NCBI RefSeq assembly: GCF_014490665.1 | Contig: NZ_CP061038.1 | Coordinates: 372,001-436,000 of the forward strand | Source: Sphingomonas alpina | GTDB taxonomy: Bacteria; Pseudomonadota; Alphaproteobacteria; Sphingomonadales; Sphingomonadaceae | Reading direction: 5' to 3' | DNA: 64,000 bases | Shown here: in pieces, positions 1 to 64,000 of the stretch | How positions within the stretch are numbered: position 1 is the stretch's first letter | Layout of the letters: each line of letters begins with the position of its first letter | Notes under the pieces: model-generated | Databases searched by the model: none | Told to the model about the DNA's origin: nothing | The model's input: only the letters and a program-made list of their open reading frames with translations | Position numbers and translations under genes: made by a program

Positions 1-1045
1 AGCGGATGCGGCCAAGCGCGACGATCGTCTGTGGATCGGCGCGCAGCCAGCCGATCCGCAGGCCACCCCAGAAGCGCTTGCTGGCCGATCCGATGCTGAT
101 CACCGTGTCGCCATGCGGGTCGTGCGCCGCCACGGGCGGCGGCGCCGGCTGGTCGAGCGTGACCGCCGCCATCGTCTCGTCGATCACCAGCGGGGTATGG
201 GTCGCTCGTGCCGCCCGCACCAGGGCGGCGCGCGTGTCCGGATCCATGACCCGGCCGGTGGGGTTGTGGAAATCGGCGATGATATAGGCGAACCGTGGTC
301 CGGTTTGGCGAAGGGCTGTGAAGATCGCGTCGATGTCCCAGCCGGTCGTGGGAAGTCCGACCGGTACCGCGACACAATTCTGTTTCAGGATTGCGGCGAT
401 CGCGTTGTGATAGGTCGGATGGTCGACGACGATGCGGTCGCCCGGTCCGGCGAGCAAACGCAGCAGCAAAGCAAGGCCATGCTGCGCGCCGCTGGTGACC
501 AGGATCTGGCCGGGCGTCGTCGGGCAGCCGCGCGCGGTATAATCGGCTGCGATCGCCCGCCTCAGGCGCTGGATGCCGAACACTTCATAGCCAAGGCCGG
601 ACAGAAAAGCGGGCATCTGGCTCAACGCCTGTTCATAGGCATACCAGATGGTTTGCGGTGCGGGCAGTGCGGCATTGGTCCAGTCGATCACGTCCGGGCC
701 GTGTTCGTCCGGGCTCGGTTCTTCGAGCAGCGCGTCCGCATCGGGCGTGGCGCCATGCCCGACGCCCGGGAGTCGCGTGACGCTGCCCGATCCTTGCCGG
801 CTCAGCAGATAGCCCTCGTCGCGCAGCAGCTCGAACGCCGCGGCGATGGTGGTGCGACTGACGCCCAGCACCCGCGCCAGGTCGCGCTCGCCGCCGATAC
901 GCACGCCAAGGCCGATACGGCCATCCAGGATCAGCAAGCGCAGCGCGCGGGCAAGCTGGCGATAGGTGGGGCCGCCGCCCGTCTCGCTGCGCCACACCCC
1001 GAGCTGGCGAGCGAGTGAGATTGGGCTGAGCGAGTTGACATCCAT
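1..1045 (-). CDS. MocR/YczR-type PLP-dependent transcriptional regulator (partial)
   Basis: Read on the minus strand from an ATG at 1045; the frame stays open to the window edge, so the C-terminus is missing (348 codons seen). The first ~80 residues are a GntR-type winged helix (TYRQLARALRLLILDGRIG, then GGERDLARVLGVSRTTIAAA). The rest is a fold-type I aminotransferase domain, with the PLP-lysine signature SASKRFWGGLRIGW near the edge. This architecture is typical of MocR regulators, which bind PLP and usually control a neighbouring gene. The divergent neighbour is a YczE-like membrane protein, a pairing known for the YczR subgroup. Function is inferred from architecture and context. Confidence 0.9.
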   Translation of the reverse strand, partial: MDVNSLSPISLARQLGVWRSETGGGPTYRQLARALRLLILDGRIGLGVRIGGERDLARVLGVSRTTIAAAFELLRDEGYLLSRQGSGSVTRLPGVGHGATPDADALLEEPSPDEHGPDVIDWTNAALPAPQTIWYAYEQALSQMPAFLSGLGYEVFGIQRLRRAIAADYTARGCPTTPGQILVTSGAQHGLALLLRLLAGPGDRIVVDHPTYHNAIAAILKQNCVAVPVGLPTTGWDIDAIFTALRQTGPRFAYIIADFHNPTGRVMDPDTRAALVRAARATHTPLVIDETMAAVTLDQPAPPPVAAHDPHGDTVISIGSASKRFWGGLRIGWLRADPQTIVALGRIR

Positions 1046-1049
1046 AAGA

Positions 1050-1101
1050 GCCAATATCTTTTAATTGGCCCTCAAAAACAATGCCTATCCTGGCTATTGG
1101 C
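1050..1101. promoter_or_regulatory. Intergenic ATTGGC repeats, candidate MocR operator
   Basis: The 63-bp divergent intergenic region holds GCCAAT at 1050-1055 facing ATTGGC at 1064-1069, and a second ATTGGC at 1096-1101. The two direct copies start 32 bp apart, about three helical turns. MocR regulators commonly bind paired direct or inverted repeats next to their target gene. That these are operator sites is inference. Confidence 0.4.
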
Positions 1102-1108
1102 ATTGCCC

Positions 1109-1726
1109 ATGATGAAACAACGCCTTTTCCAGCTCCTGTGGGGCCTATCGCTTTACGGTTTCGCCATGGCGCTGATGTTGCGCGCCAATCTCGGACTCGA
1201 TCCCTGGGATGTGCTGCATCAGGGACTGGCGCCGCAGATCGGGCTCAGCTTCGGCATGACCGTCAACGCGGTCGGGCTGCTGGTGCTGCTATTGTGGATT
1301 CCACTTTGGCAGCGTCCCGGGATCGGCACTGTGCTCAACATCCTGATCATCGGCACGGTGGTCGACCTGTCGCTGCTGATTCTGCCGACGCCGGAGGGCT
1401 ATGTTGCGCGCTTCGCCTTCCTGATCGTCGGGATCGTGCTGAACGGCATTGCTGGCGGCGCCTATATTGGTGCGGGACTCGGCGCCGGCCCGCGCGACGG
1501 CCTGATGACCGGTATCGCGGCACGATTTGGCTGGCCGATCAAGATCGTCCGGACTGCGATCGAGCTGACGGTCCTGGCGGTCGGCTGGCTGATGGGCGGC
1601 ACCGTCGGCATCGGCACCGTGCTGTATGCCGTGACGATCGGCTGGGTGGTGCATTACGCGCTCCCGTTCTTCACCCTGACCCGCAAGGAGCCCGCCGCCG
1701 AACTGGCTGTCCCCGCCGAGCAATAG
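1109..1726 (+). CDS. YczE/YitT-like integral membrane protein
   Basis: A 205-residue, very hydrophobic protein with about five membrane segments and the motif ANLGLDPWDVLHQGL near the N-terminus, typical of the YczE family of unknown function. I prefer the ATG at 1109 (a second follows at 1112) to the TTG at 1097. No Shine-Dalgarno is visible, and TATCCT lies at 1085-1090, so a leaderless transcript is possible. It is divergent from the MocR gene, which probably regulates it. The substrate, if it is a transporter, is unknown. Confidence 0.85.
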   Translation: MMKQRLFQLLWGLSLYGFAMALMLRANLGLDPWDVLHQGLAPQIGLSFGMTVNAVGLLVLLLWIPLWQRPGIGTVLNILIIGTVVDLSLLILPTPEGYVARFAFLIVGIVLNGIAGGAYIGAGLGAGPRDGLMTGIAARFGWPIKIVRTAIELTVLAVGWLMGGTVGIGTVLYAVTIGWVVHYALPFFTLTRKEPAAELAVPAEQ

Positions 1727-1856
1727 CGCGCCGGGCCGATGATCCGGCTCGATCGCACAACCTGTTGCCGCAAAGGCGATCGATCGGACGGTATTCCGGC
1801 TTCCAACCGACCGCCATGACCGTCATGCCGCGGGTACAGGGATTTTGGGGGCGAGG

Positions 1857-2753
1857 ATGAAGACGAGCTGGATGGCGGCCTTGCTTGCGGCCGCCCTGTT
1901 GCCCGGCTGTACGGTGCCGGTCGTGGCCGAGACGGCCGAGGGGCAGCCTTACGAATTGAAGGATACCCAGGTCTGGACGGTGCCCGATCCCGCCACTGGC
2001 CGATCCTATCAGCTGTTCGTGAGCCTGCCGGCGAGCTACGCCGCCAACCCGTCGCGGCGCTATCCGGTGATGTATGTCGCCGACGCCGATTACGGCTTTC
2101 CGCTGATCCGGTCGATCAGCCGGCGCGTCAATCTGGAAGGACCCGCGATCGCGGAGTTCATCCTTGTCGGTTTGTCCTACGCCAAGGGCGAGGACGGCAT
2201 GACCAGCCGCCGCCGCGATTATACCCCGACCGCCAATGCCCCTATGGACGTGCCCAAGGACCAGGTTCATGGCCAGGCATGGGCCTATCAATATTATCTC
2301 AAGAAGAGCGTCCTGCCCTTCGTGCAAGCGCGGTACCGGACCGATCCTGCCCGCCGGATTTTCATGGGCCATTCCTATGGCGCGCTGCTCGGAACGCGCA
2401 TCCTGTTCAGCGATCCGGGCATGTTCCACGACTATATCCTGGGCAGCCCGTCCTTTTGGTATGACGATCGATATATGCTGCGCGTAGAGGAGGATTATGC
2501 CCGCACGCACAAGGATCTGCCGGCCAACATCTTCATGTATGTCGGCGCCTTCGAGGCCGTTCGTCCGGGCGACCCGCGATATAACCGCAAGGACGATCTG
2601 GTGGCAGACATGACGACATTCGAGACGCAGCTGAAATCGCGCCACTATCCCGGACTCACCATCGCCTCACGGGTCTTGCCGGAGGAAAATCACCTGACGG
2701 TCTTTCCACCGGGCTTCACCCGCGCGCTCCAGCAAGTCCTGCCCGCGCGTTGA
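1857..2753 (+). CDS. Esterase-D-like alpha/beta hydrolase, lipoprotein
   Basis: A 298-residue protein starting with a lipoprotein signal (MKTSWMAALLAAALLPGC, lipobox LPGC), so it is probably membrane-anchored in the periplasm. The hydrolase domain resembles the esterase D / IroE group: nucleophile elbow GHSYGALLG mid-protein and a likely catalytic His in EENHLTVF near the end. It probably hydrolyses an ester, possibly of a siderophore or similar molecule; the substrate cannot be read from sequence. The ATG at 1857 follows a purine-rich GGGGGCGAGG; an upstream in-frame TTG at 1845 is less likely. Confidence 0.85.
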   Translation: MKTSWMAALLAAALLPGCTVPVVAETAEGQPYELKDTQVWTVPDPATGRSYQLFVSLPASYAANPSRRYPVMYVADADYGFPLIRSISRRVNLEGPAIAEFILVGLSYAKGEDGMTSRRRDYTPTANAPMDVPKDQVHGQAWAYQYYLKKSVLPFVQARYRTDPARRIFMGHSYGALLGTRILFSDPGMFHDYILGSPSFWYDDRYMLRVEEDYARTHKDLPANIFMYVGAFEAVRPGDPRYNRKDDLVADMTTFETQLKSRHYPGLTIASRVLPEENHLTVFPPGFTRALQQVLPAR

Positions 2754-2812
2754 TCGGTAGCCGCGCGTGTCGCCGCCAGAGCGGTTTCGAGTTGAATTGA
2801 CCCGCCCCCTTC

Positions 2813-2900
2813 CGTTCGCCCTGAGCCTGTCGAAGGGCCGTCCTTCTCTTTCCGGTGCGGGGAGCAGAAGGACGGTGCTTCGACAAGCTCAGCACGAACG
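2813..2900. repeat. Imperfect palindromic intergenic repeat (family A)
   Basis: Two 35-nt arms (2813-2847 and 2866-2900) are inverted copies with a few mismatches around an 18-nt spacer. Each contains a form of CTGAGC(C/T)TGTCGAAG and CCGTCCTTCT. A related, rearranged copy lies at 6384-6507. It sits between convergent genes and could act as a bidirectional transcription stop. Such elements are, to my knowledge, widespread in sphingomonad genomes. Confidence 0.8.
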
Positions 2901-2934
2901 AGGAACGGGTGATTCTACCCAAGGCGACGGTGCT

Positions 2935-3303
2935 CTATTGTGCTGATTGGCTCGGCCAGCCGATACGAACCAGCACCCCGTCGGGATCGCTGAGCGCGAA
3001 TTCGTACATGCCCCATGGCTTGTGGCTCGGGCCCTCAGTTTCGATGATCTCGCTGGCAAAGCGGGCCGCGACCGCATCGACATCGGGCGTGTAGAGATAC
3101 AGGCCGAACGGATTGCGCCCCGGCACGACCCAACCCTCCACTGCCCGATTCAGGTGCAGGTTGCCGCCCTTGCCGTCGGCCAGGATGCGGTAATCGTCAT
3201 GCTCATGCGGTTCCGGCGCAGTGAAGCCGAGCCGCGCGTAAAAAGCTTCGGACACGTCGAGGTCATTGCAGGGCACGATCGCGGTGAGACTCGGTGTCGG
3301 CAT
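2935..3303 (-). CDS. VOC-superfamily (glyoxalase/bleomycin-resistance-like) protein
   Basis: A 122-residue single-domain protein with the paired beta-alpha-beta pattern of the vicinal-oxygen-chelate superfamily: TAIVPCNDLDVSEAFYARLG at the N-terminus and YEFALSDPDGVLVRIGWP at the C-terminus. Members include bleomycin-binding proteins and metal-dependent lyases or dioxygenases; the exact role is unknown. The ATG at 3303 has a GGAG six bases upstream, so I prefer it to the ATG at 3315. Confidence 0.8.
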   Translation of the reverse strand: MPTPSLTAIVPCNDLDVSEAFYARLGFTAPEPHEHDDYRILADGKGGNLHLNRAVEGWVVPGRNPFGLYLYTPDVDAVAARFASEIIETEGPSHKPWGMYEFALSDPDGVLVRIGWPSQSAQ

Positions 3304-3391
3304 GGCGGACTCCATTTGGGACTCGCTGATATGCCCAGCGGCCGGGCCTATGGGTCTAGCGTCCCTGACCCCGGTTCGCTATATCGTCCCC

Positions 3392-3469
3392 ATGCCGCAC
3401 GCGATCATCTTTCGCATGACTACCACCACCCCGGTTTTCCGGGGGGATCTCGGCTTGCGCGTCGCCTGA
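3392..3469 (+). CDS. Thr-rich leader peptide upstream of thrS
   Basis: A short ORF encoding MPHAIIFRMTTTTPVFRG followed by DLGLRVA (25 aa), or the last 17 residues if it starts at the ATG at 3416. Four consecutive Thr codons (ACT ACC ACC ACC) match the regulatory amino acid of the downstream thrS gene. A possible -10 (CTATAT, 3379-3384) would place the 5' end near the AUG at 3392, so translation could be leaderless, as in some alphaproteobacterial trp leaders. The stop codon is followed by hairpins before thrS. The ORF and Thr run are visible; attenuation is inferred. Confidence 0.6.
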   Translation: MPHAIIFRMTTTTPVFRGDLGLRVA

Positions 3470-3509
3470 ACTGACGCTCACGCTGAAGGTCTCACCCGGA
3501 ACGGGTGAG
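3429..3509 (+). promoter_or_regulatory. Candidate threonine attenuator hairpins
   Basis: Three stems follow the Thr codons. CCCCGG/CCGGGG (3429-3434/3439-3444) lies directly behind the Thr run. GCGTC/GACGC (3459-3463/3473-3477) spans the leader stop codon. CTCACCCG-GAA-CGGGTGAG (3491-3509) is a perfect 8-bp stem followed by CCGGTGTCTCTCTTCC. A ribosome stalled at the Thr codons would block the first stem and could change which later stem forms. There is no strong U-tract, so the mechanism could be Rho-independent-like or translational. Inference. Confidence 0.45.
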
Positions 3510-3619
3510 CCGGTGTCTCTCTTCCGTTCCTGAAAACCACCTACGACGCTTTTCCCCAGAGGCTTTTCCAAAGCTTCGCGGGTGTGCATAAGCCCGCCAA
3601 ATCGACAGGAACTATTTCG

Positions 3620-5620
3620 ATGAACGACATGCTTTCGATCACGCTGCCCGATGGCTCGGTCCGTGCGGTGCCGCTCGGCACCACGCCGGCGGATATCGCC
3701 GCGGCGATCGGGCCGGGCCTGGCCAAGGCGGCGATCGCAGCGCGCGTCGATGGCGAGCTGCGCGACATCACGCGCCCGTTCGAGGGCGATGCCAATCTGG
3801 CGCTGGTCACGTCGCGTGACGAGGCCGACGCGCTGGAACTCGCGCGCCATGACTATGCGCATGTGCTGGCCGAGGCGGTGCAGTCGCTGTTTCCGGGGAC
3901 GCAGATCACTTTCGGTCCTTCGACGGACGACGGCTTCTATTATGATTTCGCACCGAAGGACCGGCCGTTCACCGATGAGGATTTGCCGGCGATCGAGGCG
4001 GAGATGCGCAAGATCATCGCGCGAGACGAGCCGCTGCTCCGCGAAGTGTGGAGCCGTGCCGACCTGATCGCGCGCTGGCAGAAGCAGGGTGAGAGCTTCA
4101 AGGCCGAATGGGCCGCCGAACTGCCGGAGGGCGAGGAACTGACGGTGTACCGCGCCGGCAAGGGCGAGGACGCCTGGCTCGACATGTGCCGCGGCCCGCA
4201 TCTCGCCTCGACCGGGAAGCTCGACCCGCAGGCGTTCAAGCTGACGCGTGTCTCGGGCGCCTATTGGCGCGGCGACCAGAAGAACGCGATGCTGTCGCGC
4301 ATCTACGGCACTGGCTGGCTCAACAAGAAGCAGCTCGACGCGCATCTCGTGCGCATCGAGGAAGCAGCCAAGCGAGACCATCGCAAGATCGGCCAGGAAA
4401 TGGACTTGTTCCATTTGCAGAGCGAAGCGCAGGGGTCGGTCTTCTGGCATCCCAAGGGCTATCTGCTGTGGCGCCAGCTTGAGGCTTATATGCGCCGCCG
4501 GCTCGACGCGGCTGGCTATCAGGAAGTGAAGACGCCGCAGTTGATGGACGCGCGGCAATGGGAAGCCTCGGGCCATTGGGGCAAGTATCGCGAGAATATG
4601 TTCGTCGTGCCCGACGAAGTCCCCAATACCGAGGACGAGGGCCCGGTGCTGACCGGCGAGGGCGATTTGATGGCGCTCAAGCCGATGAACTGCCCGGCGC
4701 ATGTCCTGATCTTCCGCCAGGGGATCAAGTCGTACCGCGACCTGCCGCTGCGCCTGGCCGAATTCGGTTGCTGCCATCGCAACGAGCCGCACGGCGCGCT
4801 GCACGGTATCATGCGCGTGCGTCAGTTCACCCAGGACGATGCGCATATCTTCTGCCGCGAGGACCAGATCGTCGACGAAGTCCGGCTGTTCTGCGACCTG
4901 CTCGACCTGGTCTACAAGGATCTCGGCTTCGAGAATTATGCGATCAAGCTCGCGTTGCGCCCCGAAAAGCGGTTCGGGACGGAGGAGATGTGGGACAAGG
5001 CCGAGGCCAATTTGCGCGATGCAGTCGCCCAGGCGGGTCGTGCCGGACCGGAATATGGCTGGGAGGAATTGCCGGGCGAGGGGGCGTTCTATTCGCCCAA
5101 GCTCGAATTCCACCTGACCGACGCGATCGGCCGGACCTGGCAGTGCGGCACGATCCAGCTCGATTATGTCCTGCCCGAGCGACTCGATGCATCCTATGTC
5201 GGTGCTGACGGCGAGCGGCATCGCCCGGTGATGCTTCACCGCGCGATTCTCGGCACGTTCGAGCGTTTCCTCGGCATCCTGATCGAGCATCATGCCGGGC
5301 GCTTCCCGATGTGGCTTGCGCCGGTCCAGGCAGTGGTCGCGACGATCGTGTCCGATGCGGATGACTATGCGCAGGAAGTGGTGGCAGCGCTGTCGGCGGC
5401 GGGACTGCGGGTCGAGACCGATCTGCGCAACGAGAAGATCAACTACAAGGTGCGCGAACACAGCCTGGCCAAGGTTCCCAACCTGCTCGTGGTCGGCAAG
5501 CGCGAGGCGGAGGAGGGCACCGTCGCGCTGCGCCGCCTTGGCAGCGATCGGCAGGAAATGCTGAGCCTTGCCGATGCCGTGGCGATGCTTGCCAAAAGCG
5601 CGCTGGCACCCGATCTATAG
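3620..5620 (+). CDS. thrS: Threonyl-tRNA synthetase
   Basis: A 666-residue class II aminoacyl-tRNA synthetase that charges tRNA-Thr in the cytoplasm. The order is TGS domain ([17 protein letters not shown]), the editing domain with its zinc/second-additional-domain motif ([17 protein letters not shown]), the catalytic core with [11 protein letters not shown] and [13 protein letters not shown], and the C-terminal anticodon-binding domain ([17 protein letters not shown]). The ATG at 3620 has AGGA nine bases upstream and puts the TGS domain at the N-terminus; upstream in-frame starts are less likely. infC follows, as in many bacteria. Confidence 0.97.
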
Positions 5621-5636
5621 GCCAGCGTGAACGATC

Positions 5637-5671
5637 CTCAACGCGCGACTTTCGCTCAGTCGCGCGTTGAG
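5637..5671 (+). terminator. Perfect 14-bp hairpin between thrS and infC
   Basis: CTCAACGCGCGACT (5637-5650) pairs perfectly with AGTCGCGCGTTGAG (5658-5671) around a 7-nt loop. There is no U-tract after it. It may be a partial terminator, a processing site, or part of infC translational control, since it ends 35 bases before the infC Shine-Dalgarno. Confidence 0.6.
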
Positions 5672-5718
5672 CTATGGATCGCGCGCGAAATACCAGAATA
5701 ACCACAGGAGCTATACCT

Positions 5719-6255
5719 ATCCGACCCCCAATGACCCGGCAGGCGCCACCGATGAACGGCCCTCGCTTCAACGAATTCATCCAGTCGCCCAAAGTCCGCG
5801 TGATCGATCAGGACGGCGAGAATCTCGGCGTGATGTACACCCGGGAAGCGATGGAGCAGGCGCAGAGCGTCGGGCTCGACCTTGTCGAAGTGTCGCCCAA
5901 TGCGGATCCGCCCGTCGCCAAGTTCCTCGATGTCGGCAAGTTCAAGTACGAGGCGCAGAAAAAGGCCAACCTCGCACGCAAGTCGCAGAAGACGCAGGAG
6001 ATCAAGGAGATCAAGATGCGTCCGAACATCGACGACCATGATTACGACACCAAGATGAAAAAGGTCGTCGAATTCATCAACGAAGGCGACAAGGTGAAGA
6101 TCACCCTGCGCTTCCGCGGTCGCGAGCTGAGCCACGGCCAGCTCGGCATGGCGCTGCTCCAGCGCGTCCAGGCCGATGTGGTCGAGACCGCCAAGGTCGA
6201 GGCCTATCCGCGCATGGAAGGCCGGCAGATGCTGATGGTGCTCGCGCCGAAATGA
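5719..6255 (+). CDS. infC: Translation initiation factor IF-3
   Basis: About 178 residues; IF-3 binds the 30S subunit and controls start-codon selection. The N-terminal domain contains [16 protein letters not shown] and [19 protein letters not shown], then a Lys-rich linker, then the C-terminal domain [19 protein letters not shown] and [15 protein letters not shown] place the start at ATC 5719 because AGGAG (5706-5710) lies 8 bases upstream. IF-3 genes often use rare non-AUG starts for autoregulation (AUU in E. coli). The first in-frame ATG after the Shine-Dalgarno is at 5731; an ATG at 5674 lies upstream of it and is unlikely. The neighbours rpmI and rplT, common elsewhere, are absent. Confidence 0.93.
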
Positions 6256-6383
6256 TCTGATGCGTTGCCGCTGGGTCGATCATGTCCCGGTGGCAGCGAG
6301 CTATTGGCCGGCACCGCTTCCGACGACAGTATGATGTGCGCTCGTCGCCGTGCGAATGTCCGTTGACGCACCCATGCACCCTC

Positions 6384-6507
6384 CCGTTCGCCCTGAACTT
6401 GTCGAAGCCTGTCCTGAGCGCCTGCCTTGGCAGGCAGTCGAAGGGGCCCGTTCTTCTTCTCGATCGCAGAAAGAAAGAGCGGTGCTTCGACAAGCTCAGC
6501 GCGAACG
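6384..6507. repeat. Rearranged palindromic intergenic repeat (family A)
   Basis: In the 303-bp gap between convergent infC and purC. The left arm CCGTTCGCCCTGAACTTGTC (from 6384) faces GCTTCGACAAGCTCAGCGCG (6484-6503). The left side carries an additional block (about 6408-6444) with its own hairpin GCCTGCC/GGCAGGC and a second TCGAAGG, as if part of an arm had been duplicated. It is related to the element at 2813-2900. The rest of the gap shows nothing recognisable. Confidence 0.7.
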
Positions 6508-6558
6508 GTGAGTGGGTGGTCCTGATAAAACGCTCGGTGCTCTAAAACCCGGCCGATA

Positions 6559-7539
6559 TCAGCCGGATCCAAACAAAGGCCGCAGTCGATCGCGAATACG
6601 ATCCAGCACCGTTGCGCCTTCGAGATCGGGTTCGAACGACTGACCAGTGATGGTTTCGAACGCCTCGGCATAGACGGCGGACGTACCCAGTACGAGATTC
6701 CGGGGAATCTCGGGAATGGCATCCCGGTAGGGATCGCAGCGTTCGGCCACCCACGCCCGGACGAAATCCTTGTCGAAGCTCTCGGGCCGCTCGCCGCCGG
6801 CGAAACGCTGCTCATAGCTCGACTGCTTCCAATAGCGGCTGCTGTCGGGCGTATGGATTTCGTCGGCGAGGACGATATTGCCGTCCGGGTCGATGCCGAA
6901 TTCATATTTGGTATCCGCCAGGATCAGGCCGCGCTCCTGCGCCAGTTTCTGGCCGTGCGCGAACAGCGCGAGTGCGGTGGTGCTGAGTTCCTCCCACTGC
7001 GCCGTGGTGAGGAGCTTGCGCTCGAAAATCTCCGCCGGGCTCAGCGGCTCGTCATGGCCGCCATCGAATTCCTTGCTGGTCGGCGTAATGATCGGATGCG
7101 GCAGCCGCTCATTGTCGCGCAGTCCGTCCGGCAGCGACATGCCGTACATGGCGCGCTGGCCATTCCTGTAAAGGGTCAGGATCGAGGTGCCCGTGGTCCC
7201 CGCCAGATAGCCGCGCACGACGATTTCGACCGGCAGAATGTCGAGCCGGCGGCACAGCAGCACGTTGGGATCCGGATAGTCCAGCACATGGTTACGGCAG
7301 ATATGCGCCGTCTCCTCGAACCAGAACCGCGCGGTCTGAGTCAGTAGCTGGCCCTTGAAGGGGACGGTGCACAGGATCCGATCGAAAGCGCTGAGACGGT
7401 CGCTGGCGATGATCACGCGGCGGCCATCGGCAAGATCGTAATTGTCACGCACCTTGCCACGATAATGCCGCGGCAGCTCCGCGATCGTGGCGTCGTCCAG
7501 CGTCCGGGTCGCATAGGCGGCGAAATCGTGAAACGGCAT
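6559..7539 (-). CDS. purC: SAICAR synthetase (phosphoribosylaminoimidazole-succinocarboxamide synthase)
   Basis: A 326-residue enzyme joining CAIR and aspartate with ATP in de novo purine synthesis. Visible family features include [17 protein letters not shown] (ATP-binding start), [24 protein letters not shown] and [14 protein letters not shown] (metal and substrate loop). It is longer than the ~240-residue E. coli enzyme and resembles the long, Ade1-like form. It stands alone between infC (convergent) and the divergent TonB receptor gene. Confidence 0.95.
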
Positions 7540-7916
7540 ACAGGCAAGCTCCGATCGGATGGGCCAGCGGTCTCTAGCCCGACTTTGCCGCCCTGTCAGA
7601 GCTGAATTGCGAGACTATCGTGTTGCGGCAAAGCCGTTGCGGACAATCCGTTCCGGGCCGGCAATCTCCATGACGGCTCAACAAGCTCCATTCGCATCTG
7701 CAAAGATTGCATGCGTAAATCCGTAGCTTGCAGAATGATCCTACCATTGCCGTAGCGTCAAACCCCAATCACGCCTGCATAAACTGCATGTGCGGCTGAC
7801 GATTGTTCCCGATGCGGCCATAAATGGCGGAAATCCGCCCGTTTCGGACTGGACGCGGGTCGGATAGCGCTTAAGAGCGCCCGTCCAACTAGAAAAAATT
7901 TCAGGAGAGTTTCCCG
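7540..7916. other. Intergenic region between purC and the TonB receptor gene
   Basis: This 377-bp divergent gap must hold the promoters for both genes. I see no confident operator, riboswitch or small gene. The part at 7690-7790 is rich in TGCA-type words (TTGCATGCG, CTTGCAG, CTGCAT) but forms no clear palindrome. The receptor's ribosome-binding site AGGAGA lies just before 7917. Confidence 0.5.
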
Positions 7917-10664
7917 ATGCGCAAATCCGCGTTGCTGTTGTCCGTCGCTGCCATCGCCTTTGCCGTCCCTGCCGTTGCGCAGGATGCCGCGGCCACCCAG
8001 CAGGAAGCGCCCAGCGCAGCGCAGGAAGCGGCACCGGCCGACGACACAGCGGCCACGGACAATAGCGAGCAGGGCGACATTCTGATCACTGCGACGCGCC
8101 GCAGCGAGCGCCTCTCCGACGTGCCGATTGCGGTGTCGGCGGTCAGCCAGGAAGCGCTGCAGAATTCCGGTGCCACCGATATCCGCCAGCTCAGCCAGCT
8201 CGCCCCGTCGCTGCTCGTCTCCTCGACCGGCAGCGAAGCCAATGCCTCGGCACGTATCCGCGGCATCGGCACGGTCGGCGACAATCCCGGCCTGGAAAGC
8301 TCGGTCGCAGTGTTCATCGACGGCGTCTATCGCAGCCGTACCGGTTCGGGTCTCAATGATCTCGGCGAAGTCGACCGGATCGAAATCCTGCGCGGGCCGC
8401 AAGGCACGCTGTCGGGCCGCAACGCATCGGCCGGTACGATCAACATCATCACCAAGTCGCCCGACATGAACAAGCTCGGCGGCTATGCCGAGGCGACCTA
8501 CGGCAATTACAACAATGTCCGCGTCGCCGGTGCCATCACCGGCCCGATCAGCGAGACGCTCGGCTTCCGTATCGACGGTGTCTACAACCGCCGCGACGGT
8601 TTCTATTACGACGTCACCAACAACACCGATTACAACGACCGCAACCGCTATTTCGTGCGCGGCCAACTGCTGTTCGAGCCAAGCTCGGACCTGACTGTCC
8701 GGCTGCTCGCCGACTATACCCGTCGTAACGAAAAATGCTGCGGCGCGGTCTATGTCGATCTGCGTCAGAAGGTCGATCCGACTCCGGGTGCTCCGGGCGA
8801 CTATGCGGTTTCGCCGAATAACCCGATCGTCGATATCATGAAGAGCATGGGCGCGGTCTTCCCAAGCGCGGGCGATCCCTATAATCGCCGCATCGCCAAT
8901 ACGCCGGGCCGCGCATACAGTAATGTGACCAAGGATTACGGCGGCTCGGCGCAGATCGACTATAATCTCGGTGGTGCCTCGCTGACCTCGATCACCGCGT
9001 ACCGTGAGTACAAATCGGGCGGCGCGTCGGACATCGATTACGGCAATCTCGACATTGGTTATCGCGCCGATGACGGCAACAACTATCGTCAGTTCCACAC
9101 CTTCACGCAGGAACTGCGCCTGAATGGCGAAGCGCTGAGCGGCAAGCTCAACTGGCTGGTTGGCGGCTATTATTCGCGCGAAGATTTGCAGGTGGTCGAC
9201 AATCTTCAGTTCGGTTCGCAGTTCGGCGCCTTTGCTGCCTGCCGCGCCGTGGCGAGCATCAATCCGTCGGCCGCGCTGCGCAACCCGAACGCTCCAGGCT
9301 GCCTCAGCCCGATCGGCATCGGTGCCGTCAATGGGGCGCTCGGCGCCGCTGCCCCGGTCGTTATCGGTGCGCTCAACCGCCTGAGCACGCTCAACAATCT
9401 GGGCAGCACGCGCGATGTGTATAACCAGAACAGCGAGAATTACGCCTTCTTCACGCACAATATCTTCAAGATCACTGACCGGCTGAGCTTCACCGGCGGC
9501 CTGCGTTACACGCATGAGCGGAAGAATTTCGACGCGACCTTCAATAACAACAACACGGTCTGCACCGCGCAGCAGGCAGCACTGGCGCCGTATCTGACCA
9601 ATGCACAGCTTGCCAGCACCGCTGCTGCGCTGCTGACGCTGACCTGCACGGGCAATTCCAGCTCGACGCTCAATGGTAAGTCGATCAACAACCGGCTGAG
9701 CGAAGGTGAATTCACCGGCACCGCCGTCATCTCGTACAAGCCGATCGACGACCTGCTGGTCTATGGTTCATATTCGCGCGGCTACAAGGCGGGCGGCTAT
9801 AACCTCGATCGTTCGGATCTGGGGCTTGCCTATCTGCCGAGCACCACGGCCTCGCCAAATGCCGCGCAGCTGCGCTTCGATCCGGAAACGGTCAACGCGT
9901 TCGAAATCGGCTTCAAGTACAAGTCGCGTCAGTTCAGCCTGAACGTCGCCGGCTTCCGTCAGGAATTCAGTAACTTCCAGCTGAACACCTTCAACGGCAC
10001 CAACTATGTGGTGCAGAATATCGGATCGTGCAGCACCAGCCTGAACGGTGCCGATCGCGATGCAAGCGCCACCACCGGCGCGTGCACCGGCAAGGTGAAG
10101 CATGGCGTCGTGTCGCAGGGTGTCGAAATTGAGGCGGGCCTCTATCCGGCGCGCAACTTTGCGGTGAATTTGGGCTACAGCTTCACTGACACCAAATATC
10201 AGAAGAACCTGGTCGGCAGCGAGGCGGGCGAGGCACTTGACCCCGCCCTGTTCCTGCTGTCGGGCCAGCAGCTGTCGAATGCGCCGCGCCATGTCGTGAC
10301 CGGGTCGGCCAGCTGGACGCCGGACATCGGCGACACCGGCCTGAGCGCGCTGTTCTATGTCGATGGCCGTATGACCAGCGACTATAACACCGGCTCCGAC
10401 CTGTTCGTCGAGAAGGAGCAGGACGGCTTCTTCCTGCTCAACGCCCGTGTCGGTCTGCGCGGCAAGGACAAGAGCTGGAGCATCGAGGCCTGGGCGCAGA
10501 ACCTGCTCGACACGCAATATACCCAGGTCGCGTTCAACGCACCGTTCCAGGGCGCCGGCTCGATCGGTCAGGTGCAGGCCTTTGGCGGTGTCGGCAACCA
10601 GGTCTTCTCGGCTTTCCTCGGTGAGCCGCGTACCTATGGCCTGACGCTGCGCACGCGCTTCTGA
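7917..10664 (+). CDS. TonB-dependent outer-membrane receptor
   Basis: A 915-residue receptor. It has a signal peptide (MRKSALLLSVAAIAFAVPAVA), an Ala/Gln-rich linker, and a TonB-box-like ILITATRRSERLSDVPIAVS. The plug domain (VDRIEILRGPQGTLSGRNASAG) is followed by a long 22-strand-type barrel ending in Phe (LRTRF). Such receptors import siderophores, sugars or other large molecules using TonB energy. The plug signature and lack of an N-terminal STN domain fit the large sphingomonad receptor family, whose ligands are mostly unknown. AGGAGA lies upstream of the ATG; a strong terminator follows. Confidence 0.95.
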   Translation: MRKSALLLSVAAIAFAVPAVAQDAAATQQEAPSAAQEAAPADDTAATDNSEQGDILITATRRSERLSDVPIAVSAVSQEALQNSGATDIRQLSQLAPSLLVSSTGSEANASARIRGIGTVGDNPGLESSVAVFIDGVYRSRTGSGLNDLGEVDRIEILRGPQGTLSGRNASAGTINIITKSPDMNKLGGYAEATYGNYNNVRVAGAITGPISETLGFRIDGVYNRRDGFYYDVTNNTDYNDRNRYFVRGQLLFEPSSDLTVRLLADYTRRNEKCCGAVYVDLRQKVDPTPGAPGDYAVSPNNPIVDIMKSMGAVFPSAGDPYNRRIANTPGRAYSNVTKDYGGSAQIDYNLGGASLTSITAYREYKSGGASDIDYGNLDIGYRADDGNNYRQFHTFTQELRLNGEALSGKLNWLVGGYYSREDLQVVDNLQFGSQFGAFAACRAVASINPSAALRNPNAPGCLSPIGIGAVNGALGAAAPVVIGALNRLSTLNNLGSTRDVYNQNSENYAFFTHNIFKITDRLSFTGGLRYTHERKNFDATFNNNNTVCTAQQAALAPYLTNAQLASTAAALLTLTCTGNSSSTLNGKSINNRLSEGEFTGTAVISYKPIDDLLVYGSYSRGYKAGGYNLDRSDLGLAYLPSTTASPNAAQLRFDPETVNAFEIGFKYKSRQFSLNVAGFRQEFSNFQLNTFNGTNYVVQNIGSCSTSLNGADRDASATTGACTGKVKHGVVSQGVEIEAGLYPARNFAVNLGYSFTDTKYQKNLVGSEAGEALDPALFLLSGQQLSNAPRHVVTGSASWTPDIGDTGLSALFYVDGRMTSDYNTGSDLFVEKEQDGFFLLNARVGLRGKDKSWSIEAWAQNLLDTQYTQVAFNAPFQGAGSIGQVQAFGGVGNQVFSAFLGEPRTYGLTLRTRF

Positions 10665-10685
10665 TCGCCTGATTTCGTTACGCTG

Positions 10686-10725
10686 CGGCCCGTTTCCCTG
10701 TTGGGGAGCGGGCCGTTGTCGTTTT
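10686..10725 (+). terminator. Rho-independent terminator after the TonB receptor gene
   Basis: CGGCCCG (10686-10692) pairs with CGGGCCG (10709-10715), with further pairing inside the loop, followed by TTGTCGTTTT. Confidence 0.8.
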
Positions 10726-10842
10726 CGGACCGCACAGCCCAACCGGGGATTCAGGGGCTACTTTTTGTCGCCCCCGGGATTGCGTTGCCGGACTTAAACA
10801 GGGAGAAATGCGGCGTTTTTCGACAATCCAAGGGAATTCTTC

Positions 10843-12501
10843 GTGATCGTCAGGCTCCTTGCGCTTGCCCTCGCCGCCGCTCCCACTTCCGCCGCGCTGG
10901 CTGCGCAAGAGACTCCCGGGCGCGACAAGGCACCGGCCGGTTCCCCAACCGCCTCCAACGCCGACAAGATGAAGAGCGAAGCGGAGGCCGCCTGGGCCAA
11001 TGCACCGGTGGCCGAAACCGAGACGACTCACCGCGACGCAGTGACCATTAATGGCCGCCGTTATGGCTATACCGCCTCGGCCGGAACGCTGACGATCCGC
11101 GATATCGAGGGTAAGCCGACCGCCTCGATGTTCTACACCGCCTACACGCTTGACGGCGTGAAGCCGGGGACCAAGCGGCCAGTCACGTTCCTCTATAATG
11201 GCGGGCCAGGCAGCCCGTCCTTCTGGCTGCGGATGGGATCGTTCGCGCCGATCCGGCTGCGCACCACCAATCCCGAATTCATCCGGCCCGCGCCCTATGA
11301 CGTCGGGCCCAATCCGGATTCGCTGCTCGACAAGACCGACCTTGTTTTCCTCGACGCGATCGGCACCGGCTATTCGCGCCCGCTCGGTGATATGAAGCCC
11401 GCGCAATTCTACGGCGTCGATGAGGATGTCGATGCCTTTGCCAAGGGCATCCTGCGCTATGTCACCAAATATGGCCGCTGGATGAGCCCGAAATTCCTGC
11501 TCGGCGAAAGCTATGGGACGCTGCGGTCCGGCGCGCTTGCCTATCAGCTGCAGGATCGCGGCATGGCGCTCAACGGCGTCGTGCTTTTGTCGTCGATCAT
11601 GAATTATGGCTATCGCCAGCCCGGGCTCGACCAAGTCTATCTGAATTATTTTCCCAGCTACGCTGCGACGGCCTGGTACCATAACCGGGTGCAGAACCGG
11701 CCGGTGGACGTCGCCACGATCGTTGCCGAGGCGCGGGAGTTTGCCAACGGGCCCTATATGTCGGCCTTGGCCAAGGGACAGTTGATCCCGGATGCGGAGC
11801 GCGATCAGGTCGCCAATCGGATGAGTCAGCTGATTGGCCTGTCGCCCGAATTCATCAAGCGCGCCAACCTCCGGATCGATCTGCCGCGGTTCCAGAAGGA
11901 ATTGCTGCGCAGCGACGCGCGCACCGTTGGCCGGTTCGATTCACGCTATACCGGTATCGACACCGATGCGGCAGGCGAACGGCCCGAAACGGACGCGTCG
12001 TCCGATGCGATCTCCGGCGCGTATATCGCCTCGTTCAACGATTATGTGTCGACCACACTCGGCTACAAGACTGACCTGCCGTACCGGCTTTCCGCGCGCG
12101 ATGCGGCGGGCTTCACATGGAACTGGAAGCATGATGCGCCCGGGCGCGGTCAGGGTCAGAGCCAGAACAATCCCAACACTGCGATCGATCTGGCGGCGGC
12201 GATGCGCGCCAACCCGTATCTGAAAGTGCTGTCGATGAACGGCTATTATGACATGGCGACGCCGTTTTTCGGCACCGAAAACGATCTGGGCCATATGATG
12301 CTGGAACGGTCGCAGCAGGCGAATCTGCAGTTCACCTATTACCCGGCGGGCCATATGACCTATCTGAATCCGGAGGCGCTGCGCCGGATGAAGGCCGATC
12401 TGGCTCACTGGTACGACGATGCGCTCAGCGATGCGCTCTCGGCGACCCCACCCGTTCCGCCGTCTGGCAACTCCGCGCGATTGGGGCAGGCGCCGAACTG
12501 A
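10843..12501 (+). CDS. S10-family serine carboxypeptidase-like protein
   Basis: A 552-residue exported peptidase with a signal peptide (VIVRLLALALAAAPTSAALA). The S10 triad is visible: Ser in LLGESYGTLRSG, Asp in NGYYDMATPFFG, His in YPAGHMTYL. The oxyanion-region motif YNGGPGSPSFWL is also present. Proteins of this group remove C-terminal residues; in sphingomonads they often sit beside TonB receptors, as here, which suggests processing of imported peptides. The start is GTG with AAGGGA seven bases upstream. The C-terminal 15-20 residues are Pro/Ser-rich. Confidence 0.9.
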   Translation: MIVRLLALALAAAPTSAALAAQETPGRDKAPAGSPTASNADKMKSEAEAAWANAPVAETETTHRDAVTINGRRYGYTASAGTLTIRDIEGKPTASMFYTAYTLDGVKPGTKRPVTFLYNGGPGSPSFWLRMGSFAPIRLRTTNPEFIRPAPYDVGPNPDSLLDKTDLVFLDAIGTGYSRPLGDMKPAQFYGVDEDVDAFAKGILRYVTKYGRWMSPKFLLGESYGTLRSGALAYQLQDRGMALNGVVLLSSIMNYGYRQPGLDQVYLNYFPSYAATAWYHNRVQNRPVDVATIVAEAREFANGPYMSALAKGQLIPDAERDQVANRMSQLIGLSPEFIKRANLRIDLPRFQKELLRSDARTVGRFDSRYTGIDTDAAGERPETDASSDAISGAYIASFNDYVSTTLGYKTDLPYRLSARDAAGFTWNWKHDAPGRGQGQSQNNPNTAIDLAAAMRANPYLKVLSMNGYYDMATPFFGTENDLGHMMLERSQQANLQFTYYPAGHMTYLNPEALRRMKADLAHWYDDALSDALSATPPVPPSGNSARLGQAPN

Positions 12502-12548
12502 ACTGGTGTCGTTAACGGATAGGGTGATCAACTCTGCTCCAAGCCGCT

Positions 12549-14084
12549 TCAGTCCGCGGCAATCGGGCCCTTTGGCGCGGACGGCCGGCGCGTCAGCCAT
12601 ACGGTGCCGATCAGTGCCACGCACAGCCAGGCGGAGACCCGGAACAGATCGGTCGAGGCAAGCAGATACGCCTGGCCGACCATCTGGCGGGTGATCGCCG
12701 CCGTCGCCTGCAGATCGGTAAAGCCGAGCCGCTCCAGCGCGGCATGTGCCATCTGAAAGGGAGATGCGCTGCCCACCGCGTCGGACAAATGGCTCTGATG
12801 CATTGCTTCGCGCCGATCCCACATCGTGGTGGTGATCGAAGCCGCGAAGCTGCCTGCGGTGATGCGCGCGAAATTGACGATGCCGGTGGCCGACGGCATC
12901 CGCTCCGGCGGGATACCGTCGAGCGAGATCGTCACCATCGACAGGAAGAAGGTGCTCATCGCCACACCCTGCACCAGCATCGGCAGCACGAGATCCCAGG
13001 TGCTTGCGCTCGTGTTCAGATTGGAGCGCATGAAATAGGATAGGGCAAAGGCGATGAAGGAAATCGTTGCCAGTATTCGTGCATCGACCTTGCCCGATGC
13101 GCGCGCGACGAACGGCGTCAGGAGCACCGCAACCACACCGCTGGGCGCTGCGACCAGGCCGGCCCAAGTCGCGGTGTAGCTGAGCTGAGTCTGGAGCCAG
13201 AGCGGCAGGATCAGCGTGTTGGCGAAGAACACCGCATAGCCAAGGCAGAAGGCGACCGAGCCGAAGGCGAAGTTGCGATGCTTGAACAGCGACAGGTCGA
13301 CGGTCGGGTTGGCGTCGGTCATTTCCCAGATCACCCAGGCGATGAAACCGATCACCGCCACCACGGTCATCACGACGATCCGGGTGGAATTGAACCAGTC
13401 GTCATTCTTGCCCAAATCGAGCATCATCTGCAGCGCACCGACCCACAGCACGAGCAGGACCAGGCCGACCTGGTCGATCGGAAGCTTGCGCGTCGCCGTC
13501 TCGCGCGAGCGCAGGCCGCGCCAGCAGATCAGGGCGCAGAAAATGCCCACCGGCACGTTGATCAGGAAGATCCAGCTCCAGTGATAATTGTCGGAGATAT
13601 AGCCGCCGAGGATCGGCCCCATGATCGGGCCGACCAAGGTGGTGATCGACCAGACGCCGAGTGCGGTGGAGCGTTTGTCCGACGGAAAGATCGAGATCAG
13701 CAGGGCCTGGCTGCCCGGGATCATCGGCCCCGAGACGGCACCCTGCAGAATCCGGAAACCGATCAGTGAGGGCAGGTCCCAGGCGATGCCGCACAGCAGG
13801 GATGCGATGGTGAACAATATGACCGAGGTGCAGAAGGTCTTCACCACCCCGAACCGGCCCATCAGCCAGCCGGTCAGCGGCACCGCCACGCCGTTGGCCA
13901 CGGCGAACGCCGTGACCACCCAGGTCGAATTGTCGCTGCTGACGCCGAGATTGCCGGCGATCGTCGGCAGGGAGACATTGGCGATGGTCGAATCCAGCAC
14001 CTGCATGAAGGTGCCGAGCGCCAGCGCGAATGCGGTGAGGGCCAGCGCGCCGCCCCTGAGCGGCGCAGGGACGGCGGCGGACAT
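12549..14084 (-). CDS. emrB: EmrB-type MFS drug-efflux permease (DHA2 family)
   Basis: A 511-residue, 14-helix proton-drug antiporter of the inner membrane. Family motifs include FMQVLDSTIANVSLPTIAG in helix 1, STWVVTAFAVANGVAVPLTG, GRFGVVKTF and WSITTLVGPIMGPILGGYIS (motif C region). It is the last gene of a marR-OMF-emrA-emrB operon; its ATG overlaps the emrA stop codon by one base (TGATG). It should work with EmrA and the outer-membrane channel to expel hydrophobic compounds. Confidence 0.93.
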   Translation of the reverse strand: MSAAVPAPLRGGALALTAFALALGTFMQVLDSTIANVSLPTIAGNLGVSSDNSTWVVTAFAVANGVAVPLTGWLMGRFGVVKTFCTSVILFTIASLLCGIAWDLPSLIGFRILQGAVSGPMIPGSQALLISIFPSDKRSTALGVWSITTLVGPIMGPILGGYISDNYHWSWIFLINVPVGIFCALICWRGLRSRETATRKLPIDQVGLVLLVLWVGALQMMLDLGKNDDWFNSTRIVVMTVVAVIGFIAWVIWEMTDANPTVDLSLFKHRNFAFGSVAFCLGYAVFFANTLILPLWLQTQLSYTATWAGLVAAPSGVVAVLLTPFVARASGKVDARILATISFIAFALSYFMRSNLNTSASTWDLVLPMLVQGVAMSTFFLSMVTISLDGIPPERMPSATGIVNFARITAGSFAASITTTMWDRREAMHQSHLSDAVGSASPFQMAHAALERLGFTDLQATAAITRQMVGQAYLLASTDLFRVSAWLCVALIGTVWLTRRPSAPKGPIAAD

Positions 14085-15268
14085 CAGCGATTGGCCGCGA
14101 TGATCTGCGCAATCCGCGCTTCCACCTTGGGATCGGCTCCGTCCGTTTCGATGCCCTGATAGGCCTGGCGGGCCGGGGCGCCGATGCGCGTGCCGGACGT
14201 GTCGCTGGTGTCGACCGTCGCGTTGACCGACAGGCCGACGCGCAGCGGGTTGGCGCGCAGTTCAGCGCTGTTGAGCGCAATACGTACCGGCAAACGCTGC
14301 ACGATCTTGATCCAGTTGCCGCTGGCATTTTGCGGCGGGAGCAGCGCGAAGGCATTGCCGCTTCCGGCGGCCAGGCCAATGACATGGCCGTGATAGACGG
14401 TGCTGCTGCCATACATGTCGGCGGTCACCGTCACCTTCTGGCCCAGGCGGATATCCTGCAGCTGTGTTTCGCGGAAATTGGCGTCGACCCATACCCGGTC
14501 GAGCGGCACCACTGCCATCAGCGGCGTACCCGCCGCGACTTGCTGGCCGAGCTGAACAGTGCGCTGTGCGATCACGCCGTCGATCGGCGCGACGATATGC
14601 ATATGGCTGCGCGTGATCGCGGCACGGCGATACGCGGCAATGGCGGCGAGTACCGCCGGGTTGTTCGAGACGGTCGTGCCCTGCACTCCGGTCCGCGATT
14701 GCGCCTCCTGGCTCCGGGCAAGCGCAAGCGTGGCGGTTGCGACCTTCACGGCGTCCCCGGCGTGGCTCAATTCTTCGCCCGACACGGCGCCTTCGGCCGC
14801 CGCGCCGCGGCGGCGGGAAAGGTCGTTGCGCGCGCGCGCCAGTTCAGCTTCGGCCTGGACGACCGCCGCGCCGGTTTCATTGAGTTTCGAGAAATCCGAC
14901 CGGGTCGAACGCACCGTTCGCGCCAGCTCGGCGGCGGCAGACGCCAGCCCGACATCGGCCGTCGCCGGGTCGAGGTCGAGCAACGGCTCGCCGGCACGCA
15001 CCGTTTGCGTATTGTCGGCACGGACCGCCAGAATCATGCCTGGATCGCGTGCCGTGATCGACACCACGTCGCCCGCGACATATGCGTCGTCGGTTTCCTC
15101 CGACGGCTTGGCGAGCAGGAAATGGAACACGCCCCACACGATCGCGGCAATGGCGATCAGTGCAGCCAGGACGGTCAGCGCCCTGCGCCGCAGCCTGGGA
15201 TTACCGCGCACGGGAACGACCGGCGTTTCGGAAGCGTCGGAGGCTTCGACCTTTTCGATATAGCTCAT
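14084..15268 (-). CDS. emrA: EmrA/HlyD-type membrane-fusion protein
   Basis: A 394-residue periplasmic adaptor: a single N-terminal membrane helix (LTVLAALIAIAAIVWGVFHF), a biotinyl-lipoyl-like half, a coiled-coil hairpin rich in Ala/Glu/Arg, and the second lipoyl half (SHMHIVAPIDGVIAQRTVQL). It bridges EmrB to the outer-membrane channel. It overlaps the upstream OMF gene by four bases (ATGA), indicating translational coupling. Confidence 0.93.
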   Translation of the reverse strand: MSYIEKVEASDASETPVVPVRGNPRLRRRALTVLAALIAIAAIVWGVFHFLLAKPSEETDDAYVAGDVVSITARDPGMILAVRADNTQTVRAGEPLLDLDPATADVGLASAAAELARTVRSTRSDFSKLNETGAAVVQAEAELARARNDLSRRRGAAAEGAVSGEELSHAGDAVKVATATLALARSQEAQSRTGVQGTTVSNNPAVLAAIAAYRRAAITRSHMHIVAPIDGVIAQRTVQLGQQVAAGTPLMAVVPLDRVWVDANFRETQLQDIRLGQKVTVTADMYGSSTVYHGHVIGLAAGSGNAFALLPPQNASGNWIKIVQRLPVRIALNSAELRANPLRVGLSVNATVDTSDTSGTRIGAPARQAYQGIETDGADPKVEARIAQIIAANR

Positions 15269-16668
15269 TTCATGTCCTTCGGATCGAAGCCGCCGCCCAG
15301 CGCCAGGACCAGCGCGACGCGCTGGCTGGCGGCATCGGCCGCGAGATTGGCATCGGCTTGCTGCGCGTCGAGCAGCCGCACATCATTGTCGACAAGGCCA
15401 AGCCGGGATTCGAGCCCGCTCGACACGCGGATCGTGTTCAGGCGGCCGGTCTCGGCAAAACCGCGCACCACCTGGGTCTGGCGTGCGCGATCGGCGGTGA
15501 GGCTCTGCACCCGAGTCAGCGCATCGGCGGTCTCGCGGACCGCGCCGACCACCTTTTCATTGTAATCGGCAATGGCGAGATCGACCCCCGCGGTCGCGTC
15601 GGCGAGACCGGCCTTCAGTCGGCCATTGTCGAAGATCGGCAAATGGATCGCGGCGCCGGCGCCCGCCGTGCCGGCATCGGAGGTGAAGAAATTGCCGATG
15701 CCGATCGCTTGCAGCCCGACCAGCGCCGACAAATTGATATCGGGATAGAAAGCGCGGCGCGCAGCGAGCCGTCCTTGTCCCGCCGCGTCGATCCGCGCCA
15801 GTGCCGCGGCGACATCCGCCCGGCGCGCGAGCAGATCGGCCGGGATGGTCGCGGGCAAGGGCAGGGCGGTGTCGAGTTTCAGCGCCGTCGGGGCGATCGT
15901 CGCGGGATAATCCGCGCCGCGCCCGGCCAGCGCGGCCAGCGCATTGGCTGCCAGTGCGCGCTGCGCGGTTGCGCGCACCAGCGCTTGCTGCGCCTGGGCC
16001 AGCAATGTTTCCGCTGCCTGGGAATCAAGCTCGCTCGCCAGCTTGTTGCGGATACGACTCCGGACCAGCCGCAACGAATCTTCGCGGGTCGCGATCGTGC
16101 GCTGCGCAATCGCCGCCAATCGTTCGGCGCGCGCCGCTTCGATATACGTCTGTACGACGGATCCGGCGAGTGCGAGGCGTGCCGCGGTCGCATCCAGCAA
16201 TGCAGCGCGAGTAGAAGCCCGCGCGCCGGCGATCACCGCCTTTTGCCGGCCGAACAGATCGAGGTTCCAGTTCAATCCGGCTTGCGCCTGGCCGAGAAAG
16301 CGGGTGGTGCCGGCGAAGGGCGGCGGGATTTCATACTGGCCGCTGAGCCGGGAATATTGGGCCGATGCGTCAAAGGCTGCGTTGGGGCCGTTATCCGCGC
16401 GGCTGTTCGCCAGGATCGCGCTTGCCTGGCGGACGCGGGCCAGCGCCGCTTCCAGCGAGGGATTGCCGGCCTGTGCGTCGGCGACGAGGCGGTCGAGCTG
16501 CGGATCGCCGAATGAGCGCCACCAATCATCCGCAATCGCCGGGGCCCGGGCAGCACCAGAAAGTCCGAGCGAAGCATCGTTGATTGGAGAAAGTTCGGGC
16601 CGGGACGCGGGTATCGCGCAACCCGCAAGCAGCGCGGCGCTTGCGAGAGCGAAGCCGGTCAAGCGCAT
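15265..16668 (-). CDS. NodT-family outer-membrane efflux lipoprotein
   Basis: A 467-residue TolC-like channel with a lipoprotein signal (MRLTGFALASAALLAGC) and two OEP repeats. Typical motifs are WWRSFGDPQLDRLVADAQAG and LLARRADVAAALARIDAAGQ. It supplies the outer-membrane part of the EmrAB pump. The start overlaps the end of the marR gene by ten bases, and the stop overlaps the emrA start. Confidence 0.92.
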   Translation of the reverse strand: MRLTGFALASAALLAGCAIPASRPELSPINDASLGLSGAARAPAIADDWWRSFGDPQLDRLVADAQAGNPSLEAALARVRQASAILANSRADNGPNAAFDASAQYSRLSGQYEIPPPFAGTTRFLGQAQAGLNWNLDLFGRQKAVIAGARASTRAALLDATAARLALAGSVVQTYIEAARAERLAAIAQRTIATREDSLRLVRSRIRNKLASELDSQAAETLLAQAQQALVRATAQRALAANALAALAGRGADYPATIAPTALKLDTALPLPATIPADLLARRADVAAALARIDAAGQGRLAARRAFYPDINLSALVGLQAIGIGNFFTSDAGTAGAGAAIHLPIFDNGRLKAGLADATAGVDLAIADYNEKVVGAVRETADALTRVQSLTADRARQTQVVRGFAETGRLNTIRVSSGLESRLGLVDNDVRLLDAQQADANLAADAASQRVALVLALGGGFDPKDMK

Positions 16669-17129
16669 GGCTCGTCTCCCACAGCGGTTTCGAGCGACGT
16701 GCGTAGCCGCTGGAGATAACCGATCAGCCGGGTCGCATCATCGGGTGACCAGTCCGCGAGCCAGCCGTTCCAGAGCGTCAGGACGCGCAGCATGCAGCGT
16801 CGCGCGATCTCTTCGCCCTGAACCGTCACGCGCAGATTGATGACACGGCGATCCTCGGCATCTCGATCGCGAATGACCAGGCCCCGCTCTTCCAGCGTAT
16901 CAATCAGGCGTGTCGTGGCGCCTTTGTCATGCCCCAGGTCATGCGCCAGTGCACGGCATGTGAGACCCCGGCCGTACAGGATGGAAACAAGCGCGCTCCA
17001 CTGGAGATAAGAAACATCTTCTCCGACAAAGGCGGGCTCGAGCCCTTTCAATGTGATCTGATAAACCTGCTTTGCCAGATAGCCGACCGAGATATCCGGA
17101 GAGTAGTTTTCCGCGGTGTAAAACGACAC
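16659..17129 (-). CDS. MarR-family transcriptional regulator
   Basis: A 156-residue winged-helix regulator, first gene of the EmrAB efflux operon it most likely represses. Visible are the recognition helix region LTCRALAHDLGHDKGATTRL, the wing VIRDRDAEDRRVINLRVT, and the C-terminal dimerisation helix. I prefer the GTG at 17129 because an upstream TTG (17189) would put the operator-like palindrome at 17133-17161 inside the coding region, and the residues in between do not look like MarR. Ligand unknown. Confidence 0.88.
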   Translation of the reverse strand: MSFYTAENYSPDISVGYLAKQVYQITLKGLEPAFVGEDVSYLQWSALVSILYGRGLTCRALAHDLGHDKGATTRLIDTLEERGLVIRDRDAEDRRVINLRVTVQGEEIARRCMLRVLTLWNGWLADWSPDDATRLIGYLQRLRTSLETAVGDEPCA

Positions 17130-17132
17130 GTT

Positions 17133-17161
17133 GTTGCCCCAGCAATGGTTGCTGCGGCAAC
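17133..17161. promoter_or_regulatory. Palindrome upstream of marR, likely operator
   Basis: GTTGCCCCAGCAA (17133-17145) and TTGCTGCGGCAAC (17149-17161) are inverted copies with one mismatch around TGG. Length, symmetry and position just upstream of the marR start fit a MarR autorepression site. Confidence 0.65.
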
Positions 17162-17295
17162 TAATATGGTCGAGGGCAGCCCCGTTCAAGGGTTTGGGCG
17201 TTAAAAAATCGCCGCGATGCGGCTCGATTCAATATCAGGGCATTTTGTTCGCATATTCCGGAGCATGCGTTCGCACGATTGGCGGGGTGGCATGA

Positions 17296-18132
17296 TCAGC
17301 CTGCGGCCGGCGCCATCTCCTGGCCCTGGCGGTACATGCGCTCCGGCTTCATACCGGCCGATTGCCCGCCGTCGATCGGCAGGACAGCGCCGGTGACGAA
17401 GCTGCTGTGATCCGATCCGAGCCAGAGCACCGCCTGTGCAACCTCTTCGGCTGCGCCAAGCCGGCGCATCGGCGTCGCCAGCGCCGCCTGGCGCTGTGCC
17501 TGTTCGCCGGCGGCTTCCAGATGATGAGTGAGGATCGGCCCGGGCGCGAGTATGTTCACGCGGATGCTGTGATCGGCGTAATCAAGTGCCGCAACCTTGC
17601 TGAGCGCGATGATGCCCGCCTTGCCGGTGACATATCCCGCCAGATTGGCGACCCCCTGGACCCCGGCAAGCGAGGCCATGTTGACGATCGAACCGCCGCC
17701 GCTCGCGAGCATCGCCGGCACCTGATATTTCATGCCGAGAAAAGTGCCGCGGATATTGGTGCGGATCGCGCGGTCGAACTCGTCGATGCTCATCTCGGCG
17801 AGCGGCTTCGGTATCGAAGCGTCGGTCGCATTGTTGAACGCGATATCGAGCCGCCCGAAATGGTCGAGCACAGCCTTGATCAAGCGCTCGACCGACCGCT
17901 CGTCGCCGACATCGACTGGCAGGAAGCGTGCTTCGTGCCCTTCGATTTCGATCTCCCGGGCCACGGTTTGCAGGGCCTGTTCATCCCTCGCTCCGAGCAT
18001 CACGCGCGCGCCCGCCCGCGCCAGCACCCGGGCGGTCACCGCGCCGATTCCACGGCTCGCGCCGATCAGCAGCGCCACCTTACCGTCGAGCAGGCGGGGC
18101 AGATCATCATTGGGCATAGGCAAATTTCGCAT
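17296..18132 (-). CDS. Short-chain dehydrogenase/reductase
   Basis: A 278-residue NAD(P)-dependent classical SDR. The cofactor motif is GASRGIG, followed by an NNAT variant of the usual NNAG; the catalytic motif is YVTGK with an upstream Ser (IVNMASLAG). The C-terminal part (GAVLPIDGGQSAG) is standard. The substrate is unknown. GGAG lies seven bases before the ATG at 18132. A short inverted repeat TATAC-AATTA-GTATA lies about 20 bp upstream and could be an operator. It separates the two efflux operons and is divergent from the RND operon. Confidence 0.88.
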   Translation of the reverse strand: MRNLPMPNDDLPRLLDGKVALLIGASRGIGAVTARVLARAGARVMLGARDEQALQTVAREIEIEGHEARFLPVDVGDERSVERLIKAVLDHFGRLDIAFNNATDASIPKPLAEMSIDEFDRAIRTNIRGTFLGMKYQVPAMLASGGGSIVNMASLAGVQGVANLAGYVTGKAGIIALSKVAALDYADHSIRVNILAPGPILTHHLEAAGEQAQRQAALATPMRRLGAAEEVAQAVLWLGSDHSSFVTGAVLPIDGGQSAGMKPERMYRQGQEMAPAAG

Positions 18133-18398
18133 CTCGAATCTCCGGAAGAATCACTATACAATTAGTATATTCAATATGAGAGTGAATGCCAGGAATGCCC
18201 GATTCGAGCAGCATTGCCGGTTTGATCCCAAAATTTGGGGCCGCTTGGGACCTTTCTAGACCGATCGGTATCTTTTTCTGATAGGGAAGCCTTGTTGACC
18301 CTTGCATTTCGCTGCTGCGCTGCGACATGGGGCCCGAGCAGGTCTGACGGCTCCGGGAGTCGCCGCCATTCGTGCCCGCGTTTGGTTGAGGTATTCCC

Positions 18399-21300
18399 GT
18401 GATCGGTATCGTCAGAGTCGCGCTGTCGCGCCCACTCACCTTCATCGTCATGGCGATCCTGATCGCCATTGTTGGCGTGCTTGCGGCGATCCGCACACCG
18501 GTCGACATCTTCCCCAATATTCGCGTGCCGGTGATCGCGACCGCGTGGAATTATAGCGGCCTGTCGCCCAACGACATGAGCGGGCGGATCATCACGCCGT
18601 TCGAACGCGTGCTCACCACCACGGTCAACGACATCGATCATATCGAAAGCCAGTCGATGCCCGGTATCGGTGTGGTGAAGATCTATTTCCAGCCCGGGGC
18701 CGATATCCGCACCGCCACCGCGCAGGTGACCAGCGTTTCGCAATCGGTGCTGCGCCAGTTGCCGCCGGGGATCACCCCGCCGCTGATCCTCAACTACAAC
18801 GCCTCGACCGTGCCGATCCTGCAGCTCGCGCTGTCGGGCAAGGGTCTGTCCGAAGGCCATATGTTCGACCTGGCGCAGAATCAGGTTCGCCCCGGCTTGG
18901 TCACCGTGCCGGGCGCCGCGATCCCCTATCCGTCGGGCGGGCGGCAGCGCCAGGTGCAGATCGACCTTGATCCCCAGGCGCTGCAGTCAAAGGGGCTGTC
19001 GGCGCAGGATGTCGGCAATGCGATCGCCGCGCAGAACCAGATCAACCCGGCGGGCTTCGCCAAGATCGGCGGCTTCCAGTATAATATCCGCCTCAACAAT
19101 GCGCCCGGCTCGATCGACGAGCTCAACGCGCTGCCGGTCAAGGTAGTGAACGGCGCGACCATCTATATGCGCGACGTGGCGCATGTCCGCGATGGCAGCG
19201 CACCGCAGACCAATGTCGTCCATGTTGATGGCTCGCGCTCGGTGTTGATGACCATTCTCAAGAACGGAGCGACCTCGACGCTCGCGATCGTGCAGGGCAT
19301 CAAGGACGCCTTGCCGGCGATCCAGGCGACCCTGCCGCCGGAACTCAAGATCGTGCCGATCGGCGACCAGTCGCTGTTCGTTGAGGCGGCGGTATCGGGC
19401 GTGGTCAAGGAAGGTGCGATCGCCGCGGCGCTGACCAGCCTGATGATCCTGTTGTTCCTCGGATCGTGGCGCTCGACCGTAATCATCGCGATCTCGATCC
19501 CGCTCGCCATCCTTGCCGCGATCATCGCCTTGTCCGCGACCGGCCAGACATTGAACGTGATGACGCTCGGCGGCCTCAGCCTGGCGGTCGGCATCCTGGT
19601 CGACGACGCGACGGTGACGATCGAGAACATCAACTGGCACCTCGAACAGGGCAAGGGCGTGCGCCAGGCGATCCTCGACGGCGCCGCGCAGATCGTCACC
19701 CCGGCGTTCGTCTCGCTGCTGTGCATCTGTATCGTGTTCGTGCCGATGTTCTTCCTGCCGGGTGTCGCCGGGTTCCTGTTCGTGCCGCTGGCACTGGCGG
19801 TGGTGTTCGCGATGATCGCATCGTTCATCCTGTCGCGCACTTTGGTGCCGACCATGGCGATGTACCTGTTGCGCCCGCATGCCGGCGACCTGCATGCGGC
19901 GGGCACGCCAACCTCGCGCAATCCACTGGTCCGTTTCCAGCGCGGGTTCGAGGCACGCTTCGAACGTTTGCGGCTCGCCTATGGCCGGCTGCTCGAACGC
20001 GCGCTGGCGACCGGCCGGCCGTTCCTGCTCGGCTTTCTCGCCGTCGTCGCGCTCTCGTTCCTGCTGGTGCCGTTCCTGGGGCAGAATTTCTTCCCCAGTG
20101 TCGATGCCGGGCAGATCACCTTGCATGTCCGTGCGCCGATCGGCAGCCGGATCGAGGACACATCGGCCGCGTTCGACCGGATTGCCGGGCGCATCCGTCA
20201 GATCATCCCGGCCGACGAGCTTGTCTCGGTGGTCGACAATATCGGCCTGCCGGTGAGCTCGATCAATACCACCTACAACAACTCCGGCACGATCGGGCCG
20301 CAGGATGGCGACATCCTGATCCAGCTGGCCGAGGGCCATAAACCGACCGCCGACTATGTCCGCAAGATGCGCGAGACGCTGCCGGGCGCATTCCCGGGGA
20401 CGACCTTCTCGTTCCTGCCGGCCGACATCACCAGCCAGATCCTCAATTTCGGCGCGCCTGCACCGATCGACATCCAGATCGCGGGCAAGGACCAGGCAGG
20501 GAATTATGCCTATGCGCGGACCATCCTGCGTCGGATCGCGGCGATCCCCGGCGTGGCCGATGCGCGGATCCAGCAATCGGCGCGCTACCCTGAATTGAGC
20601 GTGGATATCGACCGCAGCCGGATTGGCGGGCTTGGCCTGACCGAGCGCGACGTGACCAACAGCGTGGCTTCATCGCTTGCCGGTACGTCGCAGACATCGC
20701 CGGTCTTCTATCTCAACCCGGAGAATGGCGTGTCCTACTCGGTGGTCGCGCAGACCCCCGAATATCGCGTCGGATCGATCAGCGACCTGTCCAATATTCC
20801 GGTCACCGGCGCCACGGCCGGCGGAACCGCACAGGTGCTGGGCGGGATCGGGTCGATCAGCCGTTCGACCTCGCCGGCGGTTGTCTCGCACTACAATATC
20901 CAGGGGGCGATCGACATTTATGCGACGCCCAATGGCCGCGATCTCGGCGCGATCGCCGGCGACATCAAGCACGTCCTGGCGGAATTGAAGGCAAGCGCGC
21001 CCAAGGGCACGACAGTCGCACTGCGCGGGCAATATGCGACGATGAACAGTGCCTTTTCCGGCCTGTTCTTCGGCCTGATCGGCGCGATCGTGCTGATCTA
21101 TCTGCTGATCGTGGTGAACTTCCAGAGCTGGCTCGACCCGTTCGTGATCATCACGGCGCTACCCGGCGCGATCGCCGGGATCATCTGGATGCTGTTCCTC
21201 ACCGGCACGACGCTGTCGGTGCCGGCGCTGACCGGCGCGATCATGTGCATGGGCGTGGCGACCGCGAACTCCATCCTGGTGGTCAGCTTCGCGCGTGAGC

Positions 21301-21605
21301 GGCTCGCTGAGCTCGGTGACTCGACCAGGGCGGCGCTGGAGGCGGGCATGACTCGCTTCCGCCCGGTGCTGATGACCGCGCTGGCGATGGTCATCGGCAT
21401 GCTGCCGATGGCGCTGGGCCTTGGCGAGGGCGGCGAGCAGAACGCGCCGCTCGGCCGCGCGGTGATCGGCGGGCTGATCGTCGCGACGATCGCGACGCTG
21501 ATGTTCGTGCCGGTGATCTTCAGCATCGTTCACCGCAAGCATGCCGGGAAACCCGCCGCGACTGCGGGCTCGGAGACTCAGAGTTTGGAGGAAGTACATG
21601 TCTGA
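18399..21605 (+). CDS. RND-family multidrug efflux permease
   Basis: A 1068-residue inner-membrane proton-driven transporter. Twelve membrane helices flank two large periplasmic loops. The helix-4 proton-relay signature GILVDDATVTIENINWHLEQ has the conserved Asp pair; a second half repeat ends with GEGGEQNAPLGRAVIGGLI. It resembles the HAE-1/MdtB-like group rather than metal pumps. The GTG start has GAGG seven bases upstream. The gene overlaps the next one by eight bases, and three genes form a pump operon. Confidence 0.93.
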   Translation: MIGIVRVALSRPLTFIVMAILIAIVGVLAAIRTPVDIFPNIRVPVIATAWNYSGLSPNDMSGRIITPFERVLTTTVNDIDHIESQSMPGIGVVKIYFQPGADIRTATAQVTSVSQSVLRQLPPGITPPLILNYNASTVPILQLALSGKGLSEGHMFDLAQNQVRPGLVTVPGAAIPYPSGGRQRQVQIDLDPQALQSKGLSAQDVGNAIAAQNQINPAGFAKIGGFQYNIRLNNAPGSIDELNALPVKVVNGATIYMRDVAHVRDGSAPQTNVVHVDGSRSVLMTILKNGATSTLAIVQGIKDALPAIQATLPPELKIVPIGDQSLFVEAAVSGVVKEGAIAAALTSLMILLFLGSWRSTVIIAISIPLAILAAIIALSATGQTLNVMTLGGLSLAVGILVDDATVTIENINWHLEQGKGVRQAILDGAAQIVTPAFVSLLCICIVFVPMFFLPGVAGFLFVPLALAVVFAMIASFILSRTLVPTMAMYLLRPHAGDLHAAGTPTSRNPLVRFQRGFEARFERLRLAYGRLLERALATGRPFLLGFLAVVALSFLLVPFLGQNFFPSVDAGQITLHVRAPIGSRIEDTSAAFDRIAGRIRQIIPADELVSVVDNIGLPVSSINTTYNNSGTIGPQDGDILIQLAEGHKPTADYVRKMRETLPGAFPGTTFSFLPADITSQILNFGAPAPIDIQIAGKDQAGNYAYARTILRRIAAIPGVADARIQQSARYPELSVDIDRSRIGGLGLTERDVTNSVASSLAGTSQTSPVFYLNPENGVSYSVVAQTPEYRVGSISDLSNIPVTGATAGGTAQVLGGIGSISRSTSPAVVSHYNIQGAIDIYATPNGRDLGAIAGDIKHVLAELKASAPKGTTVALRGQYATMNSAFSGLFFGLIGAIVLIYLLIVVNFQSWLDPFVIITALPGAIAGIIWMLFLTGTTLSVPALTGAIMCMGVATANSILVVSFARERLAELGDSTRAALEAGMTRFRPVLMTALAMVIGMLPMALGLGEGGEQNAPLGRAVIGGLIVATIATLMFVPVIFSIVHRKHAGKPAATAGSETQSLEEVHV

Positions 21606-22770
21606 ACCCGCTTCCGGTTCCTTGAAGAAAATCGGGGTCGCTGCGGCGGTCGTTGCTATCGCGCTTGCGGGATTTGGCATCTTCGCGCGCAGCCATTCCG
21701 ATGCGCAGCTCGCCAGCTGGACCACCGCACAGGCGACGCCGATCGTCACCGTGATCCAGGCCAAGGGTGCTGGCGCGAGCGATGCGCTGACCCTGCCGGG
21801 CAATGTCCAGGCGTTCAACAGCGCGCCGATCTATGCCCGGACCAACGGCTATGTCCGGCGCTGGTTCGTCGATATCGGCGATTCCGTGCGCGCCGGGCAG
21901 ACGCTCGCCATCCTCGATGCGCCCGAGGTCGACCAGCAGGTCGAGGCCGCACGCGCCGACCTGCAGACCGCGCGCGCCAACCGCGCGCTTGCCGCATCGA
22001 CCGCGACGCGCTGGCGCGACCTGCTCGCCAAGGACGCAGTGTCGAAGCAGGAGACCGATGAGAAGTTCGGTGACCTTGCCGCCAAGTCGGCGATCGCCAG
22101 CGCGGCTTCGGCCAATGTCCGGCGGCTTGGGGCACTGCAGGGCTTCACCCGGCTCACTGCGCCATTCTCTGGTACGGTGACGAGCCGTTCGACTCAGATC
22201 GGTGCGCTGGTTACCTCCGGGACGGCGGCATCGACGCCGCTGTTCACCGTCGCCGATGTCAGCCGCATGCGCATCTATGTCCGTATCCCCCAGGCCTTTT
22301 CGGGCCAGATCCAGCAGGGCATGCATGCGAGTCTGACGGTGCCCGAATATCCCGGTCGCAATTTCGACGTCACGCTGACGCGCAGCGCTGGGGCGGTCGA
22401 TCCGCAATCGGGCACGGTGCTGGTCGAGCTGCAGACCGCCAACGCCGACCGCGCGCTGAAACCGGGCGCCTATGCTCAGGTCAAGTTCCCGGTCGGTGGC
22501 GGCAGCGGCGCCGGCCTGCGTCTGCCGTCGAGTGCGCTGGTGATCGGGTCGAAGGGCACTCAGGTGGCGGTGGTCGGCGCCGACGGCAAGGCGCAGCTCA
22601 AGACCATCACGATCGGCCGTGACGATGGCGACAGCGTGGAGATCAGCGCTGGCCTGACTGTCGCCGACCGCGTGATCGACAGCCCGCCGGACTCGCTTCA
22701 GAACGGCGATCCGGTGCGGATCAGCACGACCGCCAGGCCAGGCGCGGGAGCGGCTCGTGCCCCGCGCTAG
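21598..22770 (+). CDS. RND efflux periplasmic adaptor (HlyD/MFP family)
   Basis: A 390-residue adaptor with one N-terminal membrane helix (IGVAAAVVAIALAGFGIF), the lipoyl half-motif GYVRRWFVDIGDSVRAGQTL, a short coiled coil (QVEAARADLQTARANRALAA), then FTRLTAPFSGTVTSRSTQIG and beta-barrel domains. It links the RND pump to the NodT channel. The ATG at 21598 has GGAGGA upstream. The end overlaps the next gene by 14 bases. Confidence 0.92.
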   Translation: MSEPASGSLKKIGVAAAVVAIALAGFGIFARSHSDAQLASWTTAQATPIVTVIQAKGAGASDALTLPGNVQAFNSAPIYARTNGYVRRWFVDIGDSVRAGQTLAILDAPEVDQQVEAARADLQTARANRALAASTATRWRDLLAKDAVSKQETDEKFGDLAAKSAIASAASANVRRLGALQGFTRLTAPFSGTVTSRSTQIGALVTSGTAASTPLFTVADVSRMRIYVRIPQAFSGQIQQGMHASLTVPEYPGRNFDVTLTRSAGAVDPQSGTVLVELQTANADRALKPGAYAQVKFPVGGGSGAGLRLPSSALVIGSKGTQVAVVGADGKAQLKTITIGRDDGDSVEISAGLTVADRVIDSPPDSLQNGDPVRISTTARPGAGAARAPR

Positions 22771-24154
22771 GGCCGCGCTGACGGCGATCTTCGCGGCCGG
22801 GCTCAGCGGCTGCTCGCTCGCCCCGCCCTATAGCGTGCCGGCCGCCCCGACCGCGCCCGCCTATAAGGAGCTGGGCAAGTGGCAGTCGGCCGAGGTCGGC
22901 GTCGCGCCCGGCGCGTGGTGGAGCGCATTCGGCGATACAATGCTCGACGAGCTTGAGGCGCGGATCGAAAAGGGCAATCCCGATCTCGCCGGGGCGGTTG
23001 CGCGCTATGACCAGGCGCGCGGCCAGCTGCGCGAGAGTCAGGCCGCGCAACTGCCGAGCCTGGATGCCGGCGTCAGCGCAGAGCGTGCGCGGGTCTCGGC
23101 CGGGCGCCCGCTGAGCAGCAGCGGCGCCGCGCGCTATACCGATCTGCGCCTCGGCGGGTCGCTTGCCTATGAGATCGACCTGTTCGGCCGGGTGCGCAAT
23201 TCGGTCCGTGCCAACGCCGCCGATGCGCAAGCGAGCGAACAGGACGTCGCCGCCGTGCGGCTCGGGTTGCAGGCGACATTGGCCGACTATTACTTCCAGA
23301 TGCGCGGGCTCGATGCGCGCGCGGTGCTACTGCGTCAGACGGTCGAAGCATTCGAGCGCGCGTTCGAGCTGACCGATACGCGGCACAGCGGCGGGATTGC
23401 CTCCGGCATCGACGTCAGCCGCTCGGCCGCCTTGTTGTCGAGTGCGCGCGCCGAACTGTCGGCCGTCGCAGGCGACCGTGCCGCGTTTGAACATGCCATC
23501 GCTGCGCTGGTCGGGGAGTCGCCGTCGAGCTTCTCGATTCCCGTCGCCGAGATACAGCGTCAGCCGCCGGCCATTCCAGTCGGCGTGCCCTCGACCCTGT
23601 TGCAACGCCGCCCCGATATCGTTGCTGCGGAACGCCGCGTTGCCGCCGCCAACGCGCGGATCGGTGTGGCGCGCGCGGCGCTATTCCCATCCTTGACGCT
23701 CGGCGCGACCGGCGGGTTCGAGGCGGGCAATAGCGATATCCTCAGCGCGCCGAACGGTTTCTGGGCGCTCGGCCCGCTGTCGGCGGCGCTGTCGATCTTC
23801 GACGGCGGCGCGCGGCGCGCGCGGGTGCGGATCAGCCGTGCGCAGTATGACGAGGCTGCCGCCGGCTATCGCTCGACCGTGCTCGCCGCGTTCCGCGAGG
23901 TTGAGGATGACCTGGCTCGCGCGCACAGTCTTGCCGCGCAGGAACAGGATCAGCAGGCCGCGACGCGCGCCGCCGAACGCACCCGCGATCTCGCGCTGAT
24001 CCGCTACCGCGACGGCGCGTCGGACTATCTCGAAGTCGTCACCGCACAGACCGCCGCGCTCGATGCGCAGCGGTCGTTGCTCGAGGTCCAAAGCCGCCGG
24101 CTGCAGATCGCGGTCGATACGGTTCGCGCGATCGGCGGTACGGCGGCGGGATAG
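22757..24154 (+). CDS. NodT-family outer-membrane efflux lipoprotein
   Basis: A 465-residue TolC-like channel, third gene of the RND pump operon. It has a lipoprotein signal (AIFAAGLSGC), the family motif WWSAFGDTMLDELEARIEKG, VPSTLLQRRPDIVAAERRV mid-protein, and two OEP repeats. The GTG start lies inside the end of the adaptor gene. It is similar in build to the channel encoded at 15265-16668. Confidence 0.92.
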   Translation: MPRARAALTAIFAAGLSGCSLAPPYSVPAAPTAPAYKELGKWQSAEVGVAPGAWWSAFGDTMLDELEARIEKGNPDLAGAVARYDQARGQLRESQAAQLPSLDAGVSAERARVSAGRPLSSSGAARYTDLRLGGSLAYEIDLFGRVRNSVRANAADAQASEQDVAAVRLGLQATLADYYFQMRGLDARAVLLRQTVEAFERAFELTDTRHSGGIASGIDVSRSAALLSSARAELSAVAGDRAAFEHAIAALVGESPSSFSIPVAEIQRQPPAIPVGVPSTLLQRRPDIVAAERRVAAANARIGVARAALFPSLTLGATGGFEAGNSDILSAPNGFWALGPLSAALSIFDGGARRARVRISRAQYDEAAAGYRSTVLAAFREVEDDLARAHSLAAQEQDQQAATRAAERTRDLALIRYRDGASDYLEVVTAQTAALDAQRSLLEVQSRRLQIAVDTVRAIGGTAAG

Positions 24155-24161
24155 GCCTGGA

Positions 24162-24548
24162 TCAGGCGGCGGGCAGGCGGTGCATCGCGCACAGCTTGTT
24201 GCCCGCCGGATCGCGCAGGTAGGCGAGATAGAGCTGGCCGAAGCTGCCCTGGCGGATGCCGGGCGGATCTTCGCACGATGCGCCGCCGGCAGCGACACCG
24301 GCGTCATGCCAGGCGACGGCCTCTTCGGGCGACTTGGCGGCAAAGCCGATCGTGCCGCCATTGGCGAAACAGGCCGGTTCGCCATTGATCGGCTTTGAGA
24401 TCGAGAAGATTCCAGTCGGCGTAACGTAGAAGACGCGCCCTTTTTCATCGACCCGGCCCGGCGGGATGCCGAGCGTTGCAAGCGTCGTGTCGTAGAAGCT
24501 CTTTGACTCTTCGACGTCGTTCGCGCCGACCATGATATGACTGAACAT
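24162..24548 (-). CDS. VOC-superfamily protein
   Basis: A 128-residue glyoxalase/dioxygenase-like protein: MFSHIMVGANDVEESKSFYD at the N-terminus and GQLYLAYLRDPAGNKLCAMH at the C-terminus, the usual metal-site regions. Role unknown. It is convergent with the RND operon (7-bp gap) and is probably cotranscribed with the next VOC gene upstream. Confidence 0.82.
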   Translation of the reverse strand: MFSHIMVGANDVEESKSFYDTTLATLGIPPGRVDEKGRVFYVTPTGIFSISKPINGEPACFANGGTIGFAAKSPEEAVAWHDAGVAAGGASCEDPPGIRQGSFGQLYLAYLRDPAGNKLCAMHRLPAA

Positions 24549-24626
24549 CCGATGCTATCTCCCTGGTTTGTCCCCGCATGATCGCATGCAGGAGGTCGAC
24601 GCTGCTGTCGACTATCTATCAGCCGA

Positions 24627-25010
24627 TCACCCGGCCGGCGGTTCCCACAGTTCGAGCGCATTGCCCTCAGGGTCGTGGATCCGCGCGAACTGGCCGATCG
24701 ATGGGTCGTTCCATTCCGGCTTGGTGATGATGTCGATGCCCGCCGCGTTGAGGTGTTCGAGCAACGAGTCGAGATCGCGCACGCGCAAATTGAGCATGAA
24801 CTGCTTGTCGGCGGCGAAATAGTCGGTCTCGTGCTTGAACGGCGCGAACACCACCGGGCCGCCCTCCGTCTGCCATGACCATTCGTCCGGTGTCGCCCCC
24901 TCGGTCGCGACGCAGCCCGCGCCGATGCCGAGATGCTCGCGGTACCAGGCGGACAATGCGTCCGGGTCCTTCGCGCGAAAGAACAGCCCACCAATTCCCA
25001 GCACCGGCAT
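24627..25010 (-). CDS. VOC-superfamily protein
   Basis: A 127-residue glyoxalase-like protein (MPVLGIGGLFFRAKDPDALS at the start; FARIHDPEGNALELWEP at the end). It lies 16 bp after the glnD stop with AGGAGA before its ATG, so it may be read with glnD. The substrate is unknown. It differs clearly from the neighbouring VOC protein at 24162-24548, so this is not a recent duplicate. Confidence 0.82.
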   Translation of the reverse strand: MPVLGIGGLFFRAKDPDALSAWYREHLGIGAGCVATEGATPDEWSWQTEGGPVVFAPFKHETDYFAADKQFMLNLRVRDLDSLLEHLNAAGIDIITKPEWNDPSIGQFARIHDPEGNALELWEPPAG

Positions 25011-25026
25011 CGTCCGTCTCCTCTCG

Positions 25027-27776
25027 TTACTCGGCCTCGACCATCTCCCGCCCCGCCGCCGCGTCGAGCAGGCGGCGTTCGATCGTCTTCAGTCGCGGTC
25101 CGCCGGCAATCTTGTCGCCGAGCAGATCGGTCAGGTAGAAAGTGTCGACCGCGCGCTCGCCATAGGTCGCGACGTGCGACGAGTGAATCGTCACCTTCGA
25201 CTGGAACAATGTGTAGGCAAGCTGGTGCAGCAGCGCCGGGCGGTCGCGGGCATTGACCTCGACCACGGTGAATCGGTTCGACGCCTTGTTGTCGATCAGC
25301 ACATTGGGCGCGATCTCGAACGCCTCGGCGCGGGTGCGGGGCAGGGGCTTGGCCAGCAGCCGGTCGAGCATCTTGCCGCGATTGGCCAGCGCATCCTCGA
25401 TCGCGGTGCGCAGCCGGCCGAGCTGCCCGGCATCGTCGAACGGCCGGCCGAAGGGGTCCTGGACGAGGAAATTGTCGAGCGCCATGCCGTCGCGCGTGGT
25501 GTGGATGCGCGCGTCGATGATGTTGCCGCCGGCGACATGGATCGCCCCGGCGATGCGGTAGAACAGGCCGGGATGGTCGGCGGCATAGACGGTGACCAGG
25601 GGTCGCGCCGCGTTCGGGATAGACCTGCGCGGCGATCGACAGTTGCGCACCTCCGGCTGCCTCGATCAGCCGCGCATTGCGCACCAGCACATCGTCCGGC
25701 TCGGCGACCCAATAGGGCTCGGGCAGACGCTTGACCAGCCGGGCGAAGGCCGCATCGTCCCAGCCGAGCGCAGCCTGCAGCGCCTCCTGCTTGGCGGCGA
25801 TGCGCTCGCCGCGACCCTTCTGCTTGTGGCCGAGGCGCAGCACCTCCTCGGCGGATTCATAGAGCGTGGAGAGCAATTGCCGTTTCCAGCCGTTCCACAC
25901 GCCCGGCCCTACCGCGCGGATGTCGACCACGGTCAGGGTGAGCAGCAGGCGCAGCCGCTCCGGGCTCTGCACCGCTTCGGCGAAATCGAGGATCGTCTTG
26001 AAATCCGACAGGTCGCGTTTGAACGCGGTCGCCGACATCAGCAAATGCGCGCGGACCAGCCAGGCGACTGTCTCGGTTTCCGCCGGGGAGAGGCCGAAGC
26101 GCGGGCAGAGCCGGTGTGCGACTTCCGCGCCGAGCACTGAATGGTCGCCGCCGCGCCCCCTTGGCGATGTCATGCAGCAGCACCGCGACGTAAAGCACGC
26201 GGCGCGACACGATCTGCTTCATGATCGCGGTGGAGAGCGGGTGATCCTCGTTGAGCTCGCCATGTTCGATCTTGGATAGCAGGCCGATCGCGCGGATCGT
26301 GTGCTCATCGACCGTATAATGATGATACATGTCGAACTGCATCTGCGCGACGACGCGGCCGAAATCGGGCACGAAACGCCCGAACACGCCCGCCTCGTTC
26401 ATCCAGCGCAGCACGGTTTCGGGATCGCGCGGGCTGGTCAGCACGTCGAGGAAGAAGGCGTTGGCCTCGGGATCCTTGCGGATATCGTCGGCGAGCTTCG
26501 CGTCGCGTGCGGCGGCGCGCATCGCCAGTGGGTGGATTTCCAGCCCATGCTTGTCAGCAAGCGCGAACATCTCGATCAGTCGCACCGGTTTCTTCACCAG
26601 GAAATCGTCCGACGGCAGCGTGATCCGGCCGCGTTCGAGCCGGAAGCCGTTGAGCTTGCTGGGATGACGCCGCAGCGTCGGCAGGCCGAAGCGGCGCCCG
26701 CGCGCAGCGAATTTCTCGTCGAGATGCGCAAGGAAGACGCCGGTCAGATTGCCGACCGTCTTCGCCTGCAGGAAGTAATATTGCATGAAACGTTCGACGC
26801 TCGATTTGCCCGGGCGGTCGGCGAAGCGCAGCCGTTCGGCGATCTCGCGCTGCAGGTCGAAGGTCAGCCGGTCCTCGGCGCGGCCGGCGATGCTGTGCAG
26901 TTGGCAGCGCACCGCCCAGAGGAAATTCTCCGCACGGTGGAACTGGCGATATTCGTCCGCGGTCAACAGCCCGGCACCGACCAGTTCGGCCGAGCTTTGT
27001 ACGTTATAGGCGTATTTGCCGATCCAGAAGAGCGTATGGAGATCGCGCAGGCCGCCCTTGCCCTCCTTCACATTGGGTTCGACGACATAGCGCGTGTCAC
27101 CCATCTTCTTGTGTCGCACGTCGCGTTCGGCGAGCTTGTCGGCGATGAAGGCGCGGGCGGTATCGGTCTGCACCTCGACCTTGAAACGCCGCGCGGCCTC
27201 TTCGTAGAGATCGGTGTCGCCCCACACATAGCGTGCTTCGAGCAGGGCAGTGCGGATGGTGATGTCGCTCTTTGCCTGGCGCACCATCTCATCGAGCGAA
27301 CGGCTGCTGTGGCCGACCTTCAGGCCGAGATCCCAAAGCGCATAGAGCATGGTCTCGATCACCTGCTCGCTCCACCCGGTCTGTTTCCAGGGGGTGAGGA
27401 AGCCGATATCGATGTCCGAATGCGGCGCCATCTCGCCGCGGCCATAACCGCCGACTGCGATCAGCGTGAGCCGTTCCGAGGCAGTGGCATTGTTGACCGG
27501 ATAAAGCCGGGTGACCGTGAAATCGTAGAGCAGGCGCAGCAACTGGTCGGTCAGGAACGCCTGGGCGGCGGCCGCCTCGAGCCCGCGCGAGGGATGTTCG
27601 ACCAGCCGGCGGGCGATCTCCGCACGCCCGGCGTCGAGCGCGGCCTTGAGCTGCACCGCGGCAGCGCGGCGCAGCGCGACCTTGTCGTCGCCCTCCAGCG
27701 CGGCAAGCGTGTCGGCAAGCACGCGGCGATCGATGATCGCGCGGCGCTGGGGCAGGGAGTCGAAGCGGCCGGTCAT
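25027..27776 (-). pseudogene. glnD: [Protein-PII] uridylyltransferase, reading frame broken twice
   Basis: GlnD uridylylates PII proteins in response to glutamine. Its parts are all present: nucleotidyltransferase motif GGYGRGEMAPHSDID, PII-UTase region (VVEPNVKEGKGGLRDLHTLF), HD domain (VLLHDIAKG), and two C-terminal ACT domains (VYAADHPGLFYRIAGAIHV; VVEVNARDRPALLHQLAY). They lie in three frames. One extra base sits in a C5 run (26156-26160), after LLHDIAKG, and another in a G4 run (25599-25602), before the first ACT domain. The 2750-nt span minus two bases gives exactly 916 codons, the normal size. Homopolymer sequencing errors are likelier than decay. The start is the ATG at 27776. Confidence 0.88.
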
Positions 27777-27886
27777 GCGGATCAGATACCGCGTTCGGGA
27801 TGCCGCGTCACCGCCCCGGTGGAGAGCATTGCTTTGGCCGCAGAAAGCGGGGTGACCATCGCGCAATCCCGTGCTTGAAGCGAGTC

Positions 27887-28573
27887 ATGACGACAACACT
27901 CCATCCGCTCGACCGCCCGGTGTGGCACAGCCTGACCAGCCGCCAGGCGCATCTTGCACTGGGCGATGCGCGTGCGTTGCGCTTCGTGCCCGAGGTCAAC
28001 CTGTTCGGTGCCGCGGCCGATGATGCGCCCGAAAACCTCGCCGCGCTCGGAGCATTGTTGCCGGCGGCCGGCACGCTCGGCCTGGTCGAGGCGCGCGAGG
28101 TCGCGCTGCCGATTGGGGTGGTGGTGCGGTCGCGCGCGATCATCAACCAGATGGTGCTGGCCGAGCTGCATGCCCAAGGGGATCCGGTCGAGTTCGTGGC
28201 GCTGACCGACGCTGACGCGCCGGAGATGCTTGCGCTGGCGACGCTGACCGCGCCGGGACCGTTCTTCACCCAGACCAACCGGCTGGGCGATTTCATCGGC
28301 GTGAAGCGGGACGGGAGACTGGTGGCGATGGCCGGCGAGCGGATGAAGCCGCTGGGTTTCACCGAGGTCAGCGCGGTGTGCACTCATCCGGACCATCGCG
28401 GCCATGGCTATGCCCGCGCACTGATGCAGGTGGTGATCGAACGCATCCTGGCGCGGGGCGATGCGGCGTTCCTGCACGTCTATCCGAGCAACGCCGGCGC
28501 GATCGGCCTGTACGAAGCGCTGGGCTTCAGGCTGCGGCATGCGATGACCTACACGGTGCTGGAACGGGGATGA
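27887..28573 (+). CDS. GNAT-family N-acetyltransferase (FR47-like)
   Basis: A 228-residue protein whose C-terminal half is a GNAT domain: VSAVCTHPDHRGHGYARALM is the acetyl-CoA pyrophosphate-binding motif, followed by FLHVYPSNAGAIGLYEALGF. The N-terminal half is degenerate, as in FR47-like members. The acceptor is unknown. The ATG at 27887 is the likely start. It is divergent from glnD. Confidence 0.87.
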   Translation: MTTTLHPLDRPVWHSLTSRQAHLALGDARALRFVPEVNLFGAAADDAPENLAALGALLPAAGTLGLVEAREVALPIGVVVRSRAIINQMVLAELHAQGDPVEFVALTDADAPEMLALATLTAPGPFFTQTNRLGDFIGVKRDGRLVAMAGERMKPLGFTEVSAVCTHPDHRGHGYARALMQVVIERILARGDAAFLHVYPSNAGAIGLYEALGFRLRHAMTYTVLERG

Positions 28574-28627
28574 GGTAATCCAGGCGGAGGCGGCCCGATT
28601 GCCGGCTTCAAATCCCGTCGTCGCTCC

Positions 28628-28655
28628 GGAGCAGGTTTGGGAATTGCTCCTTTTT
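28628..28655 (+). terminator. Terminator after the GNAT gene
   Basis: GGAGCA (28628-28633) pairs with TGCTCC (28645-28650), followed by TTTTT. Confidence 0.7.
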
Positions 28656-28677
28656 GACGGATAATCCTTTACTGCTA

Positions 28678-28774
28678 CCCCGGCGAAGGCCGGGGCCCAG
28701 TCGCAAGGTAGAAGGTAACAGGCACCTTGCGCTGTTGCAGACATCCCTCGACTGGGCCCCGGCCTTCGCCGGGG
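28678..28774. repeat. Perfect 26-bp inverted repeat (family B)
   Basis: Arms at 28678-28703 and 28749-28774 are exact inverted copies containing CCCCGGCGAAGGCCGGGGCC. Inside lies a second stem CGCAAGGT/ACCTTGCG. It sits between the convergent GNAT and mutS genes. This GC-rich motif type is, to my knowledge, common in intergenic regions of sphingomonads and relatives. Confidence 0.8.
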
Positions 28775-28850
28775 AACAGGATATAGGCTCGAAGCGGGCA
28801 TCCGCGGAGCAAGTCCGGCGTGCCGGGCAGGGGAGGTCCCGCGTCCGATC

Positions 28851-31484
28851 TCAATCGCTCCCATCACGCGCCAGCGCCTTTAGCCGGTACAGCACCTCCA
28901 GCGCTTCGCGTGGCGTAAGCGCGTCGACGTCGATCGTCTCGACCTCTGTGCGGAGCGCATCGCGCTCCTCTTCCACGGCTTCGGCCGCCGCGGCGAACAG
29001 CGGCAGATCGTCAAGGCCCGCTGCAAGCCCGCCAGTCTTGGCACGGCCCGCCTCCAGTTTCGCCAGCACGGCTTTCGCGCGCGCGATCGTCACCGGCGGC
29101 AATCCGGCCAGCCGCGCGACGGCGAGGCCATAGCTGCGGTCGGCCGGTCCTTCCGACACTTCGTGCAGCAGCACCAGTTCACCCTTCCATTCGCGCGCCC
29201 GAACATGGTGGAGGGTGAGCGCGTCGCAGCGTTCGGCGAGACGAGTCAGTTCATGATAATGCGTCGCGAACAGGCAGCGGCAGCGATTGTCCTCATGGAT
29301 CGCCTCGACCACCGCCCAGGCGATGGCGAGGCCGTCATAAGTGCTGGTGCCGCGCCCGACCTCATCGAGAATGACGAAGCTGTGCGATGTCGCCTGTGCC
29401 AGGATCGCAGCGGTCTCGACCATCTCGACCATGAAGGTCGAACGGCCGCGTGCGAGATTGTCCGAAGCGCCGACGCGGCTGAACAGCCGATCGACCAGGC
29501 CGAGCTTTGCCGCAATGGCGGGCACATAGCTGCCGGCTTGCGCCAGCACCGCGATCAGCGCGTTCTGGCGCAGAAAGGTCGATTTGCCGCCCATGTTGGG
29601 ACCTGTGACCAGCCATAGCCGCGAGTCCTCCGACAGGCGGCAGTCATTGGCGACGAAGCGCTCGCCGCGTTTGGCCAGCGCATCCTCGACCACCGGATGG
29701 CGGCCGCCCTCGATCTCGAAACAGGCATGGTCGACGAGCGCCGGGCGAGTCCAGCCGCCTTCGCTCGCGCGCTCGGCCAGGCCGGCAGCGACGTCGAAAC
29801 GGGCAAGCGCATCGGCGGTGGCAGCGACAGCCTCGCGCTTGTCGAGCGCGGCCTGGGTCAGGTCTTCGAGATGCGCGGCTTCCGCCGCCAGCGCATGGGC
29901 GCCGGCCTGAGTCACTTTGAGCGCGACCTCATGCAGCTCGGGCGCGTTGAAGCGTACCGCACCGGCCATGGTCTGGCGGTGAGTGAAGCCGCTATCGGGT
30001 TTCATCAGCGCATCGGCAACCCGCGCAGGCACTTCGATATGATAGCCGAGCACGCCGTTATGGCGGATCTTCAACTGGGCGATGCCGGTGCGGGCGCGGT
30101 AATCGGCCTCGAGTGCGGCAATCGCGCGCCGGCCGCCGGCACCCGCATCGCGCAGATCGTCGAGCGCGGCGTCATAGCCGGGGGCGATATAGCCGCCGTC
30201 CGAGGCGTCGATCGGTGGTGCCGCAACCAGCGCGCGGGTGAGCAGATCGATCAGCGCACCATGACCGCGCAGCTGCGGCGCAAGCGCGGCGAGCAGGACA
30301 GGGGGCTCGGCGATACGGTCGAGCCGCTCGCTCAGCCGCCACGCACCGTTGAGGCCGTCGCGGAGCTGGCCGAGATCGCGTGGGCTACCGCGACCCGCCG
30401 CGAGCCGGCCGATCGCACGGCCGATATCGGGCAGGCTGCGCAAGGTACCGCGCAGCTCTTCACGCAGGCCGCTATCGTCGCACAGCAATTGCACCAGGTT
30501 GAGCCGCGCTTCGATTCCGTTCCGGTCCATCAGCGGCGCGCCGATATCGGCGGCAAGCAGCCGCGCGCCGGCGCCCGTGACGGTGCGATCGACCGCGTCG
30601 AGCAAGCTGCCTTTGCGCGTGCCGGTCGCGGTCTGGGTCAGTTCGAGGCTTTCGCGTGTCGCGGCGTCGATCGCCATTTGCTGTGCGGCCCGTTGCAGGC
30701 GCGGCGGGCGCAGGAACGGCAGCGAGCCCTTGGCGGTATGGTCGAGATAGGCGATCAACCCGCCCGCCGCGGCGAGGCCAGCGCGGCTGAACTGGCCGAA
30801 GCCGTCAAGCGTGGCGACGCCGAACAATTCCTTCAGCCGCGCCTCGCCGCGTGCGCTGTCGAACTCGACCCTGGGGCGCAGCATGGTCGCGGCTTCGTCG
30901 AATATGGTCGTTTCCGAGGCGATGGTTTCGGCCGGGGCAAGCCGGGCAAGTTCGGCGCCCAGGCCGGCCATATCGGTCTCGATCAGTTCGAAGCGGCCGG
31001 TCGAGACATCGGCGGCGGCGATGGCGACGCTGCCGCCGGATCCAGGACCGCCCGCTTCGCCGATCGCGACGCACCAATTGGCGGTGCGCGCATCGAGCAG
31101 CGCTTCCTCGGTCAGCGTGCCCGCGGTGACGACGCGGACGATGGCGCGGCCGACCAGGGTCTTGCCGCCGCGCTTCTTGGCCTCGGCCGGGCTTTCGGTC
31201 TGCTCGGCGATCGCGACGCGGTGGCCGGCCTTGATCAGCCGGGCGAGATAGCCCTCGGCCGAATGCGCCGGCACGCCGCACATCGGGATCGCGACGCCGT
31301 CATGCTCGCCGCGCGCAGTGAGCGCGATATCGAGACAGGCAGCGGCGATCTTCGCATCGTCGAAGAACATCTCGAAGAAATCGCCCATGCGGTAGAAGAG
31401 CAGGCAATCCTGCGCATCGGCCTTGAGCGCGAGATATTGCGCCATCATCGGGGTCGGGGCGGACGAAGTCTGGGTAGCGGCCAT
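28851..31484 (-). CDS. mutS: DNA mismatch repair protein MutS
   Basis: An 877-residue mismatch-recognition ATPase. The N-terminal mismatch-binding domain has the Phe-X-Glu motif in YRMGDFFEMFFDD. The clamp and core follow, then the ATPase: Walker A TGPNMGGKSTFLRQNA, FMVEMVETAAIL, Walker B VILDEVGRGTSTYDGLA, and FATHYHELTRLA. I chose the ATG at 31484 because the protein then begins just before the conserved TPMMAQYLALKA; an in-frame ATG at 31520 is possible. No ribosome-binding site is obvious for either. Confidence 0.96.
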   Translation of the reverse strand: MAATQTSSAPTPMMAQYLALKADAQDCLLFYRMGDFFEMFFDDAKIAAACLDIALTARGEHDGVAIPMCGVPAHSAEGYLARLIKAGHRVAIAEQTESPAEAKKRGGKTLVGRAIVRVVTAGTLTEEALLDARTANWCVAIGEAGGPGSGGSVAIAAADVSTGRFELIETDMAGLGAELARLAPAETIASETTIFDEAATMLRPRVEFDSARGEARLKELFGVATLDGFGQFSRAGLAAAGGLIAYLDHTAKGSLPFLRPPRLQRAAQQMAIDAATRESLELTQTATGTRKGSLLDAVDRTVTGAGARLLAADIGAPLMDRNGIEARLNLVQLLCDDSGLREELRGTLRSLPDIGRAIGRLAAGRGSPRDLGQLRDGLNGAWRLSERLDRIAEPPVLLAALAPQLRGHGALIDLLTRALVAAPPIDASDGGYIAPGYDAALDDLRDAGAGGRRAIAALEADYRARTGIAQLKIRHNGVLGYHIEVPARVADALMKPDSGFTHRQTMAGAVRFNAPELHEVALKVTQAGAHALAAEAAHLEDLTQAALDKREAVAATADALARFDVAAGLAERASEGGWTRPALVDHACFEIEGGRHPVVEDALAKRGERFVANDCRLSEDSRLWLVTGPNMGGKSTFLRQNALIAVLAQAGSYVPAIAAKLGLVDRLFSRVGASDNLARGRSTFMVEMVETAAILAQATSHSFVILDEVGRGTSTYDGLAIAWAVVEAIHEDNRCRCLFATHYHELTRLAERCDALTLHHVRAREWKGELVLLHEVSEGPADRSYGLAVARLAGLPPVTIARAKAVLAKLEAGRAKTGGLAAGLDDLPLFAAAAEAVEEERDALRTEVETIDVDALTPREALEVLYRLKALARDGSD

Positions 31485-31577
31485 GGCCACGCGGTTAGCG
31501 GGAAATTCCGGTGTCGTCATGCCGGAGTTGGCGCGTTTTGCAGCGTGCGATGGCGAGCCCGGACCCGGCCCATGGCA

Positions 31578-31743
31578 TGCTGTTGCATGCTGATATCCGG
31601 CATTTATTTTTCCGCTGCTGTTAAGTTGGATTTTTGCGAAGAAATTCTTCAGTTCATTCAATGGGTTGAATGGCCGATATGCTGTTATTGAAGAACAGCA
31701 CGGAACAGCATCGATAACAGCATGGCGGCACGCCGGAACAGCA
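31578..31743. repeat. Cluster of seven TGCTGTT/AACAGCA heptamers
   Basis: Exact TGCTGTT occurs at 31578, 31616 and 31680; exact AACAGCA (its complement) at 31694, 31704, 31716 and 31737. The inner copies form a 10-bp inverted repeat, ATGCTGTTAT/ATAACAGCAT (31679-31688/31714-31723). A small hairpin CATTCAA-TGGG-TTGAATG lies at 31655-31672. The cluster lies in the divergent gap between mutS and the DUF5681 gene and is probably a protein-binding region. No factor is known to me. Confidence 0.7.
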
Positions 31744-31814
31744 CCGGATCGATTCAAATCGTCGCGAAAAGCTGGTTGAGGGGCGGTTGGACGACTCATG
31801 ACCGGGGCGATGAC

Positions 31815-32345
31815 ATGAACCAGCAAAACGTAGAATCGAGCGAACAATATCCGGCCGACGACTGTGATCCGACCCGACGGATTGTCGGCAAGCCCTTTGC
31901 CAAGGGCCAGTCGGGCAATCCGGCAGGCCGGCCGCGCTTTCGCGGCGCGAGCGGCCGCAAGGGCGATCGGCTGCCCGGATCGGACCTGCCGACGCGGGCG
32001 ATGATTCTGGAGGAAGCCTATCGTCGCATCGCCGTGCGCGACGGTGACACCGAGATCGAGCTGCCGGCCAACCAGGCGGTGTTCCGCGCGATGACGATGG
32101 CGGCAGTCGCAGGCAACCGCATGGCGCAGCGGCAATGGACTCAATTGGTGCAACTGGCGGAGGAAGCGCAGAAACGCGAGCAGGTCGCACTGTTCGCGAC
32201 GCTGGAGCGGGACGGAGCCGAGGCCCGCTATTCGGGTGTCCGGCGCGAATATGTCCCGGTCGGCGATTTCGATGACGAGATCCTCACTGGCCTGCAGCAG
32301 GGCGTATCGATCGTGCGGGCGCTGCACAGCGACGATGACGACTGA
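31815..32345 (+). CDS. DUF5681-domain protein
   Basis: A 176-residue protein with the domain signature VGKPFAKGQSGNPAGRPRF near residues 25-43, followed by a basic stretch and a helical region (LPANQAVFRAMTMAAVAGNR), ending in acidic residues (HSDDDD). The domain is found mostly in phage, plasmid and accessory regions; its function is unknown. The ATG at 31815 is my choice; an ATG at 31722 would add 31 Arg-rich residues encoded by the heptamer cluster. Confidence 0.75.
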   Translation: MNQQNVESSEQYPADDCDPTRRIVGKPFAKGQSGNPAGRPRFRGASGRKGDRLPGSDLPTRAMILEEAYRRIAVRDGDTEIELPANQAVFRAMTMAAVAGNRMAQRQWTQLVQLAEEAQKREQVALFATLERDGAEARYSGVRREYVPVGDFDDEILTGLQQGVSIVRALHSDDDD

Positions 32346-32376
32346 TTGGCGAGGTGCTGGTTGGTCCGGCGGTGCG

Positions 32377-32820
32377 ATGCTATGCCCGGCGCTCAACCGG
32401 AGTGTTTCAGCCGCCATGGCGAGTATCGCCGTCCTTTCCTATGCGCCGTCCTACTCGCTCGCCGATCCGGCCGGGTCCGACCCGCTGGTCGCGGCGGTCG
32501 GCTGGTTGCAGGGGACGTTGCTCGGCACGGTCGCGACCACGATCGCGATCATCGCGGTCGCAGTGATCGGCATGATGATGCTCAACGGGCGGATCAACTG
32601 GCGCAGTGGAGCGACGGTGATCACCGGCTGCTTCATCCTGTTTGGCGCTGGCATTATCGCGGCGGGCATCCGGTCCGCGGCGAGTGGCGGGTATGAGCGG
32701 GACTATGTGCCGCCGGCGCCTTATGTCGCGCCGCCACCGCCAGTAGTGACGCCATCGCCGGCGCCGACCCGGCCGGCCGATTTCGATCCTTATGCGGGGG
32801 CGGCGCCGCGGAATTTTTGA
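32377..32820 (+). CDS. TrbC/VirB2-like pilin-type membrane protein (orphan)
   Basis: About 147 residues: a signal-peptide-like start (SVSAAMASIAVLSYAPSYSLA), then DPLVAAVGWLQGTLLG and two hydrophobic helices separated by NGRINWRSGATVITG, the layout of VirB2/TrbC pilins. It ends in a Pro-rich tail (PPAPYVAPPPPVVTPSPAP) that normal pilins lack. No other type IV secretion gene is in the window, so a conjugation role is doubtful. The start could also be the ATG at 32335, overlapping the DUF5681 gene. Confidence 0.65.
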   Translation: MLCPALNRSVSAAMASIAVLSYAPSYSLADPAGSDPLVAAVGWLQGTLLGTVATTIAIIAVAVIGMMMLNGRINWRSGATVITGCFILFGAGIIAAGIRSAASGGYERDYVPPAPYVAPPPPVVTPSPAPTRPADFDPYAGAAPRNF

Positions 32821-33063
32821 GGCGGGACTTTGCGCGGGGCGCGTTGTTCGCTCGATATCTGCCGGGGCCGGCAATGATGGCGTCGGCGCGGTACGAAATA
32901 TTGCGGCGTTAATTATTCAATATAGAAATGAGCGACCTGATGACGCGATCCAATCGCTTGCTGGGGAGGGGTTCCCCAGTTATGCCGTTGGTGAAACGAT
33001 AGTGATTGCAATGTGATTTCATCACATTGATTCGGGCATCAACGGGCGGGAAACGGGGAATCC

Positions 33064-35223
33064 ATGGGGCGGTTAAGGTCGCGCGTAAGCGCGCTTGTGT
33101 GCGTTGGCCTGGTGACAACGACCGCCGTCGCGAATGAATCCACTGTCTACACCTATGATGCGCTGGGCCGGCTGATCGCGACATCGATCACCGGCGGCCC
33201 CGGCAATGGACGCCAGGTTTCGACCGGGTTCGATCCGGCCGACAATCGCTCCAACTACACCGTCTCTGGTGCGCCCACAGCGAATTTCTCGATCGCCGAC
33301 GCTACCGTAACGGAAGGCGGAACGGCCGCCGTCATCGTCACGCGGACGGGGTCCTCCGCGGCCGCGGCAACGGTGGGGTACGCGACGTCGAACGGCTCGG
33401 CGGTCGCGCCGGCCGATTATACCGCCGCGTCGGGCACGCTCAGCTTCGCGGCCGGCGAGGGGAGCAAGACCATCCCCATCGTCACCATCAATGACAGCAT
33501 TTACGAGGGCACCAAGTCTTTCGCGGTCACGCTGTCGAGCCCGACCGGCGGTGTCGGCATAGCCGATGCCAATGCCGCCGTGACCATCACCGACGATGAA
33601 GTGGTGCCACAACTGGCCATTTCGAACGCGACCGTCACCGAAGGGGGAACGGCGACCCTGACCGTGACCCGGTCGAGCGCGACCGGACCGGCGGTCAGCG
33701 TCAATTATGCCAGCGCCGATGGCAGCGCAGTCGCGCCAGCCGATTATGGCGCGGTGTCCAGTACGCTGAGCTTCGCATCGGGCGAGACGAGCAAGACCAT
33801 CACGGTCAACACGGTCAACGACACCGCCTATGAAGGCACGGAGGGTTTTACGGTCGGACTATCCGGTGCGACCGGCGGGGCGATCATCACCACCGCGACG
33901 GGCCAGGTGTCGGTGACCGACAATGATGTCGCACCGAGCTTCGCCATTTCGAGCGCAAGCGCGGCCGAGGGCAGCTCGATCGTCATGACGGTGACCAAGA
34001 CGGGCTCGACCAACAAGACCCTGACGGTCAATTATGCGACTGCCAATGGCAGCGCGTCCGCGCCGGCCGATTACGGCCAGCTGACCGGGGTGCTGACCTT
34101 CCTGCCCGCAGAGACGAGCAAGACCGTCACCATCACGACCGTCAATGACACCGTTTATGAGAGCGCCGAGACATTTACGGTCTCCTTGTCCGGTGCGTCG
34201 GGCGGGGCGCTCATCTCCACCGCCCGGGGGACGGGGACGATCACCGACAATGATACCGCGCCGGTTCTGTCGGTGGCGAACGTGTCGGTGATGGAGGGCG
34301 ATTATGCGAATGTGACGGTGACCAAGACGGGGGCGACCGGGCTCAATTCTTCGGTTTCCTTCGCCACGGCTGATGGCACGGCCACCTCCGGTGGTTCGAT
34401 GGCCGATCGAAAATATATCTCCAGCAGCGGCACTTTGTTGTTTCGCCCCGGCGAGATGTCGAAGGTGGTTCAAGTCAAGACCATTCAGGACAACCTGTTC
34501 AGCCTGCCAAAGACGTTCACGCTCACGCTCTCGGCGCCTTCGGGAGCGACGTTGGGCAGCTCGACGGGAACTGTGAGCATTTTGAATAATAATCCGCCGC
34601 CGTCGCTCTCGATACTCGATGCGGTGCCACAGGTTGAAGGCACATCGCTTAAATTCAGTATCGGCGTCAGCGCGGCGTTCGATGCTCCGATAACGGTCAA
34701 TTATACGACATCCAGCGGAACGGCGACTTCCGGGGTCGATTTCACGCCGACGTCAGGAACCCTATTGATTTCTTCCGGTCAGATCGTCGTGCCGGTCATT
34801 CAGGACAGCGACGGTGAAGCGGATGAGACGCTCTATGTGACATTGTCGTCGCCTAGTCATGGTGCGACAATCGACAGGGCACAGGCTGTCGGCGTCATCA
34901 AGAATGACGATATTCCTCCAAGTACTGGACCGGTCGCGAATCCCGACAATGGCGGCAGCCACGCCCGGTGCGATGAGTTCACGATCAATCCAGTCGCGAA
35001 CGACACCGATCCAGGCGGCAATTATCCGCTGACGCTTGTCTCGGTGGCGACCGGGGTCGGCTATACCCGAACGATCTCGGGCAACAACGTGACGTTCTTC
35101 GCGCAGGCCGGAGGAACCCGGAACATCCTGTACGTCGTCGCCAATTCGATCGGCGGGCAGGCGACCGGCACCATCACCTACACGGTGGCGTCGGGACCCG
35201 CCTGCACCGGGGGGCCAGGTTAA
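33064..35223 (+). CDS. Exported Calx-beta repeat protein with N-terminal YD motif
   Basis: A 719-residue exported protein with a signal peptide (VSALVCVGLVTTTAVA). Next comes a single RHS-like YD repeat (VYTYDALGRLIATSITGG), then about five Calx-beta domains of ~100 residues, each with VTEGG-type starts, NYAT.NGSA..ADY and ...TITDND. A C-terminal domain of ~110 residues has a Cys near each end (ARCDEF, PACTG). Calx-beta domains bind calcium and support adhesion. The stop overlaps an ATG by one base (TAATG), and the RHS gene follows, so the two proteins probably work together at the surface. Confidence 0.82.
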   Translation: MGRLRSRVSALVCVGLVTTTAVANESTVYTYDALGRLIATSITGGPGNGRQVSTGFDPADNRSNYTVSGAPTANFSIADATVTEGGTAAVIVTRTGSSAAAATVGYATSNGSAVAPADYTAASGTLSFAAGEGSKTIPIVTINDSIYEGTKSFAVTLSSPTGGVGIADANAAVTITDDEVVPQLAISNATVTEGGTATLTVTRSSATGPAVSVNYASADGSAVAPADYGAVSSTLSFASGETSKTITVNTVNDTAYEGTEGFTVGLSGATGGAIITTATGQVSVTDNDVAPSFAISSASAAEGSSIVMTVTKTGSTNKTLTVNYATANGSASAPADYGQLTGVLTFLPAETSKTVTITTVNDTVYESAETFTVSLSGASGGALISTARGTGTITDNDTAPVLSVANVSVMEGDYANVTVTKTGATGLNSSVSFATADGTATSGGSMADRKYISSSGTLLFRPGEMSKVVQVKTIQDNLFSLPKTFTLTLSAPSGATLGSSTGTVSILNNNPPPSLSILDAVPQVEGTSLKFSIGVSAAFDAPITVNYTTSSGTATSGVDFTPTSGTLLISSGQIVVPVIQDSDGEADETLYVTLSSPSHGATIDRAQAVGVIKNDDIPPSTGPVANPDNGGSHARCDEFTINPVANDTDPGGNYPLTLVSVATGVGYTRTISGNNVTFFAQAGGTRNILYVVANSIGGQATGTITYTVASGPACTGGPG

Positions 35224-35321
35224 TGCGCTGCCGATCGACTAATCGAAGCGACCACGGTGCGCACCGTGGAACGGGTATCTCATCTTTCCAGGATTTGAGC
35301 GGAACGCTCTGGAGCGGTTGC

Positions 35322-38300
35322 ATGCGGATTGAAAAACGGGCTGCCGATATCTTCACGGTCATGCGTCGGATCAGCCGCCGGGCCGCGCTCATGGTCGCGC
35401 TTATCCCCGGGATGATGGTGCCCCTCGCCGCCCAGGCGCAGGATCTGCCCAAGTCGATTTCACCGCTGGAGATCGAGCCTGACCGCAACGGGGTCAATAT
35501 CGTCACCGGAAAGATGGCACCCGAAGCGCTGGTCCTCTCGGTCCCGGCTGCGCCGCGGCTCAAGTTCGACCGGGTGCAGAATGCTGCGCCCTATGTGACC
35601 GGCCAGGTGCTGACCGACTGGGCTACGGAGACTGAGAAGAGTGCCGAATATACGGTCCACACGGCGGACGGCGTGTCGGAATCATTTCGCTGCCTATGGA
35701 GTATGGAGAGCAAGGATTGTCAAAGCGTCACCCGTTCGGGGTCGATGCTGAACTTCGCCGGGACCGACTTTCGCCGTGGCGGATCGGGTGAGCGCTATAC
35801 CATCAATCTGGTTCATCTTTATCAGGTTCCGACTCCGACCAATCCGCAGCAAAAGCGATTATTCTATACCTCGCGCATCGAATATCCGGACGGCGAAGTT
35901 ATCAGTTACACATATGATACATCGACATTACCGACCGATACTTTGTCGCGCGCGTGGTATCGCCCTGTCAGGGTCGAAAGCAATCTGGGCTATTACATCA
36001 CCATTGCCTATCAGGGAAACGACCTGACCCAGATCGGCTGGGGAACAGCGAGTGAAGTCGCGCTGTACAATGTCAATGTGCCCGGCACCCCGCTGGGGAA
36101 GCTGAGCTATAGCAATGGCGCGGTGACGGACCTCGCGGGCCGGGTATATCAGGGGTATGATCTCGGGACCCTTGGCGCCGACATCGAAACAGCGAGCTAT
36201 ACCCGGACCCTGCCGACGGAAAGTACTCCGGCGCTGACCGTCACGCCCGCCAGTCTTCCGACCAATGCGCCAATGATCGGAACGGTCAATCGCGACGGCG
36301 TGCAGTGGAATTATGCCTACGGTAATCCGCAATATTATACGGGCCTCGATAACTATCTCTACAACAGCGTCACCGTGACCGGCCCCAACGGCTATCAGAA
36401 GCTTTACACGATCATCAATGCCAATCCCTTATCGACCGCCGGCAACCGCAATCTCATCACGCGAACGACCGACGAACTCGGCCGACAGACCAATTATGAA
36501 TATGATGGCGGCCTTCGCGTCACGAAGATCATCTACCCGGAAAACAATGCGGTCTCGATCGGCTGGGACGATGCGGGCAACGTCATTTCCAAGACATCGA
36601 TCGCCAAGCCGGGATCGGGTCTGGCCAATATTGTCGAACAGTCCTTTGTCGATCTGAGCGGCCGCTATACTCCGGGCGGTTTCCTGGACTGTCGCGACAC
36701 TGTGCTGTGCTATCGCCCGACCTGGACGCGCGATGCGCTCGGGCGACAGACGGATTATGTCTATAACACGCGCGGCCAGCTCACCGAGCAGACGGACCCG
36801 GCCGACGGCAGTGGCGTGCGCCGCAGGACCTATGTCGAATATGAGGCGTACGACACCGGAACGGGCATCATTTCGCGCAAGAAGGTGGTGCGCATCTGCG
36901 GGGCAACGACGACCTGCGGCACCAATGCGGAGATCAGGACTGAATATGATTATTCGGATCAGATCACCCTGCCGATGGTCCAGCGCCAGGTCGATGCCGT
37001 AACCGGCCAAATCCGGGAAATTCGATACAGCTATGATGCAGCGGGCCGGGTCTTGTCGATCGATGGTCCGAGGCCGGGCTGGGACGACACTCAATATTTC
37101 CGATATGATGTTGCCGGCCGGAAGACATGGGAGATCGGTGCACTGGCGCCCAACGGGCTCCGTATGGCTAAGCGCTTCAACTATCGCGATTCCGACGATA
37201 AAACCATGAGTGTTGAAACGGGAACCTTACCTGATACGGTGAGTGCAGTGTTGACGGTGCTTGAACGTACTGACTTGAGTTATGATAGCCGTCGCAACGG
37301 GGTTCGTGAAGCCACGTCGGCTGGAGGGCAAACGATCCGCGTTACCGACAACTCCTATTTCGATCGTGGATTACTTGATTGCGCGGCGACGCGAATGAAT
37401 ATGGGGGCTCTGCTGGCGGCGGGCAGTGCCGCTGCATGTTCACTAGGTACGACAGGAGCCCAGGGCTCAGATCGTATTATCAGAAATCTCTATGATGTGG
37501 CTGGCCAACTGGAACGTATTCAGCAGGCTTATGGTACGCCGCTGATGCGCAACTACGTCACCTACAGCTACACTCAAAACGGCAAGCGTCAGTTCGTCAC
37601 GGACGGCAATGGCAATAAGGCGCAGTTCACATATGATGGCTATGACCGTCAGTCGCGCTGGTACTTTCCTGATAAAGCAATAGCTGGGACAGTCAGCGGA
37701 AGTGATTATGAGCAATATGGCTATGACGCAGCCGGTAACCGGACGTCGTTGCGCCGGCGTGATGGCAAGACGCTCATTTTCGCTTATGATAACGTTAATC
37801 GTATGACGTCGAAAACTGTGCCTGATGGCTGTGCACCAATTCAGTCGGGCGCCTGCGCACCGGCATCGGCAACGCGCGATGTATATTACAGTTACGATAT
37901 CATGGGGCGCCAGCTGAGCGCGAAATTTGACTCCGCGACCGGCGCTGATGGGCTGATCGCAAGCTATGATGCGTTCGGCAGCCTCCGTTCGAACACGATC
38001 AGCATGGGCGGTATCACCAAGACTCTGACTGCCGAGTATGATGAAGTCGGCAATCGCACGCGGCTCATACACCCTGACGGACAGGTGTTTACCTACACTT
38101 ATGATGCACTAAATCGGCTGATCGGTCTTTATGAAGGGATGGGTACCGAAGTCCCGCTGAACCAATTTAGCTATAATTCCAGTGGTCTGCTTTCTACTCG
38201 TACTGAACTTTTTGGAAGCGGGGTATCCTATGCCTATGACGCGATAGGGCAAATAACTAGCCAATCTGATCATTTTGCCGGAGGAAATGGTAACGTCACT

Positions 38301-39650
38301 GTGGGACCCATCGTCTATAATCCAGCGTCACAAATTGTCGGAAAGAATCGTGACAATGATGATTATGCGTGGCGCGATGCGATCGCGGTCAACCGAAATT
38401 ATACAAAGAACGGTCTCAATCAATATATTGCCGCCGGTTCGGCCAACTTCACCTATGATGCTAATGGCAATCTGATTTCGGACGGGGCAAGCAGTTATGT
38501 CTATGATGCCGAAAATCGGCTGATTTCAGCGTCGAACGGAACAGCGCTTGTCTATGATCCGATGGGTCGTCTCTGGCAGGTGGCAAGGGGGGTGGTCAGC
38601 TCGCGATTTCTCTATGACGGAGATGCTCTGGTCGCCGAATATGACAGTGCCGGCGCGATGACAGCGCGCTATGTTCATGGGGGTGGGATGGGTGCGGACG
38701 ATCCGCTTGTCTGGTACGGCAACGGCGTCGTGCGCTGGCTTCATGCTGACTATCAAGGGTCAATCATCGCAGCCACCAGCGGTTCGGGCGGCTCGCCATC
38801 TATCAATGCTTATGATGAGTATGGTATCCCAAGTGCTGCCAACACCGGGCGATTCCAATACACGGGCCAAGCTTGGCTCGCCGAGCTTGGTATGTATTAT
38901 TATAAGGCGCGCATATATTCTCCAACGTTAGGGCGATTCCTACAAGTTGATCCGATAGGATACGACGATCAGATAAACCTTTATGCTTATGTCGGAAATG
39001 ACCCTATCAATCGAAGTGACCCGACTGGCGAGTATAATTGCGACAAGGCCGATTGCCCAGTTATCCAAAAATATGCGCAGAATTTAAAATCGGCTGCGGA
39101 TACTCCAAAAACGGGAACTCGTATAGCCGATTCTACATTGAAAGCGGCATCGAAGTTCGTTGGGTCATTGAATGACGGAAACAAAGTTGATATTAAACTT
39201 GGGAAAGTAAACGGGGCGGCAGATGGTTTGACAGGGCTTCAGAATGGTCGCGTAAATATCACGCTGGATTCCGCAAAAATTGGAAATAATATTGGCTATG
39301 GCGCGGTGGTGTTGGCGCACGAAGCTGTGCATGGTGCGCAATATCTAGTCCGTGGGCAGCCAAGTTCTTTAGCAGATGTTGATCGAAGAGAGCGGGCTGC
39401 GTATCGAGTTGGCTCCTATGTCAGTCAAAGGCTTGGGGTGGATTCGAGGGTTTGGCATCCCGGTATGACCGAGTCTCAGCGAAACACCGCCATTCGGGCG
39501 GGTGCGCGCGACAGCTGTATAATGGCTTCCATTGGAACCCCCCTAAGTGGCAAGAACCATTCCCGGGGCAAAACTGTCCGTGAAGCTTTTAGCGCTCTTC
39601 ATCGTCCCGTCACTGCTCGTCACTGGATGCTCATCCGAAATGAAATCTGA
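35322..39650 (+). CDS. RHS/YD-repeat protein with HExxH toxin-like C-terminal tip
   Basis: A 1442-residue exported protein. The signal peptide (AALMVALIPGMMVPLAAQAQ) begins about 20 residues in. Many YD repeats follow (YDAAGRVLSIDG, YDALNRLIGLYEG, YDAENRLISASNG). The RHS core ends with RFLQVDPIGYDDQINLYAYV and NDPINRSDPTGE near residue 1235. The last ~205 residues are a variable tip with VVLAHEAVHGAQYL; HEAVH at 1333-1337 is a zinc-peptidase motif. The tip DNA is more AT-rich than the core. This is the layout of polymorphic toxins. I chose the ATG at 35322 because GGAG (35311) precedes it; the ATG at 35223 is coupled to the upstream stop but lacks a ribosome-binding site. Confidence 0.85.
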   Translation: MRIEKRAADIFTVMRRISRRAALMVALIPGMMVPLAAQAQDLPKSISPLEIEPDRNGVNIVTGKMAPEALVLSVPAAPRLKFDRVQNAAPYVTGQVLTDWATETEKSAEYTVHTADGVSESFRCLWSMESKDCQSVTRSGSMLNFAGTDFRRGGSGERYTINLVHLYQVPTPTNPQQKRLFYTSRIEYPDGEVISYTYDTSTLPTDTLSRAWYRPVRVESNLGYYITIAYQGNDLTQIGWGTASEVALYNVNVPGTPLGKLSYSNGAVTDLAGRVYQGYDLGTLGADIETASYTRTLPTESTPALTVTPASLPTNAPMIGTVNRDGVQWNYAYGNPQYYTGLDNYLYNSVTVTGPNGYQKLYTIINANPLSTAGNRNLITRTTDELGRQTNYEYDGGLRVTKIIYPENNAVSIGWDDAGNVISKTSIAKPGSGLANIVEQSFVDLSGRYTPGGFLDCRDTVLCYRPTWTRDALGRQTDYVYNTRGQLTEQTDPADGSGVRRRTYVEYEAYDTGTGIISRKKVVRICGATTTCGTNAEIRTEYDYSDQITLPMVQRQVDAVTGQIREIRYSYDAAGRVLSIDGPRPGWDDTQYFRYDVAGRKTWEIGALAPNGLRMAKRFNYRDSDDKTMSVETGTLPDTVSAVLTVLERTDLSYDSRRNGVREATSAGGQTIRVTDNSYFDRGLLDCAATRMNMGALLAAGSAAACSLGTTGAQGSDRIIRNLYDVAGQLERIQQAYGTPLMRNYVTYSYTQNGKRQFVTDGNGNKAQFTYDGYDRQSRWYFPDKAIAGTVSGSDYEQYGYDAAGNRTSLRRRDGKTLIFAYDNVNRMTSKTVPDGCAPIQSGACAPASATRDVYYSYDIMGRQLSAKFDSATGADGLIASYDAFGSLRSNTISMGGITKTLTAEYDEVGNRTRLIHPDGQVFTYTYDALNRLIGLYEGMGTEVPLNQFSYNSSGLLSTRTELFGSGVSYAYDAIGQITSQSDHFAGGNGNVTVGPIVYNPASQIVGKNRDNDDYAWRDAIAVNRNYTKNGLNQYIAAGSANFTYDANGNLISDGASSYVYDAENRLISASNGTALVYDPMGRLWQVARGVVSSRFLYDGDALVAEYDSAGAMTARYVHGGGMGADDPLVWYGNGVVRWLHADYQGSIIAATSGSGGSPSINAYDEYGIPSAANTGRFQYTGQAWLAELGMYYYKARIYSPTLGRFLQVDPIGYDDQINLYAYVGNDPINRSDPTGEYNCDKADCPVIQKYAQNLKSAADTPKTGTRIADSTLKAASKFVGSLNDGNKVDIKLGKVNGAADGLTGLQNGRVNITLDSAKIGNNIGYGAVVLAHEAVHGAQYLVRGQPSSLADVDRRERAAYRVGSYVSQRLGVDSRVWHPGMTESQRNTAIRAGARDSCIMASIGTPLSGKNHSRGKTVREAFSALHRPVTARHWMLIRNEI

Positions 39651-40008
39651 AAAGCATAATATTGGAATATGCTGGAATCATGTCAGGAGCGTCGGTAAAA
39701 ATGTAGCCATTGATGACGTCGATTTTATCTATCTCAGAGGAGAGACTATTGTTATTCCAAGCTTTAAGTGTCGTAAACTTAGAATTCAGGCGAAGCAAAT
39801 TTCGGAATCTTCTTTGAGTGAATTGAGAAATATAGAATATAGAAATATTGAAGGTATATTAGGATTAAGAGGATCCGTGCTATTTAGTGACATCAGACCG
39901 GATTCAAATGGTGTCATTGAGGTAAATATAATATCGATTGCAATACATGATAGGTTAAATCCGGGCAAATCTGAAGAAATTTTGAATCTCATTCAGCCAA
40001 GAAAGTGA
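39547..40008 (+). CDS. Lipoprotein, candidate immunity protein for the RHS tip
   Basis: A 153-residue protein (142 from the GTG at 39580) with a lipoprotein signal (VKLLALFIVPSLLVTGC). The mature part has no recognised domain. Both possible starts are GTG. Its beginning overlaps the 3' end of the RHS gene by about 100 bases in another frame, and the sequence is clearly AT-rich. A small gene directly after a toxin tip is the usual place for immunity genes; a periplasmic lipoprotein would suit a toxin acting in the cell envelope. Function is inferred only from position. Confidence 0.6.
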   Translation: MARTIPGAKLSVKLLALFIVPSLLVTGCSSEMKSEKHNIGICWNHVRSVGKNVAIDDVDFIYLRGETIVIPSFKCRKLRIQAKQISESSLSELRNIEYRNIEGILGLRGSVLFSDIRPDSNGVIEVNIISIAIHDRLNPGKSEEILNLIQPRK

Positions 40009-40278
40009 TAAATCTTATAGATTATCTCGGATTGGCTTGGATTTGATTCGAGAAAGCAGATTTCTTGTACTCTGATTATGTGTGCTTGCTGCGTGATGAA
40101 GGCGCGAACCAGAAATAATTATAAACAGCATTTCCCGAGTTCGATGATCGCAGTTCCGTCCCACATCCCGCCCGCTCAGTGCGACATCCCGCACAAAATC
40201 CAACCCTGCACCCCCACCAAGCCGGTTTGCATATCGCCGCGTCCCTCCTAAAGACTGGCCCGAGATCGAGAGGCCAAA

Positions 40279-42540
40279 ATGTCAGACGACAGCAACGTCC
40301 AGTTTTCCGAGCGCGAAGCTCTGTTGTTCCATTCCGAGGGGCGCCCCGGCAAGATCGAGATCATCGCGTCCAAGCCGATGGCGACGCAGCGCGATCTCGC
40401 GCTGGCCTATTCGCCCGGCGTCGCGGTGCCGGTGCTGGCGATCGCCGCCGACCCCGCCACCGCGTATGACTATACCGCCAAGGGCAATCTGGTCGCGGTG
40501 ATCTCCAACGGGACGGCGATCCTCGGCCTCGGCAATCTCGGCGCGCTGGCGTCCAAGCCGGTGATGGAAGGCAAGGCAGTGCTGTTCAAGCGCTTCGCCG
40601 ATGTCGACGCGATCGATATCGAGCTGAAGACCGAGGATGTCGACCGCTTCATCGACGCGGTCGAGCTGATGGAGCCGAGCTTCGGCGGCATCAACCTCGA
40701 GGACATCAAGGCGCCGGAATGCTTCATCATCGAGCAGACCCTGCGCGAGCGGATGAACATCCCCGTCTTCCATGACGACCAGCACGGCACCGCGATCATC
40801 ACCGCGGCGGGGCTGATCAATGCCTGCCTGCTGACCGGGCGGCACATGAGCGAGGTCAAGGTGGTGGTCAATGGCGCGGGCGCGGCCGCGATCGCCTGTA
40901 CCGAGCTGATCAAGGCGATGGGCGTGCGGCATGACAATGTCATCATGTGCGACCGCTCCGGCGTGATCTATCAGGGTCGCACCGAGAGCATGGACCAGTG
41001 GAAGTCGGCGCATGCCGCCAACACCACGACGCGCACCCTGACCGAGGCGCTGGTCGGTGCCGACGTGTTCCTCGGCCTGTCGGCGGCGGGGGCGCTCAAG
41101 CCCGAAATGGTCAAGGACATGGCGGCGCGGCCGATCATCTTCGCGATGGCCAATCCCGATCCTGAAATCACCCCGCCCGAGGCGATGGCGGCGCGGCCCG
41201 ATGCGATCGTCGCGACCGGCCGCTCGGACTATCCCAACCAGGTCAACAACGTGCTCGGCTTCCCGTTCATCTTCCGCGGCGCGCTCGATGTGCGCGCGAC
41301 GGGGATCAACGATGCGATGAAGATTGCCGCCGCCAATGCGATCGCCGAGCTGGCGCGCGAGCGCGTGCCGGAAGAGGTCGCCGCGGCCTATGGCGTGCAG
41401 CACAGCTTCGGTCCGGCCTATATCATCCCGGCGCCGTTCGACCCGCGGTTGATGGAGAATGTGCCGGTCGCGGTTGCCAAGGCGGCGATGGATTCGGGCG
41501 TCGCGACCAAGCCGATCCTCGATATGGAAGCCTATCGCCAGAAACTGCGCGGCCGGTTGAACCCGACCACGTCAGTGCTGACGCTCGCTTATGAGGGCGC
41601 GCGCGCGCACCCCAAGCGCGTGCTGTTCGCGGAAGGCGAGGAGGAAGTGGTGATGCGCGCCGCGATCGCGTTCCGCGAGGGCGGCTATGGCACGCCGGTG
41701 CTGGTCGGGCGCGACGATGTGCCGGACCGGTTGAAGGCGCTCGGCGTGGCCGATCCGGAAAGCTATGAGCTGCACAACAGCCGCAATTCGCCGCTGGTGC
41801 CGGACATGGTCGATTTCCTCTACGAACGGCTGCAGCGGCGCGGTTATCTGCGGCGCGATTGCGAGCGGATGATCAACCAGGACCGCAACATCTTCGGCGC
41901 GGTGCTGCTGCAGATGGGCCATGCCGATGCGATGATCACCGGCATCACCCGGACCTATGCGCACACCATGCGCGAAGTGCGCCGCGTGATCGATCCTGAA
42001 GTGGGCCGCACGCCGTTCGGCATCCACCTGATGGTCGGGCAAAGCCATACCGTGTTCATGGCCGACACCACGATCAACGAACGGCCAAGCGCCGAGGAAC
42101 TGGCCGACATCGCCGAAGGGACCGCGACGGTCGCGCGGCGCATGGGGCATGAGCCGCGCGTGGCGTTCCTGAGCTATTCGACCTTCGGCAATCCCGAGGG
42201 GCGCTGGCTGGAGAATATCCGCGCCGCGGTCGGCGTGCTCGACGGGCGCAATGTCAGTTTCGAATATGAAGGCGATATGGCGCCGGACGTGGCGCTCAAC
42301 CCGAAACAGCTGGCCAATTATCCTTTCGCGCGGCTGTCCGGGCCGGCCAATGTGCTGATCATGCCGGGGCTGCAGAGCGCCAATATCTCCGCCAAGCTGC
42401 TGCGCGAGCTGGGCGGCGATGCAGTGATCGGGCCGATGCTGGTGGGCATGGAGAAGTCGGTGCAGATCGCGCCGATGACCAGTACTGCGAGCGAACTGGT
42501 GACGCTGGCAGTGCTCGCGGCAGGTGGAATCGCGCGCTGA
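40279..42540 (+). CDS. maeB: NADP-dependent malic enzyme with phosphotransacetylase-like domain
   Basis: A 753-residue MaeB-type enzyme that converts malate to pyruvate and CO2 with NADPH formation. The malic N-domain has RDLALAYSPGVAVPVLAIA; the metal/substrate region is FHDDQHGTAIITAAGL; the NADP-binding domain includes VVVNGAGAAAIACTELIKAM and FAMANPDPEITPPEAM. The C-terminal ~330 residues are a phosphotransacetylase-like domain (VLIMPGLQSANISAKLLREL) usually thought to be regulatory. A hairpin follows the stop. Confidence 0.95.
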   Translation: MSDDSNVQFSEREALLFHSEGRPGKIEIIASKPMATQRDLALAYSPGVAVPVLAIAADPATAYDYTAKGNLVAVISNGTAILGLGNLGALASKPVMEGKAVLFKRFADVDAIDIELKTEDVDRFIDAVELMEPSFGGINLEDIKAPECFIIEQTLRERMNIPVFHDDQHGTAIITAAGLINACLLTGRHMSEVKVVVNGAGAAAIACTELIKAMGVRHDNVIMCDRSGVIYQGRTESMDQWKSAHAANTTTRTLTEALVGADVFLGLSAAGALKPEMVKDMAARPIIFAMANPDPEITPPEAMAARPDAIVATGRSDYPNQVNNVLGFPFIFRGALDVRATGINDAMKIAAANAIAELARERVPEEVAAAYGVQHSFGPAYIIPAPFDPRLMENVPVAVAKAAMDSGVATKPILDMEAYRQKLRGRLNPTTSVLTLAYEGARAHPKRVLFAEGEEEVVMRAAIAFREGGYGTPVLVGRDDVPDRLKALGVADPESYELHNSRNSPLVPDMVDFLYERLQRRGYLRRDCERMINQDRNIFGAVLLQMGHADAMITGITRTYAHTMREVRRVIDPEVGRTPFGIHLMVGQSHTVFMADTTINERPSAEELADIAEGTATVARRMGHEPRVAFLSYSTFGNPEGRWLENIRAAVGVLDGRNVSFEYEGDMAPDVALNPKQLANYPFARLSGPANVLIMPGLQSANISAKLLRELGGDAVIGPMLVGMEKSVQIAPMTSTASELVTLAVLAAGGIAR

Positions 42541-42546
42541 GACTCA

Positions 42547-42572
42547 AGTTCCTCCCCGGTGCGGGAGGAACT
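42547..42572 (+). terminator. Hairpin after maeB
   Basis: AGTTCCTCCC (42547-42556) pairs perfectly with GGGAGGAACT (42563-42572). No U-tract follows, so termination may be partial. Confidence 0.55.
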
Positions 42573-42662
42573 AAGACACCCTTCAATCGCTAGGTCAGCA
42601 TTCATACATTTCGGTTGTCGTAGCGGTCCGGAAAAGACGGGCCGAACGTCCATGGATCGAAG

Positions 42663-43286
42663 ATGACCGATTTCACGCCGGGCGGCATGCCCTTCTATCT
42701 GCTGATCGCCGGTGTCGCGGTGCTGGTGGTGCTGGCGCGGCGCATCCGGATCATCGGCACGTTGCTGACGATCGGGCTGGTCGGGGTGGTAGCGGCATTG
42801 CTGGTGCCGCTGGCGAGGGAGCGGGCTCGGAGCGATCCGGACTTCGAGCGGATCGTCACGGCGCTCAATCTCCGGGGCCCGGAACAGCAGGTGGTCGGCA
42901 CCGAGATGCGCGTGCCGATGGCGCGTGACGGGCATTTCTGGGTCAAGGTACGGATCGGCGGTGCCGAGCGGCGCATGCTGGTCGACAGCGGCGCGACGGT
43001 GACCGCGATGTCGCAGCGGAGCGCAGAGGCCGCCGGGCTCGAGCTGGAGAGCCCGGTCTTCCCGGTGGTGCTGCAGACCGCCAATGGCTCGATCCGGGCG
43101 ATGACTGCGACTGCCCCCGAGCTGCGCATCGGCAATATCGTCGCGCGCGACGTGCCGATCGTCGTGTCGCCGGCGTTCGGCGACATGGACGTGCTGGGGA
43201 TGAACTTCCTGTCGCGGTTGAAGTCGTGGCGGGTCGAGGGGCGCACACTGATCCTGCAGCCGCATCATCCGCAGGCGGTGGGGTAG
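42663..43286 (+). CDS. Membrane-anchored retropepsin-like aspartic protease
   Basis: A 207-residue protein with two N-terminal hydrophobic segments (FYLLIAGVAVLVVLA; IGTLLTIGLVGVVAALLVPL). They are followed by a single retropepsin-type domain with the active-site motif MLVDSGATVTAMS and a second signature DMDVLGMNFLSRLKSWRVEG. One domain implies activity as a dimer. The family (clan AA, TIGR02281-like) is widespread in alphaproteobacteria; the substrates are unknown. Confidence 0.88.
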   Translation: MTDFTPGGMPFYLLIAGVAVLVVLARRIRIIGTLLTIGLVGVVAALLVPLARERARSDPDFERIVTALNLRGPEQQVVGTEMRVPMARDGHFWVKVRIGGAERRMLVDSGATVTAMSQRSAEAAGLELESPVFPVVLQTANGSIRAMTATAPELRIGNIVARDVPIVVSPAFGDMDVLGMNFLSRLKSWRVEGRTLILQPHHPQAVG

Positions 43287-43292
43287 GCGCTC

Positions 43293-43468
43293 TTTCCCCT
43301 CTCCCCTTGTGGGAGAGAGCGTTGGGTCGGTCATGCTGGGCCCAAGCCGCAGGCTTGGGAGGGTGAGGGGGACTTGGGGCCTCAACCCTGCACTCCCCCT
43401 CATCCAACTTCGGCTAGTTCGCTTCGCTCTCAAGCCTTCGTATCCTTCTCCCACAAGGGGAGAAGGAG
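43293..43468. repeat. Long intergenic palindromic repeat (family C)
   Basis: Outer arms CTCTCCCCTTGTGGGAGAG (43299-43317) and TTCTCCCACAAGGGGAGAA (43446-43464) are inverted near-copies. Inner sequence includes GCCCAAGCCGCAGGCTTGGG (43341-43360), itself a hairpin. The element fills the gap between convergent genes. Confidence 0.75.
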
Positions 43469-44257
43469 TTACGCGTCGATGCTGGTCCCCAAGGCTGCAT
43501 GCACCAATCCGCCATCGACGGTGATCGTGTCGCCGATCACATAATCCCCGGCGCGGCTGGCGAGGTAGATGGCGGCGCCGGCCATATCCTCGTCGACACC
43601 GATGCGCTTGGCCGGGATGCCCCTGGCGATCTCGGACCCATGGTCGCGCGCCGCCTTGTTCATCTCGCTGGCAAAGGCGCCGGGGGCGATCGAGGTGACG
43701 TTGATCGAGTCGGTCACGAGCCGTGCGGCCATGCGCTTGGTGAGATAGATCAGCGCCGATTTCGACGCATGATAGCTATAGGTTTCCCACGGGTTGAGCC
43801 GCTGGCCGTCGATCGAGGTGATGTTGATCACCTTGGACGGACGGTCGGGGCGGGCGGCCTTTTTCAGTGCCTCGTGCAGCGCCTGGGTGAGGAAGAAGGG
43901 CGATTTTACATTGAGGTCCATGACCTTGTCCCAGCCCTTCTCAGGGAAGACGTCGAACGGTTCGCCCCAGGCGGCGCCGGCATTGTTGACCAATATGTCG
44001 AGGCTGTCGGTATGTTCGGCGAGCTGGGCGGCGAGCGCCTTGCAGCCGGCGACGGTCGAGACGTCCTGTGGCAGGGCGATGCATTTCTCACCCAGTTCCT
44101 TCGCGGTTTCGAAACAGGCATCGGCCTTGCGGGCAGAGATATAGACGGTCGCCCCTTGAGCGATGAAGCCGGCTGCGATCATCTTGCCGATGCCGCGCGA
44201 ACCGCCGGTGACGAGCGCAGTGCGGCCGTCGAGGCGGAAGAGGTTGGTGGTGTCCAT
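43469..44257 (-). CDS. RhlG-like short-chain dehydrogenase
   Basis: A 262-residue classical SDR: GGSRGIG cofactor motif, VNNAGAAWG, catalytic YHASK, and C-terminal TVDGGLVHAALG. The start LFRLDGRTALVTGGSRGIGK and the ISARKADACFETAKEL stretch resemble RhlG, a beta-ketoacyl reductase-like enzyme. It probably reduces an acyl or related carbonyl compound. AAGGAG precedes the ATG at 44257. It shares orientation with the acyl-CoA dehydrogenase gene upstream, but an inverted repeat separates them. Confidence 0.87.
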   Translation of the reverse strand: MDTTNLFRLDGRTALVTGGSRGIGKMIAAGFIAQGATVYISARKADACFETAKELGEKCIALPQDVSTVAGCKALAAQLAEHTDSLDILVNNAGAAWGEPFDVFPEKGWDKVMDLNVKSPFFLTQALHEALKKAARPDRPSKVINITSIDGQRLNPWETYSYHASKSALIYLTKRMAARLVTDSINVTSIAPGAFASEMNKAARDHGSEIARGIPAKRIGVDEDMAGAAIYLASRAGDYVIGDTITVDGGLVHAALGTSIDA

Positions 44258-44274
44258 GTTAGTTTCTCCTTCTT

Positions 44275-44351
44275 CCGTTCGTTTCGAGCGAAGTCGAGAA
44301 ACAGGACACAAATGCTGCGCGAGGTTTCTCGACTTCGCTCGAAACGAACGG
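44275..44351. repeat. Perfect 28-bp inverted repeat (family D)
   Basis: Arms 44275-44302 and 44324-44351 are exact inverted copies containing TTTCGAGCGAAGTCGAGAAA, with a 21-nt spacer. It lies between two co-directional genes, immediately upstream of the RhlG-like gene's ribosome-binding site. Confidence 0.85.
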
Positions 44352-44373
44352 GGGTGGGTATTCTTCCGGGTGG

Positions 44374-45534
44374 CTATCCCCCGCGCTTGATCGTCTCGCG
44401 GGCGATGATGAGCTGCTGGATCTGGCTGGTGCCTTCATAGATGCGGAACAGGCGAACGTCGCGGTAGAGACGCTCGATGCCGTAATCCGAGATATAGCCG
44501 GCGCCGCCGAAGATCTGCACCGCGCGGTCGGCGACCCGGCCGACCATTTCCGAGGCGAAATATTTCGCCGCGGCGGATTCCATCACCACATCCTTGCCAG
44601 CGTCCTTGGCGGCGGCGGTTTCGAGCACCAGCGCGCGAGCGGCGAGCGCCTCGGTCTTCGAATCCGCGATCATCGCCTGGATCAGCTGATGCTCGGCAAT
44701 CGCCTTGCCGAACTGCTTGCGCTCGCTCGCATAGGCCACGCAGTCGGCGATCAGCCGCTCGGCGACACCGACGCACACCGCCGAGATATGCAGCCGGCCG
44801 CGATCAAGCACGCGCATCGCGATCTTGAAGCCTTCGCCTTCCTGGCCCAGCATATTGGCGGCGGGGACGGGCACATCGTCGAAGATCACATCGGCGACCT
44901 TGGCGCCCTTTTGCCCCATCTTCTTTTCCGGCTCGCCGATCGACAGGCCAGACAGGTCGCGCGGCACCAGAAAGGCGGAGACGCCGCGTGCGCCGGCTTC
45001 CGTGCCGGTGCGCGCCATGACGGTGAACAGATCCGCCTTGTCGGCATTGGTGATGAAACGCTTGGTGCCGGACAGGCGATAGACATCGTTTCCGTCAGAG
45101 TCTTTGGCCTTCACCGCTTTCGTCTTCACCGCGCCCGAATCGCTGCCGACATCGGGCTCGGTCAGTGCGAAGCTGGTGATGATCTCGCCGCTGGCGATGC
45201 GCGGCAGCCAGGCCGATTTCTGTTCGTCATTGCCGGCCATCACCAGGCCCTGGCTGCCGATGCCGACATTGGTGCCGAAGCTGGAGCGGAAGGCGGGGGT
45301 GGTGCGGCCGAGCTCGATCGCAACGCGCGCTTCCTCCGCCATGGTCAGGCCGAGGCCGCCATATTCCTCGGCGATCGACAGACCGAACAGACCCATGTCG
45401 CGCATCTCGGCGATCACCTCGGCGGGAATCGCATCGGCTTCCTCGACCGCACCCTCGAGCGGGCGAAGCCGTTCGGCGACGAAGCGGCGCACCGTGTCGA
45501 TCAGTGCGTCGAAGGTTTCCGGATCGAGTGCCAT
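44374..45534 (-). CDS. Acyl-CoA dehydrogenase
   Basis: A 386-residue flavoenzyme of beta-oxidation-type chemistry, oxidising acyl-CoA to enoyl-CoA. Signatures are FALTEPDVGSDSGAV (FAD/substrate loop), DRGRLHISAVCVGVAERLI, and QIFGGAGYISDYGIERLYRD. The catalytic base is probably the Glu in RIYEGTSQIQ near residue 368. Chain-length preference cannot be read. It is divergent from the next operon. Confidence 0.93.
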   Translation of the reverse strand: MALDPETFDALIDTVRRFVAERLRPLEGAVEEADAIPAEVIAEMRDMGLFGLSIAEEYGGLGLTMAEEARVAIELGRTTPAFRSSFGTNVGIGSQGLVMAGNDEQKSAWLPRIASGEIITSFALTEPDVGSDSGAVKTKAVKAKDSDGNDVYRLSGTKRFITNADKADLFTVMARTGTEAGARGVSAFLVPRDLSGLSIGEPEKKMGQKGAKVADVIFDDVPVPAANMLGQEGEGFKIAMRVLDRGRLHISAVCVGVAERLIADCVAYASERKQFGKAIAEHQLIQAMIADSKTEALAARALVLETAAAKDAGKDVVMESAAAKYFASEMVGRVADRAVQIFGGAGYISDYGIERLYRDVRLFRIYEGTSQIQQLIIARETIKRGG

Positions 45535-45635
45535 ACATCCTCATCGTCTTGGGTGCGGGAATGAGCCGCGCCGGATCGTGACGTGGTAGTGTCGGGCAAC
45601 GCGTCCCGCAAACCCGAAATTCCAAAAACACGCGA

Positions 45636-45663
45636 TTGACCGCGCTAAACCCCATACTATGCT
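45636..45663 (+). promoter_or_regulatory. Sigma-70-like promoter of the SDR-transporter operon
   Basis: TTGACC (45636-45641), a 16-bp spacer, then TATGCT (45658-45663), about 45 bp before the SDR start codon. Confidence 0.5.
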
Positions 45664-45707
45664 ACCCAAAAATATCGCCCCCCAAGAATATTACCCAGGA
45701 GAATGTG

Positions 45708-46538
45708 ATGCGTTTTACCGGCAAGCGTGCCGTCGTTACCGGCGGCGCTTCGGGTATCGGCCGCGCGACCGCGCTGCGACTCGCCGAAGAAGGCGCTGTG
45801 GTATGGATCGGCGATATCGATGTGGCCGGCGGGGAGGAGATCGCGGCGACCTCCAACGGCAGGATCCATTTCCAGCGCACCGATGTAATGCAGGCCGGCG
45901 ATATCGAGGCGCTGATGCTGGCGGCCGATGCGGCGGGCGGGCTCGACGTGGTATTCAACAATGCCGGCGCGGCAGGCTCACGCGATCCGATCGATGTAAT
46001 CAGCCCGGAAGACTGGGATCGCACCCAGGCCTTGCTGTTGCGCTCGGTCGCGCTCGGCATCCGCTATGCAGCACCCCTGATGACGGCGCGGGGCGGCGGC
46101 GCGATCGTCAACACCGCCTCGATCGCGGCCTTGCAGACCGGCGCCGCGCCGACCGCCTATTCGGTCGCCAAGGCGGGCGTGCTGCATCTGACGACAATGG
46201 CCGCCGCCGATCTGGCGAAGCACAATATCCGGGTCAACGCGATCTGCCCGGGCTTCATCACCACCAACATCTTCACCACGGCACTGGGCATCGAGGGCGA
46301 CAAGCGCGCCATGGCCAATGCCGCGATCGGCGCGATCGCCGCCAAGGCGCAGCCGCTGCAGCGCGCCGGCCGGCCGGAGGATATCGCGGCGGCGGTCGCC
46401 TATCTCGCCAGCGATGATGCGGTGTTCGTCACCGGCACGCACATCACCGTCGATGGCGGCATGACGATCGGCCCGCGCCATAGCTGGGATGCGGAAGCGC
46501 CGTCGATGTTCGCCGCGCTCGAGGCCTTTGCGGCATGA
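45708..46538 (+). CDS. Short-chain dehydrogenase/reductase
   Basis: A 276-residue classical SDR: GGASGIG, FNNAGAAG, catalytic YSVAK, and TVDGGMTIG near the end. AGGAGA lies just before the ATG at 45708. It overlaps the following transporter gene by four bases (ATGA), so the two are coupled; the enzyme may act on the compound that the transporter brings in. Substrate unknown. Confidence 0.88.
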   Translation: MRFTGKRAVVTGGASGIGRATALRLAEEGAVVWIGDIDVAGGEEIAATSNGRIHFQRTDVMQAGDIEALMLAADAAGGLDVVFNNAGAAGSRDPIDVISPEDWDRTQALLLRSVALGIRYAAPLMTARGGGAIVNTASIAALQTGAAPTAYSVAKAGVLHLTTMAAADLAKHNIRVNAICPGFITTNIFTTALGIEGDKRAMANAAIGAIAAKAQPLQRAGRPEDIAAAVAYLASDDAVFVTGTHITVDGGMTIGPRHSWDAEAPSMFAALEAFAA

Positions 46539-47989
46539 GCGGTACGGCCGCGCCGATCCACGGCGCCGCGCCGGCCGCGCGCCGGCTCTCCCCGCGCACC
46601 ACGCTCAGCTACGGCTTCGGTGCGGTCGCCTACGGCGTGAAGGACAGCGGGTTCGGGACTTTCCTGCTGCTGTTCTACAATCAGGTGCTTGGCCTGCCCG
46701 CGGCGACCGTCGGGCTGGTGATCATGACCGCGCTGGTCGCCGATGCGGTGGTCGATATCTCGATCGGTTTCTTTTCCGACCGCACGCGCAGCCGCTGGGG
46801 CCGGCGTCATCCCTGGATGTATGGGGCGGCGCTCCCCATCGCGGTCGGCTGGCTGCTGATCTGGAACCCGCCCGCGCTGAGCGAGCCGATGACTCTGGTG
46901 TGGCTGTTCGTCACTGCGATCCTCGTGCGCAGCGCGGTATCGGCCTATGAGGTACCGTCACAGGCGCTGACGTCGGAACTGACCGCCGATTATGACGAGC
47001 GCACGCGGATCAGCGCCTATCGTTACCTGTTCGGCTGGGCCGGCGGGCTCGGCATCCTGCTTGCCGCCTATACCATTTTCCTGCCGACCGACGCCGCGCA
47101 TCCCAAGGGCCTGCTCGAGCGCGGGGGCTATACCCAGATGTCGTGGGTCGCGGCGAGCGTCATGCTCATCGCCATCCTGACCTCGGCGATCGGCACGCAT
47201 CCGGAGATCAAGCGGCTGCCCAAATCGCCCGCCAACGGCACGTTGGGCGCAAGCTTCAGCGAATTGGGCACCACGATAAGGAATCGCGGTTTCCTGGTGC
47301 TGATGGGCGCCGGGTTGATGGTCTATACCAATCAGGGGATCAGCTTCGCGCTGTCCAACTATCTTTATGCCTATGTCTGGCATTTCGAGAAGCTGGCGTA
47401 CGTGTTCCTGATCTTCGCGCTGTTCTCGGGCGCGACGATGGCATTTGTGATCGCACCGCGGATCGGGCGACGCTTCGGCAAGCCGGTCGCGGCGTCGGCC
47501 GCGATGACCGGCGCGGTATTCCTGCTCACATTGCCCTATTGGCTAAGGCTGGTTGGCTGGTTCCCGTCGCCGGACGACGCACGGATGGTGCCGTTGCTGT
47601 TGACGATCTTCGCCTGCAACACGGCGTGCAGCGTTTCGGCGATGATCCTGGGCGCGTCGATGATGGCGGATGTGGTGGAGGATTCGGAAGCGCGGACCGG
47701 ACGGCGATCGGAAGGCGTGTTCTTCGCCGGATCCTTCTTCATCCAGAAATGCACCAGCGGTTTCGGGATCGCGCTTGCCGGCCTGATCCTGGCGCTGGCG
47801 CACTTCCCCGAAGCGGCGAAGCCAAGCCAGGTGCCGGTTGGAACGGTCGACCGGCTGACCATCATCTTCATAACGGTCTATATCGTGCTGGGACTGACCG
47901 GGGCATTTCTCTTCAGCCGCTTTCCGTTCGGGCGGACCGAGCATAATGCACGGCTCGAGGCGCTGGCGACCGCTGAGAACGGAGGCTGA
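46535..47989 (+). CDS. GPH-family (MelB-like) MFS sugar/cation symporter
   Basis: A 484-residue, 12-helix inner-membrane transporter. The glycoside-pentoside-hexuronide signature is visible after helix 2-3: DISIGFFSDRTRSRWGRRHP with conserved Asp and Arg residues, and YEVPSQALTSELTADYDERT. Substrates of the family are sugars or sugar acids, though sphingomonad members may carry other compounds. It is coupled to the upstream SDR. Confidence 0.9.
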   Translation: MSGTAAPIHGAAPAARRLSPRTTLSYGFGAVAYGVKDSGFGTFLLLFYNQVLGLPAATVGLVIMTALVADAVVDISIGFFSDRTRSRWGRRHPWMYGAALPIAVGWLLIWNPPALSEPMTLVWLFVTAILVRSAVSAYEVPSQALTSELTADYDERTRISAYRYLFGWAGGLGILLAAYTIFLPTDAAHPKGLLERGGYTQMSWVAASVMLIAILTSAIGTHPEIKRLPKSPANGTLGASFSELGTTIRNRGFLVLMGAGLMVYTNQGISFALSNYLYAYVWHFEKLAYVFLIFALFSGATMAFVIAPRIGRRFGKPVAASAAMTGAVFLLTLPYWLRLVGWFPSPDDARMVPLLLTIFACNTACSVSAMILGASMMADVVEDSEARTGRRSEGVFFAGSFFIQKCTSGFGIALAGLILALAHFPEAAKPSQVPVGTVDRLTIIFITVYIVLGLTGAFLFSRFPFGRTEHNARLEALATAENGG

Positions 47990-48080
47990 TCCCCGCTGCC
48001 GCTGAAATAAAAATCATGGCCGGTCGATTCTGCCCGGGCCCGAACGACAAGGGATGTTCGCGCCATCACGGAGACCGGCC

Positions 48081-48590
48081 ATGTCGATATCGATTCCCAA
48101 TCTGACCGCGCAGTGTGCCTGCGGCACCGTCGCGTTCGAAACCAGGCGCGCGCCGATCATCGCCGCTGCCTGTTATTGCCATAGTTGCCAGGAGGCCGGG
48201 CGGCAGATCGAGCAGCTTTTCGCCGCACCGCCAGTGCTCGATGCCGATGGGGCGACGCAATTCATCCTGTACCGCAAGGATCGCGTCACCTGCATCAAGG
48301 GTGCCGAGTATCTTGAGGATCGCAGGCTGACCCCGGCGTCACCGACGCGGCGGGTGTTGGCGACCTGTTGCAACTCGGCGATGTTTCTCGAATTTTCGAA
48401 CGGGCATTGGCTGAGCCTGTATCGCGCCCGCTTCGCAGACGGCGCTCCGCCGCTCGAGATGCGCGTCATGACCAGGGACCGTCCCGCAGGCGTCACGCTT
48501 CCCGGCGACGTGCCCAATTTTCCCCGTTTTTCGGGGAAGTTCATGGTCAAACTGTTTTTCGCCTGGATCGCCATGCTGCTGCGGCGCTGA
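48081..48590 (+). CDS. GFA-like zinc-binding protein (DUF6151-type)
   Basis: A 169-residue protein with Cys pairs typical of the GFA fold: CACGTVAF near residue 12, CYCHSCQEAG near 31-40, and ATCCNSAMFLE near 95. The fold binds zinc and, in some members, glutathione-hydroxymethyl adducts, but most members have unknown roles. The C-terminus is hydrophobic (FMVKLFFAWIAMLLRR), perhaps a membrane association. GGAG lies seven bases before the ATG. Confidence 0.78.
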   Translation: MSISIPNLTAQCACGTVAFETRRAPIIAAACYCHSCQEAGRQIEQLFAAPPVLDADGATQFILYRKDRVTCIKGAEYLEDRRLTPASPTRRVLATCCNSAMFLEFSNGHWLSLYRARFADGAPPLEMRVMTRDRPAGVTLPGDVPNFPRFSGKFMVKLFFAWIAMLLRR

Positions 48591-48785
48591 TGGGCGAACA
48601 CCGGAGAGGGGTAAGCCATGATTTCCGGCTTGGTTCTATCGTCATCGATGGCGCATCGCTCGCGCTCCGATCGACCGATGCGGGCACGGCGACGGCGACG
48701 GCTTGCGCCATGGCGCAAGCGATGCGACTGATCATGCGATGCTGACAAAATTACCCCGTGTTTCCCACCTGTCGCGAGAGCTTGA

Positions 48786-50684
48786 TTGAGCGCCATCGCC
48801 GGTGCCGTTTTTGCGGATGGCCGCGCGATGGAGGATGCGCTGCTGGCGCGGATCGTCGGTGCGTCGGCGCGGCGCGGCTTCGATGGCGTGACCCGCTGGC
48901 ATGGCGGCCCGGCGGGGATGATCCGCTTCGCGCATGCGACGACACCCGAAGCCGTGGGAGAAGTGCAACCGTTCGTCAGCCGGCGCTCGGACGCCGTGAT
49001 GGTGTTCGACGGCCGGATCGACAATCGCGCAGAACTGCTCGCGTTGCTCGGTCCGTCGGAGGCCCTCCCTGCCTCCGCGCCGGATGGCGAGATCGCCCTT
49101 GCACTGTTCGATCGGCTCGGCGACGATTTCGTGCAGCGGCTGGCGGGCGATTACGCGATCGCGATCTGGCAGCAGCAGCGCCGGCGCTTGCTGTTGCTGC
49201 GATCGCCATTCGGCTGGCGTCCGCTGATCTGGACATTCGACGGGCATCGCTTCGGCTTTGCGACCGAGCCGCGCGGGCTGGTCCTCGGCCTGGGAATCGA
49301 GCGGCGGCTCAACGAAGGTGCGATCGGCGAGTTTCTCGCCGCGCGCTTCGTTACGGAAACCGACACTTTCTGGCACGGCGTGCAGCGCGTGCCGCAGGGT
49401 GGCGCGCTGGCGTTCGAAGGCGGCCGGGTTCGCCAATGGGCGTGGCATGGCGGCCCATTCGAGGATCTGTCGCGGCTCTCGCTCGACGAGCATGTCGAAC
49501 GTTTCCGCACGTTGTTCGACCAGTCGCTGATCGCTGCCGCGCGCGGGTCGGGGCCGGTGACCTCGCAATTGTCCGGCGGGCTCGATTCCTCCTCGGTGGT
49601 GTGCCGCGCGGCGGAATTGCATCGCGACGGGCGGATCGATCGGCCCGTCGGCGCGATCAGCGCGCGCTTTCCCGGCGAGCCGCATGATGAGACGGTGTGG
49701 AGCCAGGCGGTCGAGACTCATGCCGGCATCACCGCGGAGGTGGTGCCGTCCCAGCCGTTCGACGGCGACACGGCGCGGCAATGGTGCGCCGATTCCTATC
49801 AATTGCCGCTGCGTCCCAACACGCTCGACACCACGGTGTCGGTATGCCGGCAGCTGCGTCAGGATGGCCGCCGCATCCTGCTGACCGGCGAAGGCGGCGA
49901 CGACTGGCTCAACGGATCGTTCGCGCACTGGCCCGATTTGCTCGCCCGCGGCCAATGGCGTGCGCTGTTTCGCCATGGCGCCGAGCAATGGCCGGGCGCC
50001 CCGGCGCATGTCATCGCGCGGCGCACGCTTTATCCCGCGCTGATGCCGTTGATCAGTGCGCGTCACCGCGAGGCATTGCTTCACCCGCATCTCGATTTCC
50101 GCCTCGATCCGCCGGACTGGATCCGCCCCGACTGGATGGCGCGTGTCGGGCTGGAGGCGCGCTGGCATGATGGCATCGCGCGGCAGGGCCTTCGCGGTTT
50201 TGCGCAGCGCTCGCGCTATGCCGTGTTCACGCATGCCCGCCGTCACATCAGCTATGAACCGGTTTTCGCCTATACCGAAAGCCAGGGGATCGAGACCCGT
50301 CATCCGTTTCATGATCTCCGGCTCGCGGGCTTCTTCATGGGCGCCTCGGGCAGCTTGTTGCGCAAGCATGATTGCCGCAAATTTCTGCTGCGCGAGGCGA
50401 TGCGCGGCACCTTGCCCGAACTGGTCCGGACGCGCACCACCAAGGCGTATTTCGTCGGTCATATCGTCGATGCGGTCGATGCCCTGTTCGAGCAGCGCGC
50501 ACCGCGCGACCTGCTCCCCGCAACGCTCGGCTGGATCGATCCCGACCGGATCGCCGCGCTGCACGCGCCGTTCAGCAAATGGCGCAGGGACGGATCGAGC
50601 GGACCGATTCCAGAGTCGCAATGGGGGCCGGTATGGTTCGCGCTGGCGATGGACATGTGGCTTGAGAATGCCTTCGGCCTGTAG
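48786..50684 (+). CDS. Asparagine-synthetase-like RiPP enzyme
   Basis: A 632-residue protein of the AsnB/lasso-cyclase family. The N-terminal Ntn-hydrolase-like domain begins MSAIAGAVFADG, so the catalytic Cys2 of true glutaminases is replaced by Ser. The synthetase domain has the ATP pyrophosphatase motif SQLSGGLDSSSVVCRAAEL and LLTGEGGDDWLNGS. Such enzymes adenylate a side-chain carboxylate and form an amide, as in lasso macrocycles. The start is a TTG at 48786; no better start gives the conserved SAIAG beginning. It is first in a plus-strand set with the radical SAM and PqqD genes. It should act on the precursor encoded at 54588-54743. Confidence 0.87.
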   Translation: MSAIAGAVFADGRAMEDALLARIVGASARRGFDGVTRWHGGPAGMIRFAHATTPEAVGEVQPFVSRRSDAVMVFDGRIDNRAELLALLGPSEALPASAPDGEIALALFDRLGDDFVQRLAGDYAIAIWQQQRRRLLLLRSPFGWRPLIWTFDGHRFGFATEPRGLVLGLGIERRLNEGAIGEFLAARFVTETDTFWHGVQRVPQGGALAFEGGRVRQWAWHGGPFEDLSRLSLDEHVERFRTLFDQSLIAAARGSGPVTSQLSGGLDSSSVVCRAAELHRDGRIDRPVGAISARFPGEPHDETVWSQAVETHAGITAEVVPSQPFDGDTARQWCADSYQLPLRPNTLDTTVSVCRQLRQDGRRILLTGEGGDDWLNGSFAHWPDLLARGQWRALFRHGAEQWPGAPAHVIARRTLYPALMPLISARHREALLHPHLDFRLDPPDWIRPDWMARVGLEARWHDGIARQGLRGFAQRSRYAVFTHARRHISYEPVFAYTESQGIETRHPFHDLRLAGFFMGASGSLLRKHDCRKFLLREAMRGTLPELVRTRTTKAYFVGHIVDAVDALFEQRAPRDLLPATLGWIDPDRIAALHAPFSKWRRDGSSGPIPESQWGPVWFALAMDMWLENAFGL

Positions 50685-50753
50685 CCCCGCTGTCCCAACG
50701 CGGCGCTGCCATTGGCCATGATAGTCTGTTAGACCCGCTTGGGGGAGGGGAAT

Positions 50754-52586
50754 ATGGTGCAACAAGCGGGCGAATTCGGGGTCGATATCTGCCTGGTCCT
50801 GCCGGCCTTTAGTTCGGCCCATTTTCCGCATCTGGGCACCGCGGTGTTGAAGAGCGCCTGCCAGGCGCGCGGACTGAGCACGCGCATCCTGTACGGCAAT
50901 CTGTTGCTGGCGGCTGCCTGTGGCCTGGAGCGGTACGATGCGGTGTGCGACGCTTCGATGCGCGCCATGCTCGGCGAGCGCCTCTATCGTGCGCATGCCT
51001 ATCCGCCGGAGACTGTCGCGCGCTTGCCGGCTTTGGATCCGCTGAGCGCCGAGCTTCAGACGGTCCATGACGAGATTTGTGATTCGGTCGCGCCGGCACT
51101 CGACACGCTGGTCGATCAGATACTTGCGTTGCGGCCCCGGATCCTCGGCGTGTCGTCGACCTTCGAACAGAACCTTGCGTGCGGCGCTGTGGCGCGACGG
51201 ATCAAGCAGATCGCGCCCGACACCTGCATCGTGATGGGCGGCGCCAATGTCGCATGGCCGATCTGCAACGGCCTGGCCCAGGCGTTTCCGTGGGTCGATC
51301 ATTTTTTTGCCGGCGAATCCGACGCCGATTTTCCCGAATTCTGCGAGCGGCTGGTGCGTGACGGCATACGTCCCGCCGATCGGGTCGTCCGCAGCGAGCC
51401 GATCCGCGATATGCGCACCGCTTTCGCACCCGATTTCACCGATTTCTTCGCCGCGCTGCGCCCGCTTCAGGCGGCGGGTGCCTTGCCCGGCTGGCTACCG
51501 CGCTTCCTGACCATGGAGACGTCGCGTGGCTGCTGGTGGGGTGCAAAGAATCATTGCACCTTTTGCGGACTGAACGGCGAAGGCATGGCGTTCCGTGACA
51601 AACCGGCAGCGCTGGTACTCGAGGAAATGGCGGCGCTCGGGGAGTGGCAGGTCGATCACATCCATTTGACCGACAATATCATGCCGCATCACTATCTGAC
51701 CGATCTGATGCCCGCGCTGGCCGAGACCGAGCCGCGCCGCAAACTCTTCTATGAAGTGAAGGCCAATCTCAGCGAAGCGCAGGTCGATGCGCTGGCGCGC
51801 GGCGGTGTGGTGGCGATCCAGCCGGGGATCGAATCGCTCTCTTCGGACTTGCTCCGGCTGATGCGCAAGGGCGTGTCGGCGCACCAGAACATTGCGCTGC
51901 TGCGCAGCTGCGCCGGGGTCGGCATCGAGGTGCAATGGGGCATCATCTACGGTTTTCCCGGCGAGACCGTGGCCAATTACGAAGAGATGATCGCGGTCAT
52001 GCCGCGCCTTGCGCATCTCGAGCCGCCCAACGCCGCGCACCAGATTCTGATCGACCGCTACAGTCCCTATTACAAGGATTCGATCGGGTTGGGCATTGGC
52101 GCGGTATCGCCGTTCTCCGGCTATCGCGCGCTCTATCCGGCGGAGGTGGCCGCGGCGGACGTCGCCTATCATTTCGACGGCAGCTATTCGACCGAGTTGC
52201 TCGACCGACCCGAACTGGTCGAGCGGATGCAGGCGGCGGTCGCGACATGGAAGCGCGCCTGGTTCGCCGCGCGACGGCCGATGCTGCAACTGGTGACGGT
52301 CGGGGCGTCGTCGGTTGTGCTCGATTCGCGGCCGATCGCGCGACAGCCGATCACGCCGCTTTCGGCGTCGCATCGCGACGCGCTGACCGAATTCGAACGG
52401 CCGCGCGCGCGTATTGGCCTCGATCCGGCGCTTGCCGCCTGTGCCGATTGGCTGGTCGAGCGCGATTTCTTGATCGAACATGAAGGCAAGCTGATGAGTA
52501 TCGTTGTGCGCCCGCGTCCGGATGTTCTGGCCAATGCCGCACCGCTGATGGGGGTCGAGACGCGCGCGCTGGAGTCCGCGTCCTGA
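50754..52586 (+). CDS. Cobalamin-binding radical SAM RiPP maturase
   Basis: About 610 residues. The N-terminal half is a B12-binding Rossmann-like domain (LGVSSTFEQNLACGAVARRI; CIVMGGANVAW). The radical SAM domain has the unusual cluster motif RGCWWGAKNHCTFCGLNGEG, with CX7CX2C spacing, followed by FRDKP. This matches the RiPP maturation radical SAM protein 1 group (TIGR03975-like), thought to be C-methyltransferases. Its likely substrate is the precursor peptide of this cluster. A strong GGGGGAGGGG precedes the ATG at 50754. Confidence 0.88.
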   Translation: MVQQAGEFGVDICLVLPAFSSAHFPHLGTAVLKSACQARGLSTRILYGNLLLAAACGLERYDAVCDASMRAMLGERLYRAHAYPPETVARLPALDPLSAELQTVHDEICDSVAPALDTLVDQILALRPRILGVSSTFEQNLACGAVARRIKQIAPDTCIVMGGANVAWPICNGLAQAFPWVDHFFAGESDADFPEFCERLVRDGIRPADRVVRSEPIRDMRTAFAPDFTDFFAALRPLQAAGALPGWLPRFLTMETSRGCWWGAKNHCTFCGLNGEGMAFRDKPAALVLEEMAALGEWQVDHIHLTDNIMPHHYLTDLMPALAETEPRRKLFYEVKANLSEAQVDALARGGVVAIQPGIESLSSDLLRLMRKGVSAHQNIALLRSCAGVGIEVQWGIIYGFPGETVANYEEMIAVMPRLAHLEPPNAAHQILIDRYSPYYKDSIGLGIGAVSPFSGYRALYPAEVAAADVAYHFDGSYSTELLDRPELVERMQAAVATWKRAWFAARRPMLQLVTVGASSVVLDSRPIARQPITPLSASHRDALTEFERPRARIGLDPALAACADWLVERDFLIEHEGKLMSIVVRPRPDVLANAAPLMGVETRALESAS

Positions 52587-52665
52587 ATCGGTTCACCCGT
52601 GCCACTGTCGCGTTGCTTGATCATGTGGCCGCGCATGGTTACCCCGATCCCCGGGGGAATTATAG

Positions 52666-52965
52666 ATGATCATTGCCACACAGATCGAAGACACTGCGGT
52701 GATCAGCCGCAAGCCGACGTTGATCGCGGCGGATGTTGCCGATGAGGCGATCCTGCTCGATGTCGATAGCGGCTATTTCTTCCAGCTCAACAAGACCGCG
52801 GCGCGAATCTGGAATCTGGTCGAAGAGCCCAGCACCTTGTCCGATCTATACGTCCAGCTGGAAAAGGTCTTTGCGGTCGATGCGGCGACTTGCCGGCGCG
52901 AGGCCGCGGAATTCGTCGTGCAGATGCGTGACCGCGGCCTGCTGGTCATCGACGAATCCGCCTAG
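52666..52965 (+). CDS. PqqD-family peptide chaperone (RiPP recognition element)
   Basis: A 99-residue PqqD-like protein: AILLDVDSGYFFQLNKTAAR followed by IWNLVEEPSTLSDLY and a helical end. These winged-helix-like proteins bind the leader of a RiPP precursor and bring it to the modifying enzymes. It is third in the plus-strand set and ends six bp from the convergent oxygenase gene. Its expected target is the WVKPEI motif of the precursor encoded at 54588-54743. GGGGGAATTATAG precedes the ATG. Confidence 0.88.
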   Translation: MIIATQIEDTAVISRKPTLIAADVADEAILLDVDSGYFFQLNKTAARIWNLVEEPSTLSDLYVQLEKVFAVDAATCRREAAEFVVQMRDRGLLVIDESA

Positions 52966-52971
52966 AATCGT

Positions 52972-53607
52972 TTACGGCTGCACTGCAGCGGTACCAGACC
53001 GCTCTATTTCGCGCGCGCGATAAACCCAGCAATTCACGGCGAAGCGCGAATCGACGAGATCGCCCGACGGGCAGTCGACGCGCAGCACCTCGTGCGGGGC
53101 CCATGATGGAAAGACCACCAGGCTGTTCTGCGCCGGTGGCACGTCGATGCCGGCGTCGCCCGGACTGGCGCCGATCCGGTGCAGTCTGAGGCATCCGCCG
53201 CTGAAACCCTGGGGCTCCTGATGGAAATAATAGACCGCACTCAGCATCCGGTCGCCGCGCGCCGGCTGATCGCGGGTGTAGGTATCGGAATGGAACAGGA
53301 AATGCGCACCGTCATTGTGTGCCGCCAGTTCGAGTTCCACTTCGCTGATCGCGAACGGCGTGACACGCAACGCAGCGATCCAATCCGGCACCGCCGCGCG
53401 GACATGGCCTTCCAGCAGGTCGTGATGCGGGCCCAGATCGCGCAGGGTCAGCGCACGCCGAACCGCTGGATCGACGATATTTCCGGCAAGCCCGGCCGGG
53501 CTGAAGCGCGACAGGTTTGCCATCGTCCAGTCGAGCAATGCGGCATGATCATGGGGTGGTAGAAAATCTGCCTGTCGCAGATATGGCGTCATCAGGCCGC
53601 CGCTCAT
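52972..53607 (-). CDS. 2-oxoglutarate/Fe(II)-dependent oxygenase
   Basis: A 211-residue double-stranded beta-helix enzyme. The iron ligands are visible in FLFHSDTYTR (HxD) and WAPHEVLRV (distal His), with a likely 2-oxoglutarate-binding Arg in DSRFAVNCWVYR. It probably hydroxylates a residue of the peptide made by this cluster. The ATG at 53607 overlaps the stop of the sulfotransferase gene (ATGA), so the two are coupled. Confidence 0.85.
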   Translation of the reverse strand: MSGGLMTPYLRQADFLPPHDHAALLDWTMANLSRFSPAGLAGNIVDPAVRRALTLRDLGPHHDLLEGHVRAAVPDWIAALRVTPFAISEVELELAAHNDGAHFLFHSDTYTRDQPARGDRMLSAVYYFHQEPQGFSGGCLRLHRIGASPGDAGIDVPPAQNSLVVFPSWAPHEVLRVDCPSGDLVDSRFAVNCWVYRAREIERSGTAAVQP

Positions 53608-54488
53608 GGGACTGCGACTGGCCGCGCCGCGCACTCACGCAGATAGCGCAGGACGAACGCTTCGCTGCGGGCGTCGGCCTGGCGCTGCATGCGGATCGCC
53701 GGCGGTTCGGCATCGCTGCCGAGTTTTGTGAACAGGCTGCCGATGGTGTGCCGATACTCGGCGACGAGTTGCTCATAGACAACATCATGCGGCGTCGCGC
53801 CGATCGCGGCGAAGAGATTGCGCCAGTGGCCGTGGCAGAAATCGGCATAGCCAATCAGCCGATCGAGCCGTTCGATGTCGAAATCGGGCCGGGTGTGCGG
53901 GGTGAGTCCGTCGATCCCGGGTGCCATTTCGGGAATTTCGCGCCATTTGCCGGTTTCGCTGGCGAAGAGCGCCGAAATCGCCTGACGCAGCCGATCGCGG
54001 CGGCGGAGATGGACGAATGTCGGCGTCGGAAAGACCGTGGCAAGCAGCGCGGCAAGGTCGCGATAGACGGCGGGCGACAACGCCTCAGGCAAAGCGCCAT
54101 CGAGGACAGCAAAGCGCTCCGGGTCGATTTCCTGCGCCAGCTCCTGAATGTCGCGCCAGAATAGTTTGACCGCCAACAGGCCGCCCGGGTCGGTGCGATT
54201 GCCATGCACTGCGCTGATGTACCGCTCGATATCGGGCGCCGCCCAGCGAGCTGCCAGGCTGGGTCGAAATCCGGCATGGAAATATTCGAGCGGACAGCCC
54301 AACCCGCCGGCGAAATACAGCGCTTCGCCAAGCAAGGTACTGCCCGATCTCGGATGTGTGCAGATCAGGATCGTGCTGCGCGGCAGACCGTGCCAGGGCG
54401 GATAATCATGATTCGCGGTCGCGAGATCGTAAGGAGGCCGCGACGTCGCCGAATCAGATGGGGCCATCAAATCGGATGGAAATGTCAC
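53604..54488 (-). CDS. Stf0-like sulfotransferase
   Basis: A 294-residue cytoplasmic PAPS-dependent sulfotransferase. The 5'-phosphosulfate loop is ICTHPRSGSTLLGEALYFAG, followed by the Stf0-like CPLEYFHAG and the 3'-phosphate region FVHLRRRDRLRQAISALFAS. Characterised Stf0 enzymes act on trehalose, but the cluster suggests a peptide hydroxyl here; Tyr41 or a Ser/Thr of the precursor are candidates (inference). It is coupled to the downstream oxygenase gene. Confidence 0.85.
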   Translation of the reverse strand: MTFPSDLMAPSDSATSRPPYDLATANHDYPPWHGLPRSTILICTHPRSGSTLLGEALYFAGGLGCPLEYFHAGFRPSLAARWAAPDIERYISAVHGNRTDPGGLLAVKLFWRDIQELAQEIDPERFAVLDGALPEALSPAVYRDLAALLATVFPTPTFVHLRRRDRLRQAISALFASETGKWREIPEMAPGIDGLTPHTRPDFDIERLDRLIGYADFCHGHWRNLFAAIGATPHDVVYEQLVAEYRHTIGSLFTKLGSDAEPPAIRMQRQADARSEAFVLRYLRECAARPVAVP

Positions 54489-54543
54489 GTGTCGCCAAGG
54501 CTTGTCGGCGCTGATGCAATCGGCGCGCAGTTCTGGGCAGGCC

Positions 54544-54568
54544 CCGGCCCACCCAGAAAATGGGCCGG
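54544..54568 (-). terminator. Hairpin between precursor and sulfotransferase genes
   Basis: CCGGCCCA (54544-54551) pairs perfectly with TGGGCCGG (54561-54568) around a 9-nt loop, 20 bases after the precursor stop codon on the transcribed minus strand. No strong U-tract. Such stems often protect the precursor mRNA or reduce read-through to enzyme genes. Confidence 0.55.
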
Positions 54569-54587
54569 ATACCCCATCGCCAGGCGA

Positions 54588-54743
54588 TCAGGTCAGGTTG
54601 CTGATGCCGTCCGTCGGGCGATAGGAAATACCTTCCGCCGCCTTGACCGGCTCGAACGACACGATCTCAGGCTTGACCCAGGTTTCGCGAGTGGCGGAAT
54701 CGGCGGTGTTTTCACCCGCATTCACGTGCTTGTTCGTATCCAT
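54588..54743 (-). CDS. RiPP precursor peptide
   Basis: A 51-codon gene between the PRMT-like and sulfotransferase genes. The leader runs MDTNKHVNAGENTADSATRE, then TWVKPEIVSFEPVK, then AAEGISYRPTDGISNLT. WVKPEI resembles the lasso-type YxxPxL motif bound by PqqD-like proteins. The C-terminal part has one Tyr, one Arg, one Pro, a Glu/Asp pair, a near-repeat (EGIS, DGIS) and a terminal Thr. Gly38 to Asp45 would span an 8-residue lasso-type ring, but the Thr usual two residues before a lasso core is Ala here. AAGGGA lies seven bases before the ATG. The core boundary and product are unknown. Confidence 0.82.
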   Translation of the reverse strand: MDTNKHVNAGENTADSATRETWVKPEIVSFEPVKAAEGISYRPTDGISNLT

Positions 54744-54803
54744 CGACCGTTCCCTTGCAATCGTCTGGTTTAGACTAGCCTGAACGACTCATGAGCGCAA
54801 CGA

Positions 54804-55853
54804 TTAGTCGCGCCAGACTCGAATGCGATCTGTTTCATGCCGGGCTGCAACGTTGATGATTTGCCCCGCAACGGTTTCGACGGGGCGTTCGAACGGCCAG
54901 AAGATCGCGCCCCAACATGACGGTGTGCCGGTTGCCGGGCGATTTTCGTATCGGCCCTGATCGTCCATCTCGAGCGCGATCCATTGCACGATGCCGTTGA
55001 CGACGCCACCGGTCGAGCCGAGCGGGACCGAGCCGCGTCGATCCGGCCATGGCCCGCCCGAGGCGAAATCGAAGTCGAACAGATCGGCCGGCTCGCTGCG
55101 CAACGCCAGATGCTCGCTGGCGACGGGGACTTCGCGGTACGGGCGAGCGAGGCGATTGAACGGCGTCAGGTCGAATCCGCTCGCCGTATCGACACGGCCG
55201 CTGCGCGACCCGCTATCCTCGGCCAGCGCGATGCGTATCCGGCCCCGCGCGGGAATGACGGCAGCACCGGGCCGGAGCAGTCGCGGCACGGCATCTTCAT
55301 GCGCCGGCAACACGCCTTCGCTGAGCAGGTCATTGCTGACGATCTCCGACACCAATATGTCGGCCGGTCCGTCAAGATCGACGAGGTCGAGCGTGGTCGA
55401 ATGCTTGTTGATGACCCGAATGCGATCGGAAAGCCCGTTCGCGGCGATCACGTCGCGTGCCGCAGCCGCCACCGCTGCATCGGCCTCGCAGGTCACGACA
55501 TGGGCGCCGGCGCGCGCCGCCATCATGGCCAGCAACCCCGTGCCGGTGCCGATTTCGAGCACCTTGCATCCCGGCACGATCGCGCGGCGCAGCGCGGCTT
55601 CATAGGCATCGTTGCGTGGCCGGTCGCGCACGATAACGAAATGCCAGCGCGGCACGCCGTCGCTGAGCAGGTCGGCAGCGAGCGCGCGGACTTCGCCGTC
55701 ATCCGGCGCGAGCGTCAAGGCCCTGGTTGCGAGGTCGAGCGCGCGCGCCGTCTCGTCGATGCCGCGAAATTGCCGTGCAAGCGCAATCATCGCATCGGGT
55801 TTCCCCTCGACCAGGGGCAATAAGGTGAGAAGATCCTGGGCTCGATTCCGCAT
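54804..55853 (-). CDS. PRMT-like class I methyltransferase
   Basis: About 349 residues: an N-terminal TPR-like helical region (ARALDLATRALTLAPDDGEV), then a SAM-binding domain with motif I VLEIGTGTGLLAMMAARAG and the acidic residue in VVTCEAD. SEIVSNDLLSEGVLPAHED resembles the double-Glu loop of protein arginine methyltransferases, particularly PRMT7. The single Arg in the precursor core (Arg42) is a possible target (inference). The start is uncertain: ATG 55853 or 55913; neither has a clear ribosome-binding site. It lies 60 bp upstream of the precursor gene. Confidence 0.8.
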   Translation of the reverse strand: MRNRAQDLLTLLPLVEGKPDAMIALARQFRGIDETARALDLATRALTLAPDDGEVRALAADLLSDGVPRWHFVIVRDRPRNDAYEAALRRAIVPGCKVLEIGTGTGLLAMMAARAGAHVVTCEADAAVAAAARDVIAANGLSDRIRVINKHSTTLDLVDLDGPADILVSEIVSNDLLSEGVLPAHEDAVPRLLRPGAAVIPARGRIRIALAEDSGSRSGRVDTASGFDLTPFNRLARPYREVPVASEHLALRSEPADLFDFDFASGGPWPDRRGSVPLGSTGGVVNGIVQWIALEMDDQGRYENRPATGTPSCWGAIFWPFERPVETVAGQIINVAARHETDRIRVWRD

Positions 55854-55925
55854 GGTGCTGTGCGTACGCAAGCTTTTGCCGCGCGACAATAACCCCGCGC
55901 GTCGCCGGGCCATGCCTGACGGCGA

Positions 55926-56876
55926 TCAGGCGCCGGTGTGATCCTGACGCTGCGGGGCGATCAGACCGCTGATCGTCGCTGCGACCGTCGACAACGCCGC
56001 GTAGGATGCCGGATAGATCAGCCGCCAGACCGGCGTCGAGCGCATGATCGGTGCGAGTGTTCCGAGCGCGGCGACGCGTTCCGCGGCGCTCGATCCATGG
56101 GGATTGAAGCGGATGATCTGCGGCACGATTTCGGCCACGCCTTGCGCCAGGGAGAGCCGCTCGAGGCGCGGTGACGTGCAGTCGGCTGTGCGATCGAGAA
56201 AGACAAATGCCTGCAGCAACGCAGGGTCCCCGCTGCCGCGATACGGATCATAGCGCAATTTGCCGTCATAGCCCGGCATTTCGGTGCAATGTTCGGGGGC
56301 AAGGCCGAGACCGTCGCGTGATGGCGGCCACAAGCAGACGCCGGTCGCTGCTGGTGTGAGCATCGGTGCGCCGTCGCCCCGCAGGATCGAAATATCGTCA
56401 CTGAGTATCTCCCAGCCGAGGAAGTGCGCCAGCGCGGCGGACAGGGTCGATTTGCCCGCGCCTGACCGGCCGAGCAGCATCAGCGCGCCGCCACGCCCGG
56501 CGAGCGCGGCCGAATGGATCGCGGTCGCGCCGAACAGGGTCGTCACGCGCGGCAATATGCGGCGGACCAACACGTCGGTCAGCGCCTGGCTCGGGGGCAG
56601 ATGATCGCAAAAGACCTGAATGCTGGTACCGTCGCGGGCGATCAGGAAACTGCCGTCGAACGCCGAGCGCATCAGCCACTGCCCGCGATACTCGCCGAGC
56701 TTGAGGCCATAACGTCCCGGCCAGGCAAAATGTTCGTGGTCGGGCTCGGGCGCCGTGCCGGTCCCGCTGGTCACCATGATATCCGGGTGCGCTCCGGTCG
56801 AACGCCCTTCGCGCAAGCCGTCAAAGCGCAACGACGAGCGAATGGTAAGGCCGCCAAAAAGATAATCGAACGTCAC
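55926..56876 (-). CDS. HPr-kinase-like RiPP-cluster kinase
   Basis: About 316 residues. The N-terminal beta-rich part begins VTFDYLFGGLTIRSSLRFDG. The kinase core has a P-loop LLGRSGAGKSTLSAALAHFL and the DD motif EILSDDISILRGDG, as in HPr kinases. Relatives in lasso clusters phosphorylate the C-terminal Ser of the precursor (paeninodin is the known case); here the precursor ends in Thr. The start is uncertain: GTG 56876 gives a family-like N-terminus, whereas ATG 56963 would add 29 residues. It leads the minus-strand operon. Confidence 0.82.
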   Translation of the reverse strand: MTFDYLFGGLTIRSSLRFDGLREGRSTGAHPDIMVTSGTGTAPEPDHEHFAWPGRYGLKLGEYRGQWLMRSAFDGSFLIARDGTSIQVFCDHLPPSQALTDVLVRRILPRVTTLFGATAIHSAALAGRGGALMLLGRSGAGKSTLSAALAHFLGWEILSDDISILRGDGAPMLTPAATGVCLWPPSRDGLGLAPEHCTEMPGYDGKLRYDPYRGSGDPALLQAFVFLDRTADCTSPRLERLSLAQGVAEIVPQIIRFNPHGSSAAERVAALGTLAPIMRSTPVWRLIYPASYAALSTVAATISGLIAPQRQDHTGA

Positions 56877-57008
56877 GCGGGCGCCATAGCGGACGCGTCG
56901 GAGGACGTCACCTGCAAGCTCTCCTGCTATCGCACAGGTTGTGCATCGCGCCTCGACGGGCATAAGGAACCCGGGCTTTGGGGCGAGCGAACAGGGGGCG
57001 CGCAAACA

Positions 57009-58235
57009 GTGGACATCGACCAGCCGCCCGGGGCGGCCCGCATCGACGGTCTGAACGCGCGTGCATTCTCGCCGGAATTGCGGTTCATTCTGCTTGCTGT
57101 CCGGACGCTGGATGGTCCGGATGATCCAAAGCTGCTGCGAACCGCCGCAGGTGCCGGTCTGGACTGGGATATCGTGGTCCAGGGGCTGGCCCGGCACGGC
57201 TTGTTATGGCTCACCGCGCCCCTGCTCGCCGCCGGGGACGTGGTTCCCGCACCCGCAGCGGCAGCGCTGCGCCGGATCAACGCCGCCAACGTCGTTGCCA
57301 CGCTGCAGCGGATCGAGGAGGCGGTGCGCGTCGCGCGTGCGTTCGAACAGGCGGGCGTTCGCTTCGTGATGATCAAGGGCGTGCCCCTGTCGGTCCAACT
57401 CTATCGCGACCCCGCGCGTCGTGCCGGCCGCGACCTGGATTTCGTGATCGAGCGCGGCAAGGCGGCTCAGGTCGATGCGATCCTGACCGGGCTCGGCTAT
57501 TTCCGCCCCGACAATGGCGTGCCGGATGCGGCGGGAACGGCACCGATCGTCAAGGAAATCGGCTATTTGCACAGCCGGAGCCGAATTCTGGTCGAGGTCC
57601 ACGACCGGTTGACCGACAATGCCGAATTGCTGTCATGGGATTGCGAAACGCTGTGGGCGGATCGGGAAACCGTGTCCGTCGGATCCTATTCGATGCCCAC
57701 CATGGCACGGCATCGCCTGCCGGTTTATCTGTGCCTCCACGGCGCAAAACATGGCTGGGCACGGCTGATGTGGCTGCACGATCTTGCCGCCCTGATCGAT
57801 ACGCCGGAGGCGGCCGAGCGCGCACTGGCCGATGCTGCGGCGCTGGGGCTGGACGGCGCGATGCTGCACGGTTTTGCGCGGCTGCATGCCTGGTTCGGGC
57901 ATTCGATCCCGCCAGCGATTCTTGCGCGTGCCCATGCCAGCCGGCAGGTGCGGTTGCTCGACCGTCTCGCGGCTCGCTTCCACCGCGATGCCGGCTGGCA
58001 CGAACAGCCCGGACGGCATTCCTGGCGGCGCTTCTGGCAGGGGTCGGTGCTGTCGCGCAGCATTGGTTATGCGATCAAGCCCGACCGGCGCTATTGGCGG
58101 CGGCAACTCGCGCTTGAGCTCTTTTCGCCGGCGGATCGGCAACTCATCACGCTGCCAGCGGGACTGACCTGGCTCTATCCGGTGTTGCGACCGGTCGGCT
58201 GGCTGGCACGGCGGTGGAAATTGCGCCGGGGCTGA
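57009..58235 (+). CDS. Nucleotidyltransferase-family protein (NTP_transf_5)
   Basis: A 408-residue protein. The motif FVMIKGVPLSVQLYRD followed by RRAGRDLDFVIERGKAAQV fits the nucleotidyltransferase fold with its metal-binding DLD. The later segments VEVHDRLTDNAELLSWDCE and YLCLHGAKHGWARLMWLHDL are family-typical. Members occur in lasso clusters with HPr-kinase-like proteins; one such cluster (pseudomycoidin) is reported to modify a phosphorylated peptide. The start is a GTG at 57009. It is divergent from the kinase gene. Confidence 0.83.
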   Translation: MDIDQPPGAARIDGLNARAFSPELRFILLAVRTLDGPDDPKLLRTAAGAGLDWDIVVQGLARHGLLWLTAPLLAAGDVVPAPAAAALRRINAANVVATLQRIEEAVRVARAFEQAGVRFVMIKGVPLSVQLYRDPARRAGRDLDFVIERGKAAQVDAILTGLGYFRPDNGVPDAAGTAPIVKEIGYLHSRSRILVEVHDRLTDNAELLSWDCETLWADRETVSVGSYSMPTMARHRLPVYLCLHGAKHGWARLMWLHDLAALIDTPEAAERALADAAALGLDGAMLHGFARLHAWFGHSIPPAILARAHASRQVRLLDRLAARFHRDAGWHEQPGRHSWRRFWQGSVLSRSIGYAIKPDRRYWRRQLALELFSPADRQLITLPAGLTWLYPVLRPVGWLARRWKLRRG

Positions 58236-58271
58236 GGCTGCGCCACGTCTCGTGACCGGAATATCGGCAAA

Positions 58272-59576
58272 TCAGACCTCGACCTTGGTTTCGGCCCGGC
58301 CATCGCCTCCAAAGATGCGCAGATAGCGTGCGATCTCGGTCGGGTCGCCGGTTGCCTTGGCGGGATTATCGGACAGTTTGACCGCGGGGCGGCCGTTTGC
58401 GCGGATGACCTTGGCGACGAGCGAGATCGGTTCCAGTCCGTGCGCGCCGTCAGGGTCGCAATCGCGGAAGTCATTGGTCAAATTGGTGCCCCAGCCAAAG
58501 CTCATCCGCACCCGGCCGTGAAAATGGCGATAGGTTGCCTCGATCGATTCCACATCCATGCCGTCGGAAAAGATCAGCAATTTGTCGCGCGGGTCGCGGC
58601 CATGCGCTTGCCACCAGGCGATGATCTGCTCGCCGCCCGCAATCGGCGGAGCGCTGTCGGGGCGAAAGCCGGTCCAGTCGGCAAGCCAGTCGGGGGCGTT
58701 GCGCAGAAAGGCGGCGGTACCGAATGCATCGGGCAGCGCGATCAGCAAATTGCCGTCATAATGCGCGCGCCAGTCCTCGAGCACGCGATAGGGTGCGACA
58801 GCCACACCGGCATCGTCATCGGCCAAAGCCGCCTGCACCATCGGCAGTTCGTGCGCGTTTGTGCCGATCGCTTCCAGGTCATTGTCCATCGCCAGCAGCA
58901 CGTTCGACGTGCCGATGAAGCGCTCGCCCAATCCTTCCTTGAGCGCCTCGACGCACCAGCGCTGCCACAGAAAGCCGTGTCGCCGCCGCGTGCCGAAATC
59001 GGAAATGACGAGATCGGGAAGCTGGCGCAATCGCTCGACCTTGCCCCACAATCGCGCCTTGCCGCGCGCATAGAGGATGTCGAGCGCGAACCGCCCCTTG
59101 CCCCGGAGCACGGCGCGTGAACGCAGTTCGTTGACGATCGCGAGCGCCGGAACTTCCCACATGCTCGTGTCAGTCCAGGGGCCGTCGAACGTCAGCTCGA
59201 ACTGGCCGTCAACGATACGCAGCTGATATTCGGGAAGCCGGAAGTCGGCGAGCCAGGCGATGAAATCGGGGCTGAACATGCGTTCTCGCCCGTAAAAACT
59301 GTTACCGGCCAGCCAGATCAGTTCCTTCTTGCCGAAGCGCAAGGTGCGGGCATGGTCGAGTTGTTCGCGCAGCTCGCGTTCGTCGATCACCTCGGCCAGG
59401 CGGATTGCCTTGCTGCGATTGATCAGCGCGAAGGTCGCCTGCACATCCGGGTGCAGATGGCGGATCATCTGCAGCATGAGCAACTTGTAGAAATCGGTGT
59501 CGAGCAGCGAGCGGACGATCGGGTCGAGCCGCCAGCCATGGTCATAGGTGCGGGTTGCGATGTCGGTGACGGCCAT
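58272..59576 (-). CDS. pncB: Nicotinate phosphoribosyltransferase
   Basis: A 434-residue NAD-salvage enzyme making nicotinate mononucleotide from nicotinate and PRPP, driven by ATP. Conserved stretches include [15 protein letters not shown] at the start, [26 protein letters not shown], and [15 protein letters not shown] with GWGTNLTND (phosphate-binding). Next to the divergent nicotinamidase gene, which supplies nicotinate. Confidence 0.94.
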
Positions 59577-59732
59577 GGAATCCCTTCCAGCTCAACCGGC
59601 TGCCAGATGCAAGGCATGCGCTGTAAGGCCCATCATCGCGTGGCGCCCGGTCGAAGCCGAGGAAATTCTGTTCCACGCTGTCGGCAAAGACTAGCGCGAT
59701 ATGAGGCCATACGGATCGGAAGGAGATTGGTG

Positions 59733-60320
59733 GTGAGGAGCTTCGTGGTGGTGGTTGATGTGCAGGGCGATTTCATCAACCCCAGTGGCGCATTACCGGT
59801 GGCAGGTGCCGAAGCGCTGATTGCACCGATGACCGCATGGCTCCGCGCCTTGCGGCCGGATGACACTGCTGGCGTGCTGTTCACTGCCGATACCCATGTG
59901 CCGGAGATCTATGCGCGATCGGAGGAAGCGAAGGAGTTCCCGCCGCACTGCATGCGCGGCACCCCGGGCTGGGCACCGCTACTCGACCCGGCGGCGGTCG
60001 ATCCTGCGATCCGCTGCTATCGCCTCGAAAAGGGGGTGTTCGATATGTGGGCGGAGGCCGATGTCGTGATCGAGTCGATCGGCAAGGCTGAGGTGCGGGT
60101 GCCGCGCGACGCGTTTTTCGCCAGGCTGAAGCAGGATGGTGTGGATCATGTTCGGGTGATTGGTGTCGCGGCCGATTATTGCGTCCGCTGGGCGGTCGAA
60201 GGGCTGATCGAGCGCGGGTTCAAGGTGACGATTCCAGGCGCGCTGACCAGGGGAATCGTGCGTCAGATCGATGCCGTCGCTGCCGAGGAATGGGCGCAAG
60301 CGGACGTTTCCATCAGCTAG
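59733..60320 (+). CDS. pncA: Nicotinamidase
   Basis: A 195-residue cysteine hydrolase converting nicotinamide to nicotinate. The catalytic triad is visible: Asp in VVVDVQGDF, Lys in YRLEKGVFD, Cys in GVAADYCVRWAVEG. Metal ligands are in FTADTHVPEI and PPHCMRG. The start is a GTG at 59733, with AAGGAG seven bases upstream; two adjacent in-frame codons (TTG 59727, GTG 59730) are also possible. It is paired with pncB. Confidence 0.9.
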   Translation: MRSFVVVVDVQGDFINPSGALPVAGAEALIAPMTAWLRALRPDDTAGVLFTADTHVPEIYARSEEAKEFPPHCMRGTPGWAPLLDPAAVDPAIRCYRLEKGVFDMWAEADVVIESIGKAEVRVPRDAFFARLKQDGVDHVRVIGVAADYCVRWAVEGLIERGFKVTIPGALTRGIVRQIDAVAAEEWAQADVSIS

Positions 60321-60432
60321 AACACGCCGCGGGTTCAGTCGGATGCCTTGATGCCAAGCGCGAATAGCCTGGGCGAAGTCAAATCGACAGGGCGTAAGGC
60401 GGATATTTGGTGAGAGATGCCAGTCCCCGTCC

Positions 60433-60450
60433 TCCCCGCGAAAGCGGGGA
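60433..60450. repeat. Short GC hairpin, partial intergenic repeat
   Basis: TCCCCGC-GAAA-GCGGGGA is a perfect 7-bp stem with a GAAA loop, flanked by GTCC and TCCGG. It looks like a single-palindrome relative of the larger GC-rich repeats and may help end pncA transcription. Confidence 0.6.
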
Positions 60451-60549
60451 TCCGGCTGCCTTGCCCCGAACTCTCAGAAAAAGTCGATCCTCACTCTCCC
60501 GATGATGGCGGAGAGCTATTTCAACACAGCACAAGCATAAGTATTTGAT

Positions 60550-60567
60550 ATATAATAATTATATAAT
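60550..60567 (+). promoter_or_regulatory. AT-rich palindrome with a TATAAT box
   Basis: ATATAAT (60550-60556) mirrors ATTATAT (60558-60564) around one base, in a strongly AT-rich patch unlike the surroundings. TATAAT at 60562-60567 is a possible -10; no good -35 is seen. Confidence 0.4.
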
Positions 60568-60590
60568 CGTATCACTAAGGATGACGGAAG

Positions 60591-60626
60591 GGGAGATATG
60601 CAACATACCGGTGTAACATATCTCCC
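60591..60626. promoter_or_regulatory. Inverted repeat covering a start codon
   Basis: GGGAGATATG (60591-60600) and CATATCTCCC (60617-60626) are perfect inverted copies; an inner ACA/TGT pair extends the stem towards a TACCGG loop. It may be an mRNA switch hiding the ribosome-binding site, or a dimeric repressor's operator. Confidence 0.5.
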
Positions 60627-60708
60627 GCTGTTCGTTCCCGAACCGGCAAGCGCCGGTCGCTACAGCCAGGACGACGACAGCGTTCCAATGCGCGCTCAGA
60701 AGCTGTAA
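60598..60708 (+). CDS. Possible small protein (36 aa) with hairpin-buried start
   Basis: An ORF encoding MQHTGVTYLPLFVPEPASAG then RYSQDDDSVPMRAQKL. AAGG lies six bases before the ATG, and an AT-rich promoter-like patch lies upstream. The start codon and part of the ribosome-binding site form one arm of a perfect 10-bp stem (60591-60600 with 60617-60626). No homology is recognised; it may not be expressed. It ends 68 bp from the convergent lipoprotein gene's end. Confidence 0.3.
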   Translation: MQHTGVTYLPLFVPEPASAGRYSQDDDSVPMRAQKL

Positions 60709-60776
60709 TGCCATTCCGTGCCGGGCTCGCCAGCGCACCGGAAGCCGCAGCGTCCGTGCAAACGCCTCACCATGAT

Positions 60777-61232
60777 CTAACCCGAGGTCAGCCGGACAAA
60801 AGCGCTCGACACCCAGCCGCTTTTGCACGGCCCGGTGTAATTGCGCGGGCTCTCCACCGGTGCGAGGACGCCGCAATCGGTGTCGGGTGCGTCGGAGGGG
60901 GGCACGACCACGCCCTGCCAGCGTTGGTCGATCGAGCGGGTGCAGACATAGATACGGGCGTCGTTGGAGAGCTGCACCAACTCATCGGCCTCGACAAAGG
61001 GCGCGGCCCGGACTGGCAGGTAGGTCTCGCCGCCGGGCGACAGATTGACCACGCGGCCGACCGTTGCGCAGGCGTTGAAGGTGGGGCCGCCTTCGCCGAT
61101 CTGCACTGCGCGCGCGCCGGGAGTCATCGCGGTGCTGTTGTCCGATCCGAACAGGCCGGTGTCGTTGCCGACGCCCCGGCTTTGCGAACAGGCGATCAGC
61201 GGCAGGCACAGGGCCAGAACGAGCAATTTCAT
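60777..61232 (-). CDS. Lipoprotein of unknown function (SH3-like)
   Basis: A 151-residue protein with a lipoprotein signal (MKLLVLALCLPLIAC). The mature part has four Cys (FNACATVG, IYVCTRS, DTDCGVL, TGPCKSG) that could form two disulfides. TYLPVRAAPFVEADELVQLS and the final SGWVSSAFVRL pattern resemble bacterial SH3-like domains. Function unknown. Divergent from the aminopeptidase gene. Confidence 0.75.
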   Translation of the reverse strand: MKLLVLALCLPLIACSQSRGVGNDTGLFGSDNSTAMTPGARAVQIGEGGPTFNACATVGRVVNLSPGGETYLPVRAAPFVEADELVQLSNDARIYVCTRSIDQRWQGVVVPPSDAPDTDCGVLAPVESPRNYTGPCKSGWVSSAFVRLTSG

Positions 61233-61345
61233 GGCCGCATAATAGTCGGCGTGGCATGGGTTGGCGAGAGGGGTGACGGATGGGCTTCATTCCCGGCCCG
61301 GTGCAGGCTAGCAAGGCCGGTATTCATTCTCGCAAAGGTCCTTCC

Positions 61346-63289
61346 ATGCGTATCGCCACCGTTTCGCTGATTGCGCTCGCCGCTGTCCTCGCCTCTTGCA
61401 CCGCCGCGAAAAATGGCGCGGCCAAGGCGGCCGATGACGCGCCCGCCGTGTCGCAAGTGCTGCTGACGCCGGATGCGAAGGACATTCACAGCTATGCCAA
61501 CCCGGCCGAGGCGCGGGTCACGCATGTCGCGATCGATCTGACCACCGATTTTGCGGCGCACACCCTGTCGGGGAGCGCGACGCTCGATGTCGACGCAGCG
61601 CCAACCGCGAAGCAGATCGTCCTCGATACGCGCAACCTGACCGTCACTGCGGTGACCGATGCTGCGGGCAAGCCCTTGCCCTTCACGCTCGGGGCGGTCG
61701 ACCCGATCCACGGCGCACCGCTGACCGTCACGCTTGGCCCCATCGATATAAAAGGGGCACGCAAGATCAAGATCGCCTATTCGACATCGCCCAAGGCCGA
61801 TGCACTGCAATGGCTGACCCCGGCGCAGACCGCAGGCAAGAAATTGCCCTATCTGTTCAGCCAGGGCGAAGCGATCCTCAACCGCAGCTGGATCCCGACT
61901 CAGGATTCGCCCGGCATCCGCCAGACCTGGGAGGCCAAGATCACCGTGCCCGAGGGGCTGACCGCGGTGATGAGCGGCGAATCGAAATCGGCGCTGGGCC
62001 AGACCGCGCCCCATAACATGCGTACGTTCAGCTATGTGATGGACAAGCCGGTCGCGCCCTATCTGATCGCGCTGGCGGTCGGCGATTTGCGCTTCCAGGC
62101 AACGGGGCCGCGCACCGGCATCTGGACCGAGCCGTCGATGCTGGAGAAATCGGCCAAGGAATTTGGCGAACTGGAGAAGTTCGTCGATGCCGCCGAAAGC
62201 CTGTACGGACCGTATCGCTGGGGCCGCTACGACCTGCTCGTGCTGCCGCCGAGCTTTCCGTTCGGGGGGATGGAAAATCCGCGCCTGACCTTTGCCACGC
62301 CGACCGCGATTGCCGGCGACCGCAGCCTCGTCAGCCTGATCGCGCATGAACTGGCGCATAGCTGGTCGGGCAATCTCGTCACCAATGCGACGTGGAATGA
62401 TTTCTGGCTGAATGAAGGCTTCACCAGCTATTTCGAGAACCGGATCATGGAGAAAATCTATGGCCCGAAACGCGCCGCGATGGAGGCCGATCTGTCATGG
62501 AGCGACATGCAGGCCGCGATCAAGGAAGCGGGCGGACCGGCGTCGAAGGATACGCAGCTGCGCCTCGACATTCCCCTCAACCGCTCGCCCGACGATGGCA
62601 TGACCCAGATCGCCTATGACAAGGGCGCGACGTTCCTGCGCACGATCGAGGCCGCGGTGGGCCGCGCGAAATGGGACGCATATCTGCGCGCCTATTTCGA
62701 CCGCCATGCCTTTCAACCGCAGACCACTGCCGGGTTCCTCAAGGATCTGCGCGAGAATCTGATCAAGGGCGACAAGGCGCTCGAGGCGAAGATCGGCATC
62801 GACCAATGGGCCTATCAGCCGGGTATCCCGGCCAATGCGGTGCATGTGACGTCCGACGCATTCCCGGCGATCGACGCGGCGGCCAAGGCGTTCGCCGCCG
62901 GCGGTCCGGTCGCGGCGGTGCCAGGCAATGTCACGACGCAGGAAACGATGCGCTTCATCACGCAATTGCCGCGCACGCTGCCGGCGGAGCGGATCAAGGC
63001 GCTCGATGATCGCTTCGCCTGGTCGGACACCGGCAATAGCGAGATTCGCTTCGTGTGGCTGCAGCTGGTGCTGCCGAATCGCTATGCGCGCGGTGAAAAA
63101 TCGGCCGAGCAGTTCCTGCTCGCACAGGGGCGGCGCAAGTTCGTCGCGCCGCTATTCACCACGCTGATGGGTGACGGCGCGCACGGCCAGGCGCTGGCAA
63201 AACGAATCTATGCTGAGGCGCGGGCGGGCTATCACCCGGTCACATCGGGCACGGTCGACAAGATTGTCGGCTGGAAAACCACGCAATAA
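61346..63289 (+). CDS. M1-family aminopeptidase (LTA4H-like), lipoprotein
   Basis: A 647-residue zinc aminopeptidase. It has a lipoprotein signal (VSLIALAAVLASC), the substrate-recognition motif FGGMENPRLTF, the zinc motif LIAHELAHSWSGNL with the third ligand Glu in WLNEGFTSYFE, and a C-terminal helical domain of the leukotriene-A4-hydrolase type (FAWSDTGNSEIRFVWLQLVL). It probably trims peptides in the periplasm. AAGG lies eight bases before the ATG at 61346. Confidence 0.93.
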   Translation: MRIATVSLIALAAVLASCTAAKNGAAKAADDAPAVSQVLLTPDAKDIHSYANPAEARVTHVAIDLTTDFAAHTLSGSATLDVDAAPTAKQIVLDTRNLTVTAVTDAAGKPLPFTLGAVDPIHGAPLTVTLGPIDIKGARKIKIAYSTSPKADALQWLTPAQTAGKKLPYLFSQGEAILNRSWIPTQDSPGIRQTWEAKITVPEGLTAVMSGESKSALGQTAPHNMRTFSYVMDKPVAPYLIALAVGDLRFQATGPRTGIWTEPSMLEKSAKEFGELEKFVDAAESLYGPYRWGRYDLLVLPPSFPFGGMENPRLTFATPTAIAGDRSLVSLIAHELAHSWSGNLVTNATWNDFWLNEGFTSYFENRIMEKIYGPKRAAMEADLSWSDMQAAIKEAGGPASKDTQLRLDIPLNRSPDDGMTQIAYDKGATFLRTIEAAVGRAKWDAYLRAYFDRHAFQPQTTAGFLKDLRENLIKGDKALEAKIGIDQWAYQPGIPANAVHVTSDAFPAIDAAAKAFAAGGPVAAVPGNVTTQETMRFITQLPRTLPAERIKALDDRFAWSDTGNSEIRFVWLQLVLPNRYARGEKSAEQFLLAQGRRKFVAPLFTTLMGDGAHGQALAKRIYAEARAGYHPVTSGTVDKIVGWKTTQ

Positions 63290-63427
63290 CGCCGTTCATC
63301 GGGCAGTCATCGCGCGGTCAACTCGTTTCGTCGGAAAAGGTTCCATTGGTCGCGGTCGCGGGGTTTCCACCGCCGCCGCGACCTGCTTTGGACGATCCAA
63401 CGAATGGTCGCGACCTGAGGGGGTCAC

Positions 63428-63988
63428 ATGAATTTTCGGGCTTTGGCAGCGCGTTTTGCGCTGGTGGTATCGTGCGCCTTGCTGACGGCGACACCGGCTT
63501 CTGCCCAATTCTGGCAGTGCGCTCCCTATGCCCGCACCATTTCCGGCATCAACATTCATGGCAATGCCAACACCTGGTGGGGCCAGGCCGCTGGCCGTTA
63601 CGCTCGTGGCCATGCTCCCAAGGTCGGCGCCGTCCTGTCCTTCGCCTCGAACGGTCGTATGCGTCTCGGCCATGTCGCGATGGTGTCGGGCATCGTCAGC
63701 GATCGTGAAGTTCTGCTCACCCATGCCAATTGGTCGCGCCGCGGCGGGATCGAACGCAATGTCCGCGCAGTCGACGTATCGGCAGCGGGCGACTGGAGCC
63801 TGGTCAAAGTGTGGTTCGCCAGCAATGGCGGCCTTGGCACGACCGCTTATGTCGCCAATGGCTTCATCTATTCGGACGGCGCACCGCGGCAGGACGACAC
63901 GCTGGATGAGGTGGCCCCGGTGACGATGGCCGCTCATCAGAACAGCGCGAACGGCGTCCTCTCGCTGGTGGATCGCGTCGCTTTCTAA
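63428..63988 (+). CDS. Exported CHAP-domain amidase/endopeptidase
   Basis: A 186-residue protein with a signal peptide (ALVVSCALLTATPASA). The CHAP catalytic residues are Cys in FWQCAPYARTISG and His in RLGHVAMVSGIV, with NANTWWGQAAGRYARG between them. CHAP domains cleave peptidoglycan cross-links or amide bonds. GAGGGGG lies before the ATG. The C-terminal ~40 residues have no recognised domain. Confidence 0.88.
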   Translation: MNFRALAARFALVVSCALLTATPASAQFWQCAPYARTISGINIHGNANTWWGQAAGRYARGHAPKVGAVLSFASNGRMRLGHVAMVSGIVSDREVLLTHANWSRRGGIERNVRAVDVSAAGDWSLVKVWFASNGGLGTTAYVANGFIYSDGAPRQDDTLDEVAPVTMAAHQNSANGVLSLVDRVAF

Positions 63989-64000
63989 AGCTCGCCCCGT

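Follow-up and report, generated by a model that had tools for sequence, protein, structure and literature searches.

The window, a 64,000-nucleotide stretch of Sphingomonas alpina contig NZ_CP061038.1, contains a block of nine genes that an earlier note had described as eight genes for enzymes or binding proteins and one 51-codon precursor gene. All nine are found in place. The features are listed below, where the starts at 56963 (HPr-kinase-like) and 57009 (NTP_transf_5) are our own reading of the sequence.

48786..50684, plus strand: AsnB-like protein, putative lasso-type macrolactam cyclase (C protein), TTG start, 632 aa (Asn_synthase/GATase_7)
50754..52586, plus strand: B12 radical SAM C-methyltransferase (TIGR03975)
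52666..52965, plus strand: PqqD/RRE leader-binding protein, B1 type (PF05402)
52972..53634, minus strand: 2OG-Fe(II) oxygenase, predicted Pro6 hydroxylation (PF13640)
53604..54488, minus strand: Stf0-type sulfotransferase (PF09037)
54588..54743, minus strand: precursor gene, 51 codons (54 protein clusters matched; alignments A1 and A3; translation)
54633..54743, minus strand: predicted leader, residues 1-37, with the motif WVKPEI (W-x2-P-x-[ILV])
54591..54632, minus strand: predicted core GISYRPTDGISNLT, ring G1-D8 and six-residue tail (core start assigned)
54804..55853, minus strand: PRMT7-like methyltransferase, predicted Arg5 methylation (PRMT7 structures in the PDB, double-E loop, covariation with core Arg)
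55926..56963, minus strand: HPr-kinase-like protein, predicted phosphorylation of the terminal Thr (weak HprK_rel_A match; analogy with PadeK/SyanK)
57009..58235, plus strand: NTP_transf_5 protein, PsmN-like (PF14907; role by analogy with pseudomycoidin)

The two facing strand sets described earlier are present, with the AsnB-like, radical SAM and PqqD genes on the plus strand and the HPr-kinase-like, methyltransferase, precursor, Stf0 and 2OG genes on the minus strand, but the NTP_transf_5 gene is a separate plus-strand gene.

The AsnB-like protein matches Asn_synthase with 110.8 bits (cut-off 21) as well as GATase_7, and its match to the lasso cyclase model NF033535 is partial, at 252.8 bits against a cut-off of 525. 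A cyclase adjacent to a gene for the leader peptidase B2 in the same genome likewise falls well short of the NCBIfam lasso cyclase cut-off. The window protein retains the SGGLDSS loop, has no Cys following the start residue, and falls inside a 24-row clade with support of 100/100; throughout the family, the glutaminase Cys of glutamine-using synthases is absent from 24/24 AsnB N-termini, and SGG[LYF]DS is found in 23/24 copies. The PqqD protein scores 64 bits with PF05402 (cut-off 23.4) and 54.9 bits with lasso_PqqD_Bac, below the cut-off of 80.

The precursor gene, with AGGGAA shortly upstream of its ATG, has matches in 54 protein clusters, and P0001 among them is apparently the cluster of the window protein itself; the short gene is conserved alongside the enzymes, a point on which the earlier note had made its reading depend. 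All 28 ORFs at the head of the motif-scan list carry the leader motif W-x2-P-x-[ILV]. We assigned core position 1 to the residue 16 positions after the leader Trp, and under this assignment the first acid of the core lies at position 8 in 22 of the 24 loci compared and at position 9 in the other two, all 24 cores begin with G, A, S or N, and a first residue combined with Asp/Glu at positions 7-9, as needed for a lasso ring, is found in 24/24. The divergent cores GSGSLTGEALNNAS and SAIPGAVNDGGGANQS retain this layout. All 24 loci have Ser or Thr as residue 14 or as the last residue. Many cores have one further residue, and the extra residue (P, A, V or others) after the terminal Thr was counted against the lasso reading. 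The same applies to position -2, which is Ala in 21/26 family precursors and Thr in 5/26; classical lasso leaders have Thr there. Sixteen columns are invariant among 55 aligned precursors, eight of them within the core, although the relatives come from a search based on exact word matches, which is biased towards conserved cores. As far as the alignment goes, such conservation would fit a fixed target or signal over a fast-changing weapon.

The precursor family is found in 15 of the 295 genomes of the genus, and the AsnB clade (E<=1e-80, with at most four AsnB candidates scored per genome) in the same 15. The cluster goes beyond a chance assembly, because the closest relative, G631, retains the entire block, with protein identities of 80-96%. 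The order NTP_transf_5, HPr-kinase-like, methyltransferase, precursor, Stf0, 2OG facing PqqD and AsnB recurs in another five loci (L045, L046, L047, L048 and L058), where NTP_transf_5 lies on a different strand than in the window and the radical SAM gene has another location. The genes of the cluster thus co-occur, which the earlier note had proposed as a check. Beyond the genus, a wider search by order gave 7/346 genomes at E<=0.01, of which G172 alone is convincing and six are weak.

An ABC exporter had been noted as missing, and around the cluster no exporter family recurs in at least three of the 24 loci. The comparison of flanking ORFs (at least 100 codons, groups of at least three loci) turned up no exporter in common with the window cluster, and a cluster-borne exporter was dropped as a candidate. 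One ABC-like group, from three loci, sits at the edges of other loci. As an argument against a lasso system the absence does not stand, since lasso clusters without an exporter are described in the part of PMC11006600 drawn on here.

For the tailoring enzymes we compared gene content with core residues in the 24 loci, with gene presence and cores entered by hand from locus comparisons. The table omits L056 and L168 (copies of L049 and L058), the second precursors of L048 and L051, L244, L189 and L227 (precursor not found) and L178 (weak match); L047 and L055 stop at contig ends. All covariation counts come from few loci and ignore shared ancestry.

The methyltransferase has a generic family match, and among solved structures PRMT7 chains come closest to it (E 2.8e-35). 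The double-E loop, a motif of protein arginine methyltransferases, is intact in 11/12 family copies, the window's included. Methyltransferase and core Arg are both present in 11 loci and both absent in 12, and the sole exception, L057, has the enzyme without Arg and an altered double-E loop (SEIISNDVVSGG versus SEIVSNDLLSEG). Besides Arg, the presence of the methyltransferase also follows Tyr4 (12 to 12). The 2OG oxygenase scores 60.9 bits with 2OG-FeII_Oxy_3 (cut-off 27); its three PDB matches are weak, and one of them is to an entry with the name prolyl 4-hydroxylase. Pro6 is present in 11/11 loci carrying the oxygenase and also in three loci without it. The ORF L052:14083-14808 resembles the oxygenase and has no family-profile match; it is counted as absent, and counting it as present would make one exception, since L052 lacks Pro6.

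The radical SAM protein is a full-length TIGR03975 match (RiPP maturation radical SAM C-methyltransferase; 526.9 bits, cut-off 281.9) with the CxxxxxxxCxxC motif. Among the 80 radical SAM loci listed, 11 are at 46-62% identity and the other 69 at 31-39%. The gene is a remnant in L046 and was not found in several loci; L048 and L170 are counted as positive, with one of two copies (L048) or the sole copy (L170) in two pieces. A tie to a single core residue was considered and rejected, as no clean link appears: Pro6 accompanies the gene in 8/8 loci and is present in 6/16 without it. The Stf0 protein scores 102.3 bits (cut-off 22) and aligns with PDB 1tex (E 2e-11) over RSGSTLL, and R[ST]GST is found in 19/20 family copies scanned. 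The HPr-kinase-like protein matches HprK_rel_A weakly (38 bits, cut-off 200); it has the H, GKS and SDD patterns, which as plain patterns occur all together in 9/23 copies. The NTP_transf_5 match is 146.3 bits (PF14907, cut-off 31.2).

Lasso clusters are expected to encode a B2, and a search of the window locus found none. The window genome has one B2 (C1:2428239-2428709), 2.0 Mb away, in a locus with its own AsnB, which was counted against a role in trans. In the genus, B2 is missing from the fetched stretch in 19/22 loci, with no PF13471 match nearby either. However, five relatives (L052, L057, L171, L173 and L177) have a B2 in the cluster, and the cores of three of them (L177 GISYRPSDGLSNLTA, L052 GISYRIGDGISNLT and L057 GISYTPTDGISNLTP) are nearly the same as that of the window. 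The L177 protein passes the NCBIfam model lasso_biosyn_B2 with 72.8 bits (cut-off 33), and that of L057 was identified by our own profile only. For another B2-bearing locus, L136, motif scans found no precursor. Stand-alone B2 genes occur in eight relatives, all among the genomes with B2-less loci, and the Cys and His patterns are intact in 17/17 B2s scanned. The absence of B2, which had been taken to separate the cluster from lasso systems, is therefore a poor argument, given the in-cluster B2s beside almost identical cores, the first acid at 8 or 9 throughout, and the related B2 elsewhere in most genomes with B2-less loci.

On the sequence evidence, a variant lasso-class system is the best reading of the cluster, because of the constant position of the first acid and because relatives with a nearly identical core carry B2 in the cluster. 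It is likely that the leader is removed by the distant B2-type peptidase, acting in trans, after which the AsnB-like enzyme would join G1 to D8 of the predicted core GISYRPTDGISNLT in a macrolactam. The leader motif W-x2-P-x-I would be the binding site for the PqqD protein. As for tailoring, the PRMT-like enzyme would methylate Arg5 and the 2OG enzyme would hydroxylate Pro6, while the HPr-kinase-like protein may phosphorylate Thr14 and the NTP_transf_5 protein may extend this phosphate, as reported for paeninodin and pseudomycoidin. Stf0 would sulfate the tail group or a hydroxyl, generally not tyrosine, and the B12 radical SAM enzyme may add a C-methyl group to some carbon. The fuller picture, in which one stand-alone B2 serves several B2-less clusters per cell and the product is a lasso peptide that contains methylarginine and hydroxyproline, is C-methylated by the radical enzyme and ends in a sulfated phospho-sugar tail, is put forward tentatively, with somewhat less than even expectation.

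It is also conceivable that the AsnB-like enzyme makes a lasso-class macrolactam whose leader is removed by an unrelated protease instead of the distant B2. Such a protease would account for G502 and G540, where B2a matches stay weak at about 40 bits and other B2s occur, for G422, G662 and G467, which hold a stand-alone B2 without the cluster, and for the presence of five Cys-less AsnB-type enzymes and one B2 in the window genome. However, it leaves the five in-cluster B2s unexplained, as well as the enrichment of B2a matches of at least 130 bits, found in 13/15 cluster genomes (11/13 minus two in-cis cases) versus 17/280 others, with at most 12 B2 candidates scored per genome. The stand-alone B2s moreover fall together with those encoded in the clusters of L171 and L173 (87/85) and L052 (89/85), those of L057 and L177 lying outside this group. 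We thus consider an unrelated protease improbable. A non-lasso RiPP class was also considered, and was lowered by the in-cluster B2s of relatives and the core layout.

The shape of the product is a separate matter, since the six-residue tail of the window core has no bulky plug, which makes threading doubtful. A branched cyclic, unthreaded macrolactam or another amide, made by lasso-like biosynthesis, would agree with such a tail and with the weak match of the AsnB-like enzyme to the lasso cyclase model, but the acid at 8 or 9 and the mostly small residue 1 across divergent cores speak against it, as do the PqqD, kinase and NTP_transf-type genes, which match known lasso clusters in the parts of PMC8498205 and PMC9266682 used here; we regard this outcome as rather unlikely. 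Sulfation of Tyr4 by Stf0, giving a tyrosine-sulfated peptide in this subfamily, is to our mind no likelier. Tyr4 is invariant among the 55 aligned close relatives, and L049, with Phe4, has no Stf0. However, eight of the 20 Stf0 loci have no core Tyr, which weakens Tyr4 as a general sulfate acceptor, and the loss in L049 is unspecific because the methyltransferase, HPr-kinase-like and NTP_transf_5 genes are missing there too.

The preferred variant lasso-class reading can be compared with known systems. Sphingocin, from Sphingomonas BPH, shares the AsnB-like cyclase, G1 with an acid at 8 (predicted for the window core) and the lack of an ABC exporter gene, but its three-gene operon includes B2, and the window adds the PqqD, Stf0, PRMT-like, 2OG, HPr-kinase-like, NTP_transf_5 and B12 radical SAM genes, as judged from the part of PMC11006600 covering that operon. 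Excerpts of PMC8498205 and PMC9266682 describe for paeninodin, the SyanA precursor of Sphingobium yanoikuyae and pseudomycoidin an HPr-kinase homolog, a nucleotidyltransferase-type gene and a core ending in Ser/Thr, like the window, and they mention a putative sulfotransferase gene for some firmicute clusters; these phosphorylated or phosphoglycosylated lasso systems differ in that the described machinery includes B2, and the excerpts mention no PRMT-like, oxygenase or radical SAM genes. C-terminally phosphorylated lasso peptides have an HPr-kinase homolog with His-Lys-Asp-Asp residues, PadeK and SyanK being the analogues for the window protein (PMC9266682, in part). Citrulassin offers a precedent for a modifying enzyme encoded outside the cluster, there a deiminase (PMC8498205, in part), but that is a tailoring enzyme, while the window's would be the leader peptidase. 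The literature searched names no lasso-class role for TIGR03975 enzymes and yielded no lasso peptide system with such a tailoring combination. The earlier description as a RiPP cluster whose tailoring enzymes form an unusual set is supported.

Genome mining for lasso peptides commonly seeks B2 beside the cyclase. Should several clusters rely on a single distant B2, entire families would have been overlooked or misfiled, and other B2-less AsnB-type loci would become candidates. The covariation of the methyltransferase with Arg and of the oxygenase with Pro6 provides testable enzyme-residue assignments.

The block described in the earlier note does hold the nine genes ascribed to it, all within 48786-58235 of the window:

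within 48786-58235, plus strand: AsnB-like, TIGR03975 B12 radical SAM and PqqD genes
within 48786-58235, minus strand: 2OG oxygenase, Stf0, 51-codon precursor (54588-54743), PRMT-like and HPr-kinase-like genes
within 48786-58235, plus strand, after the minus-strand set: NTP_transf_5 gene

By its precursor layout, cyclase, PqqD/RRE leader-binding protein (B1) and relatives, the cluster is best read as lasso-class, an assignment that we consider probable. No lasso leader peptidase (B2) was found at the window locus, and we therefore do not call the cluster a canonical lasso cluster. The earlier note had counted this lack against the lasso class; the lack itself stands, but the argument drawn from it is not supported, since relatives carry B2 within the cluster, such as a genome of another genus (G172, core GISYRPSDGLSNLTA) and a Vicinamibacteria MAG contig (locus L057, core GISYTPTDGISNLTP). 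The literature covered, titles and abstract openings that included few subscription papers, contained no lasso-class cluster combining Stf0, a PRMT-like gene and a B12 radical SAM gene, and none described with its B2 elsewhere. According to PMC8498205, some lasso clusters of firmicutes carry a putative sulfotransferase gene.

The precursor gene proves to be conserved and to co-occur with the cyclase, in line with the earlier proposal of a single cluster. It matches 54 protein clusters (E ≤ 0.001), one probably the window's own, and 16 columns are invariant in 55 aligned precursor sequences; the predicted core and the sixteen residues before it contain eight of these columns each, conserved cores being favoured among these relatives because the search requires shared exact words. 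In the genus, the precursor family and the AsnB clade (scored at E ≤ 1e-80, with up to four AsnB candidates taken from each genome) occur in the same 15 of 295 genomes. The cluster is also found in Sphingomonas caeni LB-2 and Sphingomonas sp. AR_OL41. Genome G631 keeps the entire block at 80-96% protein identity, and the order NTP_transf_5, HPr-kinase-like, methyltransferase, precursor, Stf0 and 2OG oxygenase, facing PqqD-AsnB, is kept in five further loci (L045-L048, L058). The NTP_transf_5 and HPr-kinase genes are divergent in the window (56963-57009) and G631, and lie on the same strand in those five loci. A PqqD domain directly precedes AsnB in 15 of 24 loci, 12 of which have another PqqD as well; this upstream copy is missing in the window, G631 and seven others. 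Radical SAM copies adjoining precursor and cyclase genes are remnants or in two pieces in L046, L048 and L170, and a secreted-looking ORF upstream of AsnB is common to L053, L055, L169 and L172 (the AAT/NTS core group).

With core position 1 placed by us sixteen residues downstream of the Trp in the motif W-x2-P-x-[ILV], the first acid of the 24 loci falls at position 8 in 22 and at position 9 in two; positions 1-7 hold no acid, and three acids occur at position 12. Position 1 is G in 18 loci, A in four, and S and N in one each. Cores of little similarity keep this layout (GSGSLTGEALNNAS, SAIPGAVNDGGGANQS, AATLNPGDGLSSNS, GIGGGVSDGSGGNVS, ANLGGTALDSGKANLS, GLGGAGIDFASEQS), and residue -2 of 26 family precursors is Ala (21) or Thr (5). 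Of the cyclases, 24 form a clade with 100/100 support. SGG[LYF]DS is kept in 23 of the 24 copies scanned, all 24 N-termini begin M/L/V-S/G and never M-C, and the two MCG-bearing synthases of the window genome lie outside the clade in the tree.

B2 is present in the fetched stretch of three of the 22 AsnB-clade loci of the genus (G155 C6, G622, G647 C1:431563) and absent from that of the other 19, several of which, G554 and G482 included, stop at contig ends. The window genome, a single contig of 5,197,460 bases, has one B2 (PF13471, C1:2428239-2428709). The locus around it includes an AsnB, a PqqD and an HPr-kinase-like gene of its own and, judged by eye, ORFs that resemble a sulfotransferase and a TonB receptor; the corresponding locus of G631 lacks AsnB. 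Eight genomes have B2 as a lone gene within the 7-14 kb covered (G482, G434, G554, G155, G511, G593, G446, G583; the G482 and G554 stretches stop at contig ends). These B2s group in the B2 tree with that of the window genome, the in-cluster B2s of L052, L171 and L173, the half-cluster B2s of L189 and L227 and B2s from certain genomes that lack the cluster (26 rows, 89/85; 25 rows excluding L052, 87/85); apart from them stand 17 further B2s, mainly from ordinary B2-AsnB pairs (97/93). Neither L057 nor L177 has its B2 within the 26-row group, long branches such as that of L177 being placed unsurely.

That an unrelated protease, rather than the distant B2, cuts the leader of this lasso-type cluster seems unlikely to us. 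Two cluster genomes, G502 and G540, give only weak matches to the B2 subtype searched (B2a), and G422, G662 and G467 have a stand-alone B2 but no cluster; yet B2a at 130 bits or more is found in 13 of 15 cluster genomes against 17 of the 280 genomes without the cluster (Fisher p 7e-13), and in 11 of 13 excluding the two in-cluster cases (p 5e-11), counts that ignore shared ancestry.

Split gene sets occur in L189, L227, L050, L054 and L244. G583 and G474 have NTP_transf_5-B2-HPr-kinase and PqqD on one contig and precursor-Stf0 on another (with PqqD-AsnB in G583); G474 has a further AsnB-PqqD pair on a third. The window genome holds a second, paralogous B2-less cluster (L175, C1:785200-805190); its AsnB is 50% identical, and it also carries PqqD, an HPr-kinase-like gene and a precursor with core GLGGAGIDFASEQS. 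In the same genome, two more AsnB-type genes without the Cys (L254 7450-9558 in C1:596000-613000; L255 7206-9402 in C1:1157500-1174500) lie alongside short W-x2-P-x-V ORFs with the first acid at 9 by the same rule; a search for B2 at both loci found none. L235, L237, L238 and L239 have a B2a-type B2, PqqD and HPr-kinase-like genes, AsnB on the opposite strand and Asn-rich precursor-like ORFs (e.g., NNNSNNSDVTSTGIQFGNS), whose first acid is at position 8 in three cases and at position 7 in one.

Enzyme-residue counts come from the same 24 loci. The PRMT7-like methyltransferase and a core Arg occur together in 11 loci, the enzyme alone in one, Arg alone in none and neither in 12. In L057, the sole exception, Gly replaces the second Glu of the double-E loop (SEIISNDVVSGG), so that all 11 intact-loop enzymes face an Arg and one altered enzyme does not. 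The methyltransferase tracks Tyr4 as well, 12 to 12, and the counts alone thus leave Tyr as a possible target; PRMT7 homology favours Arg. The oxygenase and Pro6 coincide in 11 loci, with Pro6 alone in three, the oxygenase alone in none and neither in 10. Stf0 is present in 20 loci, eight of them without a core Tyr, and the only hydroxyl in every core is a Ser/Thr at or beside the end, where, according to PMC8498205 and PMC9266682, known lasso systems are modified by HPr-kinase homologs and PsmN; for these reasons, the tail group would be the likelier general site of the sulfate. Sulfation of Tyr4 in the window's subfamily is a live but less probable alternative, against which the eight Tyr-less loci count. 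Judged on sequence, the kinase assignment is the weakest of these: the match scores 38 bits where the cut-off is 200, and the three patterns H, GKS and SDD coincide in 9 of 23 copies.

In the cyclase tree, the main B2-less group excludes the B2-bearing L052, L057 and L171/L173 pair and has the B2-bearing L177 nested within it; the B2-less L174-L176 lie beside L171/L173. It follows that B2 was lost from the locus, or gained by it, on more than one occasion.
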